Shown: positions 1 through 64,000 of the stretch, in pieces | Layout: each line of letters opens with the position of its first letter | Numbering within the stretch: the stretch's first letter is position 1 | DNA from: Halonotius pteroides | GTDB taxonomy: Archaea > Halobacteriota > Halobacteria > Halobacteriales > Haloferacaceae | Direction of reading: 5' to 3' | Length of the DNA stretch: 64,000 nt | Assembly: GCF_003605635.1 (NCBI RefSeq) | Contig: NZ_QMDW01000001.1 | Coordinates: 62,001-126,000, forward strand | The notes under the pieces: generated by a model | The model's input: the letters and a program-made list of their open reading frames with translations, nothing else | Told to the model about the DNA's origin: nothing | Databases searched by the model: none | Position numbers and translations under genes: made by a program

Positions 1-6
1 ACCACG

Positions 7-1497
7 ATGACGGCTGCCGCTCAGACGGAGGACGATGACGAGCTGCTCGCGGAGGTGGTGGAGAAGTCAGCAGTTGGGATTGTAGCCTTCATCTCCGAGC
101 GCCTTCTCCTATTTGTGGTTGCATATGCCGTCGCTGGTGTATCGGGGGCGGCGGCGTACGGCTTTCTGTCCGTATTTATTCGTGGGGAGACGATCTCACG
201 GAATCTGGTCGCCGGGATCGGCGACGGATACACTAGAATCGTTCCGACTGTCTCATCGTCAGCACAACAGACGCTGATGAGCGCAGGTACCGTTGGATAC
301 GTTTGTATCTGGATTGTTGTCGCGATGCCGGTTATCATGTTTCGAGACCGGCTCGTTGAGCTGACGCTTCTCCAGCCGCGTCATGAAGCTGTCGTCGTTA
401 TATTTGCGGTCGGGTTACTGCCGTTTCTGCTGCTTCGAGATCTTCGAGATATGTTCAGAGCACTACGCCGCATCAGACTCGCCATGTTGGTGTCGCGCGT
501 TTTTGCTCCGTTAGCACTGTTAGTCGGCGTACTGGCGATTAGTGTTGGTGGGATCACCAGTTCACTGTTGAACCTGTGGGTGGGGATCGTTGGAGCTGTC
601 GTCCTACTGGTGGCGATCGGCACGTGGCTGCTGTTTCGGTTTACCGATATTCGATTCGGCTCGCTTAGATCACACCGTGGGGTCGTTCAGAGATTCCTCA
701 CATATGCCGCGAGTACGACCGGGGTTGCGGTACTAGAGCTTGTCCAGCGGCGAGCTGTGTTTGTGGTTATGAGCGTGTATCTCTCGCCGGTTGTCGCCGG
801 CGCGTTTAGCCTCTCAGTAGTGGTTGCACTCATCGTTCGGTGGCCATTGAGCGGTGTAAACGGGATTCTGCCACCGATAGCCGCGTCGCTTTACAACGAC
901 GGAGACACCCAGCGGCTACACCGACTCTACCAGCAGACGAGTCGGCTGGCGATCGTCGTCACAACGCCGGTATTTGTGGTTGGATACACGTATGCTCCGG
1001 AGTTACTCGGCGTCATAAGCGACGCATACGCCCAACAGGCGGCGGTTCTGCGTGTGGTGCTTGGTGCGCAGTATGTTGCGACCATCTTCGGGAGTGTCGG
1101 TCTGCTGTTGCTTATGACTGACAATGAGCGAGCGAGTCTACTCACACAGGTGTTCAATGCTGCTGTCGCACTTCCGCTGATGGTGACGTTCACGACGGGC
1201 TACGGGGCAATCGGCCTGGGAGTCGCCTATCTGCTGTCGGTGGTGCTCAACAACACCACCGAGTTGGCAGTGTTGTACTTCCGCGACGGATTGACACCGT
1301 TTAGCCGACAGCAAGTGTATGCTATTGCTCTCTCGTGTCCGGCAGTATACGCGTGCCAGGTAATAAAATCGATAGCTGGGATTCGGGTAAGTCTGGTTTT
1401 CGTATCGCTTGCGGTCGCTGTATATCTGTGGTTCGGCAAACGAGTTCTGCTTCGGTCAGTAGATATGAGAGCCATGCGAGCACTGATCGCTGAGTGA
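7..1497 (+). CDS. Oligosaccharide flippase-like membrane protein
   Basis: This 496-residue protein is almost entirely hydrophobic helices, about 12-14 of them. A short acidic N-terminus (TEDDDELLAEVV) comes before the first segment. The layout matches polysaccharide/lipid-linked oligosaccharide flippases of the MOP superfamily (Wzx/RfbX-like), which move lipid-linked glycans across the membrane for surface glycoprotein or polysaccharide synthesis. No short diagnostic motif is visible, so the call rests on length, topology and small-residue pattern. The ATG lies 7 bases into the window, so a slightly earlier start cannot be excluded. No glycosyltransferase lies directly downstream; partner genes may be upstream of the window. 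Confidence 0.75.
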   Translation: MTAAAQTEDDDELLAEVVEKSAVGIVAFISERLLLFVVAYAVAGVSGAAAYGFLSVFIRGETISRNLVAGIGDGYTRIVPTVSSSAQQTLMSAGTVGYVCIWIVVAMPVIMFRDRLVELTLLQPRHEAVVVIFAVGLLPFLLLRDLRDMFRALRRIRLAMLVSRVFAPLALLVGVLAISVGGITSSLLNLWVGIVGAVVLLVAIGTWLLFRFTDIRFGSLRSHRGVVQRFLTYAASTTGVAVLELVQRRAVFVVMSVYLSPVVAGAFSLSVVVALIVRWPLSGVNGILPPIAASLYNDGDTQRLHRLYQQTSRLAIVVTTPVFVVGYTYAPELLGVISDAYAQQAAVLRVVLGAQYVATIFGSVGLLLLMTDNERASLLTQVFNAAVALPLMVTFTTGYGAIGLGVAYLLSVVLNNTTELAVLYFRDGLTPFSRQQVYAIALSCPAVYACQVIKSIAGIRVSLVFVSLAVAVYLWFGKRVLLRSVDMRAMRALIAE

Positions 1498-2078
1498 CGG
1501 AATAATCACAACACACTGACAGGCTGAATATCGAGCCTCCGGTCTTCATCGGCAGTGTGCCGCACCACGCCAAATCAAGGGCTTGCGGACACAACTCCAG
1601 TTGGTTGCCGGACGCATCCTCCTAACAACCGAGTTCCAAACGTGTCACGGCGGAATGTGCCGCGAGCACTGTTGCTACTGACACCCTCCGTAGAGAGTGT
1701 TATAGAGGAGTCCGCATTGTCTGTTGAATCAGTTCTACGGGTTGAAACTACGGCACAGTTAGTACACGCTGTTCTAAGCCCGTTCTAGCCGTGACAAAAG
1801 AGCAGTTCGGCGGCGTTGTTGACGAGGAAATCGTGCGAGGAGTGGCTGAATTGGTCGCTGAGTGGCAGTTGCCACCGCCCCGTGCTGCTGGAAACTGGAC
1901 AACAGTAGGAGTGGGTAACGTCGGTGATATGTCGATATAGACACAACATGGTCGAGTATACGACAGATAGATACCTCAAAAGCACATAGGACGTATGTAC
2001 GCAACGTAACTACCACGCTGTGCCGTGCGTGTGGCCTGTGGTACGGAGCACAAGACACCGACAACAGATAGAAACCAT
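1498..2078. other. 581-bp gap without a confident gene
   Basis: No confident gene lies between the flippase stop and the next ATG. The only stretch that looks translated is a short GTG-initiated plus-strand frame at 1791-1940, listed separately. Other open frames here are low-complexity or antisense. The last 100 bases are relatively AT-rich and probably hold the promoter of the next gene. Confidence 0.5.
1791..1940 (+). CDS. Possible 49-aa ORF or gene remnant
   Basis: A GTG-initiated frame encodes 49 residues with a haloarchaeal-looking composition (MTKEQFGGVVDEEIVRGVAE at the N-terminus). It then degenerates into a short neutral tail and ends in TAG. The acidic amphipathic start resembles the beginning of a larger protein cut short, so it may be a fragment of a lost gene. 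I recognise no family and see no clear promoter. It could also be chance. Confidence 0.25.
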   Translation: MTKEQFGGVVDEEIVRGVAELVAEWQLPPPRAAGNWTTVGVGNVGDMSI

Positions 2079-2642
2079 ATGACCGACCAAGCGCAAACCC
2101 ACTCACAACCGTCTGGAACGCAGGAGAAAATCCTGCAGCTTGCACAGGAAAATCCTGAACTGACCAACGCCGAGATCGCCGATCGGATCAACGGCCGTGT
2201 GGCGACCGTTCGTGACACGCTCATCACATACGATGAGCCAGCTGAAACGAGTGACAAGCCACCGACAGAGATCTCGAAACCGGTCGATTCGGCGTCGTTT
2301 AACGCGACCGAGTCCGCTGTCTTGGAGTATGCGCTTCGCAATCCTGCAGCAACCAATGCAGAGATCGCCGCTGCCGTGGATACACACGTCGGGTTGGTTC
2401 GTGATATTCGAGACGAGCACGAGGCGACTGCAACGCTGCCAGATGATGGCCGCTCTGTAAGCAGCACGGAGACTGATCAGGCGGACTCGTCGGCAACCAC
2501 ACAGGAGGAACTATCAGAAATCGAAGAAGAGATACTGGAGGCAGCCACAAACAATCCGGAGTATTCGATCGCTGACATCGCCTCGGATGTTGGTGCGCGT
2601 ATCCCACTTGTCAGAGATACCTTGGCTGCTCATCAGGTGTAG
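2079..2642 (+). CDS. Protein with three HTH-like repeats
   Basis: I do not recognise a named family for this 187-residue acidic protein. It contains three copies of one unit of about 36 residues, near residues 16-51, 78-114 and 149-185. Each follows the pattern IL..A..NP..T.AEIA..V...V..VRD (TNAEIADRINGRVATVRDTL, TNAEIAAAVDTHVGLVRDI and SIADIASDVGARIPLVRDTL). The units are joined by acidic, Ser/Thr-rich linkers. Each looks like a three-helix helix-turn-helix of the kind in sigma-70 region 4 or AsnC/winged-helix proteins, which suggests DNA binding or a scaffold role. A start 18 codons upstream is possible, but those residues are not acidic, so ATG 2079 is preferred. Confidence 0.75.
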   Translation: MTDQAQTHSQPSGTQEKILQLAQENPELTNAEIADRINGRVATVRDTLITYDEPAETSDKPPTEISKPVDSASFNATESAVLEYALRNPAATNAEIAAAVDTHVGLVRDIRDEHEATATLPDDGRSVSSTETDQADSSATTQEELSEIEEEILEAATNNPEYSIADIASDVGARIPLVRDTLAAHQV

Positions 2643-2700
2643 TACACCACGCACGACAGCCTAATTCAACAGTAGGCTCAACCACCGCAGCCTACGAACG

Positions 2701-2771
2701 TGACATCCTCCGCGTCGTGAACGACGCGGCTTCCCGTACCGCAACGGTGGGATATCTGCTGGTCTACGGTA
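2701..2771 (-). ncRNA. TnpB-element right end, omega-RNA-like
   Basis: Reading on the minus strand, the stretch after the tnpB pseudogene stop ends in a perfect 8-bp hairpin (ccgcgtcg-ttca-cgacgcgg, 2710-2729) followed by gaggatgtca. The same terminal motif closes the full element at 41844. In IS605/IS1341-family elements this region encodes the 3' part of the guide (omega) RNA, and flanking DNA beyond the end supplies the guide. Expression is not shown. The hairpin is intact although the tnpB gene is dead. Confidence 0.55.
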
Positions 2772-3217
2772 CTACCTGTTCTGTGGGACTATTTCACCCG
2801 TTGATTTGTCGAACAGGTAGACCGAGGGCTGTGTCAGACAGCCGTTACTCCTATCCTGAGACGGATTCGGAGTTATCTTTTGTCTAATATTCTCTGCGCC
2901 ATTGCAGTCGGCGTTGGCTACCAGTCCGCAGGAATCGCACACGTTCAACACGGTTGCTGTCGGTTATATCTCCGCACTCACAGCAGGTCTTTGAGGTATT
3001 CCACTCGTTTTCTTTCAGCACCTCAATACCGTGTGCTTCGCCCTTGTAGTTGAGATACTGATACAGCCGGTCAAAGGCCCATGTATGCAACCACTTGTTC
3101 GCCGTCCTCCCGAGATCGTCCGACCGGACATCTTCGGGCCAGCCGACGACAAGCGTCCCGACGCCACGCTCCACACACTCATTGATAATAGAAAACTCGA
3201 TTGCGGTCAACGGTATC
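2772..3217 (-). pseudogene. tnpB: Truncated, frameshifted tnpB remnant
   Basis: Only the C-terminal third of an IS1341-type TnpB survives. The frame picks up right after the stop codon of the LOG-family gene, with residues such as NECVERGVGTLVVGWPEDVR (RuvC-II region) and TSKTCCECGDITDSNRVER (first half of the zinc ribbon). There the frame breaks. A small deletion that is not a multiple of three shifts the remainder into another frame, which reads VCDSCGLVANADCNGAENIR (second zinc knuckle and the RuvC-III NAD motif) and ends at TAG 2772-2774. The N-terminal two thirds and the left end are missing. It cannot make a working nuclease. Confidence 0.85.
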
Positions 3218-3673
3218 TTACTGCTCAACCGCGTTCTCAAGATGATCAACCGCATCCGCTGGGTGTTCAACGTGCTCGATTCCATAGATACCGTCGATTT
3301 GGTGGGTCTCGATTCCAGCAACCGGTTTCCCAAATGTGAGGGCGTGGCCCATCTCCGAAAGCGTTCCTGGGCCACCGTCAACTGCGACAACACCGTCTCC
3401 GTTCATCACGATCACCGGATTACGTGCGTCGTTGATTCCGGTTGCAATGGCCGTCTCAACGTACTGGTTTGCCGTCTCAGGATTTTTCCCTGGAATGATG
3501 CCGATCGTCTGCCCGCCGGTTTGTTGGGCACCCTTACACACCGCTTCCATAACACCGTCGAGGCCACCACAAACAACCGTATGTCCACGCTGTCCGATCT
3601 GCTCTCCAAGCTCTTCGGCGATGGCGTACTCTGCTTCGGTGACAGAACTCCCACCGATAACACTGATTCGCAT
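3218..3673 (-). CDS. LOG-family (TIGR00725-like) nucleotide-binding protein
   Basis: The 151-residue protein has the Rossmann-like fold signature of the LOG/'lysine decarboxylase-like' family. It begins MRISVIGGSSV, has the glycine-rich VVCGGLDGVMEAVCKGA near residue 35, and carries the phosphate-binding stretch GGPGTLSEM near residue 100. Members bind nucleotides; some release free cytokinin bases from nucleotide monophosphates, but the archaeal TIGR00725 branch has no proven substrate. The length is slightly short for the family. Its stop codon directly abuts the tnpB remnant, so the last few residues may have been altered by the insertion. Confidence 0.8.
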   Translation of the reverse strand: MRISVIGGSSVTEAEYAIAEELGEQIGQRGHTVVCGGLDGVMEAVCKGAQQTGGQTIGIIPGKNPETANQYVETAIATGINDARNPVIVMNGDGVVAVDGGPGTLSEMGHALTFGKPVAGIETHQIDGIYGIEHVEHPADAVDHLENAVEQ

Positions 3674-3851
3674 GGGAACTGTACTGCCGGCACCCTCCTG
3701 ATTGTTTCGTCGTGACCGCTCTGGCTACGATCGATTGGACACTGGATGCTATGGACGGGTGCAAATATCTCTCTGATTCGATTGGACTATACCATAATTT
3801 GTGTAGCCTCTGTATCAAAAGTCACATACTTGCTGTATTCGACCGAAGTTA

Positions 3852-4304
3852 TCAGACATCACTAATAATATTTTTTACTTTTGCAGTCGCGGTGTCCGGC
3901 CACCCGGAACACTCAGTCGTCCCCAGATGCATGAGACGGCAGGCCTCGGCCGAAAGGGTTCCGCTCATCGAGACGACTGGCCATGTGCGTTGTTCCCACG
4001 AAAGCGTCCACGATGCTGCCGGTGTAACCCGCAGGTAGCGGATCGTTTCTGTTGGAGTTATATCATCGACAGCATGCTGCTCCCTCCCGGCAGTTGTCGT
4101 ATCATCCACCACGACAGTTGCTGTCGGTTCAATATACTCGCTGGTCTGTAGTGTCTCGAGACACTGTGCCAGCGACTTCGCCTTCCATGTCGCGGTACAA
4201 TGTGTCGCGAAAGCCTCGATATGAACTGTGGGCGATACCGGGATGGTCTGCTCGCCGGTGCCGCCGTTCCGATCGGGCATACCATCCAGTCGGGCCGGAG
4301 TCAT
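3852..4304 (-). CDS. Hypothetical protein with AT-rich 3' end
   Basis: No family is recognised. The frame encodes 150 residues and lies 39 bases downstream of the TIM-barrel gene on the same strand, so the two may be co-transcribed. The middle (AQCLETLQTSEYIEPTATVV) has a plausible soluble-protein composition. The last nine codons run into an AT-rich island, and the protein ends KVKNIISDV, which is lysine- and isoleucine-rich and unlike the rest. That suggests the original 3' end was lost or replaced. A later ATG at 4280 is an alternative start. Possibly a decaying gene. Confidence 0.45.
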   Translation of the reverse strand: MTPARLDGMPDRNGGTGEQTIPVSPTVHIEAFATHCTATWKAKSLAQCLETLQTSEYIEPTATVVVDDTTTAGREQHAVDDITPTETIRYLRVTPAASWTLSWEQRTWPVVSMSGTLSAEACRLMHLGTTECSGWPDTATAKVKNIISDV

Positions 4305-4343
4305 AAGAACACTCTTGACGGCTGTCTCAGGTCGGCTGCGGAG

Positions 4344-5114
4344 CTATGTACTCTCTGTATCTGTGGTCGATTCGCCGGGCTCCGCGTAGACCGCCTCAAA
4401 CCGCTCAGCAGACGCTGTCAGATATGTCGCGTTGTCGGTGAAAACTTCGATTGTCGCCGTGGTCGGTGCCACATCGTGGAGCAGGGGGCCGATCGAACTG
4501 TAGTCGACATCCCCACTGCCAACCGAAATGTGTGTATCGCCTCGGTGTCGTGCACCGTGAACATGGAGATGCTCGACGAGATCACCGTACGAAGCGATGA
4601 ATGAGGCGATGCCGTCGGTGCCCGCTTCGAGATACGCATACCCGACATCAAGACAGATTGCTGCATCTGCTTTGGCGGCCGCTGCACCAACGCGGTCTAA
4701 TGACAGCCCGCCGGCGTATCCCAGCGTTTCAAAACAAACGGTAATATCGTTGGCTGCACCGCGGTCGGACAGCTGTGTCATCCGCTGTATAAGCGTATCG
4801 TCTCCAACACCGCGGGTGCGAGGATGTGCAACAGCGGTTGTTGCGTCGATCGCCGCAGCTGTTTCGAGCACCTCCGCAAGATACTCTTGTGTCGCCATAT
4901 CAATCCGTTCGACCGGCGTGGCGAGCGGTTGTCGGTACGGCAGGTGGACAACTGCACCGAACCCGTGTGCTGTAAGATCGTCAGCCAGCTGGTCGGCGTC
5001 GACAACCGCCAGCGGGCGTTCGCCCTCACCGATCGCGAGTTCGACAAACGAGAATGAGTCCGGCAGTGCATCGATACGATCCACATACGGGCCGACTGAG
5101 ACACCGATATCCAT
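4344..5114 (-). CDS. Xylose isomerase-like TIM-barrel protein
   Basis: This 256-residue protein resembles the sugar phosphate isomerase/epimerase (AP endonuclease family 2) TIM barrels. Visible barrel strands and metal-site motifs include VVHLPYRQP, TAVAHPRTRG, ITVCFETLGYAGG (conserved Glu on a strand), AICLDVGYAYL (Asp) and VEHLHVHGARHRGDTHISVG (His-rich metal site), then TIEVF near the end. Such enzymes isomerise or epimerise sugars, or cut DNA at abasic sites. The substrate here cannot be read from sequence. The C-terminal tail is acidic and Thr/Ser-rich. The small hypothetical gene follows on the same strand. Confidence 0.75.
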   Translation of the reverse strand: MDIGVSVGPYVDRIDALPDSFSFVELAIGEGERPLAVVDADQLADDLTAHGFGAVVHLPYRQPLATPVERIDMATQEYLAEVLETAAAIDATTAVAHPRTRGVGDDTLIQRMTQLSDRGAANDITVCFETLGYAGGLSLDRVGAAAAKADAAICLDVGYAYLEAGTDGIASFIASYGDLVEHLHVHGARHRGDTHISVGSGDVDYSSIGPLLHDVAPTTATIEVFTDNATYLTASAERFEAVYAEPGESTTDTEST

Positions 5115-5199
5115 GCGACTAATTCGGCTGAATGGTATAAATCACCACGGCTTGCTCAACACACAGAACAGCTGATCTGCCACGCCTGCTGTGAACGCG

Positions 5200-5265
5200 T
5201 GACAGTCTTCGCGTGGTAAACGACGCCGCTTCCAGTACGGCGGTGGGATCTCTGGCGGTCTATGT
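5200..5265 (-). mobile_element. Solo right-end scar of a TnpB element
   Basis: About 66 bases align with the right end at 2701-2770 with scattered substitutions and one short gap. Both contain tgaca at the outer edge, then cgcgt-ggt-aaacgacg, gcttcc and ggtgggat-tct. No tnpB sequence accompanies it, and the hairpin stem is partly broken. It is most simply the leftover of an element related to the one at 2701-3217. It lies just downstream of the DUF63 gene stop (minus strand). Confidence 0.6.
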
Positions 5266-5302
5266 CACCGGATCAGACAAGCTCCTCTGTGAGTTGACTA
5301 CA

Positions 5303-6121
5303 TCAGCCACCAACAACAGTGAACAGCAGTAAATTATGCACGCCCGGGCCGAATCCGACGGCGGCAACAAAGCCCAACAGCGCGTATCCCTCGGTTGGCT
5401 CAGCATCGACATACTCCCGGAAGAGGACAACGACCCCGGCGGCAACACCGAGTTTTACAAGCACAAACAGCCAGCCAACGCCGATGGTCTCGGCGGTTGG
5501 CAAGGCTGCCGCCGACTCAATGATCACCCGCGACAGCGGTGTGCGCTCGCCGAACCCCAACACGTCAACGCCGATGGCCGTCGAAATACCATCCAGCGTG
5601 TGGCCGAACAGGGCAAGCAGGCCGACCACCCCGGTTGTCGCCGTCGCCGCCGGTCGCAGTTTCCGCAGTCCAACCCAGCCAGCGGCGGTCAGCGCGACCG
5701 TCAACAGCAGCCCAGCGGCCGGCCACATCGGCGCGAGCGTCCCACGAGCCAGTCCGGCGCGCAAGGCGACGGCGACTGTCACAAGCAGCACGACGATCCC
5801 CCCGCCAGCAAGCACCGGTGGCACCCGCATTGGGCGAACGGCGTCGACAGCGAGCCAGCCCACGCCGGCCAACACCGCGGTCGTGAGGTACACCGCGGCT
5901 GTCCCGCCAAACGGGGCGATGACCGCTGGCAGGCCATCGATCCCGTAAAGCACGTGCAACGCCGAGCCGACCGCCATCCACGGCGTCAATGAGAGGACGT
6001 GGCGAGCCGTAACCGGCGGCCGTCGTCGGGCGAACCCGACGCTGACGGCGAATCCACCGGCAAGCAACATGAGGGCGTAGGGCAGCGGCGGGAGACTGAA
6101 GCCGGCCGGAAGCAACACCAT
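5303..6121 (-). CDS. DUF63-family membrane protein
   Basis: The 272-residue protein is nearly all transmembrane helices (about 8). It matches the archaeal DUF63 family in length and in its features: LTPWMAVGSALHVLYG near the N-terminus, LFGHTLDGISTAIGVD in the middle, and the C-terminal FVAAVGFGPGVHNLLLF. The conserved polar residues inside helices (H, D, E) suggest a transporter or membrane enzyme, but no function is established. I start it at ATG 6121; the longer open frame upstream would add an arginine-rich stretch that overlaps the deoC promoter and looks non-coding. Confidence 0.8.
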   Translation of the reverse strand: MVLLPAGFSLPPLPYALMLLAGGFAVSVGFARRRPPVTARHVLSLTPWMAVGSALHVLYGIDGLPAVIAPFGGTAAVYLTTAVLAGVGWLAVDAVRPMRVPPVLAGGGIVVLLVTVAVALRAGLARGTLAPMWPAAGLLLTVALTAAGWVGLRKLRPAATATTGVVGLLALFGHTLDGISTAIGVDVLGFGERTPLSRVIIESAAALPTAETIGVGWLFVLVKLGVAAGVVVLFREYVDAEPTEGYALLGFVAAVGFGPGVHNLLLFTVVGG

Positions 6122-6222
6122 ACCCTCGGTTTCGGTGAGTCGGTGGAAAGAGTTGTGATCGCCGGCGTTGCGCGTTGCCCACCGGTGGGGAGCTTTTTGC
6201 CGATAGGGGGTCTCCAGGGCGT

Positions 6223-6870
6223 ATGAAGCGCGCCGCCCTCGCAGCAAAGATCGACCACACTGTTCTCGGGCCGACAACGACGGCCGGCGACGTTGCACGC
6301 GTCGTCGACGAGGCCACCGAGGCTGGCATGAACGTCTGTATTCCGCCCTGTTATCTCGACAGCGTCGCCAGCGACGCCCCGGATGCGCTCACCATCGCCA
6401 CGGTCGTCGGCTTCCCACACGGCCAAGCCGATCCCGAGATCAAACGCGAAGCCGGCTCGGTTGCGTGGAAGGCTGGCGCGGACGAACTCGACGTGGTGCT
6501 CAATGTCGGTCGCCTCAAAGCCGGCGAAGACGACGCCGTTGCTGATGAACTCCGCGCGGTCGTCGCCTCGGTACCGATCCCGGTGAAGGTCATCATCGAA
6601 GCGGGCCTGCTGACCGACGACGAGACACACCGCGCCTGCGAGGTCGCCGTTGACGCCGACGCCGACATGCTGAAAACATCGACCGGCTTTGCCGACGGCG
6701 AGCCGAGCGGGGCGACGGTCGCGGCTGTCGAACTCATGGCCGACTATCTGCCGGTCAAGGCCAGCGGTGGGATCAACGACTACGAAACGGCGATGGCGAT
6801 GATCGAGGCTGGTGCCGAACGGATCGGAGCCTCCAGTGGGCTCGCGATCCTCGATGGCGCGCCGTCATAA
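6223..6870 (+). CDS. deoC: Deoxyribose-phosphate aldolase
   Basis: This 215-residue enzyme splits 2-deoxyribose-5-phosphate into glyceraldehyde-3-phosphate and acetaldehyde in nucleoside catabolism. The catalytic set is present: KIDHTVLGP at the N-terminus, [11 protein letters not shown] (activating Lys), [10 protein letters not shown] (Schiff-base Lys) and PVKASGGI (proton-relay Lys and phosphate-binding Gly). The length is normal for archaeal DeoC. ATG 6223 is chosen because the alignable N-terminus starts there. It is divergent from the DUF63 gene, and the FNT-Usp gene follows 55 bases downstream. Confidence 0.95.
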
Positions 6871-6925
6871 CCGAGGGGGGCCGAAAAGCCAACCTCTTAG
6901 GGTGCCGCCCGAATTGAACTCGGCA

Positions 6926-8818
6926 ATGAGCGATTCCCCCTCCGATCCCGAGGATTCCGTCCGGGAGGCCGTCGAGCGATCCCGCAGCGGCGCGCCGGCG
7001 GTCGGCGAGGTGCTCCGCGATCGGTTTTCCGCCGATGAGGTGTTTCAGCGTGTGGTGGCCGCCGCCGACGAGGAGATCACCTCCGGCGTTCGGGAGCTGT
7101 TTTTTAGTGCGGTCGCCGCCGGCTTTGCGATCACGATCACGTTTCTGTTGTATGCGTCGCTGTCAGCGGCCAGCGACAACCCGCTTATCGGCGTCATGCT
7201 GTACCCGCTTGGTTTCATCTATATTATTATCGGTGGCTACCAGCTGTACACCGAAAACACGCTGCCGCCGGTCGCGCTGACAATCGAGCGATTGGCCAGT
7301 GTTCCGACGCTGTTGCGCCACTGGCTGATCGTACTGACGGGCAACTTTACCGGCGGGGCGATCGGCGCGGTCGCCTTGGCCTACGGCGGGGTCTTTGATG
7401 CGAAAACGACGACGAAAGCCATCGAGCTGGCCGAAAAGGGGGCTTTCGAAACCGGGTGGTGGTCACTGTTTTTCAAAGCGGTGTTCGCGGGGCTGATCGT
7501 CGCCGGCGTTGTCTGGGTTGTTTTTTCGGCGACCGATACGGTCTCTCGGCTGCTCGTCGTCTACGTTGCCTTTCTGGCGATCCCACTGGGGAATCTGTTC
7601 CACGTTGTCGTCTCCTTTACCGAGGTCATCTATCTCGTCGCACTCGGTCGGCTTGCCCTCCTGCCGGGCGTCACCGAGTTCGTGCTTCCGGTCTTGCTTG
7701 GCAACACGCTTGGTGGCGTTGTGTTGGTCACGGTTGTCAACTACTTCCAGACGAGCGAACGACGACTTGAAAACGCCCGCTTCGAGGGACTGAGTCGACG
7801 GCTCACGCTTCCCGAGTGGGCGTTCGGTCGGTTCGCCGGGCGGTCGTACGTGCCGATTCTTGATTCGGTTGAGGCGACGCTCGTTGGCGAGGATCGCTAC
7901 CGGGTGATGGTGCCGATCACGAACCCCCGAACCGACACGGAACTCGTTGAACTCGCCGCCCGGATCGCCAGCCAACAGGACAACGCAACCGTCCACGTCG
8001 TCCACATCATTCAGGCCCCCAAACAGCTATCACTGGTCAGCGGCGGCAACGTCGAACGGATCGAGGCCGAATCAAACAAGCGCATGCAGGAGATCTACGC
8101 CCTCGGCGATGAGTGCGAGGTCGATATTACCATTACCTCGCTGGCGAGTCATCACGCCTTCGAGGAGATCTTCGATATGGCGCGTCGAACCCAACCGGAG
8201 CTGGTCGCCATGGAGTGGGGCGACGATCAGCTCTGGCACGCTGCCCGCGCTGAACGGCCGTTGGATGAGATCACCAATCAGCTCCCCTGTGACTTTGCGA
8301 TCTTCAAGGATCGTGGTCTCGACCCCGCCGAGATCCTCATCCCGACGGCTGGCGGCCCCGACTCAGGACTGAGTGCGGAGATCGCCGCCGCGTTGCAGTC
8401 GGCGGTTGGGGCATCGGTGACGCTGTTACATGTCGTCGATGATCCGAGCGAAACGGCTGCCGGCGAGGCGTTTCTCGACAGTTGGGCCACCGAACACGGG
8501 CTTGACGACGCCGAGCGGATCGTCGACACCGGCGGCGATATCGAGGCGGCGATCAAGCGAGCGGCCGACAGCGCAACGCTCGTTACCATCGGCGCGACCG
8601 AACGCGGCCTGGTCTCCCGGCTCGCGAGCGACTCCCTCCATCTTGATGTTGTCAACGAGGTTGATTGCTCGGTGCTGCTGGCCGAACGCCCCTCCTCGCG
8701 GTCGATCCTGAAGCGGCTGTTCGGGAGCGGGCAACGCGAGAAACCACAGTCGGAGATCACCCCCGGTAGCGACAATGCCAAGACCGGCGGCGACACGGTA
8801 GCAAAGAGAGACGAGTAA
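6926..8818 (+). CDS. FNT-family channel fused to tandem UspA domains
   Basis: The 630-residue protein has three parts. After an acidic N-terminus, residues ~50-300 form about six membrane helices of the formate/nitrite transporter family. Signs are ELFFSAVAAGFAITITFLLY, YPLGFIYIIIGGYQLYTENT and the half-repeat region LRHWLIVLTGNFTGGAIGA. Residues ~310-625 are two universal-stress domains; the second holds a nucleotide-binding loop of the form GATERGLVSRLASDS. The channel probably passes small monovalent anions, with the cytoplasmic Usp pair sensing nucleotide or energy state (inference). ATG 6926 is preferred to upstream starts that lack acidic composition. The same Usp module ends the permease at 9459. 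Confidence 0.88.
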   Translation: MSDSPSDPEDSVREAVERSRSGAPAVGEVLRDRFSADEVFQRVVAAADEEITSGVRELFFSAVAAGFAITITFLLYASLSAASDNPLIGVMLYPLGFIYIIIGGYQLYTENTLPPVALTIERLASVPTLLRHWLIVLTGNFTGGAIGAVALAYGGVFDAKTTTKAIELAEKGAFETGWWSLFFKAVFAGLIVAGVVWVVFSATDTVSRLLVVYVAFLAIPLGNLFHVVVSFTEVIYLVALGRLALLPGVTEFVLPVLLGNTLGGVVLVTVVNYFQTSERRLENARFEGLSRRLTLPEWAFGRFAGRSYVPILDSVEATLVGEDRYRVMVPITNPRTDTELVELAARIASQQDNATVHVVHIIQAPKQLSLVSGGNVERIEAESNKRMQEIYALGDECEVDITITSLASHHAFEEIFDMARRTQPELVAMEWGDDQLWHAARAERPLDEITNQLPCDFAIFKDRGLDPAEILIPTAGGPDSGLSAEIAAALQSAVGASVTLLHVVDDPSETAAGEAFLDSWATEHGLDDAERIVDTGGDIEAAIKRAADSATLVTIGATERGLVSRLASDSLHLDVVNEVDCSVLLAERPSSRSILKRLFGSGQREKPQSEITPGSDNAKTGGDTVAKRDE

Positions 8819-8825
8819 CCGATCG

Positions 8826-9263
8826 TCAGTCGTCGCCGTCGCCTCGGGGAAGCGCGATAACGGGCCGGTCTGCGTTGGTAACAAGCTTGATCGAGAGATC
8901 ACCCGAGAGGAACTGCGCAAGTCGGTTGCCACCACGAGAGCGGTAGGCGATCGCGCTGGCGTCGATCTCGGCGGCTGTCTCAAAGATCGCCGCCACAACA
9001 TCGTTGTTGTACGCTGTGTGGAGTGCCGCACCAGGGAACTCGGTTCTGAACGCCTCGACAGCCTGTTCGGCGATCGCCTCAGACTGCTCGACCGGTGTTT
9101 TATCGGGGGAACCAGCACCTTTCTCGACGACATGGAGAACCGTCACCCGGTCAGGGGCGTATGGCGCAAGCGCGTTGGCGGTGTGTTTGGCATCAGCCTC
9201 CGTGGCGACGGGGACGAGGACGTGTGAAAGCATCTCGGCCTCGGTAGCTGCTGAACTGTCCAT
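8826..9263 (-). CDS. Universal stress protein (UspA family)
   Basis: A single-domain UspA protein of 145 residues. It shows [18 protein letters not shown] at the first strand, [10 protein letters not shown] for the second, and a modified ATP-loop region ([17 protein letters not shown]) followed by the last strand RPVIALPRG. Such proteins bind ATP or other nucleotides and modulate partner proteins under stress. It sits convergently between two transporter genes that each carry tandem Usp domains. A start at 9233 is also possible; 9263 has a TATA-like tccttatcaaac about 24 bases upstream. Confidence 0.9.
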
Positions 9264-9446
9264 GCCAACATCACCGAGAGCGGTTTGATAAGGATTGTGT
9301 CAGAACCGGACAGCCTGCAGCCGAACCGATTAAGACCGGCGGCCGCAACCACTCCGGTATGTTGAATCGCCGTCTGTTCGGTATCTCGTCTGCATCGGCC
9401 ATGTCAGATTGTCTTTATGTTATCCCCCGACGACCCCACTGCGATC

Positions 9447-9456
9447 GGGGTGATCC
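9447..9456 (+). promoter_or_regulatory. Strong Shine-Dalgarno site
   Basis: The sequence ggggtgatcc precedes ATG 9459 and is highly complementary to the 3' end of 16S rRNA. It decides the start of the APC-Usp gene. It is unusual here because most promoters in this window predict leaderless or near-leaderless transcripts. Confidence 0.6.
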
Positions 9457-9458
9457 TG

Positions 9459-11690
9459 ATGAGTGATGACGAACTCGCCAAGGATCTGACGCTCACATCA
9501 GCACTCACCATTGGCATCGGAACGATGGTCGGCGCGGGCATCTTTGTGTTGCCGGGCACGGCCGTCGAGATGGCGGGCCCGCTGTCGGCCGGAGCGTTCA
9601 TTCTCGGCGGCACCATCGCTATCTTCACCGCACTGTCGGCCAGCGAGCTCGGGACGGCAATGCCCCGCTCCGGCGGCGCGTACTTTTATGTGAACCGTGG
9701 GCTTGGGCCGCTGTTTGGCTCCGTCGCCGGCTGGGGGAACTGGATCGGCCTTACCTTCGCCTCGGCGTTCTACATGTTTGGGCTCGGCGAGTACGTCAAC
9801 GCCTTTGTTGCCGTACCCGGCCTCACGGTCGGCCCGTTGTCGCTGTCGGGTGCGAAGATCGTCGCCCTGCTCGGCGGGACGTTCTTTGTCACGGTCAACT
9901 ACGTCGGCGCAAAAGAAACCGGCAAACTACAGAACATCATTGTCTTCATTCTCCTCGGCATTCTCACGGTGTTCACGCTATTTGGGCTCGTAAACGCCGA
10001 TATTCAGACCCTGCGGCCGTTCGCGCCTGACGGGCTCACCCCGTTGTTGCCGCTAACGGGCATCATCTTTGTCTCCTATCTCGGCTTTGTCCAGATCACC
10101 TCCGTTGCCGAGGAGATACAAGATCCCGGGCGGAATCTCCCGATTGCGATCATCGGCAGCGTCGTCATCGTGACGGCGATCTACGCGCTCGTCCTGTTGG
10201 CTGTGCTGGCGGCCGTCCCCAACGAGGTCGTCGCCGGCAACGACACCGCTGTCGTTGAGGTCGCTCGAATACTGATTGGGCCAATCGGCGCGGCCGCCCT
10301 GCTGTTCGGTGGGCTGTTGGCGACAGCGTCCTCGGCCAACGCGTCGATTCTCGCATCCTCGCGGATCAACTTCGCGATGGGGCGGGATAAGATCGTCTCG
10401 CCGTCGCTCAATGAGGTGCACGAGCGGTTCGGCACGCCGTACAAATCGATCGCGCTGACCGGCGGGCTAATTCTGTTGTTCATCGTCGTTGGCAATCTGC
10501 AACTGCTGGCGACGGCGGGCAGCGTCCTCCATCTGGTCGTCTACGGCCTGCTCAACCTCGCGTTGATCGTTTTTCGTGAGGGCGATCCCGCCGAGTACGA
10601 CCCGGAGTTCACCGTGCCGTTGTACCCGGTGACGCCGATTCTTGGAGCGGTGCTCTCGTTTGCCCTGATCGCCTTTATCGAGCCGTTTGTCATCGCGCTG
10701 TGTGGATTGTTTGTCGCTCTGGCATTGGCGTGGTATATGCTGTATGCCCGCTCGCGGACGACGCGAGAGGGTGTCCTCTCGGAGTATATCCTCTCGCGCT
10801 CCGAGAAGATGCCCGACGCGGCGGTGTCGGCGGCGAGTTCGGTCAAGCCTGACGGCGGCGAGTACCGGGTGATGGTGCCGTTGTCGAACCCCCGCACCGA
10901 ACGCGACCTCATCGAGTTAGCGAGTCTCATCGCGAAAGCCAAAGGCGGCAGCGTGTTGGCGACACATATCGTCCAGGTTCCCGATCAGACGCCGCTGTAT
11001 GCCGGCTCCGACCACGTCGAGCGGATCGATGCCGAATCGGAGAAACTCCTGGATTCGGCTCGCGAGAACGCCAAGACGTTTAGGGCCGACGTTGAGACAA
11101 AAACGATCGTCTCCCATCGCTCCTTTGAGGAGGTCTTCGATGCCGCTCGAACCAACAATGCCGACCTGGTCGTGATGGGGTGGAGCGGCAACTCGCCGCT
11201 GTCGGCTGGCCGCGTCGAGAGCCCACTTGATGAGTTGACAAGCAGCCTCCCGTCTGATTTCCTCGTAATGAAGGATCGTGGCTTCGATCCCTCGGACGTG
11301 CTGGTGCCGACGGCAGGTGGGTATAGCTCCGATCTCAGCGCGGAGGTCGCCGAAGTCCTGCTTGACAACGGCAACGACGTGTCGCTGCTGTACGTCGCCG
11401 ACGACGAGTCCGAACAGGCAGAGGGTGAGGAGTTCCTCTCAACGTGGGCTACTGATCACAGTCTTGAGGAGGCGAATCGGATTGTCGACACGGCTGGCGA
11501 TGTCGAGGACTCTATCGCCCGCCACGCTGAGAGCCGATCGATGGTCATCATCGGCGCGACACGCGAGGGCCTGCTCTCACGGCTGATGCGTGGCTCGCTG
11601 GCCTTCGAGGTGCTCAATGATGTCGACAGCACCGTTCTGTTGGCTGAACGCCCGCAGAAACGGTCGATCATCGAACGGCTGTTCGGGTAA
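9459..11690 (+). CDS. APC-family permease fused to tandem UspA domains
   Basis: This 743-residue protein begins with a 12-helix amino acid-polyamine-organocation permease. The first helix has the substrate motif GIGTMVGAGIFVLPG, followed by ELGTAMPRSGGAYFYVNRGL (APC helix 2-3) and QITSVAEEIQDPGRNLP. From about residue 470 it carries two UspA domains, the second with the nucleotide loop GATREGLLSRLMRGS. It probably imports or exchanges an amino acid or related cation, with nucleotide-dependent control by the Usp part (inference). The Usp portion is clearly homologous to that of the FNT gene at 6926, down to the shared ending RLFG. A Shine-Dalgarno sequence fixes the start. Confidence 0.9.
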   Translation: MSDDELAKDLTLTSALTIGIGTMVGAGIFVLPGTAVEMAGPLSAGAFILGGTIAIFTALSASELGTAMPRSGGAYFYVNRGLGPLFGSVAGWGNWIGLTFASAFYMFGLGEYVNAFVAVPGLTVGPLSLSGAKIVALLGGTFFVTVNYVGAKETGKLQNIIVFILLGILTVFTLFGLVNADIQTLRPFAPDGLTPLLPLTGIIFVSYLGFVQITSVAEEIQDPGRNLPIAIIGSVVIVTAIYALVLLAVLAAVPNEVVAGNDTAVVEVARILIGPIGAAALLFGGLLATASSANASILASSRINFAMGRDKIVSPSLNEVHERFGTPYKSIALTGGLILLFIVVGNLQLLATAGSVLHLVVYGLLNLALIVFREGDPAEYDPEFTVPLYPVTPILGAVLSFALIAFIEPFVIALCGLFVALALAWYMLYARSRTTREGVLSEYILSRSEKMPDAAVSAASSVKPDGGEYRVMVPLSNPRTERDLIELASLIAKAKGGSVLATHIVQVPDQTPLYAGSDHVERIDAESEKLLDSARENAKTFRADVETKTIVSHRSFEEVFDAARTNNADLVVMGWSGNSPLSAGRVESPLDELTSSLPSDFLVMKDRGFDPSDVLVPTAGGYSSDLSAEVAEVLLDNGNDVSLLYVADDESEQAEGEEFLSTWATDHSLEEANRIVDTAGDVEDSIARHAESRSMVIIGATREGLLSRLMRGSLAFEVLNDVDSTVLLAERPQKRSIIERLFG

Positions 11691-11761
11691 CGCTCGTTAA
11701 CGGCTGTTCGGGCGACAACGCTTCGTTTTGCCGCTGCTCGTTGCTGGCCGACCGGGCGCAG

Positions 11762-13333
11762 TCAGTCCCGATCCGCAAGTCCACCGACGAACAGCGCGAG
11801 AACAGGGACGATCTCCAGCCGGCCGACCCACATCAGGAAGATCATGACACACTTCGAGATCGGTGAGAAGTCAAGATAGCTGCCGAACGGCCCAAGCGAA
11901 CCGAACCCCGGTCCGATGTTACCAAGTGTCGCCAGCGACGCGCTCAGTGCTTCCAACACCGACAACTCATAACCGATCCGCGCGGAATCCAGACTCAAAA
12001 AGACGGCTGCGATGAAAAACAACAAGATGTAGAGCATGGTGAAGACGACGATACCACGAATCGCGTCTTCGTCGACGATGCGGCCGCCAAGCCGCACCGG
12101 CTCAACCGCGCTCGGATGAAGCGTCGTATACAGCTCCCGTCGGAGTGATTTGATGACGACCAACCAGCGAATAATCTTGATGCCGCCACCCGTTGAGCCC
12201 GCCGACCCGCCGATGAACATCGCAAACATGACCACGAGTTGTGCGTGGGGATCCCACTGTGCGAAGTCAGCGGTCGCATACCCGGTTGAGTTCAAAAGCG
12301 AGCCGACCTGGAAGGCTGCCTGACGGATCGTGTTTTCGGTGAGCCCGGTCGTTACACCACCGATTTCCAGCGGGGGGGCTGCCCCACGAGCGAGAACAAC
12401 CGACAAAACGGCAATCAACACGGCGATTGCGCCGGCGTAGGTGCGGAACTCCGGGTTGTCGGCGAGCGCGCGCCACTCCCCGTGAACTACCTGCCAAAAC
12501 AGCGCGAAGTTGACCCCGGCGATCACCATGAAGGGGATGAATACCCACTGGACGATGCCACTGAACGCTGCGATGCTGTCGGCTTTCGTTGAGAAGCCGC
12601 CGGTCGGCAGCGTCGAAAAGCCGTGGGCGACGGCGTTGTAGAGGTTCATCTTCGGAGCCATCCCGGTCAGATGGAGCCCATAGAGGATGGCAATTAGGAG
12701 GAGTGTAAAGCCAAAATAGATGAGCCACAGCGCGCGGGCGGTTTCGGCGATCCGCGGCGTCAGCTTCTGTAACTCGGGGCCGGGAGCCTCCGACTGCATC
12801 AACTCCGCGCCGTTGACCGCCAACTCCGGGAGAATCGCGATCATCAGCACGATGATCCCCATCCCACCGAGCCACTGCGTCAGTTGTCGCCACAGCATAA
12901 TCGCATGCGAGTGATCCTCGACGCTAATGCTACCAAGGACGGTCGCGCCAGTCGTTGTGAACCCGCTCATCGACTCGAACAGCGCATTGATAGCCGAGCC
13001 GAGGAGGGCACCCGTCGATGACGGATCAAGCCCGATTGTCGACTCCGTCCCGTAGCCCGCAACTAGGTACGGTACCGCACCGACGGCTGCCGCACCAAAC
13101 CACGCGAGTGACACCAACAACAGGGCTTCGGTCGGGCCGATATCGGGGTCGGGATCGAGCCGTTCGAGGGCGATGCCGGCCACCAGCGCGATCATCAGCG
13201 AGGCCCCAAACACCCAGATATCGTCACCGTAGACGACCGCAACGATCAGCGGAACCAGCATCGTCAACGCGAGGTATTTGACGATTGTGCCGAGGAGGCT
13301 CACGCTGGCCCGCCAGTCAAGATAGAACGTCAT
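11762..13333 (-). CDS. trkH: TrkH-family potassium transporter subunit
   Basis: The 523-residue membrane protein carries the repeated membrane-pore-membrane architecture of TrkH/KtrB. Pore-like segments include FESMSGFTTTGATVLGSI, HGFSTLPTGGFSTKADSI, GGSAGSTGGGIKIIRW and LATLGNIGPGFGSLGPF, each holding the selectivity-filter-type TxG/NxG core. It forms the K+ channel subunit and normally works with a cytoplasmic TrkA. No trkA is adjacent, but TrkA-type domains occur in the antiporter at 50132. Potassium uptake is central to the salt-in strategy of haloarchaea. The length is normal and the start is a clear ATG. Confidence 0.93.
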   Translation of the reverse strand: MTFYLDWRASVSLLGTIVKYLALTMLVPLIVAVVYGDDIWVFGASLMIALVAGIALERLDPDPDIGPTEALLLVSLAWFGAAAVGAVPYLVAGYGTESTIGLDPSSTGALLGSAINALFESMSGFTTTGATVLGSISVEDHSHAIMLWRQLTQWLGGMGIIVLMIAILPELAVNGAELMQSEAPGPELQKLTPRIAETARALWLIYFGFTLLLIAILYGLHLTGMAPKMNLYNAVAHGFSTLPTGGFSTKADSIAAFSGIVQWVFIPFMVIAGVNFALFWQVVHGEWRALADNPEFRTYAGAIAVLIAVLSVVLARGAAPPLEIGGVTTGLTENTIRQAAFQVGSLLNSTGYATADFAQWDPHAQLVVMFAMFIGGSAGSTGGGIKIIRWLVVIKSLRRELYTTLHPSAVEPVRLGGRIVDEDAIRGIVVFTMLYILLFFIAAVFLSLDSARIGYELSVLEALSASLATLGNIGPGFGSLGPFGSYLDFSPISKCVMIFLMWVGRLEIVPVLALFVGGLADRD

Positions 13334-13495
13334 CGGCGTCTCACCATCGTCGGCATCTATCGGTGGACTGCGCGTCGGCTGTATAATACTTCTGTCCCGC
13401 CGGTGGCGTCGCGGCTGTGTTGCTGACGGTGGCCACTGTCAGCAGACGGTCGGCATGCAAACAAATGACACGTTGAGATAATAGATCGCCGTGTT

Positions 13496-13506
13496 GATAT
13501 ATATAG
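13496..13506 (+). promoter_or_regulatory. TATA box for GT2 gene
   Basis: gatatatatag lies about 35 bases upstream of GTG 13536, which would leave a leader of about 9 bases or less. It supports that GTG as the start rather than the in-frame GTG 45 bases earlier, which overlaps the box. Confidence 0.5.
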
Positions 13507-13535
13507 AGTATGTAGCCGACGGCGGACGGGAGACT

Positions 13536-14735
13536 GTGCTCACTGAACTGATCCTCTATACCGGTATTGTCGTTGGCACCGTACTGCTAAGCTACTTTGC
13601 GCTCGGAGTGCTCGCCTACATCGCCTACACACCCCACCAAGCCGATTCGAAGGCTGAGGATGTGACGTTCGTGGTTCCGACGATCGGGGCGGCCGCCGTT
13701 CGGGATTCGTTGTTTGAGTGTCTTGCCCACCACACCGAGAAATTCGCCGACTATGATATCTATGTGGTTACTGATGAAGGCGCGGATCTGGAAGCGGAGC
13801 TCCGCGCCTACGACGGCGTCGAAACGATGGTTGTCCCCGACGAGTACGACCCCACAGCCGTCGCCAAAGGGCGAGCAATCCAATACTTTATCCAACAGGT
13901 TGTTGCCGACAATCCGGATGGGTGGTATTCGTTTATCGACGACGACAACCTGGTTCGCGGCGAGGAGTTTCTCTATGAGATCCCGTATTACGATGCCCGC
14001 GGCTACGGCGCGATGAACTCCGTGCTCACACCGCGGCAGGGTAACTCCGCGCTGACGTACGTGATGGATCATATCCGCCTCCTCGACGATCTCACCGTTT
14101 TTCGGGCGTTCACCGGGCTGTTCAAACGCCCCTACATCGGGTTTCATGGCGAACTACTGACCGCCCGCGGCGACGTACTGCGTGATGTCGGGTTCGATCG
14201 TGAATCCATCGTCGAAGATTACGCCTTTGCCGCCGAGTTGATCAAAGCCGGCGTGCCGACATGGCAGTCGGCGACACGGGTGTCGATTCTCTCGCCGCAC
14301 AGCGTGACCGACCTGCTCAAACAACGATCGCGGTGGTATATCGGCACCTGGAACCTGTTGTGGCAGACCTCACCGGTGACAAAGCTGCTCACCGGCACAC
14401 GACTGCTGTCGTGGACGGCTGCCATTGTTGCCGGGCCGATCGCGTTTGTCGCCGGCCAGATCGGTGGCGACCTCGGGTTGCCGTGGCTCTTCCAGGTCGC
14501 ACCGTTTCTCGCCGGTGTCGTCTACGGCGGCACGTACGCGTACGGAGCGGTTGGGCTCGGTGGCTGGACGCGGCTTCGGATGGTGGTGTCGATCCCGCTG
14601 TGTGTAATCTGTGAATCTATCGCCCCGATCTATGCTGTCACCGTTGCCGACCGCGATTTCACCGTGATCAACAAAACCGATGTCGACGACGGCGATAACG
14701 CCAACACCATCCCCAACGAATCGCCTGCCGACTGA
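13536..14735 (+). CDS. Family 2 glycosyltransferase, membrane-bound
   Basis: The 399-residue protein starts with one transmembrane helix (residues ~4-30). A GT-A type catalytic domain follows: VTFVVPTIGAA, the metal-binding DDDN at residues 135-138, SIVEDYAFAAELIKAG with the base-supplying ED, and the processive-type motif QRSRW. Three or four C-terminal helices end it. This is the layout of cellulose/hyaluronan-synthase-like GT2 enzymes, which transfer sugars from nucleotide donors at the membrane. The acceptor is unknown. GTG 13536 is chosen because of the TATA box position. It is divergent from trkH and convergent with lhr. Confidence 0.85.
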   Translation: MLTELILYTGIVVGTVLLSYFALGVLAYIAYTPHQADSKAEDVTFVVPTIGAAAVRDSLFECLAHHTEKFADYDIYVVTDEGADLEAELRAYDGVETMVVPDEYDPTAVAKGRAIQYFIQQVVADNPDGWYSFIDDDNLVRGEEFLYEIPYYDARGYGAMNSVLTPRQGNSALTYVMDHIRLLDDLTVFRAFTGLFKRPYIGFHGELLTARGDVLRDVGFDRESIVEDYAFAAELIKAGVPTWQSATRVSILSPHSVTDLLKQRSRWYIGTWNLLWQTSPVTKLLTGTRLLSWTAAIVAGPIAFVAGQIGGDLGLPWLFQVAPFLAGVVYGGTYAYGAVGLGGWTRLRMVVSIPLCVICESIAPIYAVTVADRDFTVINKTDVDDGDNANTIPNESPAD

Positions 14736-14776
14736 AAGGGTATCACCGATCGTGGTGTCGCCGGTAGCTTGTGCCG

Positions 14777-17695
14777 TCAGTCCCAGAAGGACTGCGTTCG
14801 AGCGTACTGTCGTTCCTCGGCGAGAATATCCCGGTAGAAATCCGCTTCGTCCTCGCGGAAGTTGTTGATAATCCGCGCGGCCGTATCCGGCCCGACGCCG
14901 CGAGCAGCCAGCGCGATGACAGCCTGCTTGCCGTGGCTCTGGACGAGGTTGGCCGCCCGGTAGGCCCGCTTGGTTTGTCGCTCCTGCTCGTCGTCCTTCT
15001 GGTCGGCTCGCACCGCCGCGACAACCGCCTCAGCCCACGGGTTCAGCGCGGCGATCCGCGTTGAGCCACACTCAGGGCACTCGGGTTGCTCGCGGACGCG
15101 CCGCACCTTCGTTGTGTGCTCCCACTCCGTGCAGTGACAACAACACAGCAGGATCCGATCGTTCCGCAGCCGCGTTTGCAGCGTCTCGATAACGCTGGCA
15201 TCGGCGTTTTCCGGCACCAACAGCTCTTGACCGTGTGTTGATCCCGAACTCCCAAGCGGCGTCGCCTCGCCAACGAGCGCAATATCGATCTCACCAGCCT
15301 GCAGTCGCCGGAGCACGTCGGCAGCGGCATCGACGGCGAGATCACGATGAAACACCTCCCGGAGGGCCTCCTCGTAGACCGGCGTGTCTTCCAGTGCCTC
15401 CAGCAGTCGGTCGCCGCCAAAGCGGCCGCGACCCTGATACCGTTTTAACGAGCCGAACTTCGCGGCGACCTGTGTGACAGTAAATTTCAGCGTCTCCGAT
15501 CCTTTCAGCGCAAGCTCAAGATAGTGTTCGAGATGGTCGGGATCGGTCGACAGCAATACATCGCGGAACGCCGAGAGGCCGACGCCGGACGGCACCTCGA
15601 ATTCGATCCGATATGGATCGACGCTCATCCCGACCGACGAGCCGGTGCGCTGGCCAACCAATGCCGCTAACAACCGGCCCAGCGTTTCGTTGATCTCGTG
15701 ACCGTAGGGACTGTTGAGCCGCACCGTACTGGCCTGTGCCTCAAGAACGAGCCGTGACGCCGTCGGGATCGGGTGGTCGCTTTCGATCTGTCGCTCGATG
15801 GGGTCGAGTGCGGTTTCGATAGTCGTGCTGTCGGCCGGATACCGCGGTGCGAGATCGCGGGCGACGGCGTCGGTTGCTGCCCCGCGGGCGAACTGCTCGC
15901 CGGCGATCTCGCGGAGCTCGCCGCCCTCATTTGCGACGGCTGCGGGGACAGGGATCTCTTGGCCAACCCACGAGGGCACCTCGCCGCCAGGGTCGGCGAT
16001 CGGCGCGACATTGACGCGGGCGTCATCCTCGTCGATATCGTTGATCCGCCACATCTCCCCGCGCTGGATGAATGTCTCGCCGGGGGCGGCGAAGTTGACG
16101 ACGAACCGTTCGTCGAGGGTGCCGATCTGGGTTCGGGCAGACATATCGTAGACCTCGTAGCTCTCCTCGTCGGGGATCATCGAGAGGTTTTGGTAGAAAT
16201 ACTGCCACGTCCCGCCGGCGGTTTCCAGCCGGTCGGCGTCCTCATCGAGCCAGCAGAGACGATTGCTGTGGAGTTCACGGACGACAGCGCGGAACCGCTC
16301 TTCAGCAAGCTCATGGAAGGGTGCGGCGCGCCGACAGATCTCGTAGGCGGCTCGCGCGCTCACGTCATCGAAATCCATCAGCAGCCCGACGAGCTGGTTG
16401 GCGAGGACATCGAGGCTGCCGTGGTGGATCGCGGTCGACTCGACCAACCCTTCGCTCGCTCGACGCGCGATGGCAAGCGATTCGACCGTGTCGTCGGGAT
16501 CGGTGGTGATCACCGTGCCCTGTGAGACCTGATCGTGGCGATGGCCGGCCCGGCCAACCCGCTGGAGCAGCCGGGCGACTTCCCGTGGGCTCCCGTACTG
16601 GACGACATGATCGACGCGGCCCACGTCGATGCCGAGCTCCATCGAGGACGTACAGACGAGCCCCGCGAGGTCGCCGTTCTTGAACCGATTCTCAACGTCG
16701 ATCCGCACGTCTCGGGCCAGCGAGCCGTGGTGGACTTCCAGCGCAACATCGAGCTTCTTGAGCCGTGAGCCAAGCGCCTCGGCGGTCTGTCGAGTGTTGA
16801 CGAACACCAGTGTTGATTCGTTGTCAGCGATAGCGTCGCGGATCGTCCGGACGTGACTCGCCATCTCCTCGGTCGTTGCCAACTCACCGGCCAATCGCTC
16901 GTCTTCGGGTGTGACCTCGGGACGTCTAACGGTGAACTCGACACGGCTGCCGACATCGACGCTGATGGTGTCGAAGCTTCGGTCGACGCCAGACGGTGGT
17001 TTGCTGTCGAGACCGGTTTCGGCGGCCGGCGGCTTGTCGCTGCCGCGCTTGCCGGTCAGAAACCGCCCGACTGCCTCGGGATCGCCAACCGTCGCCGAGA
17101 GACCGATCCGTTGGAAGCCACCAGACAGCAGTTGGAGGCGTTCAAGCCCGACCGTTAACTGCGCGCCGCGTTTCGACGCCGCGAGTTCGTGTACCTCGTC
17201 GATGATGACGTGTCGCACGTCGCCGAGCGCATCCCGAAGTTTCGACCCTGTCAACATCGCCTGCAGCGTTTCTGGCGTCGTCACCAACACATCCGGCGGG
17301 TCGTCGGCCTGCTGTTGTCGCTGGTAGTCGGTTGTATCGCCGTGTCGTACGTCGATCTCCAGATCCAGCGTCTCGCCCCACCAGTCAAGTCGCTCCCGCA
17401 TATCGCGATTCAGCGCGCGCAACGGAGTAATGTAGAGCGCGGCAAACCCGTCGGTCGCCCCGTGTGTTGCCCGGTGGGCGACGAGTGAATCAAAGACCGG
17501 TAACATCGCCGTCTCGGTTTTCCCGGTGCCGGTCGGCGCGAGGACGAGCGCGTTGTCGCCGGCGGCCAGCGGCGGGATCGCGCGTCGCTGTGGCTCGGTC
17601 GGCTGTGAAAAGCCGCGGTCGGAGAGCGCCGCCCGAACGGTGTCACCGAGGTGTTGAAAGGCGTCTACACCCGCCTGCGACCCCGAAAAACTCAT
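14777..17695 (-). CDS. lhr: Lhr-family DEAD/DEAH-box helicase
   Basis: The 972-residue ATP-dependent helicase has APTGTGKT (Walker A, residues 53-60), IDEVHELA (DEVH box), LSATVGDP (motif III) and QRVGRAGHR (motif VI). A long Lhr-specific C-terminal region follows. Near its end are a CC-x-HC and CPECG cysteine cluster that probably binds zinc. Lhr proteins translocate 3'-5' on single-stranded DNA and unwind branched or RNA:DNA duplexes in repair. The gene follows rpe by 62 bases on the same strand, so it neighbours the RPA operon. ATG 17695 starts the alignable domain; a longer frame begins inside the intergenic space. Confidence 0.93.
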   Translation of the reverse strand: MSFSGSQAGVDAFQHLGDTVRAALSDRGFSQPTEPQRRAIPPLAAGDNALVLAPTGTGKTETAMLPVFDSLVAHRATHGATDGFAALYITPLRALNRDMRERLDWWGETLDLEIDVRHGDTTDYQRQQQADDPPDVLVTTPETLQAMLTGSKLRDALGDVRHVIIDEVHELAASKRGAQLTVGLERLQLLSGGFQRIGLSATVGDPEAVGRFLTGKRGSDKPPAAETGLDSKPPSGVDRSFDTISVDVGSRVEFTVRRPEVTPEDERLAGELATTEEMASHVRTIRDAIADNESTLVFVNTRQTAEALGSRLKKLDVALEVHHGSLARDVRIDVENRFKNGDLAGLVCTSSMELGIDVGRVDHVVQYGSPREVARLLQRVGRAGHRHDQVSQGTVITTDPDDTVESLAIARRASEGLVESTAIHHGSLDVLANQLVGLLMDFDDVSARAAYEICRRAAPFHELAEERFRAVVRELHSNRLCWLDEDADRLETAGGTWQYFYQNLSMIPDEESYEVYDMSARTQIGTLDERFVVNFAAPGETFIQRGEMWRINDIDEDDARVNVAPIADPGGEVPSWVGQEIPVPAAVANEGGELREIAGEQFARGAATDAVARDLAPRYPADSTTIETALDPIERQIESDHPIPTASRLVLEAQASTVRLNSPYGHEINETLGRLLAALVGQRTGSSVGMSVDPYRIEFEVPSGVGLSAFRDVLLSTDPDHLEHYLELALKGSETLKFTVTQVAAKFGSLKRYQGRGRFGGDRLLEALEDTPVYEEALREVFHRDLAVDAAADVLRRLQAGEIDIALVGEATPLGSSGSTHGQELLVPENADASVIETLQTRLRNDRILLCCCHCTEWEHTTKVRRVREQPECPECGSTRIAALNPWAEAVVAAVRADQKDDEQERQTKRAYRAANLVQSHGKQAVIALAARGVGPDTAARIINNFREDEADFYRDILAEERQYARTQSFWD

Positions 17696-17757
17696 TAGCG
17701 AATACAGGGCCGCGAAGCGATTAAGCCCACTGCTTGGTGGATCTATCGCCTGACAGT

Positions 17758-18561
17758 TCACACGCTTCGATAGGTACCCAACCGGGTTCCGTCAAGGAGA
17801 TAACACTCGGCGTCCGGCATCGCCGCGGGAAGAAACGGCGCGAGAAAGCCCTGTTCCTCGACGTTGACCCATGTCCCACCCGATCGGTCGTTGAACGCCG
17901 GACAGACGACCAGTTCCGGCGGGTCGACAGCGTCGTCCGGTGGCGCGGCCGTGTCGGCGTCTCCCATCGCCGCGGGGTCGACACGGCCCCGGAGCCACGC
18001 CTGCTCGACGCGATAGCCGCCGACGCTGTCTTCGAGTTTGACCTGCGGGTGTTCGTGGCCAATACAGATCGTCGTCGCCGACAACAACGCCGGATCGGGC
18101 CATGTATGGCCATGTACCACACCCAGCGTTGCCGGTGGCTCACCGAGCACACCACCGCTGGTCGGCAGGAGTGTCACGCCCTCGCGGTCACCGAACAGCC
18201 CCTCGATCTCGCCGTCGTGGTTCCCCGGTGCGACCGTGATCGCAACGCCGCGGTCGACAACGACTGCCTCATAGAGCGCGTCGAGTTCCTCGCGTTCGAC
18301 GCCGTCGGCCCCACCGATTCGATGGCCGAGGTCGCCCAACACGACCAGCCGGTCGGCGTCAGTGTCAGCTAACAACGCGAGGACTCGCTGGCGACGCTCG
18401 GCGGCGTTGTTCGGCAGTTCGACCCCACGTTCGTAGCGGAGGCCCGCCTCGATACCGGCGTGGTAGTCGGCGATGAGAAGGGCTCGCTTGTCGCCAAGCA
18501 TAGCAGTTGCTGCGGGTTCGCCGGGCAACGGCTCGACGAGTCGCTGGGATGATCGCGCCAT
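17758..18561 (-). CDS. rpe: Calcineurin-like phosphoesterase of the RPA operon
   Basis: The 267-residue protein has all metallophosphoesterase motifs in order: LIADYHAG (D-x-H), VVLGDLGH (GD), APGNHDGE (GNHD), VVHGHTW and CIGHEHPQ (the two His-rich metal ligands). It belongs to the COG1407-type enzymes. In Haloferax a gene of this type (rpe) is co-transcribed with rpa1 and rpap1 and is tied to DNA repair; the same order is seen here. Its ATG overlaps the rpap1 stop by one base (tgATGa on the minus strand), which indicates translational coupling. The natural substrate is not known. Confidence 0.88.
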   Translation of the reverse strand: MARSSQRLVEPLPGEPAATAMLGDKRALLIADYHAGIEAGLRYERGVELPNNAAERRQRVLALLADTDADRLVVLGDLGHRIGGADGVEREELDALYEAVVVDRGVAITVAPGNHDGEIEGLFGDREGVTLLPTSGGVLGEPPATLGVVHGHTWPDPALLSATTICIGHEHPQVKLEDSVGGYRVEQAWLRGRVDPAAMGDADTAAPPDDAVDPPELVVCPAFNDRSGGTWVNVEEQGFLAPFLPAAMPDAECYLLDGTRLGTYRSV

Positions 18562-20414
18562 CAGATTGGTTTGAGCGTACCGTCGTCGGGTTCGTAACAC
18601 CGACCGCCCATCAGCGCGTCGTCGATGGCGTCCTCAACGGCCCCGACAGCGACACCGTGTTCGTCGACGACCGCTGCCACAACAGCCTCGCGATCGGCCC
18701 CGTTGCCGTCATCAAGATCGCTCATCAGCTCGACGGCCGCGTCTTCGATGTCGACAGCCGTCTTGTTGTTGGCTGCCGATGTGTCCGATTCGGGGGGCTC
18801 GTCGGTCGATACCGCGGCATCGGTTCTCGCGTTGTCGCTGTCGTTGTCACCTTCGTCGTCGCTGTCGACGCGCTCGACAGTATCATCGAAAGAGCCGAGC
18901 GTGTCGGTGTCGTCAGTCGATGTCGTCGTCGGCTCGGTATCGGCTGTGGGCTCGTCGGCTGCTTCGGCCTCGGCCGCGAGTTCGTCGGCATCGGGCACGT
19001 CGATGTCGGCCTCGCCGGCCGGATCTACCTCGTTGCCGCTCGAAAAGTCCGCGCCGAACTCGGATTCCAACTCCTCGGCACGCTCCGCATCGAGTTCGTA
19101 CATCTCCGGGTCGTCGCCCGCGTCAGCGGTATCATCGGGCCGATCCGACTCGCTGCTCGCTGGTGGCTCCGTGGCAGCGTCCGCAGTTGCCGATCGGGTG
19201 GTGTCAGATTCCGTTGCTGTGTCCGTCGTCGCAGTTGTCGACGGCTCGACTGGGGCCGACTCAGCCGTTGCGTCGGGCGTCGGCGAGTCGTCGCTTGTGG
19301 CGGGTGACGACCCGTCGCTCGCGGTGGTTGTATTTGAATCGTCAGCCGTCTCGGTCGCTGTTGATGACGGCGCTGACGCAGGTGTATCAGCATCTGCGGA
19401 GTCAGATTCAACATCCGCGGTCGCCGTTGTGTCAGGCGATTCGGTCGTCTGGCTTGTTGGTGATTCGGCTGACTCGGATGTCGCACTCGCTGTCGAATCG
19501 GACGACTCGGTCGTTGTGCTTGTCGTTTGGGCGGACGAGTCAGCCGGTTCGCTTGGCGGATCAGTCGCCGCTGTCGACGCCCCGGCTGTCGCCGGATTCG
19601 ACCCCTCGGGTGTCGGTGCTGACTCGCTGGCCACACCAGCGAGAGCAATATCGACAGCCGGCAGCGAGCCGAGTGTTACGTCGCCGCCGCCACCGGGTGC
19701 GACATCGACCGGGCGCACCTCGTCGCGCTCGTCGGCTACGACTTCCAGGGCGTCGACCGCACATTGTCGGATCGCTTCGAGATAGGCGGTCGTCGTCCCG
19801 TAGTGATCGATGGCACGGGGAACCCCAGCCGCCAGCGACGCGTCAACGCCGGCGTCCGCCAACGCTGCCTCTAAGCCATCGCCAGTGTGCCCTGAATCAA
19901 GGGCTGCCGCAAAGACCGCAACCCGATCAAGCGTTGCCTCGGCGGCTGAGACCGTCCAGCGGTCACGGGTGTCGGCGGTCACCTCGCTGAGGCTCTCTGG
20001 GCGCACCGAGGTGAAGATCCGATCGGCATCGTCGGGTTCGAAGGTGCGAGCCTTGCCGGTGATCGACACAAACGACGGTGCGTCCGCACCATCGAGGAAG
20101 GCTTGGGCTTCGGGCTGGTACTGGCCGGCGTAGGTGACAAACGCGCCTGTCGGGTCGACGATGCGGCCCCGCAGCGTGTCAGTATTCAGTCGCTCGACCT
20201 CGGTCAGTACGCCGACGGTAAAAAGTCGATTAACCCGCAGGCCGGTCGGTGTGACGACGTAATTTGGGGCGCGCTCCTCGTCGCTTTCGGAATACGAGAG
20301 GGTGGCGTCATCGAACTCGGTTGCAAACAGCCGGTAGGCGACCTCTCGGGTGCCCGGCCCCGAGTCGCCGCCGGCGTCGTCGGTATCGCTGGTGTCGTCG
20401 GTGTTCGTGCTCAT
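18561..20414 (-). CDS. rpap1: RPA-associated protein Rpap1
   Basis: The 617-residue protein has an N-terminal OB-fold-like region (residues ~1-250; REVAYRLFATEFDDATLSYS, GRIVDPTGAFVTYAGQYQPE) typical of archaeal COG3390 RPA-associated proteins. A very long disordered linker (~250-555) of Ser, Thr, Asp, Glu, Ala and Pro follows. A C-terminal helical domain of about 60 residues then ends KPI. It acts with Rpa1 in single-strand DNA protection. Its start overlaps the rpa1 stop by four bases and its stop overlaps the rpe start, so the three form one operon. The linker is the likely site of length variation between species. Confidence 0.88.
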   Translation of the reverse strand: MSTNTDDTSDTDDAGGDSGPGTREVAYRLFATEFDDATLSYSESDEERAPNYVVTPTGLRVNRLFTVGVLTEVERLNTDTLRGRIVDPTGAFVTYAGQYQPEAQAFLDGADAPSFVSITGKARTFEPDDADRIFTSVRPESLSEVTADTRDRWTVSAAEATLDRVAVFAAALDSGHTGDGLEAALADAGVDASLAAGVPRAIDHYGTTTAYLEAIRQCAVDALEVVADERDEVRPVDVAPGGGGDVTLGSLPAVDIALAGVASESAPTPEGSNPATAGASTAATDPPSEPADSSAQTTSTTTESSDSTASATSESAESPTSQTTESPDTTATADVESDSADADTPASAPSSTATETADDSNTTTASDGSSPATSDDSPTPDATAESAPVEPSTTATTDTATESDTTRSATADAATEPPASSESDRPDDTADAGDDPEMYELDAERAEELESEFGADFSSGNEVDPAGEADIDVPDADELAAEAEAADEPTADTEPTTTSTDDTDTLGSFDDTVERVDSDDEGDNDSDNARTDAAVSTDEPPESDTSAANNKTAVDIEDAAVELMSDLDDGNGADREAVVAAVVDEHGVAVGAVEDAIDDALMGGRCYEPDDGTLKPI

Positions 20415-21685
20415 CCGTCCACCTCCGCGAGGACGGCTTGGGCACGCTCGACGGGGTCAGTGTCATCAGCCGCGAAATCCGCAACCGTGAGATTCGCGCC
20501 GTACTCATCGATCGAGAGGCTGCCACGGACGCGGTAGCTGTCACCGACCAGTTCCTCGCGGATCGTCTCGGCGACAACCCCCTTGTCCATCGCGTCACGG
20601 GCGGCCTCCTTGGCGTCAGCCATGTCGCCGCCGTAGATCTCCTCGGTCAGCTCCGAGCCGATGATCGCGGTCACAGTCGCGGTGCCGTCATCGAGGATCG
20701 CCTTGATCCGGAGGTCATCCTCGCCGTCGACGGTGCCGTGTACCCGACACTGGTCATTTTGGATCGCCCGGCCACACTCCGGACAGCGTTCGATCAGCCC
20801 GGATCCATCACGCACCTCCAAGACGTTAGCGACGACCTCGACATCGAAGAGCCCGCCGCTGTCGACGGCGTTGGCAAGCGAGAGCTGTGGTGCGTCGTCG
20901 GTGACAGCCACCGACTCCGCGAGTGGTGTCACCACCGAAAACTCAGAGACGTTGATCGACGGCGAGCCGCGGTACTCCCGAACATATACGTCCTCGATCC
21001 GGCAACTGGCATCGGCATCGATCTCGGGATGTGGATCCCAGTCAGTAAACGGGAGGCGTGCGGTCTCATCGGCAACAACGCCCGAGAGGATCTCGGTTTC
21101 GCCGTTGCGGCCGTCGATCGTTCTGGTTTCGACCTCTTGGATCTGTACCGCAATGTTGCGGCCGCGATCGCCCGGTGATAGCTCGATCAGGTTGCTGTCG
21201 CCGCCGATCTCGGCAGCTGTCTCGACCGGCTCCTCGGCCATCGCGACCGACGTTGACGAGCCGAGGTTGAGTTCGGGCTCACCCTCCCACTCACGAACAC
21301 CGGCGTTGCCGACGACCAGCGAGTCGCCGGCCTCGAAGCCGAAATCCTGCCAGGCGGTGTAGGAGATGGTGCCGGTCTCGTCGCCGAACCGGCCCTCGCG
21401 GATCGTCTGCTCGTCGCCTTGATACTGGATTGTCCGGGTGCCGACGGTCACCACGCGGACGCTGACGGTGACGTTGTTTTGGCCGGGAGCGATCTCGTCG
21501 AGCGCGACCGACTCCGGCTGGGCGGCGTCGCCACCACCCTCGCCGCCGTGTTTCCGCCGGATGCTCTGTTTGGCCTCCTCCAGCGGGACGCTGTACCCCA
21601 GCAGCGATTCCAGATCCTCTTTGACCTCCTGTTTGTCAACGCCGAGAGCGGAGGCAAGCTCCTCGGCAGGTGTGTCTACGTCCAT
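20411..21685 (-). CDS. rpa1: Replication protein A, Rpa1 type
   Basis: The 424-residue single-stranded DNA-binding protein has an N-terminal helical domain (residues 1-50), three OB folds (~70-147, 175-255, 280-400) and a zinc-finger in the third (C301, C304, C313, H316 in CPECG-x8-CRVHG). Typical OB elements are visible (VTVSVRVVTVGTRTI, GTISYTAWQDFGF, GNIAVQIQEVETRTI-like). It coats and protects ssDNA in replication and repair. It heads the rpa1-rpap1-rpe operon. ATG 21685 is chosen because a TATA box lies 29 bases upstream, implying a leaderless mRNA. Confidence 0.93.
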   Translation of the reverse strand: MDVDTPAEELASALGVDKQEVKEDLESLLGYSVPLEEAKQSIRRKHGGEGGGDAAQPESVALDEIAPGQNNVTVSVRVVTVGTRTIQYQGDEQTIREGRFGDETGTISYTAWQDFGFEAGDSLVVGNAGVREWEGEPELNLGSSTSVAMAEEPVETAAEIGGDSNLIELSPGDRGRNIAVQIQEVETRTIDGRNGETEILSGVVADETARLPFTDWDPHPEIDADASCRIEDVYVREYRGSPSINVSEFSVVTPLAESVAVTDDAPQLSLANAVDSGGLFDVEVVANVLEVRDGSGLIERCPECGRAIQNDQCRVHGTVDGEDDLRIKAILDDGTATVTAIIGSELTEEIYGGDMADAKEAARDAMDKGVVAETIREELVGDSYRVRGSLSIDEYGANLTVADFAADDTDPVERAQAVLAEVDG

Positions 21686-21710
21686 CACACCCAGCTTCGG
21701 CGGCCCGGGA

Positions 21711-21720
21711 TAAAAACTAT
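21711..21720 (-). promoter_or_regulatory. TATA box of rpa1 operon
   Basis: On the minus strand atagttttta is centred 29 bases upstream of the rpa1 ATG, which predicts a leaderless transcript of the whole repair operon. Confidence 0.5.
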
Positions 21721-21779
21721 TGCCGCGCCGACAGCCGACCCGGGGAACTCCTAAGTGGCCTCCCTCACCACAGACGGAT

Positions 21780-22157
21780 ATGAGCGAAGCCGCAGCCGAA
21801 CTGCCGACCGTGGAGTACACCACCCGCATCGAAGACGGCCAGACGATCATCGATGTGACCGGCGAGACAACGGTCGCCTTCATCGTCCAGTCGGCCGGCG
21901 GCGAACGGGTCTACTTCCCACCGGAGGATATGGACGAAAAGCCGGCTGGCGACCCCGACAGCCCATATCAACCAAGCGATAGCCCCTACGAAGCCGACAG
22001 TCCCTACCAGCCAGCCGACGCCGATAATCCGTATCAACCAAGCGAAGAACAGGAGGAAACAAGCACCCGTGGGGTGACCGAGACCAGAACCGGCTTCAAG
22101 ATCACGCATCCCGAGCCGGCACGTGAGATCACCGTTGTCCGTCGCACCGAGGCCTAA
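21780..22157 (+). CDS. Small protein with S/N-P-Y-Q-P repeats
   Basis: I recognise no characterised family. The 125-residue acidic protein has an N-terminal beta-rich part (TRIEDGQTIIDVTGETTVAF), then a low-complexity centre with four repeats of D-S/N-P-Y-(Q/E)-(P/A) near residues 60-90. A beta-rich C-terminus follows (GFKITHPEPAREITVVRR). Proline-tyrosine repeats of this kind often bind partner proteins or form flexible tethers, but no role is proven. It is divergent from rpa1 across 94 bases, so the two could share regulatory DNA. Its neighbour downstream is convergent. Confidence 0.8.
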   Translation: MSEAAAELPTVEYTTRIEDGQTIIDVTGETTVAFIVQSAGGERVYFPPEDMDEKPAGDPDSPYQPSDSPYEADSPYQPADADNPYQPSEEQEETSTRGVTETRTGFKITHPEPAREITVVRRTEA

Positions 22158-22228
22158 CGGTTCACTGCGGATTTTGAAGCAAGACAGAGCGACCAAACGC
22201 CACCACAAACCGGGGTGCTGAGGGTCGA

Positions 22229-23275
22229 TTACTCCAAGGCGTCGCTGTAGACCGCAAGTAGGTCGTCGGCGACCTCGTCCCACGTTCGCGGCTCGTACTC
22301 CGGCGGCCCCTCCCGGGCCAGTGCTTCCCTGATACCCTCGACGATCGAATCGGAGTGTGTCGTCACCTCAACCAGACAGCCATCGGGCAGGGTTTCGCGG
22401 ACACCGCTTGGGGTGGCGACAACCTGTGAGCCGGCCGCCAGCGCCTCGGTGATCGTCAGGCCGAACGGCTCGGCACGGGACGGCGAGATGAACACGTCGG
22501 CGGCTTCGTAGTAGTCGCCCAGTTCCTCCTCGGGGATGTAGCCCGCAAACTGGACGCGGTCGTCGATGCCGAGCAGCTCGGTGAACATCTTGAGATGTTC
22601 GGTCTGATGGCCGGAACCACCGAGGACGAGCGTTGCGTCGGTCGCACCCAGCTTTCGCATCGCATACAGCAGATGGGTGATCCCCTTCTGATCGGTGTGG
22701 CGACCGACGAAAAACAGCATCGGGCCGTCGATCCCGAGTTCGCTTTTGATGTTGACGCCGCTGGGGTCGACCGACGTAAACCCGTTGTGGACGATATGAG
22801 AGTCTGCACCATAGAGCTCCAAGACATCCTGACGGACGATATCGCTGACCGAGATCAACACATCTGATTGGTCGGCAACGCGCTGCTCAGTTTCGACCTC
22901 TCGCTCCGGTGGGTTGATGTTGCGATCCGGCGACAGCGAGTGAAACGACGACACCCACGTGGCATCGGTTTCGCGTTTGGCGCGCAGGCCCGGCCCGTAG
23001 CCGAACCAGTCGTTGGTGTGGGCGATATCGGCGGTGTCGGCGAGTTCGACGAACCTGTCGCCCATGCGGCCGACCCGGGAGATGATGTCGCCGTCGCCGG
23101 TATCGACGCTGTGGATGTTGTCGTAGTCGTCGGGGGCGTACTCCGCGGGGAGCAACAGCTTCTGCTCGATACCCTTCCGCTCGAAGGCATGGAACACTTC
23201 AGCGACGTAGGTGTCGAGACCGCCGGTCACGTTCGGTGGGAATCCCCAGCCCAGGGTGAGCACGCTCGGAGCCAT
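22229..23275 (-). CDS. Family 4 glycosyltransferase
   Basis: The 348-residue GT-B enzyme shows LGWGFPPNVTGGLDTYV at the N-terminal nucleotide-fold (glycine loop as in glycogen synthase-like GT4/GT5), LFFVGRHTDQKGITHLL at the start of the C-terminal fold, and the donor-site motif EPFGLTITEAL with the paired glutamates. It transfers a sugar from a nucleotide donor to an unknown acceptor. The GGLDTYVAEV region is typical of a branch near glycogen/starch synthases, so storage polysaccharide or surface glycan are both possible. It stands alone, divergent from the zinc-ribbon gene. Confidence 0.88.
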   Translation of the reverse strand: MAPSVLTLGWGFPPNVTGGLDTYVAEVFHAFERKGIEQKLLLPAEYAPDDYDNIHSVDTGDGDIISRVGRMGDRFVELADTADIAHTNDWFGYGPGLRAKRETDATWVSSFHSLSPDRNINPPEREVETEQRVADQSDVLISVSDIVRQDVLELYGADSHIVHNGFTSVDPSGVNIKSELGIDGPMLFFVGRHTDQKGITHLLYAMRKLGATDATLVLGGSGHQTEHLKMFTELLGIDDRVQFAGYIPEEELGDYYEAADVFISPSRAEPFGLTITEALAAGSQVVATPSGVRETLPDGCLVEVTTHSDSIVEGIREALAREGPPEYEPRTWDEVADDLLAVYSDALE

Positions 23276-23370
23276 ATCAGTTCAGTCCACCCACCACCAC
23301 TTAGGGGTTGGCCATAGAGCGAGCCGTTCGCAGGGGAGACGGGTCGGTGATCGCGGCCATCCGATGACCG

Positions 23371-23380
23371 ATATCTTAAC
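23371..23380 (+). promoter_or_regulatory. TATA box of zinc-ribbon gene
   Basis: atatcttaac is centred about 28 bases before ATG 23405, supporting the small gene as a leaderless transcript. Confidence 0.45.
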
Positions 23381-23404
23381 AGTCGGCAGCCCGAACTGCG
23401 ACGT

Positions 23405-23569
23405 ATGAGCCTCGAAACCGAGCAGCACTGTCCGGAGTGTGAGACCGGCCAGACGTTTTACCGCACGGCGAGTACGACACTACATCTCGGTGAGAAGACA
23501 AAGTGGGCCTGTGCGGACTGCGGCTATGCGTTTGCGAGCGTCGGCGACATCACAACGCTGTCAGCCTGA
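23405..23569 (+). CDS. 54-aa zinc-ribbon microprotein
   Basis: The frame encodes 54 residues with two CxxC knuckles: HCPECETGQTFYRTAS (C9, C12) and WACADCGYAFASVGD (C36, C39). That is a classic zinc beta-ribbon of the kind common among small haloarchaeal proteins. The composition and codon use fit the genome, and a TATA box sits at the leaderless distance. It may bind nucleic acid or a partner protein; no role is established. The cheF gene follows 106 bases downstream in the same direction. Confidence 0.85.
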   Translation: MSLETEQHCPECETGQTFYRTASTTLHLGEKTKWACADCGYAFASVGDITTLSA

Positions 23570-23675
23570 TCGACACACGCCACCACCGTCGCCAGCAGCG
23601 ACACGGCTAAGACACTTCCATGCGTAGAAAACAACATGGGCAGGGCCGGCGGGATACCGGGAGTGAGCGAAGGCT

Positions 23676-24539
23676 ATGGGTGACGAAGAGTATCAGATAG
23701 CCGATGGGAAAGGGCGGTTCACGATCGCGGTCAAGGACGGCCGCAAACTCAACAACATTTCCTGGGAGAGCGGCCGGATTCTGTTGTCGAACAAGCGGCT
23801 CATTCTCGCCGGCAACGACGGCAAGCGCACGATCAAACTCTCGGATGTCACCGGGCTCTCGGGGCGGGAAGACGCAACCCAGTCGATCGCCGCGATGTCG
23901 AACTATCTGAGCGTCAAGGTCGGTGATGACGTACTTATCATCGCTCCCAACGACCACGAGACGTTCAAGACCGCCTTTTTTACTGCGATGCTCGGAGAAA
24001 CGGCCATCACGGCCAAACATCCGGCTGTCGAGGGCGGGGTCGTCCAAAACAGTCCGTGGGAGAAAGCTCGCCTCGCTGTCGAACCCGAATCGCTGCTGGT
24101 CACCGTAGAGAGCGGCAGCCTCGTCGAGTTGGATCTCGATGAGATCAGTGAGATCGATACCGAACAGCGAACCGTCGACGGCAAGAAACGAACCGTCATC
24201 GAGGTCTCACACGTCGAGGGGGCGACAAACGTCGAAACGCATCTCACCGGCACAGCACGTACGTGCATCTTCGCCCAGGCGTTTCTCAAGGAGGGTGAGC
24301 GACGCAGCGAGACAAACGTTGATCTCGATCCCTCCGAAGAGGAGGTGTTGATGGCACTGTATTCGGGTGTGTCGCCGTTTAGCATCCCGGAGTTTATCGG
24401 CCAAGATGTCAAGACGGTCGAGGAAACCTTTGAGAAGCTGATCGAACTCGATATCGTCGATAAGGTGCGGGAACGACGGGAAGTGACACTCAACTCACGC
24501 GGGCGCAACATCGCCAGCGAGGCGATGGGCGAGCAGTAA
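23676..24539 (+). CDS. cheF: Taxis protein CheF
   Basis: The 287-residue protein matches archaeal CheF (formerly DUF439). CheF links the chemotaxis relay (CheY, CheC, CheD) to the archaellum motor. Characteristic parts are the N-terminal PH-like region with GRILLSNKRLILAGNDGKRT, the middle HPAVEGGVVQNSPWEKARL, and the C-terminal winged-helix part EEVLMALYSGVSPFSIPEFI ending in GRNIASEAMGEQ. The length is typical. No other chemotaxis or archaellum gene occurs in this window, so this copy is outside the usual fla/che cluster and may be a second paralog. Confidence 0.82.
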   Translation: MGDEEYQIADGKGRFTIAVKDGRKLNNISWESGRILLSNKRLILAGNDGKRTIKLSDVTGLSGREDATQSIAAMSNYLSVKVGDDVLIIAPNDHETFKTAFFTAMLGETAITAKHPAVEGGVVQNSPWEKARLAVEPESLLVTVESGSLVELDLDEISEIDTEQRTVDGKKRTVIEVSHVEGATNVETHLTGTARTCIFAQAFLKEGERRSETNVDLDPSEEEVLMALYSGVSPFSIPEFIGQDVKTVEETFEKLIELDIVDKVRERREVTLNSRGRNIASEAMGEQ

Positions 24540-24626
24540 GTGCGATCGAAGGGGTGCTGTCACGGGATGGCCGTCTCTGCATAGTTGACAGGTGTGTTTA
24601 TACCGGCTCCAAGAGAAGGAGATTAC

Positions 24627-24914
24627 ATGCCAGAAGAGGTGCTCTTCAGTTCGGAACAACAGCACAGCCGCGAAGAGATCGCAACGTACTTCCACGATGT
24701 CGCCGACAAACTCGCAGCCGGCGAGGCGATCACGCTCAGTTCCGGTTCGGAATCGACCACGATGGATCCGCCGGCGCGGCCAACCTTCGAGGTCAAAGCC
24801 GAGCGAGAGGGGCCGGCTGCGGGCCCAGCCGAGTTGAGCATCGAGTTTGAGCTAGAGTGGGACGAAGCCGACAGCGGAAACGAGAGTTCCAACGGCGAGT
24901 TGCGGATCGAGTGA
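24627..24914 (+). CDS. Amphi-Trp domain protein
   Basis: A 95-residue acidic protein with the small alpha/beta 'amphi-Trp' fold. It begins MPEEVLFSSEQQHSREEIAT, continues with a helix and VADKLAAGEAITLSSG, and ends in a strand rich in alternating acidic and hydrophobic residues (LSIEFELEWDE). The function is unknown; these small proteins are widespread in haloarchaea. ATG 24627 has an AAGGAG Shine-Dalgarno about eight bases upstream. It lies between cheF and a winged-helix gene, with no overlap. Confidence 0.82.
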   Translation: MPEEVLFSSEQQHSREEIATYFHDVADKLAAGEAITLSSGSESTTMDPPARPTFEVKAEREGPAAGPAELSIEFELEWDEADSGNESSNGELRIE

Positions 24915-24988
24915 GTCGGCTGTCAGCACTACAATCCTGATTTGAGTCTGGAACGCACGCAAATAGTTTGGCTGTGAAACGACACACA

Positions 24989-25621
24989 ATGGCCGATTTC
25001 ATCGAGCGACTCCAGCAACGATCAAGTGAGCCGACCCAGCAGCCCCGCATTATGGAGATGGACGACGAGGATACCGATGAGGTGCTGTCAGCGTTGTCGC
25101 CGACCACGCGTCGTCGTCTCTATCGAGCCCTGTTTACCGAGCCACAGACTACCTCCGAACTCGCCGAAAGCGTCGACACCTCGATCCAAAACGTCCAGTA
25201 TCACCTAAAGACGCTCCAAGACGCCGGCCTCGTTGATCCGGTTGAGACCGTCTACTCCGGGAAGGGCAACGAGATGACCGTTTTTGCGCCCGCCAGCGAT
25301 CCGCTGGTTTTCGTCGGCGACGCGGATCGGCTGCCGGCGATCAACGAATCGCTCTCCCACGTTGTCGGCGGGTTGGCCGTGTTGGGTGTGGCGAGTCTCC
25401 TCGTCCAGTGGGTTGTTGCGCGTGAGTTTGCGGTGCGCCCGCAGGCCCGCGAGGCCTCAGCGATGACAGCCACCGAGGAGGCGGCGATGGAGGCGGCCGC
25501 CCAAACCGGTGCCGACCCGGGTCTCCAGTGGCTCATTATCGAGGTGCTTGAACCCGGGCTGGTGTTTTTTGTTGGCAGCCTAGTCGTGGCCGCACTCGTC
25601 GTATGGTTCCGTCGGTCGTGA
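24989..25621 (+). CDS. Winged-helix regulator with two membrane helices
   Basis: Residues ~25-90 form an ArsR-like winged helix (LSALSPTTRRRLYRALFTEP, ELAESVDTSIQNVQYHLKTL, then the wing VETVYSGKGNEMTVFAP). About 100 residues further on are two transmembrane helices (SHVVGGLAVLGVASLLVQWV and LVFFVGSLVVAALVVWF) with a short linker between. It looks like a membrane-anchored DNA-binding protein, a layout repeatedly seen in haloarchaea. The sensed signal is unknown. ATG 24989 is preferred to the TTG and GTG seven and five codons upstream. Confidence 0.82.
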   Translation: MADFIERLQQRSSEPTQQPRIMEMDDEDTDEVLSALSPTTRRRLYRALFTEPQTTSELAESVDTSIQNVQYHLKTLQDAGLVDPVETVYSGKGNEMTVFAPASDPLVFVGDADRLPAINESLSHVVGGLAVLGVASLLVQWVVAREFAVRPQAREASAMTATEEAAMEAAAQTGADPGLQWLIIEVLEPGLVFFVGSLVVAALVVWFRRS

Positions 25622-25732
25622 GGGTGATGGCGTGTCGGTTGCGGACTGACTTCGCGCTGTGAAATCCGCCACGGCGGTTTATCAGGACTGTCTACACAGG
25701 AGCACCCGTGCAACGACGCTGCCCGCCACGAC

Positions 25733-25888
25733 ATGCCGATCGCGACAACCGGCGACTGCGACGAGCTGTTGGATCGACTGACTACGGTCGACCGTCCCAA
25801 CTCACGGCCAGCAACCACTCACAGCAACACAGAGACGACACCCGACCACCGCAACACCCGATCGGAGGCTACCGATGACGACAACTGA
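25733..25888 (+). CDS. Candidate 51-aa acidic microprotein
   Basis: The frame from ATG 25733 encodes 51 residues, begins MPIATTGDCDELLDRLTTVD, and ends in an acidic tail (SEATDDDN). Third codon positions are mostly G or C, as in the neighbours. It overlaps the following gene by 14 bases, in another frame. A TATA-like gtttatc at 25677-25683 could drive both. A competing GTG frame from 25708 is arginine-rich and less likely. Expression is uncertain. Confidence 0.4.
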   Translation: MPIATTGDCDELLDRLTTVDRPNSRPATTHSNTETTPDHRNTRSEATDDDN

Positions 25889-26987
25889 TCGCCTCCAGGC
25901 GGCCGGCGGCACCACAAAGCGATACCTCACGGCGCTCAACGGTGAGGGCTGGCTCAAACTCGGTGTCGTCGTGCTCCTGTTTTCGATCGGTGCAGGCATC
26001 GGACTGAACACTCTCGGGGTTCTCACCCCTGAACAGTCAGTAGAGGCAATCAACTGGCAGCAAGCCACCGGCGAAGCGGCTATCGCAGCTCTGGTTGTTG
26101 GTGTCGTCGGCTACGTGGCTGCCGTTGCCGACTTTGTCTTTGTCGCCTCGCTGCGCTCCGGGCGGCTCCCGGTGTGGTCATACGTCAAAGCAAATCTCCG
26201 ACGAGCCGGCTGGCTGGTGGTGTTTCGTGCGGCCATCGTTCTCGGTGCCCTCGGGGTTGTTGCCGCGGTGATCGCCACAACGGTTGGGATCACACAGCCA
26301 ACAGCCGAGGAACTGACCGGCGGTGAGAGCATCCTCGTCGGCGTGACCGCAGCCGTGGCGGCCGTCGGCTGGCTCGTCATCAGCACCGTGACCAACGCGT
26401 TTGTGGTACCGATTATGCAGTACGAACATCGCGGCCCACTCGACGCGTGGCGGCGGTTCACCCACGCGATCAGTGGCCACTGGACGGCCGTGGCTGTATT
26501 TCTGCTCGTTGCCGTCGTCATCAGCACGGTGGTCGGCGTCGCGCTGTTCGTGGTGAGCTTCTTTGTCATGCTCGTCGGTGGCTTGCTGTTGGCTGGTGGG
26601 GGCGTTCTTGTCGCCGAGAACGCTCCCGCACTTGAACCGGTTGTCGTGGTTGGGCTTATCGCCAGCTATCTTGGCTACCGGTACGTGGTATCGCTGATAC
26701 GAGCTCCTGTTCGGAGCTATCTGCGGTACTACGCGTTGTTGCTGCTTGGTGACGTATCGCCGTCGTTGGCGATGATCACCGACGAGGTAACCGGCGAAGC
26801 TACCACAACCGAAGAAGACAGTGCAGACATAACCGGTGGAGGAGCAACGTCTGACGACACCGACAACAACAACGCTGGCGACGAGACGGTCGATAGCAAC
26901 GGTGGTGACGAGCAAACAACCGACGGTGATCGTGTTGACGACGACCAAGCAGCCGCCGCTGACGATCGTACAGACGATTCTGCGTAA
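25875..26987 (+). CDS. DUF7544-like multi-pass membrane protein
   Basis: The 370-residue protein has about six transmembrane helices, starting with GWLKLGVVVLLFSIGAGIGL and including a polar loop with YEHRGPLDAWRRFTHAISGH before the fourth helix. A C-terminal tail of about 85 residues is extremely rich in Asp, Thr and Asn. The loop motif is typical of the haloarchaeal DUF7544 family of unknown function. The tail is disordered and acidic, as often seen in the cytoplasmic ends of halophile membrane proteins. It ends convergently with the lipoprotein gene 44 bases downstream. Confidence 0.72.
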   Translation: MTTTDRLQAAGGTTKRYLTALNGEGWLKLGVVVLLFSIGAGIGLNTLGVLTPEQSVEAINWQQATGEAAIAALVVGVVGYVAAVADFVFVASLRSGRLPVWSYVKANLRRAGWLVVFRAAIVLGALGVVAAVIATTVGITQPTAEELTGGESILVGVTAAVAAVGWLVISTVTNAFVVPIMQYEHRGPLDAWRRFTHAISGHWTAVAVFLLVAVVISTVVGVALFVVSFFVMLVGGLLLAGGGVLVAENAPALEPVVVVGLIASYLGYRYVVSLIRAPVRSYLRYYALLLLGDVSPSLAMITDEVTGEATTTEEDSADITGGGATSDDTDNNNAGDETVDSNGGDEQTTDGDRVDDDQAAAADDRTDDSA

Positions 26988-27031
26988 CTCAGCTGGTTGC
27001 TATATGATATACTGACGCCAGCCAGCGCGGC

Positions 27032-28003
27032 TTACAGTTCCTCGACAGCTTGAATCCGGTCGGCGTGCTCGGACATCCGAACGAAATCGATCGTTACCCA
27101 GTAGTCGGTGCCGTCGTAGCGCGTCAGCCACTCAGCCTCCGACTCATAGGGAGTAAACAGCGCCGGCTCGCGTACGAACTGGTCGGCAACACCCTCGAAG
27201 ACACCATCGTCAACGTCGTCAAAGCCACCTTTGTAGAAGGAGCCCTCCTCGATGACCATCTTAAAAAACTCATGTTCGGCATCGCTGAGCCCGGTGAGCG
27301 GAAACCGGTGGGCGGATCGAAGCTCCCGACCGAACGCCGCCAACGACGACGCCCGTTCGGTCGCGGTGTAGGCGAAAACAGGAAGCTGGACGGTGACCGG
27401 TTCGACCGTCACCGTCACCGGATAGCCGTTGACCTCGATGGTGTCGTACGCCGGCTCGGGCACCAACGCCGACGCCTCGCGTTCAGCCGGTGGATACCAC
27501 GCCTGTCGCTCAAAGGGCTCCGGGAGGCCGGCGGTTTCGTTTGCTTCCTGAATATTGTCGATAACACGCGGGAGTGGGGTCAGCCGCTCCTGATCGACAG
27601 CCGGCAGTTCATCGAAGCTGACCTCGGGGGCATAGTCGCTATCAGCATCGTGGATAGTCAACGAGAGAAGATGCTCGGTGCGCTGCTGTTGTCTGCCGGT
27701 GGCATTCCAGTCGAGATCGTAGACTGTGCCGTTGTATCTGACAGGCCGGTCGGGCTGATACGGTGGGTTCCCGCGGTCGTTCCGGCTGGTGCGGTTCGTG
27801 CCGCCGGCAACGGTTTCAGCGACCAATGCAGCTGTCTCAGCATCGCGGCTGTCGGGTGCCGTCGTCGCCTCGGTTGCGATATCGGTGGCGGCCGAAACCG
27901 GTTCAACGTACATCACCGCATCGGGATCGGCACAGCCAGCCAACCCGGCGGTCAGTCCGGCCGCACAGCCGGCCAACAGCTCACGTCTGGATATAGAGGG
28001 CAT
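27032..28003 (-). CDS. Tat lipoprotein of unknown function
   Basis: The predicted 323-residue protein starts with a twin-arginine signal and lipobox (SISRRELLAGCAAGLTAGLA then GC), so it is exported folded and lipid-anchored on the outer face. The mature part has no motif I recognise. It contains many Pro and aromatic residues, a central strand pair around VNGYPVTVTVEPVTVQLPVF and a C-terminal DYWVTIDFVRMSEHADRI. An ATG nine codons upstream (28030) is an alternative start. The following gene on the minus strand (28070) lies just upstream of it and may be co-transcribed. Confidence 0.75.
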   Translation of the reverse strand: MPSISRRELLAGCAAGLTAGLAGCADPDAVMYVEPVSAATDIATEATTAPDSRDAETAALVAETVAGGTNRTSRNDRGNPPYQPDRPVRYNGTVYDLDWNATGRQQQRTEHLLSLTIHDADSDYAPEVSFDELPAVDQERLTPLPRVIDNIQEANETAGLPEPFERQAWYPPAEREASALVPEPAYDTIEVNGYPVTVTVEPVTVQLPVFAYTATERASSLAAFGRELRSAHRFPLTGLSDAEHEFFKMVIEEGSFYKGGFDDVDDGVFEGVADQFVREPALFTPYESEAEWLTRYDGTDYWVTIDFVRMSEHADRIQAVEEL

Positions 28004-28069
28004 AGCTGACGGAGGCGTCGCCACCGACATAGCTCTATGGTCGTGTTTCCGAACCTGAAACACGGTCGC

Positions 28070-28489
28070 TCAGTCCCCGTCATCAGATTCGTCGGCGAAG
28101 GCAGAGAGGGCAGCTTGGTCGTCAGTCCCGTCGGCGGTCGTGGTATCGGTGCTTGTGTCGGCGGTCGCAGCTTCGGTGGCGTCACCGCGATCGCTGACCC
28201 GAACTGGTGTTGGCTCGTCGCCGTCGGCGATCGTGGCCATCACCGACTCAGCGGTGGCGACGGCTTCGTCCCGGGTGACAGCCTCAGCAAAGATCGGATA
28301 GCGCGGCCCATAGCCAGCGAGTCCCTTCACCGTCCACGCCTCAACGGCGTCTGGGTCGGCTGCGGTGGGTGTAGGTTCGGTCGGCAACACGAGCAGTGAA
28401 CGGCCATCCGGCTGGTACAACAGGCTGAGATGGGTCGGCTGAGCGGTGCTGACAAGCCAGCCGGAGGGGCAGGTCGGGGCCATCGACAT
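28070..28489 (-). CDS. Conserved-looking haloarchaeal hypothetical protein
   Basis: I do not recognise the family. Residues ~1-85 are globular (WLVSTAQPTHLSLLYQPDGR, LAGYGPRYPIFAEAVTRDEA), with a helix that looks like a small alpha/beta domain. The last 45 residues are a Thr/Asp-rich tail. The start could be ATG 28489 or 28483. It ends about 40 bases before the lipoprotein start and reads in the same direction, so the two may form a pair. Confidence 0.65.
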   Translation of the reverse strand: MSMAPTCPSGWLVSTAQPTHLSLLYQPDGRSLLVLPTEPTPTAADPDAVEAWTVKGLAGYGPRYPIFAEAVTRDEAVATAESVMATIADGDEPTPVRVSDRGDATEAATADTSTDTTTADGTDDQAALSAFADESDDGD

Positions 28490-28656
28490 GGATACATGCT
28501 CTCGGGCCGAGGGCTCAAAGACATCGGTTCAGGCCGATGCGGCCTTGAGGTGCTATGACTATCGCGCTCGATACCGCGGTCGAACAACCGGGTATTGGTG
28601 GACATATGAACGCGTTGTACGAGTTCGATATATCGTTTCCCGGGACTGTTGGGTGA

Positions 28657-28665
28657 TATTTATAT
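28657..28665 (+). promoter_or_regulatory. TATA box of TAXI operon
   Basis: tatttatat is centred 30 bases upstream of ATG 28691 and predicts a leaderless transcript. A second AT-rich patch (gataaatatag) lies between it and the start. Confidence 0.5.
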
Positions 28666-28690
28666 GCCCATGATAAATATAGACATTTGT

Positions 28691-29695
28691 ATGCCAACAG
28701 ACCAAACACGACGGCGGTTCATTGCAACGACTGGTATCGCAAGTGTCGCGGCCTTAGCTGGCTGTGCTGGCAATGGGGACGGCGGCGATGGCAGCGGTAA
28801 CGAGACCGAAGACGGGGGAGATGGCGGCGACGGTGGCACCGCCAACCGGCTAAGCTGGCACGCTGGTGGCACCGGCGGGACGTATTTCCCGCTGTCCAAC
28901 GAGATCAAGACAATCGTCGAAGCTAACACGGACTTCTCGCTGAACGTCCAGTCGACAGGTGCCAGCGTCGAGAACGTCGGTAGCCTCTCGGATGGCTCGG
29001 CTGACTTCGCGCTTATTCAAAACGATATCGCCTCCTTCGCAAAAAATGGCACCGGGATCGACGCCTTCGAGGACAACGCCATCGAATCCCTGCAGGGTGT
29101 CGCCACGCTGTATCCGGAGACGATCACGCTCGTCACGCTGGCTGGCAGCGACATCTCGACGATCGACGACCTCAGCGGCGCGACGATCAACACCGGCGAC
29201 CTCGGCTCAGGAACACAGGTCAACGCCAACCAGATTCTTGAATCTGCTGGGATCAGCGACTACTCAGAGCAGAATGCCGGCTTCTCGCAGGCCTCCGAAC
29301 AGCTTGCCAACGGCGATATCGACGCGGCGTTCGTCGTCGGCGGCTGGCCGGTCGGCGCGATCGAGGATCTCGCTAACACCAACGATGTCCAGATCGTCCC
29401 CATCGACGGCGAGATCCGCGAGACGGTCAAATCCGACGCCTCATGGTTCGCCGATGACACCATCCCCAGTGGCACCTACAGCGGTGTCGAGGAGGCTGTT
29501 GAAACCGTCGCCGTCCAGGCGATGATCGCCACCCACTCCGGCGTCGACGCCGAGACGGTCGAGACGGTCACCGCGGCCATCTTCGATAACCTCGATGAGC
29601 TGACGATCAAGACCGACTTCATCACGGTTGACAGCGCCCAAGACGGCATGTCGATCGAGCTCAACGACGGCGCGGCAGCGTACTTCGACGCCTAA
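28691..29695 (+). CDS. TAXI-family TRAP solute-binding lipoprotein
   Basis: The 334-residue protein begins with a Tat-lipoprotein signal (TRRRFIATTGIASVAALAGC). A Gly/Asp/Asn tether follows, then a TAXI-type binding domain. Visible features are LSWHAGGTGGTYFPLSNEI (ligand-loop glycine repeat), DGSADFALIQNDIA, and DIDAAFVVGGWPVGAIEDL. TAXI proteins deliver small organic acids, often glutamate-like, to a TRAP permease. The permease is encoded two genes downstream. ATG 28691 is set by the signal peptide and TATA position. Confidence 0.93.
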   Translation: MPTDQTRRRFIATTGIASVAALAGCAGNGDGGDGSGNETEDGGDGGDGGTANRLSWHAGGTGGTYFPLSNEIKTIVEANTDFSLNVQSTGASVENVGSLSDGSADFALIQNDIASFAKNGTGIDAFEDNAIESLQGVATLYPETITLVTLAGSDISTIDDLSGATINTGDLGSGTQVNANQILESAGISDYSEQNAGFSQASEQLANGDIDAAFVVGGWPVGAIEDLANTNDVQIVPIDGEIRETVKSDASWFADDTIPSGTYSGVEEAVETVAVQAMIATHSGVDAETVETVTAAIFDNLDELTIKTDFITVDSAQDGMSIELNDGAAAYFDA

Positions 29696-29833
29696 CCTCG
29701 CGGCAGCGTGATGCGGTGGTGCCGGACTGCCGCCTCACAGCAGGCATCGACCGAGCATCGATACTGACAGGTCGGCGGCCGGCTGCGATGCTCGAATCGA
29801 GACGAAGCCAACAGGGTAACAGCGGGTATACCA

Positions 29834-30355
29834 GTGGTACACAATCGACTGACCGCGCTGATCAACAATACATCCGGGCGACAGTGGCTCCTCATACTGG
29901 GAGTAGCAGCGGTGCTCGGTGCCAGCCTTTTTGGGTTGGTCGCCACCGAGTCCGTGCTGGTGGTCGAAGATATCGAAACCGGCAAGACGTATCTCGCTGC
30001 GCCGGTTACAAACGGAAGCACTGTGGCGCTGGAGTATACCCACAGCGTCGAGAAGACCAGAGTCTACGACGGCTACCGTGTTGACGGTGAGACATTAATC
30101 AATACGCGTATGGAGTTTGAATCCTACGGCTGGGGACTGCCTGCCCGTGTCAACGTGACAACGGTCAACGGCACATTCGTGTACGACCCTGAGGAGCCGA
30201 TTGCCGAACTGACAGAGCTTTCGGTCTCTCCCGGCCGGATCGCCGACCACACATTAATTGTTGATGGGTCACGACATGACCTCGTTGCCCGCACTAACGC
30301 CCGTGACGTGTCCATCCACATCGAACGCCGATCCCGCATCAACCGCATCATATGA
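29834..30355 (+). CDS. DUF1850 protein of TAXI transporter
   Basis: The 173-residue protein has one N-terminal membrane helix (WLLILGVAAVLGASLFGLVA) followed by a beta-rich domain: LEYTHSVEKTRVYDGYRVDG and TRMEFESYGWGLPARV. That pattern marks DUF1850, which often sits between the binding protein and the permease of TAXI-TRAP operons. It probably assists transport; its exact job is unknown. The start is a GTG, and the stop overlaps the permease ATG by four bases (ATGA), indicating translational coupling. A 138-base gap separates it from the binding-protein gene. Confidence 0.85.
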   Translation: MVHNRLTALINNTSGRQWLLILGVAAVLGASLFGLVATESVLVVEDIETGKTYLAAPVTNGSTVALEYTHSVEKTRVYDGYRVDGETLINTRMEFESYGWGLPARVNVTTVNGTFVYDPEEPIAELTELSVSPGRIADHTLIVDGSRHDLVARTNARDVSIHIERRSRINRII

Positions 30356-33069
30356 GCACATCCACACCCGCCGACGACGGCGACGAATCGGATCCAGAGC
30401 TGTCCCATGCGGAAGCCGACGAGCTAATCGACGAGATTGAACGCCGGCGATCGTTACAAGGGATCGCCGCGGTCGCCGTCGCGGCCATCGGTATCGTGTT
30501 TTCGGTCTTCCAGCTGTTTCTGGCGGCCAAGAGCTTCACGTTCACGGTTCCGCTGCCGCTGATTGCTGACTGGGAGATTTCCCTGCAGTTGCTTCAGGCC
30601 AATGCGGTTCACGTCGTCTTCGCGTTGGCGATCACCTTCCTGCTGTTCCCGGCGAGTACGGGCGATGGGATCGTCGCCCGCAACCTCGGCCGGATCGTCC
30701 CCGCGCTGTCTGACGCTGTCGGCGAACACCATCCACTCACACGGGCGGCAGCCGCCTTGCGGCGTGGCTTCCGGTGGGCCTTCGTCGACCCCGAGATGGA
30801 GCGGGTCACCGCCTTCGATATCGCCTGCATCCTCGGGGCGGTGTTGTCGGCGTTTTATTTCCTGACGGAGTTTGCCGAGATCCAGAATATGCGGGTCTTC
30901 GGGATCGACTCCGGCCGACCGGTGACGGCGATCTACACGTTCCTTGATCCGATCCTCGGCAGCGTCCCCTTTGTCAGCGAATACTCCTATGCGATGGCTC
31001 TCGGGGTGATGGGTATCCTGCTCGTCTTGGAGGCGACCCGGCGGACACTTGGGCTGCCGCTCATGTTGATCGTGGCAGGTTTCATCGTCTACGCGCGGTG
31101 GGGGTTCCTCATCAGCGGTAACACGCCGTTCCTCGGCCTGCTGGCGATCCCGGAGCTAACGTGGCCGGATATCATCCAAAATCTGTGGTATAACACTGAA
31201 AACGGCGTCTTCGGCATCCCGGTGACCGTCTCGGTGAGCTTCATCTACATCTTCATTCTCTTTGGCTCCTTTCTCGAAATGAGCGGTGCTGGTCAGTGGT
31301 TCATTGATCTTGCTTACGCTGCGACCGGCCAACGCAAAGGCGGCCCGGCGAAGGCGAGTATTCTGGCCAGTGGCTTCATGGGGACGATCTCGGGGTCGTC
31401 GATCGCCAACACCGTGACGACCGGTGCGTTCACCATCCCACTGATGAAGCGATCAGGCTACTCCCCGGAGTTCTCCGGGGCTGTTGAGGCCTCAGCGTCC
31501 TCGGGGGGGCAGATCCTCCCGCCGGTAATGGGCGCGGCCGCGTTTCTGATGGTACAGTACACCGCGACGCCGTTTGCGGATATCATTATTCTGGCGACGA
31601 TCCCCGCGGTCGTCTTCTTTTTCGGCGTGTGGGTGATGGTGCATCTCAAGGCCGTTCAGGAAGGTATCGGCGGGCTCGAAGAGGAGACCGTATCGATGGG
31701 CGAACACCTCAAACGCGGGTGGTTTTACCTCGTGCCGATCGGGCTGCTGCTGTACTACCTCATCATCGAGCGGCTGTCAGTTTCTCGGTCGGCGTGGTTC
31801 ACCTTGGTCGCTCTCGTCGCGTTGATCGCGGTTATCTCAGCGTACAGCAAGGACACACGTGGACGGCTGCTTGGCGTCCTCGTCGCCGTCGTCACCGCCG
31901 AGTTGGCGAGCTTCACACTTGCCGGCGTGCCGGTTACCGGACTGCTCGGAGGAACCACCGCGGGCCTTCCGCTCGGTGAGGCCGCAGGAATTGTCGGCTC
32001 CCGGCTCGGCTGGTATATGATGATCGCGGGGGCGGTGACGCTGCTCTCGAAGCCGGATCTCGATGCCTCGCTACTCGACCTCAATCCAAAGGTCACCGAA
32101 ACGACAACAATGCTATCGGAGAAGACCGGGCGTGATCTTGACACCCAGCCGGCTCGCCTCGGCGCGTTCGTCGTCAAATCAATGGACGAGGGAGCCCGCA
32201 CCGCGGTACCGGTCGTCATCGCCGTCGCCGCCGCCGGTATCATTCCCGGTGTCATCAGCGTCTCCGGGCTCGGCCCAAACCTCACCTCGCTGCTGCTCGC
32301 GCTGTCGGGCGGCTCGATCGTGGTCATGCTGTTGGTGACCGCCATCGCCAGCATCATCCTCGGGATGGGGATGCCGACAACGGTGACCTACATCATCCTC
32401 ATCTCGATGTTGGCAAGTCCGCTCGTCGAGTTCGGGATTCCGCTGTTGGCGGCGCATCTCTTCATCCTCTACTTTGGCGTGATCGCCGACATCACGCCGC
32501 CGGTGGCGGTGGCAGCCTACGCGGCCAGCGGCGTTGCCAAATCCGATCCCTTCGAGACCGGCGTCAAGGCGTTCTCGCTGTCGTTAAACAAGGCGGTTGT
32601 CCCCTTCGCGTTCGTGCTCGCCCCGGGGGTCGTCCTGCTGCGAAAGAAGGCCAACGCCGCCGAGTTGCCGATCCGCGATCAGTACCGCGTTGTCGGGCTT
32701 AACGACCTGGCCGAACTATCTTATTCGGTGCCGGAGATTCTGGTACCCGTAATCGGCGTCTTCCTTGGGGTGATCGCCCTCGGAGCAACCGTGATCGGGA
32801 CGCTCTACACCCGCGTTGATGCGGCCGGTCGGGCTGGCTTCGCGCTCAGTTCGCTGCTGCTGATGGCTCCACGGCTTATCTCAGAGAGCGTTTTCGACCT
32901 GGTGGGACTGGTTGGGGTAAGCGTCTCGGTGAACGCGTTGCTGTTGGATCTGACACTCCGGGCGGTCGGCTTTGGGCTCTTCGCCGTCCTCGTGGTGCGA
33001 AACCGACAGAAACGTGATGGCGAGCCGGACAGCGATGAAACCCTCGCTGCCGCCAGCGCGTCGAACTGA
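30352..33069 (+). CDS. TRAP permease, fused small and large subunits
   Basis: The 905-residue protein fuses the small (DctQ-like) and large (DctM-like) TRAP membrane subunits, as expected for TAXI systems. Recognisable large-subunit segments include GGPAKASILASGFMGTISGS, EASASSGGQILPPVMGAAAF (substrate/Na+ region) and ILGMGMPTTVTYIILISML, then FGVIADITPPVAVAAYAASG. The extra C-terminal helices are also typical of the 4TM/12TM fusion form. It takes up the ligand of the TAXI protein using a sodium gradient. The acidic N-terminus is cytoplasmic. Confidence 0.93.
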   Translation: MSTSTPADDGDESDPELSHAEADELIDEIERRRSLQGIAAVAVAAIGIVFSVFQLFLAAKSFTFTVPLPLIADWEISLQLLQANAVHVVFALAITFLLFPASTGDGIVARNLGRIVPALSDAVGEHHPLTRAAAALRRGFRWAFVDPEMERVTAFDIACILGAVLSAFYFLTEFAEIQNMRVFGIDSGRPVTAIYTFLDPILGSVPFVSEYSYAMALGVMGILLVLEATRRTLGLPLMLIVAGFIVYARWGFLISGNTPFLGLLAIPELTWPDIIQNLWYNTENGVFGIPVTVSVSFIYIFILFGSFLEMSGAGQWFIDLAYAATGQRKGGPAKASILASGFMGTISGSSIANTVTTGAFTIPLMKRSGYSPEFSGAVEASASSGGQILPPVMGAAAFLMVQYTATPFADIIILATIPAVVFFFGVWVMVHLKAVQEGIGGLEEETVSMGEHLKRGWFYLVPIGLLLYYLIIERLSVSRSAWFTLVALVALIAVISAYSKDTRGRLLGVLVAVVTAELASFTLAGVPVTGLLGGTTAGLPLGEAAGIVGSRLGWYMMIAGAVTLLSKPDLDASLLDLNPKVTETTTMLSEKTGRDLDTQPARLGAFVVKSMDEGARTAVPVVIAVAAAGIIPGVISVSGLGPNLTSLLLALSGGSIVVMLLVTAIASIILGMGMPTTVTYIILISMLASPLVEFGIPLLAAHLFILYFGVIADITPPVAVAAYAASGVAKSDPFETGVKAFSLSLNKAVVPFAFVLAPGVVLLRKKANAAELPIRDQYRVVGLNDLAELSYSVPEILVPVIGVFLGVIALGATVIGTLYTRVDAAGRAGFALSSLLLMAPRLISESVFDLVGLVGVSVSVNALLLDLTLRAVGFGLFAVLVVRNRQKRDGEPDSDETLAAASASN

Positions 33070-33105
33070 CACCGCTGCCGCTACGTTTAGCACGCTGTAG
33101 CCCCG

Positions 33106-34020
33106 ATGACGACTATGTTTGCGGCACTTGATGACTTCCTTCGGTTTGACCCCGGCGAGCGGGGCGTCGGAGCGTTACACGCTGCCGCGAACCCCAACAC
33201 ACCGCCGGTCGAAGCCGCCGCACAAACGCTCCGGGAGGTGGCAACTGACGGTGACGCTGTGTTGTTGACAACGGGGTTTCCGATTCCACCGGATTGGCAG
33301 CCGGAAACTGATGGCCCGCCAGGGACGGTTGTGCTGGCGCGCGCGCTCCAGGAACTCGGTGCCAAGCTGGTGATCGTCGCCGAGCCACGGGTAGAGGCAC
33401 CGATCGACGCGGCTGCTGAGGTGTGTGAGCTTGCTACCCTGCCGTTCGAGTCGGTGTCACCGGACGTAACGACGACAGCGACCAGCGAAGCACTCCTTGA
33501 TCGCTACGAGCCGGGGGCCGTCATCGCTATCGAACGACCGGGGAGGACGGCCGACCACACATATCGAAGCATGACGGGCACCGACATCACAGCCCACGTC
33601 GCGCCGATGGATCCACTGTTTGCGCTGGCATGTGACCGTGAGATCCCAACGATCGCGGTCGGCGACGGCGGCAATGAGATCGGGATGGGTGGTATTCGGT
33701 CGGTCGTCGAAGCCGAAATCAAGCACGGCGAACAGATTGCCGCCACCACCGCCGTCGATCACCTTGTCGTCGCTGGCGTCTCAAACTGGGGGGCGTATGG
33801 GATCGTTGCCGCGCTCGAACACCTGATCGGCCAAGCGCGGCTGCACCACCCATCGACCGAACGGGAACTACTGGCAGCCTGCTGTGCCGCCGGCTGCGTT
33901 GATGGCCGTACGGGCGTCGCAGAACCATGGGTTGACGGTCTATCGACGGCAATGCACGAATACGTTGTTGGGCTGTTTAGGGAACTCTTAGGCCACGAAC
34001 GGACAGAAACGGAAAGCTAG
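33106..34020 (+). CDS. DUF4392 D-glutamate cyclase-like protein
   Basis: The 304-residue protein matches the DUF4392/D-glutamate cyclase family. Typical motifs are DAVLLTTGFPIPP near residue 48, RPGRTADHTYRSMTGTDITA in the middle and IAVGDGGNEIGMGGI, all rich in glycines and acids that hold metal and substrate. Relatives turn D-glutamate into 5-oxoproline. The gene starts 36 bases after the TAXI permease, which suggests that the transported ligand may be glutamate-like (inference). Its stop codon (TAG 34018-34020) lies within the convergent tRNA-Thr gene. Confidence 0.8.
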   Translation: MTTMFAALDDFLRFDPGERGVGALHAAANPNTPPVEAAAQTLREVATDGDAVLLTTGFPIPPDWQPETDGPPGTVVLARALQELGAKLVIVAEPRVEAPIDAAAEVCELATLPFESVSPDVTTTATSEALLDRYEPGAVIAIERPGRTADHTYRSMTGTDITAHVAPMDPLFALACDREIPTIAVGDGGNEIGMGGIRSVVEAEIKHGEQIAATTAVDHLVVAGVSNWGAYGIVAALEHLIGQARLHHPSTERELLAACCAAGCVDGRTGVAEPWVDGLSTAMHEYVVGLFRELLGHERTETES

Positions 34021-34088
34021 GACAGGGATTTGAACCCCGGAAGTCTCGATTACAAGTCGAGTGCATGAACCGCCCATGCTCTCCTAGC
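34016..34088 (-). tRNA. tRNA-Thr, anticodon UGU
   Basis: The 73-base minus-strand sequence folds as a full cloverleaf. The acceptor stem is gctagga/tcctagc, the D arm gcat...atgc, and the anticodon arm ctcga-cttgtaa-tcgag with UGU. The T arm is cgggg-ttcaaat-ccctg. No CCA is encoded. The first five bases on the plus strand overlap the end of the D-glutamate cyclase-like gene. Confidence 0.95.
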
Positions 34089-34099
34089 GCAGTCGGTAG

Positions 34100-34597
34100 T
34101 TACGGGTCATCCTTTGAGTGTGTATCGTTTTCGATCCGTTTTCGCAGCTCGATCCGATGGGGATCGTAGCCACGACGATCATAAAATTCTCTGGCGGCCT
34201 CGTTTGCGGTCAACGCCTCAATCGAGACTGTCGCCGCGCCACGGTCGGCCAACGCCTGCTCGGCGGCCGCCAACAGTCGGGTTCCGAGCCCCTTGTTTCG
34301 GGCGGGCGGCCGAACGTAGAGTGTCGTGATCGTCCCGGTCGGCTCGGTCTGGCTGTATGTGCCGGCATCGACATGGAACATGACAAACCCACAGATGCCG
34401 TCCTCACGGGCGACATAGACACCATCGGTGACGACATGGCGGGCGATTGTCTCGGTCGCCGATGTTCGGTTTGGCTCGGCCTGCAGTCGTGAGCCATGCT
34501 GTTGTTGATCGGCCGCCAACGCGACCCAGCAGTCAGCGATCGCATCGATATCAGCAACAGTGGCGGGTTCAACAGGCATCGCGTTGTCAGTACTCAC
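34100..34597 (-). CDS. GNAT-family N-acetyltransferase
   Basis: The 165-residue enzyme has the acetyl-CoA loop of GNAT proteins, here TTLYVRPPARNKGLGTRLLA (an R/K-x-x-G-x-G/A variant). It also has the C-terminal EALTANEAAREFYDRRGYDP, which marks a substrate-binding helix and strand typical of small-molecule or protein acetyltransferases. The substrate is not identifiable. A second ATG six codons downstream is possible. It lies just upstream (in minus-strand order) of the tRNA gene, 11 bases away. Confidence 0.88.
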   Translation of the reverse strand: MSTDNAMPVEPATVADIDAIADCWVALAADQQQHGSRLQAEPNRTSATETIARHVVTDGVYVAREDGICGFVMFHVDAGTYSQTEPTGTITTLYVRPPARNKGLGTRLLAAAEQALADRGAATVSIEALTANEAAREFYDRRGYDPHRIELRKRIENDTHSKDDP

Positions 34598-34681
34598 AGG
34601 ACACCTCCATGGGCTGAGACACAGAGTGCGGGCAAGCGTGTTGGCTGTCGTGTGCCAGATAGCCGAGCACAGCGCGGTCGT

Positions 34682-34996
34682 TCACCGCGTGCGGGCGAAC
34701 TGATCGGCACCTTCGTAAAACCAGAGATCGTTCTCTCGCATCGCGGTGCCGACCTTCTTGTGCATGGTCATAATGTCATCAAATTCCGCTGCCTCGATGT
34801 GCTCAAAGATGTCCCGCAGCGGCACGACAGTCTCGTGGTCGATCCGGATCGGATCGTCGCCGTACTCAGCGACGAATGCATCGACATCGAGTGGGAAATC
34901 GTCCTCCTCGTCGACCTTCTTGGCGATCACGGCGTGGCCGTAGACGCGGCGGCCCTCGCTACCCTGCTCGCCGTCGGGATCGTGTGGCCAGTCCAT
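34682..34996 (-). CDS. DUF5785-like small protein
   Basis: The 104-residue acidic protein begins MDWPHDPDGEQGSEGRRVYG and continues with AVIAKKVDEEDDFPLDVDAF. It ends with a helix containing IMTMHKKVGTAMRENDLWFY. This matches the haloarchaeal DUF5785 family, which has no known role. The start at ATG 34996 is preferred to one five codons earlier because similarity begins there. It is 84 bases from the acetyltransferase and reads in the same direction. Confidence 0.8.
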   Translation of the reverse strand: MDWPHDPDGEQGSEGRRVYGHAVIAKKVDEEDDFPLDVDAFVAEYGDDPIRIDHETVVPLRDIFEHIEAAEFDDIMTMHKKVGTAMRENDLWFYEGADQFARTR

Positions 34997-35051
34997 GTCG
35001 TGAGATAGCAAGCAGGGGAAGTTAGTCTTACGCTCCGGTCGGCCACGGCGG

Positions 35052-37541
35052 TCAGTCAGCCGTCGTCGACTCGGCGGTGTCGCTGCCGCTGATCGCCTCG
35101 ATTATCGGGAGCTGAACCCCCTCAGGTTCGGTGAGCCGGGCCCAGACAACGATCGTCGACGGCAACACGAGAATCGACGACAGGAACGCATACAGCACGC
35201 TCAGCGATATCAGGATGCCGAACGCGCCGAGGGCAGGGTTGAGCGCGAGCACCAACACACCGATCCCAAAGACGGTGGTGAGCATACTCCCGGTGAGCGC
35301 GCCGCCAGTGCCGACAACCGTCCGCTGGAGAGCGGGATACAGTGCTCGGTCGTGATACTCATCGGCAAACCGGTGGACGACGTGCACCGCGTAATCAATG
35401 CCGATCCCGACGGCGATCGCCAGGATCGTTCCGTTGATCGCGTTAAACGCCAGCCCAACCGCGCGCATCGAAGCCACAAGCGCGACAACGGTGACGAAGA
35501 TCGGCACGACATTCACCACCCCCAGCGACGGCCGTCCCTCGATCACCCAGTAGGCAACCACGAGAAAGCCCGACGCACCGGCCAGCGTGAGAATAAGGCT
35601 CTGGATCACCGACTCAAGCACCAGCGAGAGCGCCTCATCGAAGATGACGACGCTGCCAGTGGGCTGTACAGTCGCCCGGAACCGATCGGCGACAGCGTAG
35701 GCGTCGGCGGTGACCACGTCATCTTTGGCCTCGCCGTCAACGGTGTAGATCACCTGCGCGCTCCGGCGATCCTCGCCAAGGAAGGTGCTGAGATCGCCGT
35801 CCTCCGACGAGAGCGCGTCGTAGATCCGTGGGAGATTGCTGTCAGGAATACCGTTGTTGTTGCGGTCATTGCGATCAACGAGGGCGCGAAACTCCGGATC
35901 ACGCTCGGCGCGATCCTCGATAACAGAGATAATGCTTTGTGTGTCAGCCTGCCGGCCCTCGGTTCGAAACGTCTCCGGTGGCGACTGACTGGCACGATAG
36001 ATCTGTTCAAGCGCGGAATCACGCGTCATCGAGCCCTCGACATACATCAGCACCTGACTGTCCTGTTGGTAGTTCCGATCAAGGTAGTTGTTGATGCGGA
36101 CGTACTCGAATGTTGCCGGCGGCCGGATCGGTTCGGGCAGATACTGGAGGTACGCCGGGGTTTCCTCTGCGGGCTGGAAGTCCTCCGAACTAAAGCCCGT
36201 CTCAACGCCGGTCGCGTAAACGCCACCGGCAGCGGTCGCAACCACGATCAACACCAGAAAGACCAGCGGGCCGCGCTTCGAGACGGTGACGCCGACAGAC
36301 AGCAGTTGACCAAGCAGCGACCGCTCGGAGCCCAGTGGCGTCGTAGCAAACGTCGGGATCGGATACCGCTGGCGGGCGCGGTCGACGGTCACCTTCAGCG
36401 CCGGGACAAAGACACCAAAGATCAGGAACGTGAAGACGATCCCAACGGCAGCGACGATCCCGAAATCCTGTGTCGGCGGAAACGCGCTGACGACGTTTGC
36501 AAGAAAGCCGATCGCGGAGGTGCCGACGACGATGGCAAAGGCGACCGACATCTGATCGGTCGTTCGCAGCATCGACTCGGAGATCCCTAATCCGGTCACC
36601 CGCTCCTCGCGGTAGCGGTTGATCGAGTGAATCCCGAAATCGATCCCGATCGCGATGAGGATCGGCGGCACCGCGATCAACAGGACGGCAAACGGGATGC
36701 CGGCGTAGCCAATAAACCCGAACGTCCACAACAGCGTCATCACGATCGCCAACAGCCCGATGGCGATATCGACCGGATCACGGTAGGCGACCGCCAGAAA
36801 CAGGATAATCAACAGCAGTGCAGCCGGCAATACAACACTCGTTGTCGTGCCCGTGGTGCTCGGCGGTGTCCCCTGTACCCAGATATTTGAGGCGTCGTCG
36901 GTAACGACGCTTTTGATCCGATCAACCTTGTTCGGCGGATACTCCGAGCCGCCACCGGGGCCGCCGCCGGAACCCTCACCGGGGCCAGCGAGGTGACTGA
37001 CGCTGCCGCGACTCGATGTTGCCGACGCCGACTCGCGGTTGAAATCATCGCTCAAACTGGATGTGAAGCCGTCGTCATCGACAGCAGCCTCCCGGACGGC
37101 CGCATCGATCTGTGTTGGTGTCGCGCGTTCGACCGCCCGCAGCTGCGCGTCAGGCGTCGTCGCCGATGGAGCAAGCGTCTCAGCGACGGTGATCGCCGGC
37201 GTCGACACCTCATCAACGCGCAACGAGTTCGTGTTGACGATGCGCTGTCGGGTTTTCAGCATATCGGTCAACGCGGCTTTCGAGAGCACATTCTCCGACG
37301 CCTGGACGAGTGTCGTACTCGTCGTCACCTCGGTAAATGTCGCGCTGAAATCCTCGTTGATGTCTTCAACCGCCTGAAAGGAGGGCAGATCCTCGATGAA
37401 CTGCTCTTGGCCGCTTTCGGTCGTAATCGAGCCAAGCCCGCCAAGAAACAGAACGGTCACCAACAGAAAGCCGAGAACGACCGTTTTTGATCGGTTGACG
37501 ATAACTGAATCAACCCGATCGATCAGCCACTGGTATTCCAT
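35052..37541 (-). CDS. RND superfamily exporter (MMPL-like)
   Basis: The 829-residue protein has the RND layout: one N-terminal helix, a large extracellular domain, six helices, then the same again. Helices around residues 250-400 and 640-810 contain the family motifs (GIDFGIHSINRYREE and GIGIDYAVHVVHRF, both with the conserved acid of the proton path). The first external domain contains a Gly/Ser-rich stretch (GPGEGSGGGPGGGS). Archaeal relatives export lipids or hydrophobic compounds, but the substrate here is unknown. It is divergent from priS. Confidence 0.9.
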   Translation of the reverse strand: MEYQWLIDRVDSVIVNRSKTVVLGFLLVTVLFLGGLGSITTESGQEQFIEDLPSFQAVEDINEDFSATFTEVTTSTTLVQASENVLSKAALTDMLKTRQRIVNTNSLRVDEVSTPAITVAETLAPSATTPDAQLRAVERATPTQIDAAVREAAVDDDGFTSSLSDDFNRESASATSSRGSVSHLAGPGEGSGGGPGGGSEYPPNKVDRIKSVVTDDASNIWVQGTPPSTTGTTTSVVLPAALLLIILFLAVAYRDPVDIAIGLLAIVMTLLWTFGFIGYAGIPFAVLLIAVPPILIAIGIDFGIHSINRYREERVTGLGISESMLRTTDQMSVAFAIVVGTSAIGFLANVVSAFPPTQDFGIVAAVGIVFTFLIFGVFVPALKVTVDRARQRYPIPTFATTPLGSERSLLGQLLSVGVTVSKRGPLVFLVLIVVATAAGGVYATGVETGFSSEDFQPAEETPAYLQYLPEPIRPPATFEYVRINNYLDRNYQQDSQVLMYVEGSMTRDSALEQIYRASQSPPETFRTEGRQADTQSIISVIEDRAERDPEFRALVDRNDRNNNGIPDSNLPRIYDALSSEDGDLSTFLGEDRRSAQVIYTVDGEAKDDVVTADAYAVADRFRATVQPTGSVVIFDEALSLVLESVIQSLILTLAGASGFLVVAYWVIEGRPSLGVVNVVPIFVTVVALVASMRAVGLAFNAINGTILAIAVGIGIDYAVHVVHRFADEYHDRALYPALQRTVVGTGGALTGSMLTTVFGIGVLVLALNPALGAFGILISLSVLYAFLSSILVLPSTIVVWARLTEPEGVQLPIIEAISGSDTAESTTAD

Positions 37542-37704
37542 CTAGTGCTGGGTACTATGTATTCCGGCGGCGACCGGATAAGCATGTCTTCTCGCAGGGT
37601 CACTGGCGACAACCGATCGATAACACCGCGGCCGTGTTTCACTCGGTGAAGCCAGCCCGGAAACGACAACGCATATGCGGTGGCCCCGATAACGGCTGAC
37701 CAGC

Positions 37705-38865
37705 ATGGACGAACGCACACGGGAGTATCTCCGCGGCCGGTTTGCCGACTACTACCGGGCAGCGGAGCTACCGCTGCCGCCGGCGGCCAACGAACGCGAG
37801 TGGGGGCATATCCCGTGGACGCCGGGGTCGGGGACGACGATGGTGCGCCACCAGTCGCAGTTAGATCTCGGTGACATCGGCGGGTTTCTGACCCGTACCG
37901 CACCACGACATGTCTACTTCTCGGCGGCCCGTTACGACGACCCGGGAGCGAGCACAATGGGCGCAAAGGGGTGGCGCGGCGCGGATCTCATCTTCGATCT
38001 TGACGCCGATCACCTCCCCGGCGTCGACCCGGCTGAAACGAGCTACAAGGAGATGCTGGCGGCGTGTAAGGACGCCCTTCGGCGGCTGCTCTCCTTTCTT
38101 GAAGCCGACTTTGGCTTTACCGACCTTCGAATCGTCTTCTCGGGCGGCCGCGGCTATCACGTCCACGCCCGTACCGACTCAGTTCAATCGCTGGACAGCG
38201 ACGCTCGCGGGGAGATTGTCGACTACGTTCGCGGGCGCGGTCTTGACACCGATGGGCTCATCCGCACCGCCTCGGCGGGTGGCGCGACACAGCGACTGCT
38301 CCGCACTGAGGGTGGGTGGGGGCGGCGTGTCCACGACGAACTGCGGTCGCTGACAGCGGCGCTCCGAGACTGCCCAGAGACCGACGCACTCGATCGGCTC
38401 ACCAGCTTCGACGGGATCGGCGAGGGACGAGCGGAGACCGTTCTCGGGGCGTTGAAGACCAATCCACAGGCGATCGAACAGGGCAACATGGAGGCCGGCG
38501 GGCCGGGGATTCGGCTGTTGGCTGACGCCTTGGCCGACCGCGTCGTCGACAACCATGCCGCGCCGATCGACGAACCGGTGACGACCGATACCCACCGCCT
38601 GATCCGATTGCCAGGGTCGCTGCACGGCGGGAGCGGGCTGGTCGTCACACCGATCGACCGCAAGAACCTCGACAGCTTCAAGCCGTTGGTCGATGCGGTA
38701 CCCGAGCGATTCACCACCCAAGAGGTTTCAATCGAGGTCGAGACAAGCCAAGCAGTGGCTCTCGGTGGCGACACGATTAAGTTGAACCCCGGTGTGCATT
38801 CAGTACCGGAATCAGTCGCCGTCTTTCTGATGACGCGCGGCGACGCAGCCAAAGCCCCAGCATGA
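37705..38865 (+). CDS. priS: DNA primase catalytic subunit PriS
   Basis: The 386-residue primase small subunit makes primers for replication. The catalytic metal-binding DxD is in LIFDLDADHLPG (D98, D100). Further motifs are VFSGGRGYHVHAR (the SGGRGxH triphosphate motif) and THRLIRLPGSLHGGSGL near the C-terminus. The length is normal for archaeal PriS. The large subunit PriL is not in this window. Its stop overlaps the gins51 start by four bases (ATGA), a gene pair conserved in many archaea. Confidence 0.95.
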   Translation: MDERTREYLRGRFADYYRAAELPLPPAANEREWGHIPWTPGSGTTMVRHQSQLDLGDIGGFLTRTAPRHVYFSAARYDDPGASTMGAKGWRGADLIFDLDADHLPGVDPAETSYKEMLAACKDALRRLLSFLEADFGFTDLRIVFSGGRGYHVHARTDSVQSLDSDARGEIVDYVRGRGLDTDGLIRTASAGGATQRLLRTEGGWGRRVHDELRSLTAALRDCPETDALDRLTSFDGIGEGRAETVLGALKTNPQAIEQGNMEAGGPGIRLLADALADRVVDNHAAPIDEPVTTDTHRLIRLPGSLHGGSGLVVTPIDRKNLDSFKPLVDAVPERFTTQEVSIEVETSQAVALGGDTIKLNPGVHSVPESVAVFLMTRGDAAKAPA

Positions 38866-40076
38866 ATCTTGACGAACTCCGCTCCGTACAGTCCAAAGAA
38901 CGGCGGAAAGACAGCCTCCAGCAGCTGCGGGACTCGTTTTATCAGGATGTCGCGGCCTACATTCAGGATCTGCGCGCCGAGCGCGACCGCCGGGCCGAGC
39001 AGGTCGACAACCCATTCAGCGATGACGAGGTACGGCAGTGCTCCGATAAGCTTGATACCGCCGAAGAGGTTGCTGAGGCCCTTTATGAGCGACGCGTCGG
39101 CAAGGTCGTCAAACTCGCCTCGTTTGCGGCCGCGGATATGTCCGCCAGCGAGGAGGGGATGACAACCGAAGAACAGGAGCTGTTCGACGACCTCGTCGCG
39201 CGGATCAAACGGAACAAGATGTCCGTCCTCGATGTGCTGGCCGGCGAAACAGACGCTGACATATCGCCACCGACCGACACCGCCGACTCGCCGGTATCCA
39301 CACCGACCGAATCGACACCAGCAGCTGAGTCACCGGCAAACTCACCGGCGACAGCCGATGACGACCCGACTACAATCGGCGGCGCAAACGCCCACGATGC
39401 GGGATCGCAACCGACGCCACCGGAAACCGATACTGAGGCCGACGATGTCTTAGCCGGTGCGATGGGCGGGGCGACCGACTCCAAATCGAGTACGGAGAAT
39501 CGATCACCGGCCGCGGAGCCGCCCAGCGACCCCGCGTACGCTGGTGACAGCGATGCCGCCATCGCCGACACGACGCCGGCCGACACCACCGGCGACGACG
39601 GCGTCCCGACGCCTGATGGCGGGAGCACGGTGCCGTCCGAACAGCCCAGCGACCCACCGACAACACAGCCAGCGTCGCCAGCAACCCCTGAATCGGATGG
39701 ATCGCCCTCGCCAGCACCACAGCCCGAGCCAACAACGACCGAATCATCGTCGACTGACTCGCCGCCGACTGAATCGTCCGCAGCCGGAACAACAGCCACA
39801 GCCGCGATGACACAGCCAGAGGCGGCCGCTGAGTCAACGGCAGACGGCTCGGTGGCCCAGCAATCAACGCAGGAAGAAGCCGACGCAACGGCCGAATCGG
39901 TCGCCGCGGCTGCCGATCCAACACCGCGGACAGTGGTGCGGATCACCGACGATATCGGGACGATATTCGGGGTCGACGAGCGCGAATACACGCTGCAAGC
40001 GGAGGATGTCGTGACGCTGCCCACCACTAACGCTGAGGTGCTGCTCCAACAGGACGCCGCGACAAAACTGGAGTGA
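38862..40076 (+). CDS. gins51: GINS complex subunit Gins51
   Basis: Residues ~1-125 form the helical A domain (MNLDELRSVQSKERRKDSLQ, LYERRVGKVVKLASFAA, LFDDLVARIKRNKMSVLDVL). A linker of about 220 residues of Thr, Ser, Pro, Asp and Ala follows. The small C-terminal B domain closes it (RITDDIGTIFGVDEREYTLQ). GINS binds MCM and GAN to form the replicative helicase core. The core domains are of normal size; only the linker makes it 404 residues, over twice the family minimum. It directly follows priS with overlap. Confidence 0.9.
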   Translation: MNLDELRSVQSKERRKDSLQQLRDSFYQDVAAYIQDLRAERDRRAEQVDNPFSDDEVRQCSDKLDTAEEVAEALYERRVGKVVKLASFAAADMSASEEGMTTEEQELFDDLVARIKRNKMSVLDVLAGETDADISPPTDTADSPVSTPTESTPAAESPANSPATADDDPTTIGGANAHDAGSQPTPPETDTEADDVLAGAMGGATDSKSSTENRSPAAEPPSDPAYAGDSDAAIADTTPADTTGDDGVPTPDGGSTVPSEQPSDPPTTQPASPATPESDGSPSPAPQPEPTTTESSSTDSPPTESSAAGTTATAAMTQPEAAAESTADGSVAQQSTQEEADATAESVAAAADPTPRTVVRITDDIGTIFGVDEREYTLQAEDVVTLPTTNAEVLLQQDAATKLE

Positions 40077-40158
40077 GACCCGGTTGCCCACCGCCGGTCT
40101 CAGCTAACATAGAAACACCACTATTGTCGACGACGGACTACCTAATACAACGAGAGAG

Positions 40159-40205
40159 TCCCGCCCTTACCGTGAGGCGGGAGTGTTCCGATCCTCTATC
40201 GGAAC
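40159..40205 (-). other. Two strong hairpins in left end
   Basis: tcccgcc (40159-40165) pairs with ggcggga (40176-40182), and gttccgat (40185-40192) pairs with atcggaac (40198-40205). They lie downstream of the small RHH gene on the minus strand. They could be left-end recognition palindromes or a transcription end for that gene. Confidence 0.6.
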
Positions 40206-40268
40206 CGAACGCCGAACAGGGCGGGCGTGAATCGCGTGCGCTCCACTGAACCATCCACCGCACCGCTG

Positions 40269-40406
40269 CTACTCCTGAGTCTCCAATGATTCTAACCCTG
40301 CTTTTAGAACCGCTGTGTAGGCTTCTGAGAGGTCTAGATCGTTCGCTTCTGCATAGTCTTTGACTCGACCACCGAGCGTGTGTGATATATCGATGTTTGG
40401 TCGCAT
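40269..40406 (-). CDS. 45-aa ribbon-helix-helix-like protein
   Basis: The frame encodes 45 residues that fit the Arc/MetJ/CopG fold. A strand MRPNIDISHTL is followed by two helices (GGRVKDYAEANDLDLSEAYT, then AVLKAGLESLETQE), with the glycine turn and hydrophobic positions expected. It starts 41 bases from the tnpB start in the opposite direction, and a TATA-like gattattatac lies about 27 bases upstream, in the shared AT-rich gap. Such proteins are DNA-binding dimers, often autoregulators or antitoxins. Here it may repress tnpB (inference). Confidence 0.75.
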   Translation of the reverse strand: MRPNIDISHTLGGRVKDYAEANDLDLSEAYTAVLKAGLESLETQE

Positions 40407-40412
40407 ACGAAA

Positions 40413-40440
40413 AGACTTTAAGACTAAAAGTATAATAATC
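40413..40440. promoter_or_regulatory. Shared divergent promoter of tnpB and RHH gene
   Basis: This AT-rich gap contains ctttaag (about 30 bases from tnpB GTG 40448) on the plus strand and gattattatac (about 27 bases from ATG 40406) on the minus strand. The two boxes lie side by side, so one bound protein could affect both genes. Confidence 0.5.
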
Positions 40441-40447
40441 TGTTGTC

Positions 40448-41794
40448 GTGAAGCGCACCAACACTTTCGCCGTGCGCCCGCTCACCGGCGACGATGAGCA
40501 AGTGCTACGGCAAGTGTTGGACGCTTCGGCCGCGCTCTGGAACGAGATCAACTACCAGCGGTTGATACGATATAACGACGAAGACGGCTTCGAGGGCGAA
40601 GACGTATGGGACGCCGATACCGGCCAGCTCGAAGGCCAGTACAAAGGCGTCCTCGGTGCCTCAACCGCCCAGCAAGTGATTGCAAAAAACAGTGAGGCAT
40701 GGCGGTCATTCTTCCGACTCAAAGAGCAGTTCCACGATCCTGACAACCAGCAAGTCACCGAACACCCGGAACCGCCGGGATTCCGTGGCAACGAGGACGA
40801 CGGGCGTGTTCTCAAGGGAGTAATCCGCAAGGACGCTTACACTGTTGAGTGGGGCGACCGATCCCGGCTTGAGTTTGTCGTTGGCGAGGAACTGCGAGAC
40901 AAACACAGCAGCCCGAAAGGCCGCTTCCGACTCGAAATCGTTGGCGACCCTAACTGGCCTGAGTATGACGAGCAAAGCCGCCTTGAGTTGTGGTACGACG
41001 AGACAGATGAGGTGTTCAGAGCTTCGCAGCCTGTGACTGTTTCTGACGATACACAGGCAACTCCACTGGCCGAGGAATCGGCCGCTCTGGATATTGGCGC
41101 GAACAACCTCGTTGCTTGCACTACAACGACCGGTGAGCAATATCTGTATGAAGGCCGTGAGCTGTTCGACCGCTTCCGTGACACGACGCGAGAGATCGCC
41201 CGCTTGCAGTCCAAACTCAAAGAAGGCCGGTACACCAGCCAGCGTATCCGGCAGTTGTATCACCAACGTACTCGCCGCCGCGATCATGCCCAAGCCGCAC
41301 TGTGTCGTGACTTGACCGAACGGTTATACGATGAGGGCGTTGACACGGTGTATATCGGCGGTCTGACCGACGTACTTGACACGCACTGGTCGGTCGAGAC
41401 AAACGCCAAGACGCACAATTTCTGGGCGTTCAAGCAGTTCACCGGGCGGCTGGCTACGACCGCCGAAGAATACGGGATCGCTGTTGAAGTCCGATCAGAA
41501 GCGTGGACGAGTCAAGAGTGTCCGCGGTGTGGGTCAACAAATCGAACACACCGGCGTGAGGACTTGTTAATGTGCCAGTGTGGGTTTGAAGGACACGCCG
41601 ATCTCACCGCTAGTGAGACGTTCTTAGCGCGGCAGACAGAACAGGCAGTCAGGCCGATGGCACGGCCCGTGCGGTTGGAGTGGGACAGCCATGAGTGGCT
41701 GGAGACATCACACTCTCATCGTCCCAAACAACAGCGCACAGACCAGAGTACTGTCACCAGCGACGGGAATCTTGCCGCCGGGGAATCGGCCTAG
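40448..41794 (+). CDS. tnpB: TnpB-family protein, RuvC-II acid missing
   Basis: The 448-residue protein is a TnpB-type RNA-guided nuclease or its derivative. RuvC-I is intact ([12 protein letters not shown]215), the zinc ribbon has C358, C361, C376 and C378, and RuvC-III is present ([12 protein letters not shown]385). At RuvC-II the sequence reads [11 protein letters not shown]. The position where active TnpBs have Glu, and haloarchaeal relatives often Asp, is Gly305. It could therefore be inactive for cutting yet still bind guide RNA and DNA. It starts at GTG; the frame is complete and undisrupted. Confidence 0.88.
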
Positions 41795-41844
41795 CCGAGA
41801 CTCCCACGGGGGAAACCGCGCCGTTCACGGCGTGGAGGATGTCA
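41761..41844 (+). ncRNA. Right end with omega-RNA-like hairpin
   Basis: From the last codons of tnpB to gtggaggatgtca, the sequence contains a gcc/ggc-rich fold and the terminal hairpin cgccg-ttca-cggcg (41819-41832). In related elements this is the scaffold part of the guide RNA and extends upstream into the tnpB reading frame. The guide would be the flanking bases from 41845 on. The 5' boundary is unknown. Confidence 0.6.
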
Positions 41845-41887
41845 TCGACCGTGGTCGAAACACCTCGTGTCCAGCAAAAACAGCCGT

Positions 41888-42934
41888 TCAGTAGCCGCGG
41901 TCGATCAGGTAATCGGCGACATCCTCCAGCAGTCCGCGGGCATCGTTGTCAGGAAGCACCGAGAGCCGACGCTTGCTGCGTTCGGTGAGTTCAGCTGCGG
42001 TCTCGCGGGCGTGGTCGATGCTGCCAGCGGCCTCCAGCTCGGCGACGGCGTCGTCGATCTCGGCTTCGGTGACCGCTTCGACGCTGTCGGTTTCAAGCAG
42101 ATTGTCGACATCGACACCGTGCTGGCGGGCATGCAGCGTGACCAGCGTCTCCTTGTCCTCGACGAGATCCGAGCCGCGTTGTTTGCCAAGTGTCTCGCTT
42201 GGGACGGTGAGATCCAACACATCGTCTTGGATCTGGAAAGCCTGTCCGGACTCGATGCCGTACTGGTACATCGCTTCAACCACCTCATCGTCGGCACCCA
42301 GTAGCTCGGCTGGAACGGCTGCGGAAGCCCCGTAGAGGACAGCAGTCTTGTGTTCGACCATCTCCAGATACTCCGCCGGCAGCAGGTCGCTTCGGGTTTC
42401 GAAGGCGATATCGAGGGCTTGGCCCTCACAGATCTTCGTACAGGTCGAGGAGAGCAGTCGCATCGCTGCCAGCGCGTTGGCCGGCTGGCCGCCGGTGTCG
42501 GCCATGATCTCGAACGCTGAGGAGTACAGCGTGTCGCCGGCAAGAATCGCCGTCGAGGTGTCGTACTCATTGTGCACCGCGGGCACGCCCCGTCGGAGGT
42601 CGTCGTCATCCATGATATCATCGTGGATCAGCGTGAACGATTGGATAACCTCCAGTGACACCGCCGCCCGCATCAGATCGATCTCAGCACCGGACAGGGT
42701 CGGAAATGCCCGGTAGTCCCGGGTGGCTGGCTCGACATCGGCAAGCGCTTCACCGGCCAGCAGCGTGACCGTTGGCCGAAGTCGCTTCCCGCCGGCTTTC
42801 AGCAGGTATCGGGAGGCCTCATACAGGCGTTCCGGCGTTTGCAGCGGCAGTTCCTCGTCGATGGCCTCGTTGATGCGGCTGCGCCGCTCATCGATCGCCG
42901 CCAATACCCGTGATTCGGTCGTGTTTGAGGTCAT
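41888..42934 (-). CDS. idsA: Polyprenyl/geranylgeranyl diphosphate synthase
   Basis: The 348-residue enzyme makes long-chain isoprenyl diphosphates for archaeal lipids. The two aspartate-rich metal sites are DDIMDDDD (residues 105-112, in LIHDDIMDDDDLRRG) and QIQDDVLD (around 230). GGKRLRPTVTLLA, with the pyrophosphate-binding basic residues, also fits. The chain length of the product cannot be told exactly; geranylgeranyl diphosphate is likely. ATG 42934 is chosen since the upstream frame would add a basic stretch with no similarity. It is adjacent to the IS element and faces it. Confidence 0.9.
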   Translation of the reverse strand: MTSNTTESRVLAAIDERRSRINEAIDEELPLQTPERLYEASRYLLKAGGKRLRPTVTLLAGEALADVEPATRDYRAFPTLSGAEIDLMRAAVSLEVIQSFTLIHDDIMDDDDLRRGVPAVHNEYDTSTAILAGDTLYSSAFEIMADTGGQPANALAAMRLLSSTCTKICEGQALDIAFETRSDLLPAEYLEMVEHKTAVLYGASAAVPAELLGADDEVVEAMYQYGIESGQAFQIQDDVLDLTVPSETLGKQRGSDLVEDKETLVTLHARQHGVDVDNLLETDSVEAVTEAEIDDAVAELEAAGSIDHARETAAELTERSKRRLSVLPDNDARGLLEDVADYLIDRGY

Positions 42935-43225
42935 TAGGTCACCAGTTAGAGTCGTTCCAAATGGCACTGCGGTGGCGCACTCGGCCGCGTCCGGAACACC
43001 TCCACCGGCCAACGGGCGCTGCACAGACGGATGGTACCGCTTGCGTGATCGTCTCGTGCCCGCCAATCGGTGGGAGTTGATTATCCATAGGTCATACCAC
43101 AGCGGCTGACACGACGGCCGGAGTAGCGTGTCACCGCAGCCGTCGTGTCGCCGGACGACCGAGCCAGTGTTGCCGGTTCGGTGGTACCGATCCGTTGTGC
43201 GTGTGGTAGTAAAAACTCCGTGGCT
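42935..43225. other. 291-bp gap, no gene seen
   Basis: The stretch upstream of idsA holds no convincing coding frame. It includes cggccggagtagcg and cgtgtcgccgg-type GC-rich pieces with weak inverted repeats and a short taaaaac patch near 43210. It probably contains the idsA promoter, but I see no clear TATA box at the right distance. Confidence 0.4.
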
Positions 43226-43423
43226 TTAGGCGTCGTCAGCCGCGGCGTCGGCGGCCGCCAGATCATCCTCGGGAACACCTGTTTCTTGGCCGTCCGCAAA
43301 GCTGATCATGTAGGTTGCATCGCCAAACATGTTCTCGACGACCTGCGTGATCGTGCCCGTTTCGCCGTCATAGTCGCTGTGTTTGTCGTCCAGCACCACG
43401 GTATCGTCTTTCTCAAAGCTCAT
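43226..43423 (-). CDS. Small KOW/DUF1918-like protein
   Basis: The 65-residue acidic protein is a small SH3-like barrel: VVLDDKHSDYDGETGTITQV near residue 9 and YMISFADGQETGVPEDDL later. The pattern of a beta strand, an acidic turn, GxxGTI and a further strand resembles KOW-type or DUF1918 domains, which bind RNA, proteins or small ligands. A role here is not known. The weak sequence gaaggtcaggt precedes its start. It sits between idsA and the squalene synthase-like gene, on the same strand. Confidence 0.72.
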   Translation of the reverse strand: MSFEKDDTVVLDDKHSDYDGETGTITQVVENMFGDATYMISFADGQETGVPEDDLAAADAAADDA

Positions 43424-43466
43424 ACCTGACCTTCCGGGAGCACCAACAAAAGCGCGTGGATTTGGG

Positions 43467-44546
43467 CTAGTCGGCGTTCGAGACCGCGGTATGGTACGGC
43501 TGGGCGGCGATCAGTTCGCGAAGCTCAGGCAAGGAGTCGCCACCCTCGCCGTGCATCGCGGTCATCACCGCGCCGACCTCCTGTCTGGAGATCTTCACAC
43601 CCCGGTCAGTAAGGGCATCTTCCGGGCGGCTTCGGAGCTCACGAAGCGTCCCAACCGCAAGCAGGAACGGCACCCCCCACGCCGCCATGGTGTTGCCGTG
43701 TCGCAGCGGCATCGCCTGCAGATAGCGTTCGGCATCATCAAGGAACGACCGGGCGTGGCTGACCGTGCGGCTGACGACGGTCGCCGCACCCTCTCGGTTG
43801 TCAGGATCGACGACAGACTCCTGATCAACACCTTCCTCGGCGAGCCATTCAGCCGGCAGGTAGACGTTGTTCTCCTCGGTGTAATCGTCGTAGACATCCT
43901 TTGAGATGTTGACCAACTGTAGCAGCAGGCCGAAATCGACAGCTGTGTCATACAGCTGTTGGCGGCGGTCGGCGGCGATCTCGCCGCGGGTCAACAGGTT
44001 CGTGATGAGCGTTCCAACGGTGCCGGCGGCATAGTAGCAGTACTCTTCAAGCTCCTCGCCGTCGTCGATCCGGAGCCCGCCAGCATCGGCGTGTCGCTCG
44101 ACGAACATCGCCATCCCGTCGACCAGTTCGCGCACCGGTGGAATAATCGCTGCTTGCACATCATCTGGCCGTTCCCCAAAGGCGGCAGCGATACGGGGGG
44201 CTTCGTCGACGACAATCCAGTCATCCGACTGCTCTTCGCGGGGGGGTAGCCACTCGTCGACGGCCGAGCGAAACGCATCGATATCGGTGTCGACCTCAGG
44301 GTCGATCGCCGCATCGTACGTATGGAGGAGGTCGGCCTGTGTGGCAGGTGGGATGTGGTTTGCGTCCTCAATCGTGTCAGCGACACGACAGAGAAGATAC
44401 CCCAGACAGATGTGTGTCGACATGGGTTCGTCCAACGCGTCGATCGTCAGCGCGAACGTGCGGGAAACCCCTTGCACCGCTTCGTGGCACCACGCGAGGT
44501 CGGCTTCGGGATCGGCGCCGGGAGGACGGGATTCGTGATCCGTCAT
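43467..44546 (-). CDS. Squalene/phytoene synthase family protein
   Basis: The 359-residue enzyme belongs to the trans-isoprenyl diphosphate head-to-head synthases. The first metal site is RVADTIED (residues 55-61), and the second is near residue 220 (NISKDVYDDYTEE). The N-terminal SRTFALTIDALDEPM is also family-typical. The length and N-terminal region point to farnesyl diphosphate farnesyltransferase (squalene synthase) rather than phytoene synthase, but this is inference. In haloarchaea squalene feeds membrane neutral lipids. With idsA it forms an isoprenoid pair. Confidence 0.88.
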   Translation of the reverse strand: MTDHESRPPGADPEADLAWCHEAVQGVSRTFALTIDALDEPMSTHICLGYLLCRVADTIEDANHIPPATQADLLHTYDAAIDPEVDTDIDAFRSAVDEWLPPREEQSDDWIVVDEAPRIAAAFGERPDDVQAAIIPPVRELVDGMAMFVERHADAGGLRIDDGEELEEYCYYAAGTVGTLITNLLTRGEIAADRRQQLYDTAVDFGLLLQLVNISKDVYDDYTEENNVYLPAEWLAEEGVDQESVVDPDNREGAATVVSRTVSHARSFLDDAERYLQAMPLRHGNTMAAWGVPFLLAVGTLRELRSRPEDALTDRGVKISRQEVGAVMTAMHGEGGDSLPELRELIAAQPYHTAVSNAD

Positions 44547-44573
44547 TCAAGTATCAATCCGTAGGGTGCGGGG

Positions 44574-44582
44574 CATAAAAAG
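44574..44582 (-). promoter_or_regulatory. TATA box of squalene synthase gene
   Basis: On the minus strand ctttttatg is centred 32 bases upstream of ATG 44546, giving a leaderless or nearly leaderless transcript. Confidence 0.5.
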
Positions 44583-44652
44583 TCTCTTGGGGTCGACCGG
44601 CCATCGCACCACCGTAGCAAGCCGGCGATCACCACACAAACCGTGGGAAGAT

Positions 44653-44660
44653 TCTTTTAT
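44653..44660 (+). promoter_or_regulatory. TATA box of liv operon
   Basis: tcttttat is centred about 31 bases upstream of ATG 44688. It and the minus-strand box at 44574-44582 stand about 75 bases apart in one divergent intergenic region. Confidence 0.5.
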
Positions 44661-44687
44661 CACCACTGCTGTTCTCCGGGCGAACGA

Positions 44688-45788
44688 ATGGAGCTATACG
44701 CACGCGGTCGACACCTACTACGCGACCAACCCGGGCTTGTGGTCGTCGCGGTCGCCACTCTGCTGTTGGTCGGTGACCTCCTCGGAAAGCTGCTCGGCGA
44801 CGGCCTCACTGCCGCGCGGTTCGGCGGGTTTGTCTGGGACGGGCTGGTGATCGGGCTACTCATCGGGCTGGCTGGGATCGGCCTCTCATTGACCTACAGC
44901 ATCCTTGGATTTGCGAACTTCGCTCACGGCGATTACATCTCGTGGGGTGCATTCTCAGGGTGGGCCGTTGCCTATCTCTTGGCTGGCATTGATCGGTATG
45001 CCGCCGGTGGCTTGTTGCTCATCGGGGCTGGTGACGGCCCTGCCCCCGGCGATGTCGGCGTCAGTATCACAAACACCCCTCTCAGCATCGTCGCCGGGCT
45101 CGTCGTCGCCGTCGGCTTCACGGTCGGCATCTCGCTGCTGATCGATCGGGCAGTCTACCGGCCGATCCGTGATGCTGACGGGATCACACTGCTTATCGCA
45201 AGTATCGGGGTCGCCTTCGCACTCCGGTATCTAATCGTCTTTTTCTTTTATAGTGGTCGACAGGGCGTCACCGACATTAGTCGGGTTCCGTCCTACGACA
45301 TCGGCGGCGTCGTCATCAACGCCCACGAGCTCACAATCGTCGTCATCGCTCTCGTGTTGATGGTCGGCGTCCATCTCCTCTTACAGCGAAGCAAGCTCGG
45401 CAAGGCGATGCGGGCGATGGCCGACAACCGCGATCTCGCACAGGTGACCGGAATTCCGGTCGAGGGCGTGATCCGAACAACGTGGATTCTCGGCGGTGGG
45501 CTGGCCGGCGCGGCCGGCTACCTCGTCGTCCTTACACAGGGCACCATCGCTTATGATCTCGGCTGGTTGCTGCTACTGTTGATTTTCGCTGCCGTCATCA
45601 TGGGCGGGATCGGCTCAGTGTACGGCGCGATCGTCGGTGGTCTCGTCATCGGGTTGGCGAGTCGGCTGTCGCTGATCTGGCTGACCGGCGATCTCTCCAG
45701 TTTTGCCGAGCCCGTCGCCTTCGGGCTGATGATCTTTGTGCTGTTGTTCCGTCCAGAGGGTATCTTCGGCGGGGTGAGTACCGCATGA
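44688..45788 (+). CDS. livH: Branched-chain amino acid ABC permease LivH-like
   Basis: The 366-residue permease has about eight to nine helices. LivH signature segments are LTYSILGFANFAHGDYISWG near residue 65, RPIRDADGITLLIASIGVAF, and the coupling-loop region GKAMRAMADNRDLAQVTGIP, where the EAA-type contact with the ATPase is made. A Gly/Pro loop of about 30 residues in the middle is an insertion relative to bacterial LivH. ATG 44688 is set by the TATA box and the hydrophilic N-terminus. It overlaps livM by four bases. Confidence 0.9.
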   Translation: MELYARGRHLLRDQPGLVVVAVATLLLVGDLLGKLLGDGLTAARFGGFVWDGLVIGLLIGLAGIGLSLTYSILGFANFAHGDYISWGAFSGWAVAYLLAGIDRYAAGGLLLIGAGDGPAPGDVGVSITNTPLSIVAGLVVAVGFTVGISLLIDRAVYRPIRDADGITLLIASIGVAFALRYLIVFFFYSGRQGVTDISRVPSYDIGGVVINAHELTIVVIALVLMVGVHLLLQRSKLGKAMRAMADNRDLAQVTGIPVEGVIRTTWILGGGLAGAAGYLVVLTQGTIAYDLGWLLLLLIFAAVIMGGIGSVYGAIVGGLVIGLASRLSLIWLTGDLSSFAEPVAFGLMIFVLLFRPEGIFGGVSTA

Positions 45789-47155
45789 GCAGCGATCAGT
45801 TCCAGACCGGTCGGCTCACGCAGTTCCGCGAGCTGCTCGAACGCTCCGATGCCGCACTCGTTCTCACAGCGATGGCCGCGTTCTACCTGCTCTTTCTGGG
45901 GATCGGCGCGATTCTCAACTACGATGTCGCGGGCCTCATCTCGATTCTCGGCCAGGTTACCTTTTTCACCGCGGTCTACGCGCTGATCGTTCTCGCGTTA
46001 AATCTCCATTGGGGGTACGCCGGACTGTTCAATATCGGGATTGCTGGCTTCATGGCCGTCGGCGTCTATACGATGGCGATGTTGACCGCGCCGCCGACAG
46101 GCTCGCCGCCCGGCCTCGGTCTCCCGGTCGCGGTCGGGATCGTCGGCGGCATGCTCGCGGCCGCACTTGTTGGGCTCGTGACCGCGTTGCCGGCCCTCCG
46201 GCTGCGCGCCGACTACCTCGCCATTGTCACGGTCGCCATTTCTGAGATCATCCGGTTGACCTACAACTCCCCGGCGTTTAGCACGTTCACGCTGCCCGGC
46301 GGTATTGCTCTCGGCACCGGCGGGGCCAGCGGCATCGGTACCGTCCCGAGCAACCCCGTTCAGGCGATCTACTACGTCGATCCGAGTAGTGCGGCGTCAG
46401 GAACAACGCCGATCGGGGCCGCTATCTTTGGTTTCTTTGAGGCTGTATTCGGCGTCGTGCGGAGTGCCGTCATCGTCGACCTCACCTACGGGCTGGTGCT
46501 TGCAGTCGTTGTGTTCCTCGTCTACACGCTGTTGGCTCGCGTCGGCAACTCGCCGTTCGGTCGCGTGCTCAAGGCGATCCGGGAAGACGAGGTCGTCGCC
46601 AAATCACTCGGCAAGGACACCAACCGCTTCAAAATCAAGACGTTCATGCTCGGCTGCGCGCTGATGGGGCTGGCCGGCGTGCTCTGGCAAGGGTTTGGCA
46701 CCGGCGCGGTCTACCCGCAGGCGTTCCGCCCCGAGCTCACCTTCTACATCTTCATTGCGGTCATCATCGGCGGGGCTGGCTCGAACACCGGCAGCGTCCT
46801 CGGTGGGGCAGTCTTCGCCAACCTGCTTTTCCTGTTGCCGCAGTATCTCCCAAACATCATCGAACAGACGTTTTCGATCCAGGCCGACCCCAACAACTTC
46901 ATCGCCGCGGTCGGCCCGATCGCAGCCGGCGAGATCGCCCCCCTATTGGGCTACATCCTGAACCAACGGCTCCCCGCGCTCCGGTTTGTCTTCGTCGGTG
47001 TGTTGTTGGTCTATCTGATGCAAAATCGCCCCGAGGGGTTGCTCGGCCACCGCACCGAGACGGCTGCGGCGGTCAATCTTAGTGAGGGCCACACAGCAGC
47101 AGAACAAACCGGGTCGGATCTAACTGCCCCCGAGGGAGGTGTCGACGATGAGTAG
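45785..47155 (+). CDS. livM: Branched-chain amino acid ABC permease LivM-like
   Basis: The 456-residue permease pairs with LivH. It has about ten helices; visible LivM features are LNLHWGYAGLFNIGIAGFMA, LRADYLAIVTVAISEIIRLT and the coupling loop GRVLKAIREDEVVAKSLGKD. The region after YVDPSSAASGTTPIGA is an extra loop, probably extracellular. The C-terminal tail is polar and acidic. It overlaps the preceding and following genes (ATGA and eight bases), so the four genes form a translationally coupled operon. The substrate could be branched-chain amino acids, amides or other small polar compounds. Confidence 0.9.
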   Translation: MSSDQFQTGRLTQFRELLERSDAALVLTAMAAFYLLFLGIGAILNYDVAGLISILGQVTFFTAVYALIVLALNLHWGYAGLFNIGIAGFMAVGVYTMAMLTAPPTGSPPGLGLPVAVGIVGGMLAAALVGLVTALPALRLRADYLAIVTVAISEIIRLTYNSPAFSTFTLPGGIALGTGGASGIGTVPSNPVQAIYYVDPSSAASGTTPIGAAIFGFFEAVFGVVRSAVIVDLTYGLVLAVVVFLVYTLLARVGNSPFGRVLKAIREDEVVAKSLGKDTNRFKIKTFMLGCALMGLAGVLWQGFGTGAVYPQAFRPELTFYIFIAVIIGGAGSNTGSVLGGAVFANLLFLLPQYLPNIIEQTFSIQADPNNFIAAVGPIAAGEIAPLLGYILNQRLPALRFVFVGVLLVYLMQNRPEGLLGHRTETAAAVNLSEGHTAAEQTGSDLTAPEGGVDDE

Positions 47156-47993
47156 CGAGTCAGCCGTCGATGGTGTCGGTGAAGATTCCGCCGCCATCAA
47201 CGCCGCCGGAGACAGCGGTGAAGAACCACCGCTCCGCGTCGAAAACCTGCGTAAAGAGTTCGGCGGCATCACCGCCGTCGATGGGGCGTCGTTCGAAGTT
47301 GCCGATGGATCCCTGACCGGGTTGATCGGGCCGAACGGCGCGGGGAAATCGACGACGTTCAACTGCATTACCGGGGTTCAGGAGCCGACCGGCGGCGCGG
47401 TCTACTTCAACGGGTCGGATATCGCCGGCCGTGCGCCGAACGCTATCGTCAACCGCGGGCTCGTGCGAACCTTCCAGATCGCCCGCGAGTTGGCCGAGAT
47501 GACCGTCCTCGAAAACCTGATGCTCGCCCCACAGCGACAGCAGGGCGAGGCCCTCTACCGGTCGGTACTCCCGCCGTTCAGAGATGGTGTGATCGAGGAG
47601 GAAACCGAGCTGCGCGAGGCGGTGTGGGAATCCCTTGAGTTCTTCGAGATCGACCACCTCGCCGAGGAGCAGGCCGGCAATCTCTCCGGCGGCCAACGAA
47701 AGCTGCTGGAGTTGGCTCGCGCGCTGATGACCGACCCGGACATGCTGCTGTTGGACGAGCCGTTTGCCGGCGTCAATCCGACCCTAGAGGCGAAGCTGCT
47801 CGACCGCATCAACCAACTGCGAGCCGAGGAGGGGCTGACCTTTCTGTTGGTCGAACACGACATGGACATCATCATGGAGCACTGTGATCCCGTTATTGTG
47901 ATGCATCAGGGCCACGTCTTGGCCGAGGGTCGTCCCGGGGAAATCCGGAACAATGAGCGCGTTGTCGATGCCTACTTTGGTGAGCAACGATGA
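47148..47993 (+). CDS. livG: ABC transporter ATPase LivG-like
   Basis: The 281-residue ATPase has GPNGAGKST (Walker A), LSGGQRKLLELARALM (signature), LLLDEP (Walker B) and VEHDMDIIMEHCD (switch His). LivG-type features are the insertion after Walker A with RGLVRTFQIARELAEMTVLE and the C-terminal NERVVDAYFG. The first 25 residues are acidic and disordered. The ATG at 47148 overlaps the livM end by eight bases; a GTG at 47139 is possible. Confidence 0.92.
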   Translation: MSSESAVDGVGEDSAAINAAGDSGEEPPLRVENLRKEFGGITAVDGASFEVADGSLTGLIGPNGAGKSTTFNCITGVQEPTGGAVYFNGSDIAGRAPNAIVNRGLVRTFQIARELAEMTVLENLMLAPQRQQGEALYRSVLPPFRDGVIEEETELREAVWESLEFFEIDHLAEEQAGNLSGGQRKLLELARALMTDPDMLLLDEPFAGVNPTLEAKLLDRINQLRAEEGLTFLLVEHDMDIIMEHCDPVIVMHQGHVLAEGRPGEIRNNERVVDAYFGEQR

Positions 47994-48736
47994 GTGAGAC
48001 GACCGCAACCACCGAGGTGGCGACCTACGACGACAGCCTGCTGTGTGTTCGGTCGCTAGACGCCGGCTACGGCGACCTCCAAATCCTCGAAACCGTTGAC
48101 CTCGATGTCGCCGACGGCGAGTACGTCACGATCGTCGGGCCAAACGGCGCGGGCAAATCGACGACGATGAAATCGGTCTTCGGGCTGACGACATACATGG
48201 GCGGTCAAATCGAGTTCAACGATGAACCGATCCACGGGCTCCGCCCCGAAGAGATCATCCACCACGGAATTGGCTACGTGCCGCAGTCGGACAACGTCTT
48301 CCCGTCGCTGTCGGTCACAGAAAACCTCGAAATGGGCGCGTATGTACTCGATAGCGTACCCGACGACGCCATGCAGGCCGTCTACGACCGGTTCCCCATC
48401 TTAGAAGAGCGACAGGGCCAGAAGGCGGGCACGATGTCGGGTGGCCAACAGCAGATGCTGGCGATGGGGCGGGCGTTGATGCTCGATCCTGACCTGCTGT
48501 TGCTCGATGAGCCGAGTGCCGGCCTCGCGCCCGACCTCGTCGACGACATGTTCGACCGGATCGACCGCATCAACGACGATGGGACGGCGATCCTCATGGT
48601 CGAACAGAACGCAAAGGAGGCACTCAAACGCTGTGACCGCAGCTACGTCCTCGTCCAAGGGAAAAATCGCTACGAGGAGGACGGCGACGCGTTGTTGAAC
48701 GATCCGGCGGTCAGAAAGCAGTTCCTCGGCGGCTAA
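47990..48736 (+). CDS. livF: ABC transporter ATPase LivF-like
   Basis: The second ATPase (248 residues) shows GPNGAGKST, MSGGQQQMLAMGRALM, LLLDEPSAGLAP and VEQNAKEALKRCD with the switch residue Gln in place of His. This is typical of LivF. Its start overlaps livG by four bases. The short shared domain order and the N-terminal extension TTATTEVATYDDSLL mark the haloarchaeal form. It pairs with LivG in the transporter and ends ten bases before the convergent binding-protein gene. Confidence 0.92.
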   Translation: MSETTATTEVATYDDSLLCVRSLDAGYGDLQILETVDLDVADGEYVTIVGPNGAGKSTTMKSVFGLTTYMGGQIEFNDEPIHGLRPEEIIHHGIGYVPQSDNVFPSLSVTENLEMGAYVLDSVPDDAMQAVYDRFPILEERQGQKAGTMSGGQQQMLAMGRALMLDPDLLLLDEPSAGLAPDLVDDMFDRIDRINDDGTAILMVEQNAKEALKRCDRSYVLVQGKNRYEEDGDALLNDPAVRKQFLGG

Positions 48737-48745
48737 GACGCGGGC

Positions 48746-49972
48746 TTACGCGGAGAACGCGATTTCCTCGATGGTCTCGACCCCACCGCCCTCCTGGAAG
48801 CCGAACAGTTCGTAGGTTGCGGCCTTGAGGTCGCCGTTGTCGTCGAAGTCAACCGCACTGGAGGCACCCTTGTACTGAATCTCGGTACCCTCAGCAGCCA
48901 TCGCTAGCCCGTCAGCCAGCGTTGATGGTGTCACTTCCTCGCCGCCAGGATTGGCGACGGCCTGCATCTGCTCGGCGATTGCCGGGCCGCTGTTTTCGCC
49001 GGCGGCGGCATTGGCAAGCAGGCAGACGGCCGTTGCGTCAAAGGCCTGTGAGGTGAAGACGCCGGGTTCTGAATCGTAGGCGTCCTGATATTCGGTGGTA
49101 AAGAACTCATTGCCGGGGCCGGCCGCAAGCGGTGCGGTGCCCTGCACGTTCGACATCGCGTTGCCGACATCGCTCGGCAGGGCCGAGTCTCGAAGGCCAT
49201 CGGTGACGAGGAACGGGGTCTCGCCGGCGTACTCCGAGTAGAAATCGCGGAACAACTGGACGCCGCTTTCTGGGTAACCAATAACGATGACGACACCCGG
49301 ATCGTCGCTGAGGGCTTGACTCAGTTGCGAGCTGTAGGAACTCGCACCTTTTGGGAACGAAACCTGGTTCTGCACGGTTCCGCCGTACGCCGAGGCGAAG
49401 CTCTCGGAGAGAAGCTGTCCGTAGGAGTTGTTGACATACAGCGTCGCCGCCGTCGACGCGCCGATGTTCTCGCTGGCGACCTGTGCCAGCACCTCGCCCT
49501 GCAAGGCGTCGGTCGGCGGGGTTCGCCAAATAAGGTTGTTGTCGTCGAGGTCAGTAATCGCTGGCGACGTTGAGGCTGGCGAGCAGCCGACGACACTATT
49601 CGGAATAAACACGTTCTCTGCGACCTGAATCGTAACTTCGGAACCAGCCGCACCGGTGACAGCCGGGTAGCCAGCGTCGACGAGCGCGCTTGCGGCCGTC
49701 TGGCCGGCGTTGGGATCGGTCTGTGTATCTTCGACCTGGCTGTCGATGGTGAACTCGGTGTTCCCCTCAAGCAGCGTGAACGGGAGCGTCGCGCCGTCAC
49801 GGATCGGCTGGCCGAGATTGCCGAGCCCACCGGAAAGCGGCATCAACACACCTTGGCTGAGCGTTCGACCGCCGCCATCGCCGCCGCCGTTGCCGGCACA
49901 GCCAGCCAGCGCGACCGTTCCGCTTGCACCCAATGCTTTCAGGACATCCCGTCTTCGTATGTTGTGTGACAT
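48746..49972 (-). CDS. livK: Branched-chain amino acid-type binding lipoprotein
   Basis: The 408-residue protein has a Tat-lipoprotein signal (RRRDVLKALGASGTVALAGC) and the two-lobe fold of LivJ/LivK-type receptors. Motifs are GVLMPLSGGLGNLGQPIRDG near the N-terminus, SPAITDLDDNNLIWRTPPTD and VVIVIGYPESGVQLFRDFYS. It is the likely receptor for the Liv permease. The gene is on the opposite strand to livHMGF, convergent with only nine bases between the stops. That is unusual, since binding proteins often lead such operons. Confidence 0.9.
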   Translation of the reverse strand: MSHNIRRRDVLKALGASGTVALAGCAGNGGGDGGGRTLSQGVLMPLSGGLGNLGQPIRDGATLPFTLLEGNTEFTIDSQVEDTQTDPNAGQTAASALVDAGYPAVTGAAGSEVTIQVAENVFIPNSVVGCSPASTSPAITDLDDNNLIWRTPPTDALQGEVLAQVASENIGASTAATLYVNNSYGQLLSESFASAYGGTVQNQVSFPKGASSYSSQLSQALSDDPGVVIVIGYPESGVQLFRDFYSEYAGETPFLVTDGLRDSALPSDVGNAMSNVQGTAPLAAGPGNEFFTTEYQDAYDSEPGVFTSQAFDATAVCLLANAAAGENSGPAIAEQMQAVANPGGEEVTPSTLADGLAMAAEGTEIQYKGASSAVDFDDNGDLKAATYELFGFQEGGGVETIEEIAFSA

Positions 49973-50131
49973 ATTTACCCACACGTACCTGACAGCTCGT
50001 ATTAAATCCCAGGGGTAGTCGCGAAACGAGCCGACACAGTCGGGATCCCGTCGGTGAAAATGCAAACACAGCGCGGTGAGGCGTCAGTAACGAGGCAACA
50101 CCAGCATGGCTGTCTCGGGTTGGGGGTGGTG

Positions 50132-52018
50132 TCAGTCGTGTGGATGCAACTGGTCGATCGCCTCATGTACCGACTCCGTCCGACCGAGAATCGTCAGGTG
50201 ATCGCCGTACTCCAAGTTGAGGCTGGCTTCCGGCACGGTGTTTTCCTCGTCGCGGCTAACGAGTGCGACGATACAGCCTTCGGGGAGCGTCTCGTTGACA
50301 TCGCTGATCGTTTTGCTGGCCAGCGATTCGTCGGTCACCTCAACCTCCTGGACGTCGCCGCTGCGACCAAGTTCCGTCATCCACCGCGACATCGCCGGCC
50401 GCTCGATGAGGTTGTCGATCCCCCACGCTGTCGAGGCCGACGACGAGATGGTCTTGACACCAAGCTCCTCGAAGGCATCGACGTTGTCCGGCTCGTTGAC
50501 GCGGGTGATGACCGTCTCGGTGTCAAACGTCGATTCCGCAAGCTGTGCCACAAGCAGGTTGGTATCGTCGTCGCCGGTGGCCGCGACGATCGTTTTCGAC
50601 TGCTCACCCCCGGCTTTTCGCAGCAGTTCAACGTTTGTGCCGTCACCCTCCCGTACACTGAGCCCCTTATTACGAAGGGCCTCGGCCGCCGACTTTCGCT
50701 CCTCGATGATCACGACATTCTCGCCGCGTTCTTCGAGTCGTTCAGCCAGTTCTGTACCGACACGTCCGCCGCCGATGATGAGTACACGCATTGGAATCAC
50801 GTTGAACCATTCCGCAAGCTGTCGTGCAAACCCGCCCTCAAAGACAACTGTAAGCAGGATCACCAGAAAGACCGTGCCTGCAAGAATACTCGCGCCCTCC
50901 GGGTTCGAGGGGGCCGCCGGCGTTCCGAGTTGGATCGCAAACAGCGTGGCGACGCTGGCGGGGATAATCCCACGCGGGCCAACAAAGCTCATAAACAGTT
51001 TTTCACCGCGGGTGAACCGATCGCCGGTCGTTGACAGAAACACTAACAGCGGTCGCAAAACGAGGGCGACCACCGCGACAACAGCCAGTCCAGCGAGCCC
51101 AAGATCCAGCAGGGTCTCAAACTCGATCAACGCGGCAAGGGCGATAAAGACAAACGAGAGGACGATGATCGTGATATCGCCCTTGAACTCCTCGATCTCG
51201 GCCTCATACGGCAGGCCAACGTTTCCGAGGACGATCCCAGCGGTTGCCACCGCCGCAACCCCGGATTCGGTCACGATCGTATCCGCGGCACTGTAGGCCA
51301 CAATCGCGCCAACAAGCGTCAGCAACCGGGCGTTCTGTGGCGTCCAGCCCGTTGGCGTCCGCACACGGGTGAGGAGAAACCACAAGATCGCCGAGATAAC
51401 GAGCCCGATGAAGACACCGACGCTCAATCGCTCGATAAAATCAGTCAGATACGCCAGCGGTGTTGCCCCCTGTGCTGCGAGGAGTTTGAAGATTACAACC
51501 GCAAGGATTGCCGCTGTCACGTCGTTGACAATGCCTTCGGTTTCAAGGGCGGCAGCAACGCGATCACGCACCGGGACGACCGCGAGAATTGGTGTAATAA
51601 CTGTTGGCCCAGTGGCAATAAGTAAGGCCCCGATGAGTGCCGCGATCCCCCAGGTAGTGTTGAGAAAGAACCGGATAGCAAGCGTTGTGCCGATAAAGGA
51701 GAGCGCGGCCCCAACTGTGATCAGCCGGAGTGCTGCGGAGGGTGATTCACGCAGTTTCTCGATCTTAAGATGAAACGAGCCCTCAAACACGATGATTGCC
51801 ACGCTCAGCCCAACGATCGTTGTGAGAGCCCCACCGAAGACATCCTGCGTGACAATCGAGAGCCCTTTTGGGCCGACGGCAACGCCGGACAGAATCAAAA
51901 AGAGAACACTAGGGACACGAAATCGGTCTGCGAGCACCTGTGATGTGACGCCTAAGCCGAGGATAACCGCGACGATCAACAGCATGTTTGTACCACCCTC
52001 ACCGACAAGCGGAATCAT
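50132..52018 (-). CDS. Na+/H+ antiporter with C-terminal TrkA domains
   Basis: Residues ~1-395 are a CPA-type antiporter with about twelve helices, including ATGPTVITPILAVVPV and the core SESGVAAVATAGIVLGN-like motif. The C-terminal part (~410-628) has TrkA-N (MRVLIIGGGRVGTELAERLE, the NAD-binding GxGxxG) and TrkA-C (LEYGDHLTILGRTESVHEAI). NAD(H) or nucleotide binding probably gates cation exchange, in the manner of KefC-like systems. Cation identity (Na+ or K+) is not readable. ATG 52018 is preferred; 52090 and 51985 are alternatives. Confidence 0.85.
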   Translation of the reverse strand: MIPLVGEGGTNMLLIVAVILGLGVTSQVLADRFRVPSVLFLILSGVAVGPKGLSIVTQDVFGGALTTIVGLSVAIIVFEGSFHLKIEKLRESPSAALRLITVGAALSFIGTTLAIRFFLNTTWGIAALIGALLIATGPTVITPILAVVPVRDRVAAALETEGIVNDVTAAILAVVIFKLLAAQGATPLAYLTDFIERLSVGVFIGLVISAILWFLLTRVRTPTGWTPQNARLLTLVGAIVAYSAADTIVTESGVAAVATAGIVLGNVGLPYEAEIEEFKGDITIIVLSFVFIALAALIEFETLLDLGLAGLAVVAVVALVLRPLLVFLSTTGDRFTRGEKLFMSFVGPRGIIPASVATLFAIQLGTPAAPSNPEGASILAGTVFLVILLTVVFEGGFARQLAEWFNVIPMRVLIIGGGRVGTELAERLEERGENVVIIEERKSAAEALRNKGLSVREGDGTNVELLRKAGGEQSKTIVAATGDDDTNLLVAQLAESTFDTETVITRVNEPDNVDAFEELGVKTISSSASTAWGIDNLIERPAMSRWMTELGRSGDVQEVEVTDESLASKTISDVNETLPEGCIVALVSRDEENTVPEASLNLEYGDHLTILGRTESVHEAIDQLHPHD

Positions 52019-52212
52019 CGGGTTCCCCCGGCGTGCTGAACCCAGCGAGTGGTGGCCATCAACAGTTACCTTACCCTCATCAACGTACATAAGTAGCTTT
52101 GTTGCGCGCCGTCAGTGGCTCACGGTATCGACGCCCAGCGGCTGGGAGTCGGTCGTATGCTGCGTAACGACGGTTCCGGTGGCGTTAGCCACGACCGCTA
52201 CGTCCTCCACAG

Positions 52213-54324
52213 CTACCGGTTCGTTTCAAGCCATTCCAGCGCGGGTTCCAACGCCGTCTGCGGCGGCGAACAGGTAAACGACTCACAGGCGTAGACTGTT
52301 GGCTCGCCGTCGATAGCTTCCCGGTCGGCCCAAACCGGCGGCGCGGCCTCCAGCCCGAGTTCGTCAAGCCACGCTTGGAGTTCTGATTCTGTCGGGGGGC
52401 GGTGGGCTAGTGTGACACCCGGCAGGTAGCGGTCGGCCAACGTCTCACGCCAGTCGGTCGGGAGATCGTCGGCCGCAACGGTGAGTTCCGCACCGCCATT
52501 GGTGTAGCGATCAGCCGCCAGCGTCAGCGAGACGTGTTGGAGCGGATTCCCGGTGATGCGGTTACTGTGGGTCGCCAACACCTCACCAGCGATCTCTCGG
52601 TAGTCGGCGTCGGCAACGAAGCCATCAAGCTCACAGAGCAGATCAACGGTCGCGCCGAGACTCGATGGTGTCGAGCTATCGGTGAGTTCCTGTGGGCGTG
52701 TCACCAACTCTTCGCCGTCATCGGGGGTGAAATAGATCGTTTTTGTCTCCGCGTCCCAGAACGCTGAGACGATCGTCTCGGCGAGATTAAGCGCGACACT
52801 GAGGGGCTGGAGGTCACCGGTCGCCTGATACAGGTCGAACGCGCCGCGGGCAAGGAAGGCATAATCCTCCAGATACCCCTCGCCGGCAACATCGCCGTCG
52901 ATGAACCGCCGTTGGAGCCGGCCTGTCTCGTTGTCGAGGAGGTGGTCGGTGACAAAGTCCAGTGCGTCACGGGCCGGCCCGGCATAATCGGCGTCAAGAA
53001 TGCGTGCGGCGTCCGCATACGCCGAGATCATCATCCCGTTCCAGCCGGCCAAGATCTTCTCGTCGCGTGGCGGTCGGGTTCGTTCCTCGCGAGCCGCAAA
53101 CAGTGTGTCGCAGGCGTTGGATAGCTTGGTGGTAACCACATCAGTCGTAAGGTCGTGGTCGTCGGCGAGTGTGTCGATCGTCGTTGAGACGTTCAACACG
53201 GTCGTCCCGCGCTCGAAGTTGCCACCGTCGGTCACACCGTAGCGCTCACAGAACAGCGTCGCCGCCGGGTCATCGAGGTGGGCATGAACATCCGCAGGCG
53301 TCCAGACGTAGAACGATCCCTCCTCGTCGCCGCTTCGGGCATCAAGCGTGCTGTAGAAACCGCCATCGGGGTGTGTGAGCTCGCGCTCGACAAACGCTAG
53401 CGTCTCATCGACAGTCTCAGCGTATCCCTCATCGCCGGTGAGTTGGTGGCCAGCGAGATACAGCGGTGGCAACCCGGCGTTGTCGTATAACATCTTCTCG
53501 AAGTGCGGCACCGTCCACTCACGGTCGGTCGCATACCGATGAAAACCACCGCCAAGGTGGTCGTACATCCCGCCGTCAGCCATCGCATCAAGCGTTGCCG
53601 TCACCGCCGTTAGTGCGTCGGTGGTGCCGCTGCGACCCGCTGTGCGCAACAGTAGATCGAGCCGCCCCGGCTGGGGGAACTTCGGGCCATCGGAGCCGAA
53701 GCCGCCGTACGCGTCGTCAACCGAACGGAGTGCGGTTCGAACCGCGCTGTCGAGGGTGTCGTCGCCCGGTACCTCGCCTGTGCCGTCGGCGTCGGGGGTG
53801 TCGTACTTGTCGCGGGCGGTGTCAACCCACTGCTCGGCGCGGGTTTGCATCTCGCTTCGCTCCTCGGGATCGTTCCATGAGGCTGCGATCTTGTCGAGAA
53901 GATCGAGCAAGCCCGGCATCTGTCCCTGTGGTTCCTTCGGGAAGTAGGTGCCAATATAGAACGGACTGCCTTCGGGGGTGAGCCACGCCGTCAACGGCCA
54001 GCCGCCGCGGCCGGTGACGCGCTGGCAGATCGACATATAGATGCTGTCAATATCCGGTCGTTCCTCGCGGTCGACCTTGATCGGGATGAAATCCTCGTTG
54101 AGCCGCTCGGCGACAGCGTCGTCCGCAAAGCTCTCCTCCTCCATGACGTGACACCAGTGACACGCCGAGTAGCCGATCGACAGAAAGATCGGCTTGTTCT
54201 GTGCTTTGGCTGCTTCCAGAGCGGTCTCATCCCACGGCTGCCAGTTGACGGGATTGTCCTTATGTTGGGTAAGATACGGGCTGCCTTCCTCGGCCAATCG
54301 ATTACGACGCAGTGGATCAGTCAT
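52213..54324 (-). CDS. YyaL-type thioredoxin-domain protein (DUF255)
   Basis: The 703-residue protein begins with a thioredoxin-like domain (NRLAEEGSPYLTQHKDNPVN, then GYSACHWCHVMEEESF with the CxxC). A large alpha/alpha toroid follows, typical of glycoside-hydrolase/epimerase-like parts (FHRYATDREWTVPHFEKMLY, KILAGWNGMMISAYADAARI). The family is widespread from bacteria to humans (spermatogenesis-associated SSP411). Its biological role is poorly defined; a redox or sugar-epimerase function has been proposed. ATG 54324 is chosen over one residue earlier. The length is normal. Confidence 0.92.
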   Translation of the reverse strand: MTDPLRRNRLAEEGSPYLTQHKDNPVNWQPWDETALEAAKAQNKPIFLSIGYSACHWCHVMEEESFADDAVAERLNEDFIPIKVDREERPDIDSIYMSICQRVTGRGGWPLTAWLTPEGSPFYIGTYFPKEPQGQMPGLLDLLDKIAASWNDPEERSEMQTRAEQWVDTARDKYDTPDADGTGEVPGDDTLDSAVRTALRSVDDAYGGFGSDGPKFPQPGRLDLLLRTAGRSGTTDALTAVTATLDAMADGGMYDHLGGGFHRYATDREWTVPHFEKMLYDNAGLPPLYLAGHQLTGDEGYAETVDETLAFVERELTHPDGGFYSTLDARSGDEEGSFYVWTPADVHAHLDDPAATLFCERYGVTDGGNFERGTTVLNVSTTIDTLADDHDLTTDVVTTKLSNACDTLFAAREERTRPPRDEKILAGWNGMMISAYADAARILDADYAGPARDALDFVTDHLLDNETGRLQRRFIDGDVAGEGYLEDYAFLARGAFDLYQATGDLQPLSVALNLAETIVSAFWDAETKTIYFTPDDGEELVTRPQELTDSSTPSSLGATVDLLCELDGFVADADYREIAGEVLATHSNRITGNPLQHVSLTLAADRYTNGGAELTVAADDLPTDWRETLADRYLPGVTLAHRPPTESELQAWLDELGLEAAPPVWADREAIDGEPTVYACESFTCSPPQTALEPALEWLETNR

Positions 54325-54393
54325 CATCCCACGTCGGCGCGGCGGACGCAAAAAAGATCGGTGTCGGCACCAGCGGCGTGCAACCGTCCGCGG

Positions 54394-54876
54394 TTAGCCG
54401 GTTGGTTGGGTAGTCTGATTTGCTGCTTGGGCCCGCTGTTGTTGGAGTTCTTCGAACTGGTCAGGGCTAGTCAGACCGGTAACCATGTCGACGTTCATAT
54501 AATCGAGGAGCGCACTCTCAGATCCCGACACGAGCAGCAGCGGTGAGCCGCTTGGTGGAGTGATCGAATCCTCAACAGTCAGTCCGAGCGATTCGGCCTC
54601 TGTGGTCGCGCTGTCGACAAGCTCGTCGGTGAGCTCGCCGCGGAGTTCCGAAACCTGCTGGCCAGCTTCCTGTCGGGAGATGCTGCCGTTCTGAAGCTCC
54701 TGTCTGAGCCGTTGGTTCTGTGTCTGCAGTTCGGCCTGTGCGTCCTCCGATAGCTGCAGGAAAGCGGTGGCGCGTCGCTCTGATCCCGGTGCCATACAGC
54801 CGGCAGCGGCCAACCCAAGGCCGACACCGCCGGCGGCAAGCAGTCGTCGTCGACTCACAGACGGCGTCTCAGTCAT
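54394..54876 (-). CDS. Tat lipoprotein, coiled-coil type
   Basis: The 160-residue protein has a Tat-lipoprotein signal (SRRRLLAAGGVGLGLAAAGC). The mature part is mostly helical, with a Gln/Glu-rich coiled-coil region (residues ~45-90, LQTQNQRLRQELQNGSIS). A small strand-rich end follows (SGSPLLLVSGSESALLDYMN), then a Gln-rich tail. No family is recognised. A TATA box 28 bases upstream of ATG 54876 predicts a leaderless mRNA, and the box is shared with the divergent neighbour. Confidence 0.82.
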   Translation of the reverse strand: MTETPSVSRRRLLAAGGVGLGLAAAGCMAPGSERRATAFLQLSEDAQAELQTQNQRLRQELQNGSISRQEAGQQVSELRGELTDELVDSATTEAESLGLTVEDSITPPSGSPLLLVSGSESALLDYMNVDMVTGLTSPDQFEELQQQRAQAANQTTQPTG

Positions 54877-54900
54877 ATGGTTGTTCGCTACTGACACCAC

Positions 54901-54908
54901 ATATAAAA
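54901..54908. promoter_or_regulatory. Possible bidirectional TATA box
   Basis: atataaaa reads as a TATA box on both strands. On the minus strand it is 28 bases from ATG 54876; on the plus strand it is about 35 bases from ATG 54939. One box may serve both genes. Confidence 0.5.
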
Positions 54909-54938
54909 CCGCACTGATCGACTGCCGACAACGAAACG

Positions 54939-55295
54939 ATGCTGCATCTGGATCGCAACGGGAGCCAATACGATTACACGGCTCCCCCGACGACGAGGTG
55001 TATGGAACCACCAGAAACGCCCCCAGAAGACCCCGCAGCCGCAAGCGATGCGTTGGCTGCCCATCTGACTGCCACGGCCGAGCGACCGATCCCACCGGCA
55101 ACCAATCGATGGCTTGGCGAAGCCGAAGCAGTGGCACAGGATGCAGCCAGCGACGAGATCGATCCGACGACCAGACGGCAGCGAGTCCAGCAGGTCGCCG
55201 GGCTGTTAGCTGAGGCCGATGCGACCGGCGACGAGAGTGCCGACGAACACATCGCTGCCGCTCGCGCCTGCTGTCAGGTGATACTCGACAGGTAG
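54939..55295 (+). CDS. Small hypothetical haloarchaeal protein
   Basis: The longest frame encodes 118 residues; starting at ATG 55002 gives 97 residues with a more uniformly acidic composition. The conserved-looking core is helical (AASDALAAHLTATAERPIPP, NRWLGEAEAVAQDAASD, QRVQQVAGLLAEADATG) and ends CCQVILDR. It looks like a small all-alpha protein. No family is recognised. The two candidate starts are hard to separate: the TATA box fits the earlier one. Confidence 0.7.
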   Translation: MLHLDRNGSQYDYTAPPTTRCMEPPETPPEDPAAASDALAAHLTATAERPIPPATNRWLGEAEAVAQDAASDEIDPTTRRQRVQQVAGLLAEADATGDESADEHIAAARACCQVILDR

Positions 55296-55304
55296 CCCAC
55301 GTGA

Positions 55305-55985
55305 TTATCCGACCTGGCCGCAGGCATCGATCAGCCCAAGAAGAGTCTCACGGGCTGCTGTTGGATCGACTGTCTCGGCGACGGCGTCGACAACGTCTGA
55401 GGGGCCGCTGTCGGGCGGCCCCGCTGGGGTACCACCGCCGGCAACGTGGTAGTCTCCATCGGCCGCCCAGACACCAAGGACGGCGGTGATCGGCACCGAC
55501 AACAGCGCGGGCGCGGTATCGTCAGTGCGATTGGAGACATCGGTGCGCTCGTCGGCAACAGCCGAGGAGTCGGTGGGATCACGATCCTGAACCGATCGTC
55601 GAACCAGCCCGCCGTAGGTGACAAGTAGTCCGTCGGTGTCGCCGATCAATCTGTCGCGTCGACCGCGTTCGGTGACCTGTTCGATACCGCGGTCGGCGAG
55701 GCGGTCGGTGAAGCCAGCGGCCGCCTTGCGTCGCACCAGCTTTGTCAGCACCGGCCCTGGGTCGCGTGGCGGTGCAAGCCGAATGCGACTCACAAAAAAG
55801 AACTGCCAGGGGTGATCACAGCCGGTCTGGGCGCGAATCCGCTCGCGTGCCTCGGTCTCCTCAAACACGACCGTATGCGTATAAACGGTCACAACCGGCG
55901 TCGAAAACGCTTCCTCGACGCTGGCGTCAGTCTCCTGCCAGCCGGCCAGGTGGTCGCTCGGAACGGCTGGCCGGGGGATGTCCAT
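55305..55985 (-). CDS. Conserved unknown protein linked to tfs
   Basis: The 226-residue protein lies immediately downstream of tfs with no gap: its ATG follows the tfs stop directly. I recognise no named domain. The N-terminal half has strands and helices (TPVVTVYTHTVVFEETEAR, CDHPWQFFFVSRIRLAPP). The middle contains LVTYGGLVRRSVQDRD before a small linker, and the end is helical. It may be a partner of TFS or simply co-transcribed. The composition fits the genome. Confidence 0.72.
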   Translation of the reverse strand: MDIPRPAVPSDHLAGWQETDASVEEAFSTPVVTVYTHTVVFEETEARERIRAQTGCDHPWQFFFVSRIRLAPPRDPGPVLTKLVRRKAAAGFTDRLADRGIEQVTERGRRDRLIGDTDGLLVTYGGLVRRSVQDRDPTDSSAVADERTDVSNRTDDTAPALLSVPITAVLGVWAADGDYHVAGGGTPAGPPDSGPSDVVDAVAETVDPTAARETLLGLIDACGQVG

Positions 55986-56306
55986 CTAGTGGTCGTCCTC
56001 GCGCCACTTGTGTTCACACTCGGTACACACGAAAAAGCGGGTCTCGCTTTCGTCGGCCGCACGGATCTGCTGCATATACCAGTAGGCGCGGTCGTTGTCA
56101 CACTCCGGACAGGCCGCCGTCGTCGTCGGCAGCCCCTTGTCTTCGGCATCGCTGATGTCGATGATCTCGCCTTTCTCCTGTCCTTCGGTTGTTACCATCG
56201 CGGCCTCGGCGGCCTCATCGCGGAGCTTCTCGAAGCCACACGACCCACAGACCCACTTGTCGTCCTCGGTCTTCAGCATCGACCCGCAGTCGTCACAGAA
56301 TTCCAT
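55986..56306 (-). CDS. tfs: Transcription factor S (TFS)
   Basis: The 106-residue protein has two zinc ribbons, as in archaeal TFS (related to TFIIS and RpoM). The N-terminal one is MEFCDDCGSMLK...WVCGSCG, and the C-terminal one is CPECDNDRAYWYMQQIRAAD followed by ESETRFFVCTECEHKW. The catalytic acidic pair in the C-terminal loop (ADES) is retained, so it should stimulate RNA cleavage by backtracked RNA polymerase. It leads a two-gene unit with the unknown protein. Confidence 0.93.
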   Translation of the reverse strand: MEFCDDCGSMLKTEDDKWVCGSCGFEKLRDEAAEAAMVTTEGQEKGEIIDISDAEDKGLPTTTAACPECDNDRAYWYMQQIRAADESETRFFVCTECEHKWREDDH

Positions 56307-56412
56307 TAGCGGGAGGCAATCAACTGTCGTACTTAAACCACAGGGTTGCGACGGTGATCGGTGGCTACCCGAAACCCGGAACCACGATATGGGATGGTCG
56401 CAAACAGCCGAT

Positions 56413-56928
56413 ATGAGCCTCACCGACGAGGAGCTTTCACGGCTGGAAGATGTCGTCGAGCTCCAACCGACGAAAAACGGCGAGCTACAGCAACGCTGGG
56501 CCCTAGACAGCGGCAGCGAAGTCCATCAGTATCTCGAAGACCACCTCAAAGACTACTACTACCGCGACGACGACAGCCTCATCCGTTCAACACCGGAGGC
56601 CGTCGAGCTCACCGGTGTTGAGCCGGGCGTTGCCCCGCCGGCCGACGGCGAAGCCGACGACGCGCCGCCGAGTTCGGTTCGACTCTCGCCGCTGGAGGCC
56701 AACGTGTTCGAAACTGTCGCTGGACCCGATGAGCGGTCTGAAAGCGTCGTCAGCGTGCTCAACGGGCTGCGAGCGGTCTCCGATATCGACCCCGATGTTG
56801 ACGATGTCCGGCAGGCCCTCCAACGACTCAAGCGGATCGGTGTCGTCGAAGTCAGCTACCGTGCAGTACCGACGTTTCGTGCCTGTGTCGACCGCGAATC
56901 GGTATCGGTGTCGACAACCGAAGACTGA
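56413..56928 (+). CDS. DUF5797-like protein
   Basis: The 171-residue acidic protein begins with ELSRLEDVVELQPTKNGELQ and LDSGSEVHQYLEDHLKDYYY, the hallmark of the haloarchaeal DUF5797 family. The C-terminal half contains FETVAGPDERSESVVSVLNG and LQRLKRIGVVEVSYR, which look like a winged-helix-like domain. It may therefore be a DNA- or RNA-binding regulator, but no role is known. It is divergent from tfs. ATG 56413 is preferred, since the frame upstream is antisense to tfs. Confidence 0.82.
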   Translation: MSLTDEELSRLEDVVELQPTKNGELQQRWALDSGSEVHQYLEDHLKDYYYRDDDSLIRSTPEAVELTGVEPGVAPPADGEADDAPPSSVRLSPLEANVFETVAGPDERSESVVSVLNGLRAVSDIDPDVDDVRQALQRLKRIGVVEVSYRAVPTFRACVDRESVSVSTTED

Positions 56929-56975
56929 TGACGACGACCGAGCACGAACTGCAACTGCGAAAATACCAGTCCATA

Positions 56976-56985
56976 CGTTTATATC
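56976..56985 (+). promoter_or_regulatory. TATA box for leader ORF and permease
   Basis: cgtttatatc is centred about 35 bases upstream of ATG 57015 and 143 bases upstream of the permease ATG 57123. It predicts a transcript that begins near the leader ORF. Confidence 0.45.
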
Positions 56986-57014
56986 GGGTGAATATCAACA
57001 AATAACCATACTCG

Positions 57015-57122
57015 ATGAGCAACAGCTGGAAAAATGCATCATCTTTCAGCATAGATGCGGAAATAAATCTCTTTGTCCGCACTACCGGCCTTCCGGCAAC
57101 ATCCGAGAGGCGGACGACCTGA
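57015..57122 (+). CDS. Candidate 35-aa leader ORF before APC permease
   Basis: A 35-codon frame (MSNSWKNASSFSIDAEINLF at the start) ends with TGA exactly before the ATG of the APC permease (TGA 57120-57122, ATG 57123). The TATA box upstream puts the transcript start just before its ATG. Its composition is not typical of stable haloarchaeal proteins, so it is more likely a regulatory uORF for translational coupling than a functional protein. It could also be chance in an AT-rich leader. Confidence 0.4.
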   Translation: MSNSWKNASSFSIDAEINLFVRTTGLPATSERRTT

Positions 57123-59297
57123 ATGAAAACCCTCGAACGCGACCTTGGGCTGCCGACGGTGCTGGCGATCAGTATCGGTGCGATGATCGGCAGCGGCATC
57201 TTCATTCTGCCAGCGTTGGCACTCGACATCGCCGGCCCGTCGGTAATTCTCGCATACCTGCTGGCCGGGGTGTTGGTCATTCCGGCGGCTGTCTCAAAAT
57301 CCGAGATGGCGACGGCGATGCCGGAAGCCGGCGGCACCTACCTCTATATTGAGCGCGGGATGGGGCCGATGATGGGCACTGTCGCCGGCGTCGGGACGTG
57401 GTTCTCGCTGGCGTTCAAAGGCGGTCTCGCCTTGGTTGGCGGCGTCCCATACCTGTTGATATTTTTCGATCTGCCGACCAAACCGGTCGCGGTCGCTCTG
57501 GCGGTTGTGTTGATCCTGATCAACCTTGTCGGCGCGAAACAGACCGGTCGACTGCAGGTTGCGATCGTTGTCGTCATGCTTGCCGCACTCGGATGGTTCG
57601 TTGTCGGGAGCGCGCCACAGTCGACGGGAACAAACTTCTCGCCGTTTTTCGGCGGCGGGCTCGGCGGTCTGCTTGAGGCGACGGGCCTGGTGTTTGTTTC
57701 CTACGCCGGGGTGACAAAGGTTGCCAGCATCGCCGAGGAGGTCGAAAAGCCTGATCGAAATATTCCACTTGGGATCCTCGGCTCGCTGGCGTTTACCACC
57801 CTCCTGTACGTGTTGATCGTCGCCATCATCGTCGGCGTCACCGACGCAGGGACGGTCGCCGGCTCAGCTACCCCGGTGGCGGCGGCGGCCAACCAGACCC
57901 TCGGCACCCTCGGTGTCGCCGCGGTCGTATTGGCGGCAATTCTTGCGTTGGTCTCGACCGCCAACGCCGGAATCCTCTCGTCGTCCCGCTATCCGTTTGC
58001 GATGGCCCGCGACGGGCTCGTCCCTGAATCGTTGGCAGCGGTCAGCGACCGGTTCGGAACACCATCGCTGTCGATCACGCTCACCGGTGCGGTGTTGGTG
58101 CTGCTGATCGCCTTCGTCCCGATCGTGGAGATCGCCAAGCTTGCCAGCGCGTTCCAGATTCTCGTCTTTATCCTCATCAACGTCGCACTCGTCGCGTTCC
58201 GCCGCGGCGACACCGACTACGAGCCGAGTTTCGCCGCACCGCTGTATCCATGGATGCAGGGCTTCGGCGTTCTCAGCGGAATCGTCTTGCTGACACAGAT
58301 GGGAACGATCGCCATCACCGGCGCGGTCGGTATCACGGTTGGCAGCATCGCGTGGTATTTCCTCTATGCCAGCACGCGAATCGACCGTGAGGGGGTTGCA
58401 GCCGATGTTGTCCGCCGAGAGGTCGGCCGGAGCCGCATCGCCGAAACAGAGGACGCACTCGACGAACAACGATATGAGGTGCTTGTGGCGATCACCCGTG
58501 ATATCAGCCGGGAACGCGAGCGAGCACTGCTTGAACTCGCTGCCGATCAGGTCAGACCCCACGACGGCCGGGTCGTTGCCGTCTGGTTCGAGGAGGTGCC
58601 GGATCAGGAGCCACTTGCGACCGCCGCCGAAACCCAGACGCCGGCTGAGGTCGCCTTCGAGAGCCAAACCGACGAGTTGGCCGCGGAGCTTGGGATCGAG
58701 GTCGATGTCGGCGAGATCGTCAGCCACGACACGAAACATTCGATGGTCAACTTCGCCGATCACCGCCGGGTCGACACGATCGTGGCCGAACACGAACGGC
58801 TCCGCCTTCGCTCGCGGCTTATCGGCGACCCGATCGACTGGATGGTTCGTCACGCCCCCTGTGACGTGCTGTTGGTCGACAATCAGGGCTATGACAGCCC
58901 ACAGGAGATCGAACTCCTCGGCGATGGAAGCCCGTTCGACCCAACAGCGATCGCTGTCACCGATACTGTCGCTGTCGCCAACAACGGCCAAGTTACGCTT
59001 CGGTTCCTCCCGTCGACCACCCCCGCCGAGAAACGCGAACGAACCGTACAGGAGTACCGGGACGAACTTGCGGGGTTGCTCTCGGTGTCCGTCGAGTTGG
59101 ATACGACCCCGACAGCAGATGCCGTCGCGTCGACGCCGGATGTCCGGATCCAACGCGGGGCGGACTACCGGCTCAGAGGGGCGTTCCTCGATCGAAAGCC
59201 ACGGGCACCGTCGAACTGTACGGCGATTACGGTCTACCCCGAGAGGGCAAACCAACCCGGCTTTGTGCGGCGGCTGGTCGAACGCGTCCTCTTTTAA
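57123..59297 (+). CDS. APC-family permease with stress-like C-terminal domain
   Basis: The 724-residue protein has a 12-helix APC permease: ISIGAMIGSGIFILPALAL in the first helix, EMATAMPEAGGTYLYIERGM, and KVASIAEEVEKPDRNIPLGI. A cytoplasmic region follows from about residue 450, which includes a Usp-like domain (RYEVLVAITRDISRERERAL near the start and HAPCDVLLVDNQGYDSPQEI). Compared with the permease at 9459 the tail is divergent and lacks the clear ATP loop. It probably carries an amino acid or related cation. A small leader ORF precedes it directly. Confidence 0.88.
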   Translation: MKTLERDLGLPTVLAISIGAMIGSGIFILPALALDIAGPSVILAYLLAGVLVIPAAVSKSEMATAMPEAGGTYLYIERGMGPMMGTVAGVGTWFSLAFKGGLALVGGVPYLLIFFDLPTKPVAVALAVVLILINLVGAKQTGRLQVAIVVVMLAALGWFVVGSAPQSTGTNFSPFFGGGLGGLLEATGLVFVSYAGVTKVASIAEEVEKPDRNIPLGILGSLAFTTLLYVLIVAIIVGVTDAGTVAGSATPVAAAANQTLGTLGVAAVVLAAILALVSTANAGILSSSRYPFAMARDGLVPESLAAVSDRFGTPSLSITLTGAVLVLLIAFVPIVEIAKLASAFQILVFILINVALVAFRRGDTDYEPSFAAPLYPWMQGFGVLSGIVLLTQMGTIAITGAVGITVGSIAWYFLYASTRIDREGVAADVVRREVGRSRIAETEDALDEQRYEVLVAITRDISRERERALLELAADQVRPHDGRVVAVWFEEVPDQEPLATAAETQTPAEVAFESQTDELAAELGIEVDVGEIVSHDTKHSMVNFADHRRVDTIVAEHERLRLRSRLIGDPIDWMVRHAPCDVLLVDNQGYDSPQEIELLGDGSPFDPTAIAVTDTVAVANNGQVTLRFLPSTTPAEKRERTVQEYRDELAGLLSVSVELDTTPTADAVASTPDVRIQRGADYRLRGAFLDRKPRAPSNCTAITVYPERANQPGFVRRLVERVLF

Positions 59298-60295
59298 CGC
59301 TGTTGGCGCGTTCGCTCAGCCCGCTGTTCCAACAGGCGGCGGATCCCGGCTCCCGGCCCGCCGTCGATCGGCCAACCGTTGGTGCGCCATGTCGGTGGTT
59401 CAGGTTCGAATGCTTCGCAACTACCACTACACACTGATGACGACTGATGGCACTCCTTGGCAGCACACCATGGAATCAAAAGCCGGCCAGTCCGTTGCAG
59501 CTCAAAATGCCGGCAATCTGGTCGCATCGTCGCCTGATAGTCCCGCCAGCCGCGGCCATAGGCGCGTTCAGCGAGTTCAAGTCGGCGTGACACCCGGTCG
59601 TCGTCATCATGAGTCGGTGTCACCGACGTTGGATGCCAGGCGACGCTGGCGGCGTCGGCGTCGACGCCACCGGCGAAATCAGTCGTCAGGATCCCGGCCT
59701 CAACCGGGAGTGCTTCCAGCAAAGCTGGCTCGACGGTCGCCCCGGTTTCGGCGGTGGCAACCCAAACCTCGTCGGCGAGGTCGGCTTCGACATCGTGATC
59801 GATCTGTTCGGCCAGTCGGTCGGCCGCCGCGGCGTCGAGATCCGGTTTGTTTTCGATCGCGATCAGCCGCCGCACCCAGTCGGGGTAGGGAGCGATCCGT
59901 TTGAGCTGAATCCGGTTGCCCTCGCTGCGGGTCTGTACCACGCCACGGTCGGCCGCACGGTGGACGGCTTCGCGGACATATCGCCACGGATAGTCGGGCT
60001 CGGGGAGTGGGTCACGGTACCATGCCCACTCAGCGGGCGCGTTGCGGACGACATGCAGGAGGTCAGAATCGAGTTCGTCGTCGCCGAAGGCCGCCCGGGC
60101 TTGCAGTGCGTCGCGGTTACACTCGACAACGACGGTGTCCCAGCGCCGGTGTTTGGTGCCGAGTTGCCGAGCAACAAGATACGCCGCGTCATCGCTGGCT
60201 TGGGTGTCACTGCCGGGCGGCCACGCGAGTTCCGCCCACCGACAGACACACAGCTCGTAGGTAAACTCCGAGTCGGCGGTTGCAGGGCCGGACAC
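59294..60295 (-). CDS. DUF5787-like protein
   Basis: The 333-residue protein begins with SEFTYELCVCRWAELAWPPG, the DUF5787 hallmark. It then shows RRWDTVVVECNRDALQARAA and LRHVVRNAPAEWAWYRDPLP-like segments. The middle LIAIENKPDLDAAAADRLAE and DEVWVATAETGATVEPALLE are arranged like PD-(D/E)xK nucleases (IENKPDL has E-x-K), so a nuclease-like fold is possible (inference). Four Cys near the C-terminus (CAAKECHQSSSVCSGSCEAF) may bind metal. It overlaps the permease end by four bases convergently. Confidence 0.82.
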   Translation of the reverse strand: MSGPATADSEFTYELCVCRWAELAWPPGSDTQASDDAAYLVARQLGTKHRRWDTVVVECNRDALQARAAFGDDELDSDLLHVVRNAPAEWAWYRDPLPEPDYPWRYVREAVHRAADRGVVQTRSEGNRIQLKRIAPYPDWVRRLIAIENKPDLDAAAADRLAEQIDHDVEADLADEVWVATAETGATVEPALLEALPVEAGILTTDFAGGVDADAASVAWHPTSVTPTHDDDDRVSRRLELAERAYGRGWRDYQATMRPDCRHFELQRTGRLLIPWCAAKECHQSSSVCSGSCEAFEPEPPTWRTNGWPIDGGPGAGIRRLLEQRAERTRQQR

Positions 60296-60303
60296 GACCC
60301 GGA

Positions 60304-60747
60304 TTAGATGTAATCGCCCTCCGCTACAAGCCGCTCATCGAGAAACTCGTCGGCCTGTTTGAGGATCTCTCGGGGGCCGTCTTGGGTGATTGTATTGAGG
60401 GCCTGCTCGTAGTCGCGCCACTGCAGGTCGCGGTGTTCCGTCGAGAGCTCCGCGCTGGCCTCAAAGGAGTGGGCGATGAAGAGATGCACCGTCTTATGAA
60501 TCGTGTCGCCGCTGGCCTGGAACACGTAATCGTAGTCCTCACGGAAGCCGTTGATGAGTCGAAACTCCTCGATCCCGGCTTCCTCCGTTACCTCTCGGAT
60601 CGCAGTTTGCTGAAGCTCCTCGTCTCCTTCGACCCCGCCTTTCGGGAACTCCCAGTCCCCTGGTCGGCTTTTGAGGAGCAAATACTCCCGGCAGCCACGG
60701 GTATCGCGGAAGAGGATCGCTCCAGCACTGGTTGCCTCAACCGTCAT
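60304..60747 (-). CDS. Nudix hydrolase
   Basis: The 147-residue enzyme has a full Nudix box, GGVEGDEELQQTAIREVTEE then AGI (catalytic glutamates at residues 52, 55 and 56, box from G37). The rest fits the diadenosine-polyphosphate hydrolase-like group (WEFPKGGVEGDEELQQTAIR). It degrades nucleoside diphosphate-linked compounds, but which one cannot be told. It follows the DUF5787 gene on the same strand with eight bases between. Confidence 0.92.
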   Translation of the reverse strand: MTVEATSAGAILFRDTRGCREYLLLKSRPGDWEFPKGGVEGDEELQQTAIREVTEEAGIEEFRLINGFREDYDYVFQASGDTIHKTVHLFIAHSFEASAELSTEHRDLQWRDYEQALNTITQDGPREILKQADEFLDERLVAEGDYI

Positions 60748-60895
60748 TGCGCTCTGCTACGGAGGCCCACCCTAAGAGGGTATCGGAGGCGGCGGTACCA
60801 CGCTCTCGGTCGAACAGCCGGCAACCGACCGAGAACGGAGTCCGGTCGTGCCATCGTGGATGAGAGGGTACCGCACGCCACGGGCCGGTAGACGG

Positions 60896-60902
60896 GCTTT
60901 TA
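60896..60902 (+). promoter_or_regulatory. TATA box of uS10-like gene
   Basis: gctttta is centred 28 bases before ATG 60927 and supports that ATG, rather than the GTG two codons earlier, as the start. Confidence 0.45.
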
Positions 60903-60926
60903 CTGCTTGCCGTCTCAGGGGTGGAT

Positions 60927-61253
60927 ATGACCTTCGTCACCAAACTCACCTTCCAATCCGGGGATCGAGCCGTCCTTACGGAGACGGTCAACGAGCTAAA
61001 GCAACTGGTCGAGCGGAAAGGTGGCCAGTGTAAGGGGCCGCATACCTCCCCCGAAACCCGGCTCACCGTGCCTCAGTATCAGACGCTCCAGCCCGGCGAT
61101 AGTTTCCCAAACTGGGAGTACAGCGTGTACGAACGCCGGATCGATATCCACGGGGCGGAACATATCGCCAACGAGGTCGGTCACATGGAGTTTCCCGACT
61201 CGATCCACGTCGAAATCGAGGTCGAACAACAGCAACCGTTGGGCGGCAACTAA
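60927..61253 (+). CDS. uS10-domain paralog
   Basis: The 108-residue protein resembles ribosomal protein uS10 (MTFVTKLTFQSGDRAVLTET, then RKGGQCKGPHTSPETRLTVP, the uS10 loop). It differs from normal uS10 in lacking the nucleic-acid loop residues and in its acidic C-terminus. It stands alone rather than in a ribosomal or EF1A cluster. The family of mL48/uS10-like proteins in haloarchaea has no clear role. It may bind RNA or substitute for uS10 under some conditions (inference). Confidence 0.8.
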   Translation: MTFVTKLTFQSGDRAVLTETVNELKQLVERKGGQCKGPHTSPETRLTVPQYQTLQPGDSFPNWEYSVYERRIDIHGAEHIANEVGHMEFPDSIHVEIEVEQQQPLGGN

Positions 61254-61373
61254 ATCTGTTTGGCCGAGCAACTGGTTGCTGATTTGACTAGTTGTTGTGG
61301 TATTGGGATTGTATTCCACACATAACGGTTGAATGGAGAAAGATTCACTTTGCTGAGCGTGGTAGATAAACAT

Positions 61374-61670
61374 ATGACGGAGTCGCCAGCCGATAGAGGG
61401 GCCTTCGAGTTTGATCCCGACGTTGTGGAGTTAGCGGATGAGCTGGCGGAGGCGTTCATTCTCGAAGAGCTCGATCCGGCACTGTTAGACGACCTCAATA
61501 AGGAGTATCTCGAACTGTTAGCCAGCCAATCCCCCGAAGAACTCCACATGGATATCGAAACACCGGTGTTGGCCGCCGCGGTACAGGTCGCCGGGATGGT
61601 CGTCGGCCGGATGGAAGCCGCCGAAACCCGAAATATGGGTCGCCCCTCCCGGATCCCGTACTCACAGTAG
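61374..61670 (+). CDS. Small acidic hypothetical protein
   Basis: The 98-residue protein is strongly acidic and mostly helical (VVELADELAEAFILEELDPA, LLDDLNKEYLELLASQSPEE, AAVQVAGMVVGRMEAAETRN). It ends GRPSRIPYSQ, a basic and polar tail. No family is recognised. ATG 61374 is chosen because residues encoded upstream are non-acidic. No obvious TATA box is seen at the right distance. Confidence 0.72.
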   Translation: MTESPADRGAFEFDPDVVELADELAEAFILEELDPALLDDLNKEYLELLASQSPEELHMDIETPVLAAAVQVAGMVVGRMEAAETRNMGRPSRIPYSQ

Positions 61671-61754
61671 CAGACGGGCCTCGACGACATAGATCGACGA
61701 CCCGAACCAGCGATGCGACCACAACCATGGGCGACGCTTCGCCACGGTCGCCGC

Positions 61755-61764
61755 GTTTTATTTT
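61755..61764 (+). promoter_or_regulatory. TATA box of M20 gene
   Basis: gttttatttt is centred 27 bases upstream of ATG 61786, giving a leaderless transcript. Confidence 0.5.
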
Positions 61765-61785
61765 CGCTGCCGTCTTGATGCTGGT

Positions 61786-63090
61786 ATGGACGACCCCACA
61801 CTCGCTGCTCGCTACCGTACGCTTCGTCGCGATCTCCACCAGTATCCCGAACCGGCGTGGTGTGAGTTCTACACGACAAGCCGCCTGATCGACGAGCTTG
61901 AACGGCGCGAGATAGACAAACTCCGGTATGGCTCAGCGATCCACGCGACCGAGGGTCGCCGAAACGTCCCCGATGACACGACGCTCACCGAGTGGCGGCA
62001 GCGTGCCCGCGAGGCCGGCGCAAACGACGACGTACTCGAAACAATCGGCGACGGCGTCACCGGCGCGGTCGCCGTCGTTGAGCGCGGCGACGGGCCGACA
62101 ATCGCACTCCGGGTCGACATCGACGCGTTGCCGATCACCGAAGCCGACAGCGACGATCACCAGCCCACAGCCGCAGGGTTTCGCTCGACGAACGAGGGCT
62201 ACATGCATGCCTGCGGTCACGACGCGCATGCGACCATCGGGCTTGGCGTGCTTGATCGGGTGCTCGGGAGCGACTTCACGGGCACGTTCAAACTCATCCT
62301 CCAGCCCGCAGAGGAGACGATCTCCGGCGGCAAATCCATTGCTGACTCCGGAGTTCTCGACGATGTCGACGCCCTGCTGGCTCCGCATATCGGACTTGAC
62401 CACCCCTCAGGCGAAGTTGTCGCCGGCATCGATGAGTTTCTTGCTGTCCGACAGTTCGAAGCGACGTTTAGGGGTGAATCGGCCCACGCTGGCGCACGGC
62501 CCGAAGCCGGCGATAACGCGGTGCAGGCGATGGCAGCTGCCGTTCAAAATCTCTACGGGCTGTCGCGCAACTCCGCCGGCGGTACCCGTGTCAACGCCGG
62601 CCGTGTCGGCGGCGGCACCGCGAGCAATATCGTTCCGGAAGAAGCCTTCATTGAGGGCGAGGTTCGCGGCGAGACAACTGACCTAATGGAGTACATGTGG
62701 GATCGCGCCGAGGATGTGCTAGCAGGAGCGGCGACGATGCACAACTGCGAGGTCACCATCGAGCGACTGGGCGACGCGCCGAGTGCCCACAGCGACGCCG
62801 CACTCGTCGAGGTTGTCGACCGCGTCGCCCGCCGAACGACCGGCGTCGACACCGTCGTTGCGTCTGATAGTCTTGGCGGCAGCGAAGATGCCACGTATCT
62901 CATGCAGCGCGTCCACCAACGGGGCGGACTGGCAGCCTATCTCGGCGTCGGCACCGATCATCCGGGCGGCCACCACACGCCAACATTCGATGTCGAAGCG
63001 CAAGATATCGCCGTCGGGATCGACCTGTTGGCCGGTGTTATCGCCGATCTCGCAGCCGATGTCTCGGCTGGTAACGCAGACGCAGCCTAA
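61786..63090 (+). CDS. M20-family amidohydrolase
   Basis: The 434-residue metallopeptidase-like enzyme has HACGHDAH (residues 141-148, metal ligands C143 and H145), LQPAEETISGG (catalytic Glu and metal ligand) and TDHPGGHHTPTF near the C-terminus. An insertion near residues 45-85, after RDLHQYPEPAWCEFYTTSRL, is typical of aminobenzoyl-glutamate or N-acyl-amino acid amidohydrolases. The exact substrate is unknown. It ends one base before the convergent exporter gene. Confidence 0.9.
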   Translation: MDDPTLAARYRTLRRDLHQYPEPAWCEFYTTSRLIDELERREIDKLRYGSAIHATEGRRNVPDDTTLTEWRQRAREAGANDDVLETIGDGVTGAVAVVERGDGPTIALRVDIDALPITEADSDDHQPTAAGFRSTNEGYMHACGHDAHATIGLGVLDRVLGSDFTGTFKLILQPAEETISGGKSIADSGVLDDVDALLAPHIGLDHPSGEVVAGIDEFLAVRQFEATFRGESAHAGARPEAGDNAVQAMAAAVQNLYGLSRNSAGGTRVNAGRVGGGTASNIVPEEAFIEGEVRGETTDLMEYMWDRAEDVLAGAATMHNCEVTIERLGDAPSAHSDAALVEVVDRVARRTTGVDTVVASDSLGGSEDATYLMQRVHQRGGLAAYLGVGTDHPGGHHTPTFDVEAQDIAVGIDLLAGVIADLAADVSAGNADAA

Positions 63091-63091
63091 G

Positions 63092-64000
63092 TTAGCCGCC
63101 GAGAACGCCGAAGCCGAAGGATTCCAGCCCGAAAACTGGCCCCCACAGGACGTGCAGCGCGACGCCAACGACGAGCGCGGGGATCGTCGTGTAGATGCTG
63201 GCGATAATGGCGGCCTTCTTGTCGATCGCGATCAGCGGGAACAGCGCGTCGCCATCCTGGCTGATCGCGTTGGCGGCCAGCGCGGAGAATGGGATTCCGC
63301 CCTGAGCGTAGGCACCCGCCAGGACGATCTGTGGGCCACAGCCCGGAATCAATCCCAATAGCGCGCCGCCAACCGGCGCGAAGACGCCCGCCGCGGCGGC
63401 GACGGCGGCGATATCGATCTCGAAGAAGGCGACGGGATACTCATAGAGCAGATAGGCAACAAGCACCCAGACGGTGACGAAACTCGTCTCCATAGCGGCA
63501 TGTTGAAAAGTGCTATACAGACTCCCGAAGGACTCCCGGGCGCGGCCGACCTGCCCCTCGCCGATGTAGTGTCGCCCGATGAGATAGAGGTAAAACGACA
63601 GCGTCGTGCCGGCGATGCCGACAACCGTGAACAGGCCGGCGAAAGACCCACCAACCGACAGCGGCACCGCCGGCGCGCCGCGAGTGAGATAGGTGACGCC
63701 CAACCCAAGCGCCAACACCGCGGCCACCCACCACAACACATGTATCGCATGGCTGAGCGGCGTCAACACGGCCGACTCGCGGTCAGGGCCGGCCTCGTGG
63801 CTGTGGCCGGGCGTCTCACCGGCATACGTGTGCGCCGGATTTGAGCTCCGGCCGATGACACTGGTTGCGGTGCCGCCATCGGTCGCGGCCATCTGTAGGT
63901 GACTCACCGCGCTATCGACGCGGCCGACGCCCATCCCGAAGCGGTCGATAGCGTACCCCGAGCAGACCGCCGCGCCGAAGGCCAGCCCGTAGGCGTAGAG
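63092..64000 (-). CDS. 10TM heavy-metal exporter-like protein, 5' truncated
   Basis: The visible 302 residues are the C-terminal part of a multi-helix protein. The frame stays open up to the window edge, so the start lies outside; an internal ATG at 63934 is not the real start. The motif LLGLIPGCGPQIVLAGAYAQ and the His/Asp/Glu-containing loops match the putative heavy-metal (manganese) exporter family PF11449. A variable loop with TYAGETPGHSHEAGPD between helices probably binds metal. The substrate is not shown. Confidence 0.72.
   Translation of the reverse strand, partial: LYAYGLAFGAAVCSGYAIDRFGMGVGRVDSAVSHLQMAATDGGTATSVIGRSSNPAHTYAGETPGHSHEAGPDRESAVLTPLSHAIHVLWWVAAVLALGLGVTYLTRGAPAVPLSVGGSFAGLFTVVGIAGTTLSFYLYLIGRHYIGEGQVGRARESFGSLYSTFQHAAMETSFVTVWVLVAYLLYEYPVAFFEIDIAAVAAAAGVFAPVGGALLGLIPGCGPQIVLAGAYAQGGIPFSALAANAISQDGDALFPLIAIDKKAAIIASIYTTIPALVVGVALHVLWGPVFGLESFGFGVLGG

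What the first reader, a model, noticed from the sequence alone, without database searches (positions are those of the whole stretch)
40141..41844. tnpB-only element with a divergent RHH-like microgene
A 45-residue ribbon-helix-helix-like protein is encoded back to back with tnpB, 41 bases apart, with interleaved TATA boxes. An RHH dimer binding there would control both its own gene and tnpB, a simple regulatory module for an RNA-guided nuclease family. The microgene is inside the element and is too short for ordinary ORF callers.
Basis: partly seen in the sequence, partly recalled or inferred. Interest (0 to 1): 0.65.

Follow-up and report, generated by a model that had tools for sequence, protein, structure and literature searches.

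The report
Tiny repressor gene paired with TnpB
Haloarchaeal mobile elements that carry an RNA-guided DNA-cutting enzyme (TnpB) also carry, back to back with it, a conserved 45-residue DNA-binding-type protein whose likely job is to switch both genes down; no such dedicated regulator of TnpB was found in the papers searched, though binding and repression remain to be tested.

Summary
A 45-aa gene (40269-40406, -) lies 41 bp from and divergent to tnpB (40448-41794, +) inside a ~1.7-kb TnpB-only element (40141-41844). Of 80 intact short copies examined from that search, 74 lie divergently next to a TnpB of this clade, 68 of them directly. It is a protein under strong purifying selection (pN/pS 0.06-0.12 to near relatives), and AlphaFold2 plus structure comparison give the ribbon-helix-helix (RHH) topology. 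The gap carries tandem AGAC boxes 8-9 bp apart overlapping the putative tnpB TATA box. The strict box pair occurs once in 64 kb, exactly there, and 36 times in 5 kb of relatives' gaps against 0 in 123 kb of their tnpB genes. Relatives without the microgene mostly lack the boxes. A second 44-46-aa family with an RHH-like predicted topology and its own palindromic site fills the same slot in sister elements, and some elements add a zinc-finger microgene. Best reading: a divergent autoregulated repressor of an OMEGA nuclease. Binding and repression are inferred, not shown. TnpB has an 'Ealt' active site and is probably catalytic.

The parts
40141..41844 (.). TnpB-only (IS1341-type) IS200/IS605-like element; left boundary +/-10 bp
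   Evidence: conserved right end ...GGAGGATGTCA|variable, conserved left end, flanks contiguous without element in same-genus G066
40269..40406 (-). RHH1 microgene, 45 aa (MRPNIDISHTLGGRVKDYAEANDLDLSEAYTAVLKAGLESLETQE)
   Evidence: (pN/pS 0.06-0.12)
40407..40447 (.). shared divergent promoter/operator gap, 41 bp
40413..40416 (+). AGAC box 1 of putative RHH operator
40421..40424 (+). AGAC box 2, 8 bp from box 1
40417..40422 (+). putative tnpB TATA box TTTAAG (-31..-26 of GTG), between/overlapping the AGAC boxes
   Evidence: direct reading; inference for a leaderless transcript
40430..40437 (-). putative microgene TATA box (about -26 of its ATG)
   Evidence: direct reading; inference
40448..41794 (+). 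tnpB, 448 aa, RuvC with repositioned catalytic Glu
41090..41092 (+). codon of D215, RuvC-I Asp (invariant 92/92)
41498..41500 (+). codon of E351, alternative RuvC-II Glu six residues before the zinc finger (invariant 92/92); canonical site is Gly304
41600..41602 (+). codon of D385, RuvC-III Asp (invariant 92/92)
41795..41844 (+). 3' end of the presumed omega-RNA scaffold with terminal hairpin (41816-41824 / 41827-41835); guide would start at 41845
   Evidence: weak Rfam match HgcC 41746-41856, E 0.033, below gathering

Best explanation
The microgene encodes a minimal ribbon-helix-helix repressor that belongs to the element. As dimers it binds side by side to tandem AGAC boxes (8-9 bp apart) in the 41-bp gap, covering the tnpB BRE/TATA and the start region of its own promoter, so it lowers its own and tnpB's transcription together. 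TnpB mRNA is presumably also the source of the guide RNA, so one repressor would set the dose of both nuclease and guide. Shown here: a real, selected protein with RHH-type predicted topology, linkage to tnpB across many genera, a repeated box array in the shared promoter, and scarcity of the boxes where the gene is missing. Inferred: dimer binding, repression of both genes, benefit to the element (keeping a potentially harmful nuclease low in a settled copy, releasing it on entry into a naive cell).
For: Blind co-occurrence: 74 of 80 short copies divergent to tnpB, 116 of 391 genomes, 44 of 86 genera. From the TnpB side (microgene not used in the search): 36 of 77 relatives with upstream DNA have RHH1, 10 have RHH2, 1 shows only the zinc-finger gene before the contig ends, 30 none. 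Purifying selection: pN 0.03-0.05 against pS 0.50-0.60 to nearest relatives. Topology: extended 1-8, helices 9-21 and 26-43, pLDDT 80.8; nearly all top structure matches are RHH proteins (CopG, Arc, MatP, PutA, TraM, MazE/TacA-type antitoxins), best VIA Z 6.1; best profile hit in the PDB is the RHH regulator ArtA, E 0.034. Operator: RGAC 181 observed vs 24 in shuffles, spacing 8 (62x) or 9 (14x); strict pair once in the 64-kb window and at this gap only; 36 in 5.0 kb of gaps vs 0 in 122.9 kb of tnpB. Class without the gene: 8 RGAC in 25 loci vs 217 in 107. In the zinc-finger class the RHH gene has moved 267 bp away but the boxes stay at the tnpB/divergent promoter. Regulator and gap co-vary independently of TnpB in the window's clade (partial r 0.65, 0 of 2000 permutations). 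The second family, RHH2, has a palindrome CTACG-N6-CGTAG / CTATGG..CCATAG at the same place, 61 paired positions vs 29 in shuffles.
Against: No binding or expression data. Fold matches are individually weak (best Foldseek E 0.24; Z about 6 can be a common arrangement) and a monomer only was modelled. Intergenic sequences are related: they form only 5 clusters at 70% identity, so box counts are not independent, and one cluster (L042) carries the boxes in the opposite orientation. Covariation of microgene and gap is partly expected because they are contiguous. 30 of 77 TnpB relatives do without any recognised microgene, so it is not essential to the element.
Confidence: 0.72

Rival explanations
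1. The RHH protein regulates only its own promoter (or acts as a weak activator of tnpB); the effect on tnpB is incidental to shared space.
For: Boxes 40413-40424 lie within the start region of the microgene (-7 to -18) as well as at the tnpB TATA; many RHH antitoxins and copy-control proteins are mainly autoregulators (established knowledge).
Against: The boxes flank the putative tnpB TATA, and in the zinc-finger class they stay beside tnpB although the RHH gene is 267 bp away.
Confidence: 0.13
2. The microgene product is a direct protein inhibitor of TnpB (antitoxin- or anti-nuclease-like), with DNA binding secondary.
For: Tight linkage to tnpB; RHH folds are common in antitoxins.
Against: The protein ends at the second helix (45 aa; helix to 43), with no tail to neutralise a partner; divergent rather than operonic order; within the window's clade its sequence does not track TnpB (r 0.10, 239 of 2000 permutations), which a binding partner would be expected to do; a sequence-unrelated family replaces it.
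Confidence: 0.08
3. The RHH protein works on transposition ends (accessory DNA-bending or copy-control factor for mobilisation by a TnpA in trans).
For: It is inside the element; RHH proteins such as TraM and ArtA serve DNA transfer.
Against: No tandem box pair at either end of the window element: the only other loose pair, 40600/40609, is inside tnpB, and the only strict pair is in the gap.
Confidence: 0.05
4. Chance overlap: the ORF is the antisense of the element's left part and not a gene.
For: Short ORF; many overlapping ORFs in GC-rich DNA.
Against: pN/pS 0.06-0.12, 5 invariant and 8 nearly invariant residues over 45 diverse copies; presence in 116 genomes.
Confidence: 0.01

Closest known systems
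CopG/Arc/MetJ-type RHH repressors (plasmid copy-control CopG, Sulfolobus ORF56, SIRV1 SvtR, ArtA)
   Same: 45-55 aa beta-alpha-alpha protein, predicted to act on tandem short boxes next to its own promoter; best structure and profile matches are to this group
   Different: sits divergent to an RNA-guided nuclease gene in a mobile element; no detectable Pfam/NCBIfam family; DNA binding untested
IS1341-type TnpB-only elements of haloarchaea (PMC3119063; sotRNA/omega-RNA work PMC8303175, PMC12558985)
   Same: tnpB without tnpA, near-terminal palindromes, conserved right end where the guide RNA begins
   Different: the upstream divergent regulator is not mentioned in the passages of these papers read here
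Ealt TnpBs and Fanzors (PMC10711439)
   Same: RuvC-II Glu six residues before the zinc finger; canonical Glu position is Gly
   Different: RuvC-I motif is D-I-G not D-P-G; second zinc-finger half is CxC not CxxC; haloarchaeal
TldR nuclease-dead TnpB repressors (PMC13418256, abstract only)
   Same: TnpB lineage tied to transcriptional control
   Different: there TnpB itself is the RNA-guided regulator; here TnpB keeps D-E-D and is the regulated gene

Membership tests
Ribbon-helix-helix (MetJ/Arc/CopG) regulators | beta-alpha-alpha monomer topology of ~45 residues | tested here: met
   AF2 pLDDT 80.8: extended 1-8, H9-21, H26-43; most top PDB matches are RHH, individually weak
Ribbon-helix-helix (MetJ/Arc/CopG) regulators | dimer with intermolecular beta-ribbon contacting bases | not testable with these tools
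   monomer prediction only
Ribbon-helix-helix (MetJ/Arc/CopG) regulators | profile match to a curated RHH family | tested here: inconclusive
   no Pfam or NCBIfam match above cut-off; single relatives give sub-threshold MatP_C 0.06 and Tra_M 0.058; a curated-model match is not required for the fold, so it is filed by fold and not by family model
Ribbon-helix-helix (MetJ/Arc/CopG) regulators | tandem or inverted short operator repeats at own promoter | tested here: met
   RGAC boxes 8-9 bp apart; binding not shown
TnpB (OMEGA RNA-guided nucleases) | OrfB_IS605 + TNB zinc-ribbon domains | tested here: met
TnpB (OMEGA RNA-guided nucleases) | complete RuvC D-E-D triad | tested here: inconclusive
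   D215, D385 invariant; canonical Glu absent (Gly304) but Ealt E351 invariant 92/92; matches Ealt rule of PMC10711439; activity untested
TnpB-only IS200/IS605 (IS1341) element | no tnpA; conserved ends; guide adjacent to right end | tested here: met
Type II toxin-antitoxin module | antitoxin with DNA-binding domain plus toxin-neutralising tail, usually co-transcribed with toxin | tested here: not met
   protein ends with helix B; genes divergent
TldR (nuclease-dead TnpB repressors) | loss of RuvC catalytic residues | tested here: not met
   D215/E351/D385 invariant

The most novel reading that the evidence does not exclude
The 5' part of these elements is an exchangeable control cassette (regulator gene + operator/promoter) that is swapped between tnpB genes, comparable to phage immunity regions; repressors act in trans, so a resident element silences incoming elements with the same operator. 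RHH1, zinc-finger+RHH1, RHH2 and no-regulator versions would be different control types of one nuclease lineage.
Probability: 0.15. Interest if true: 0.8.

Novelty: new variant of a known kind. Interest (0 to 1): 0.62.

Why it matters
How TnpB levels are kept safe in a cell that carries dozens of copies (31 here) is little understood; known controls act through RNA or TnpB itself. A dedicated, element-borne protein repressor with a visible operator gives a directly testable switch for an OMEGA nuclease in genetically tractable archaea, and may provide a natural off-switch. It also shows that small genes beside tnpB, often unannotated, are worth a systematic search.

Tried and rejected
Chance ORF (rejected). 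Toxin-antitoxin or anti-TnpB protein (no tail, no tracking of TnpB within the window's clade). TnpB as a dead TldR-like protein: first suspected because the canonical RuvC-II Glu is Gly in all relatives, rejected because E351 is invariant at the Ealt position. Immunity-like exclusion: predicted that co-resident copies carry dissimilar repressors; not found (mean identity 0.69 co-resident vs 0.67 all pairs, 9 pairs at 85% or more). Microgenes beside the other tnpB lineages of this genome: none recognisable (several regions had no intact tnpB ORF to test). RHH2 as an RHH by structure search: helices at the expected places but too few matches to decide. Phage records: none; one viral contig; outside Halobacteria only two weak hits. 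Published description of this pair: none in 8 library searches.

Full report
Observation. The window is haloarchaeal (G000:C28:62001-126000, a genome with 31 tnpB matches). A 45-aa ORF on the minus strand (40269-40406) and a 448-aa tnpB on the plus strand (40448-41794) are separated by 41 bp. tnpB matches PF01385, PF07282 and NF040570 above cut-off. The right end of the element...GGAGGATGTCA at 41844, is conserved in 78 of 97 relatives and followed by unrelated sequence, where the guide should start; the left end is also conserved. In a same-genus genome the flanks are contiguous without the element.

Is the association real? The 45-aa protein alone was searched in 391 Halobacteria genomes: matches in 116 genomes, 44 of 86 genera. 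DNA around 90 of these matches was read. Eighty are short genes; 74 of them are divergent to a TnpB of the same clade: 67 at 38-59 bp, one measured as 91 because the alignment was split, six at 264-269 bp. Six lie at damaged or other sites. Eight further matches are the N-terminal part of ~350-aa proteins of unknown function without tnpB. In the other direction, 80 TnpB relatives were collected with the TnpB sequence only. Of 77 with upstream DNA, 36 have this microgene (4 of them with an extra zinc-finger microgene), 10 have a different one, 1 shows only the zinc-finger gene because the contig ends, and 30 have none recognised.

Is it a protein? Against its nearest relatives pS is about 0.50-0.60 and pN 0.03-0.05. 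R2, P3, G13, Y30 and G37 are invariant in 45 diverse copies. No curated family matches. The AlphaFold2 model built on the 45-row alignment has an extended N terminus (1-8) and helices 9-21 and 26-43 at mean pLDDT 80.8. Foldseek and VIA-align return mostly ribbon-helix-helix proteins, weakly one by one (best E 0.24; Z to 6.1) but consistently. The best profile hit among PDB sequences is the RHH regulator ArtA (E 0.034). From knowledge of CopG, R2, N4 and D6 would take the places of its base-contacting strand residues; this is not tested.

The operator. In the window the gap reads ACGAAAAGACTTTAAGACTAAAAGTATAATAATCTGTTGTC. AGAC occurs at 40413 and 40421. Across 89 distinct gaps RGAC occurs 181 times (24 in shuffles), mostly 8 (62) or 9 (14) bp apart. 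A strict pair ([AT]AGAC[TA] at 8-9 bp) occurs once on both strands of the 64-kb window, exactly here; in relatives 36 times in 5.0 kb of gaps and never in 122.9 kb of tnpB. The gaps fall into five clusters at 70% identity, so these counts are not independent. Three clusters show tandem RGAC at 8-9 bp, the zinc-finger cluster shows two RGAC 17 bp apart, and the L042 cluster shows the complement GTCY 8 bp apart. Elements without the microgene have 8 RGAC in 25 upstream regions against 217 in 107. By position, the boxes surround the likely tnpB TATA (TTTAAG, 40417-40422) and lie between the microgene's start and its likely TATA (40430-40437). Promoter positions are read by eye, assuming leaderless transcripts.

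Variation on the theme. (a) In a class with MRPAIDISHGLHGR proteins, a ~70-aa CxxC zinc-finger microgene stands between the RHH gene and tnpB; the boxes remain at the tnpB side. (b) In a sister group (about 60% TnpB identity) the slot holds a different 44-46-aa protein...VNIEVPDDEQYERIKRVKNEHGLTWRGMLIHAADDLE (RHH2). All 20 loci fetched with it have this TnpB divergently beside it; in most the gap is 53-56 bp, in L219 the pair is damaged and in L222 the start is misread. Its model has helices 12-24 and 29-41, but structure search is inconclusive. Its gap has a palindrome whose arms change together (CTACG..CGTAG, CTATGG..CCATAG; 61 paired positions vs 29 in shuffles). (c) On a TnpB tree of 127 elements the five 5' states need 31 changes (shuffled 53), 18 for presence/absence. 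Within the window's clade microgene distance follows gap distance (partial r 0.65, 0 of 2000) but not TnpB distance (r 0.10, 239 of 2000). So regulator and operator travel as one unit and are exchanged between elements. Contiguity alone would give part of this signal; case (a) argues that the operator belongs with the promoter, not merely with the neighbouring ORF.

The nuclease. The canonical RuvC-II Glu is Gly304 in all 92 sequences aligned (the window's own element is in the set twice), but D215, E351 and D385 are invariant, and E351 is six residues before the zinc finger. This is the 'Ealt' arrangement of PMC10711439. The protein is therefore probably an active nuclease, not a TldR-like repressor.

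Mechanism and likelihood. An RHH dimer array on the tandem boxes would block the tnpB promoter and the microgene promoter together: negative autoregulation plus repression of the nuclease (0.72). That tnpB mRNA is the source of the guide RNA is known for other TnpBs (PMC10278001, abstract) and would make this a control of both parts. Published work noted that diverse IS1341 elements seem to be under strict copy-number control (PMC3119063); whether this repressor is part of it is open. A simple prediction of immunity-like exclusion (co-resident copies unlike each other) was tested and not met.

Novelty. RHH repressors and divergent autoregulation are known; a dedicated, exchangeable RHH regulator of TnpB was not found in the library (8 searches). 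I rate it a new variant of a known kind.

Noticed in passing
L099-L110, L211-L230 (upstream of tnpB): A second 44-46-aa microgene family (VSNHVNIEVPDDEQYERIKRVKNEHGLTWRGMLIHAADDLE...) occupies the same divergent slot with its own palindromic site; related sequences occur in 157 of 391 genomes, most of those places not examined.
   Followed up: partly
L048, L060, L063, L118, L140, L143, L151, L161, L163, L174: A ~70-aa CxxC zinc-finger microgene lies between the RHH gene and tnpB, apparently in one divergent operon with the RHH gene.
   Followed up: partly
L119-L126: About 350-aa haloarchaeal proteins with the same RHH N terminus (MRPNVDIPWSIHGRIKEHAEQ...) and an unknown C-terminal part; the one scanned (L121) has no Pfam match; not next to this tnpB clade.
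   Followed up: partly
window 41498-41500 and 92 aligned TnpB sequences: This haloarchaeal TnpB clade has Gly at the canonical RuvC-II Glu and an invariant Ealt Glu, as in Fanzor-like TnpBs, but with a DIG motif in RuvC-I and a CxC second zinc-finger half.
   Followed up: yes
L040, L045-L047, L051, L057, L062 and similar: Elements without a microgene share another conserved leader (TTTCACTTTCACTGTGGATGGCTG...) before tnpB, with no recognised ORF; function unknown.
   Followed up: no
window 41746-41856: The element's 3' end matches the Rfam family HgcC over its full length below threshold (E 0.033); HgcC RNAs may be related to TnpB guide RNAs.
   Followed up: no
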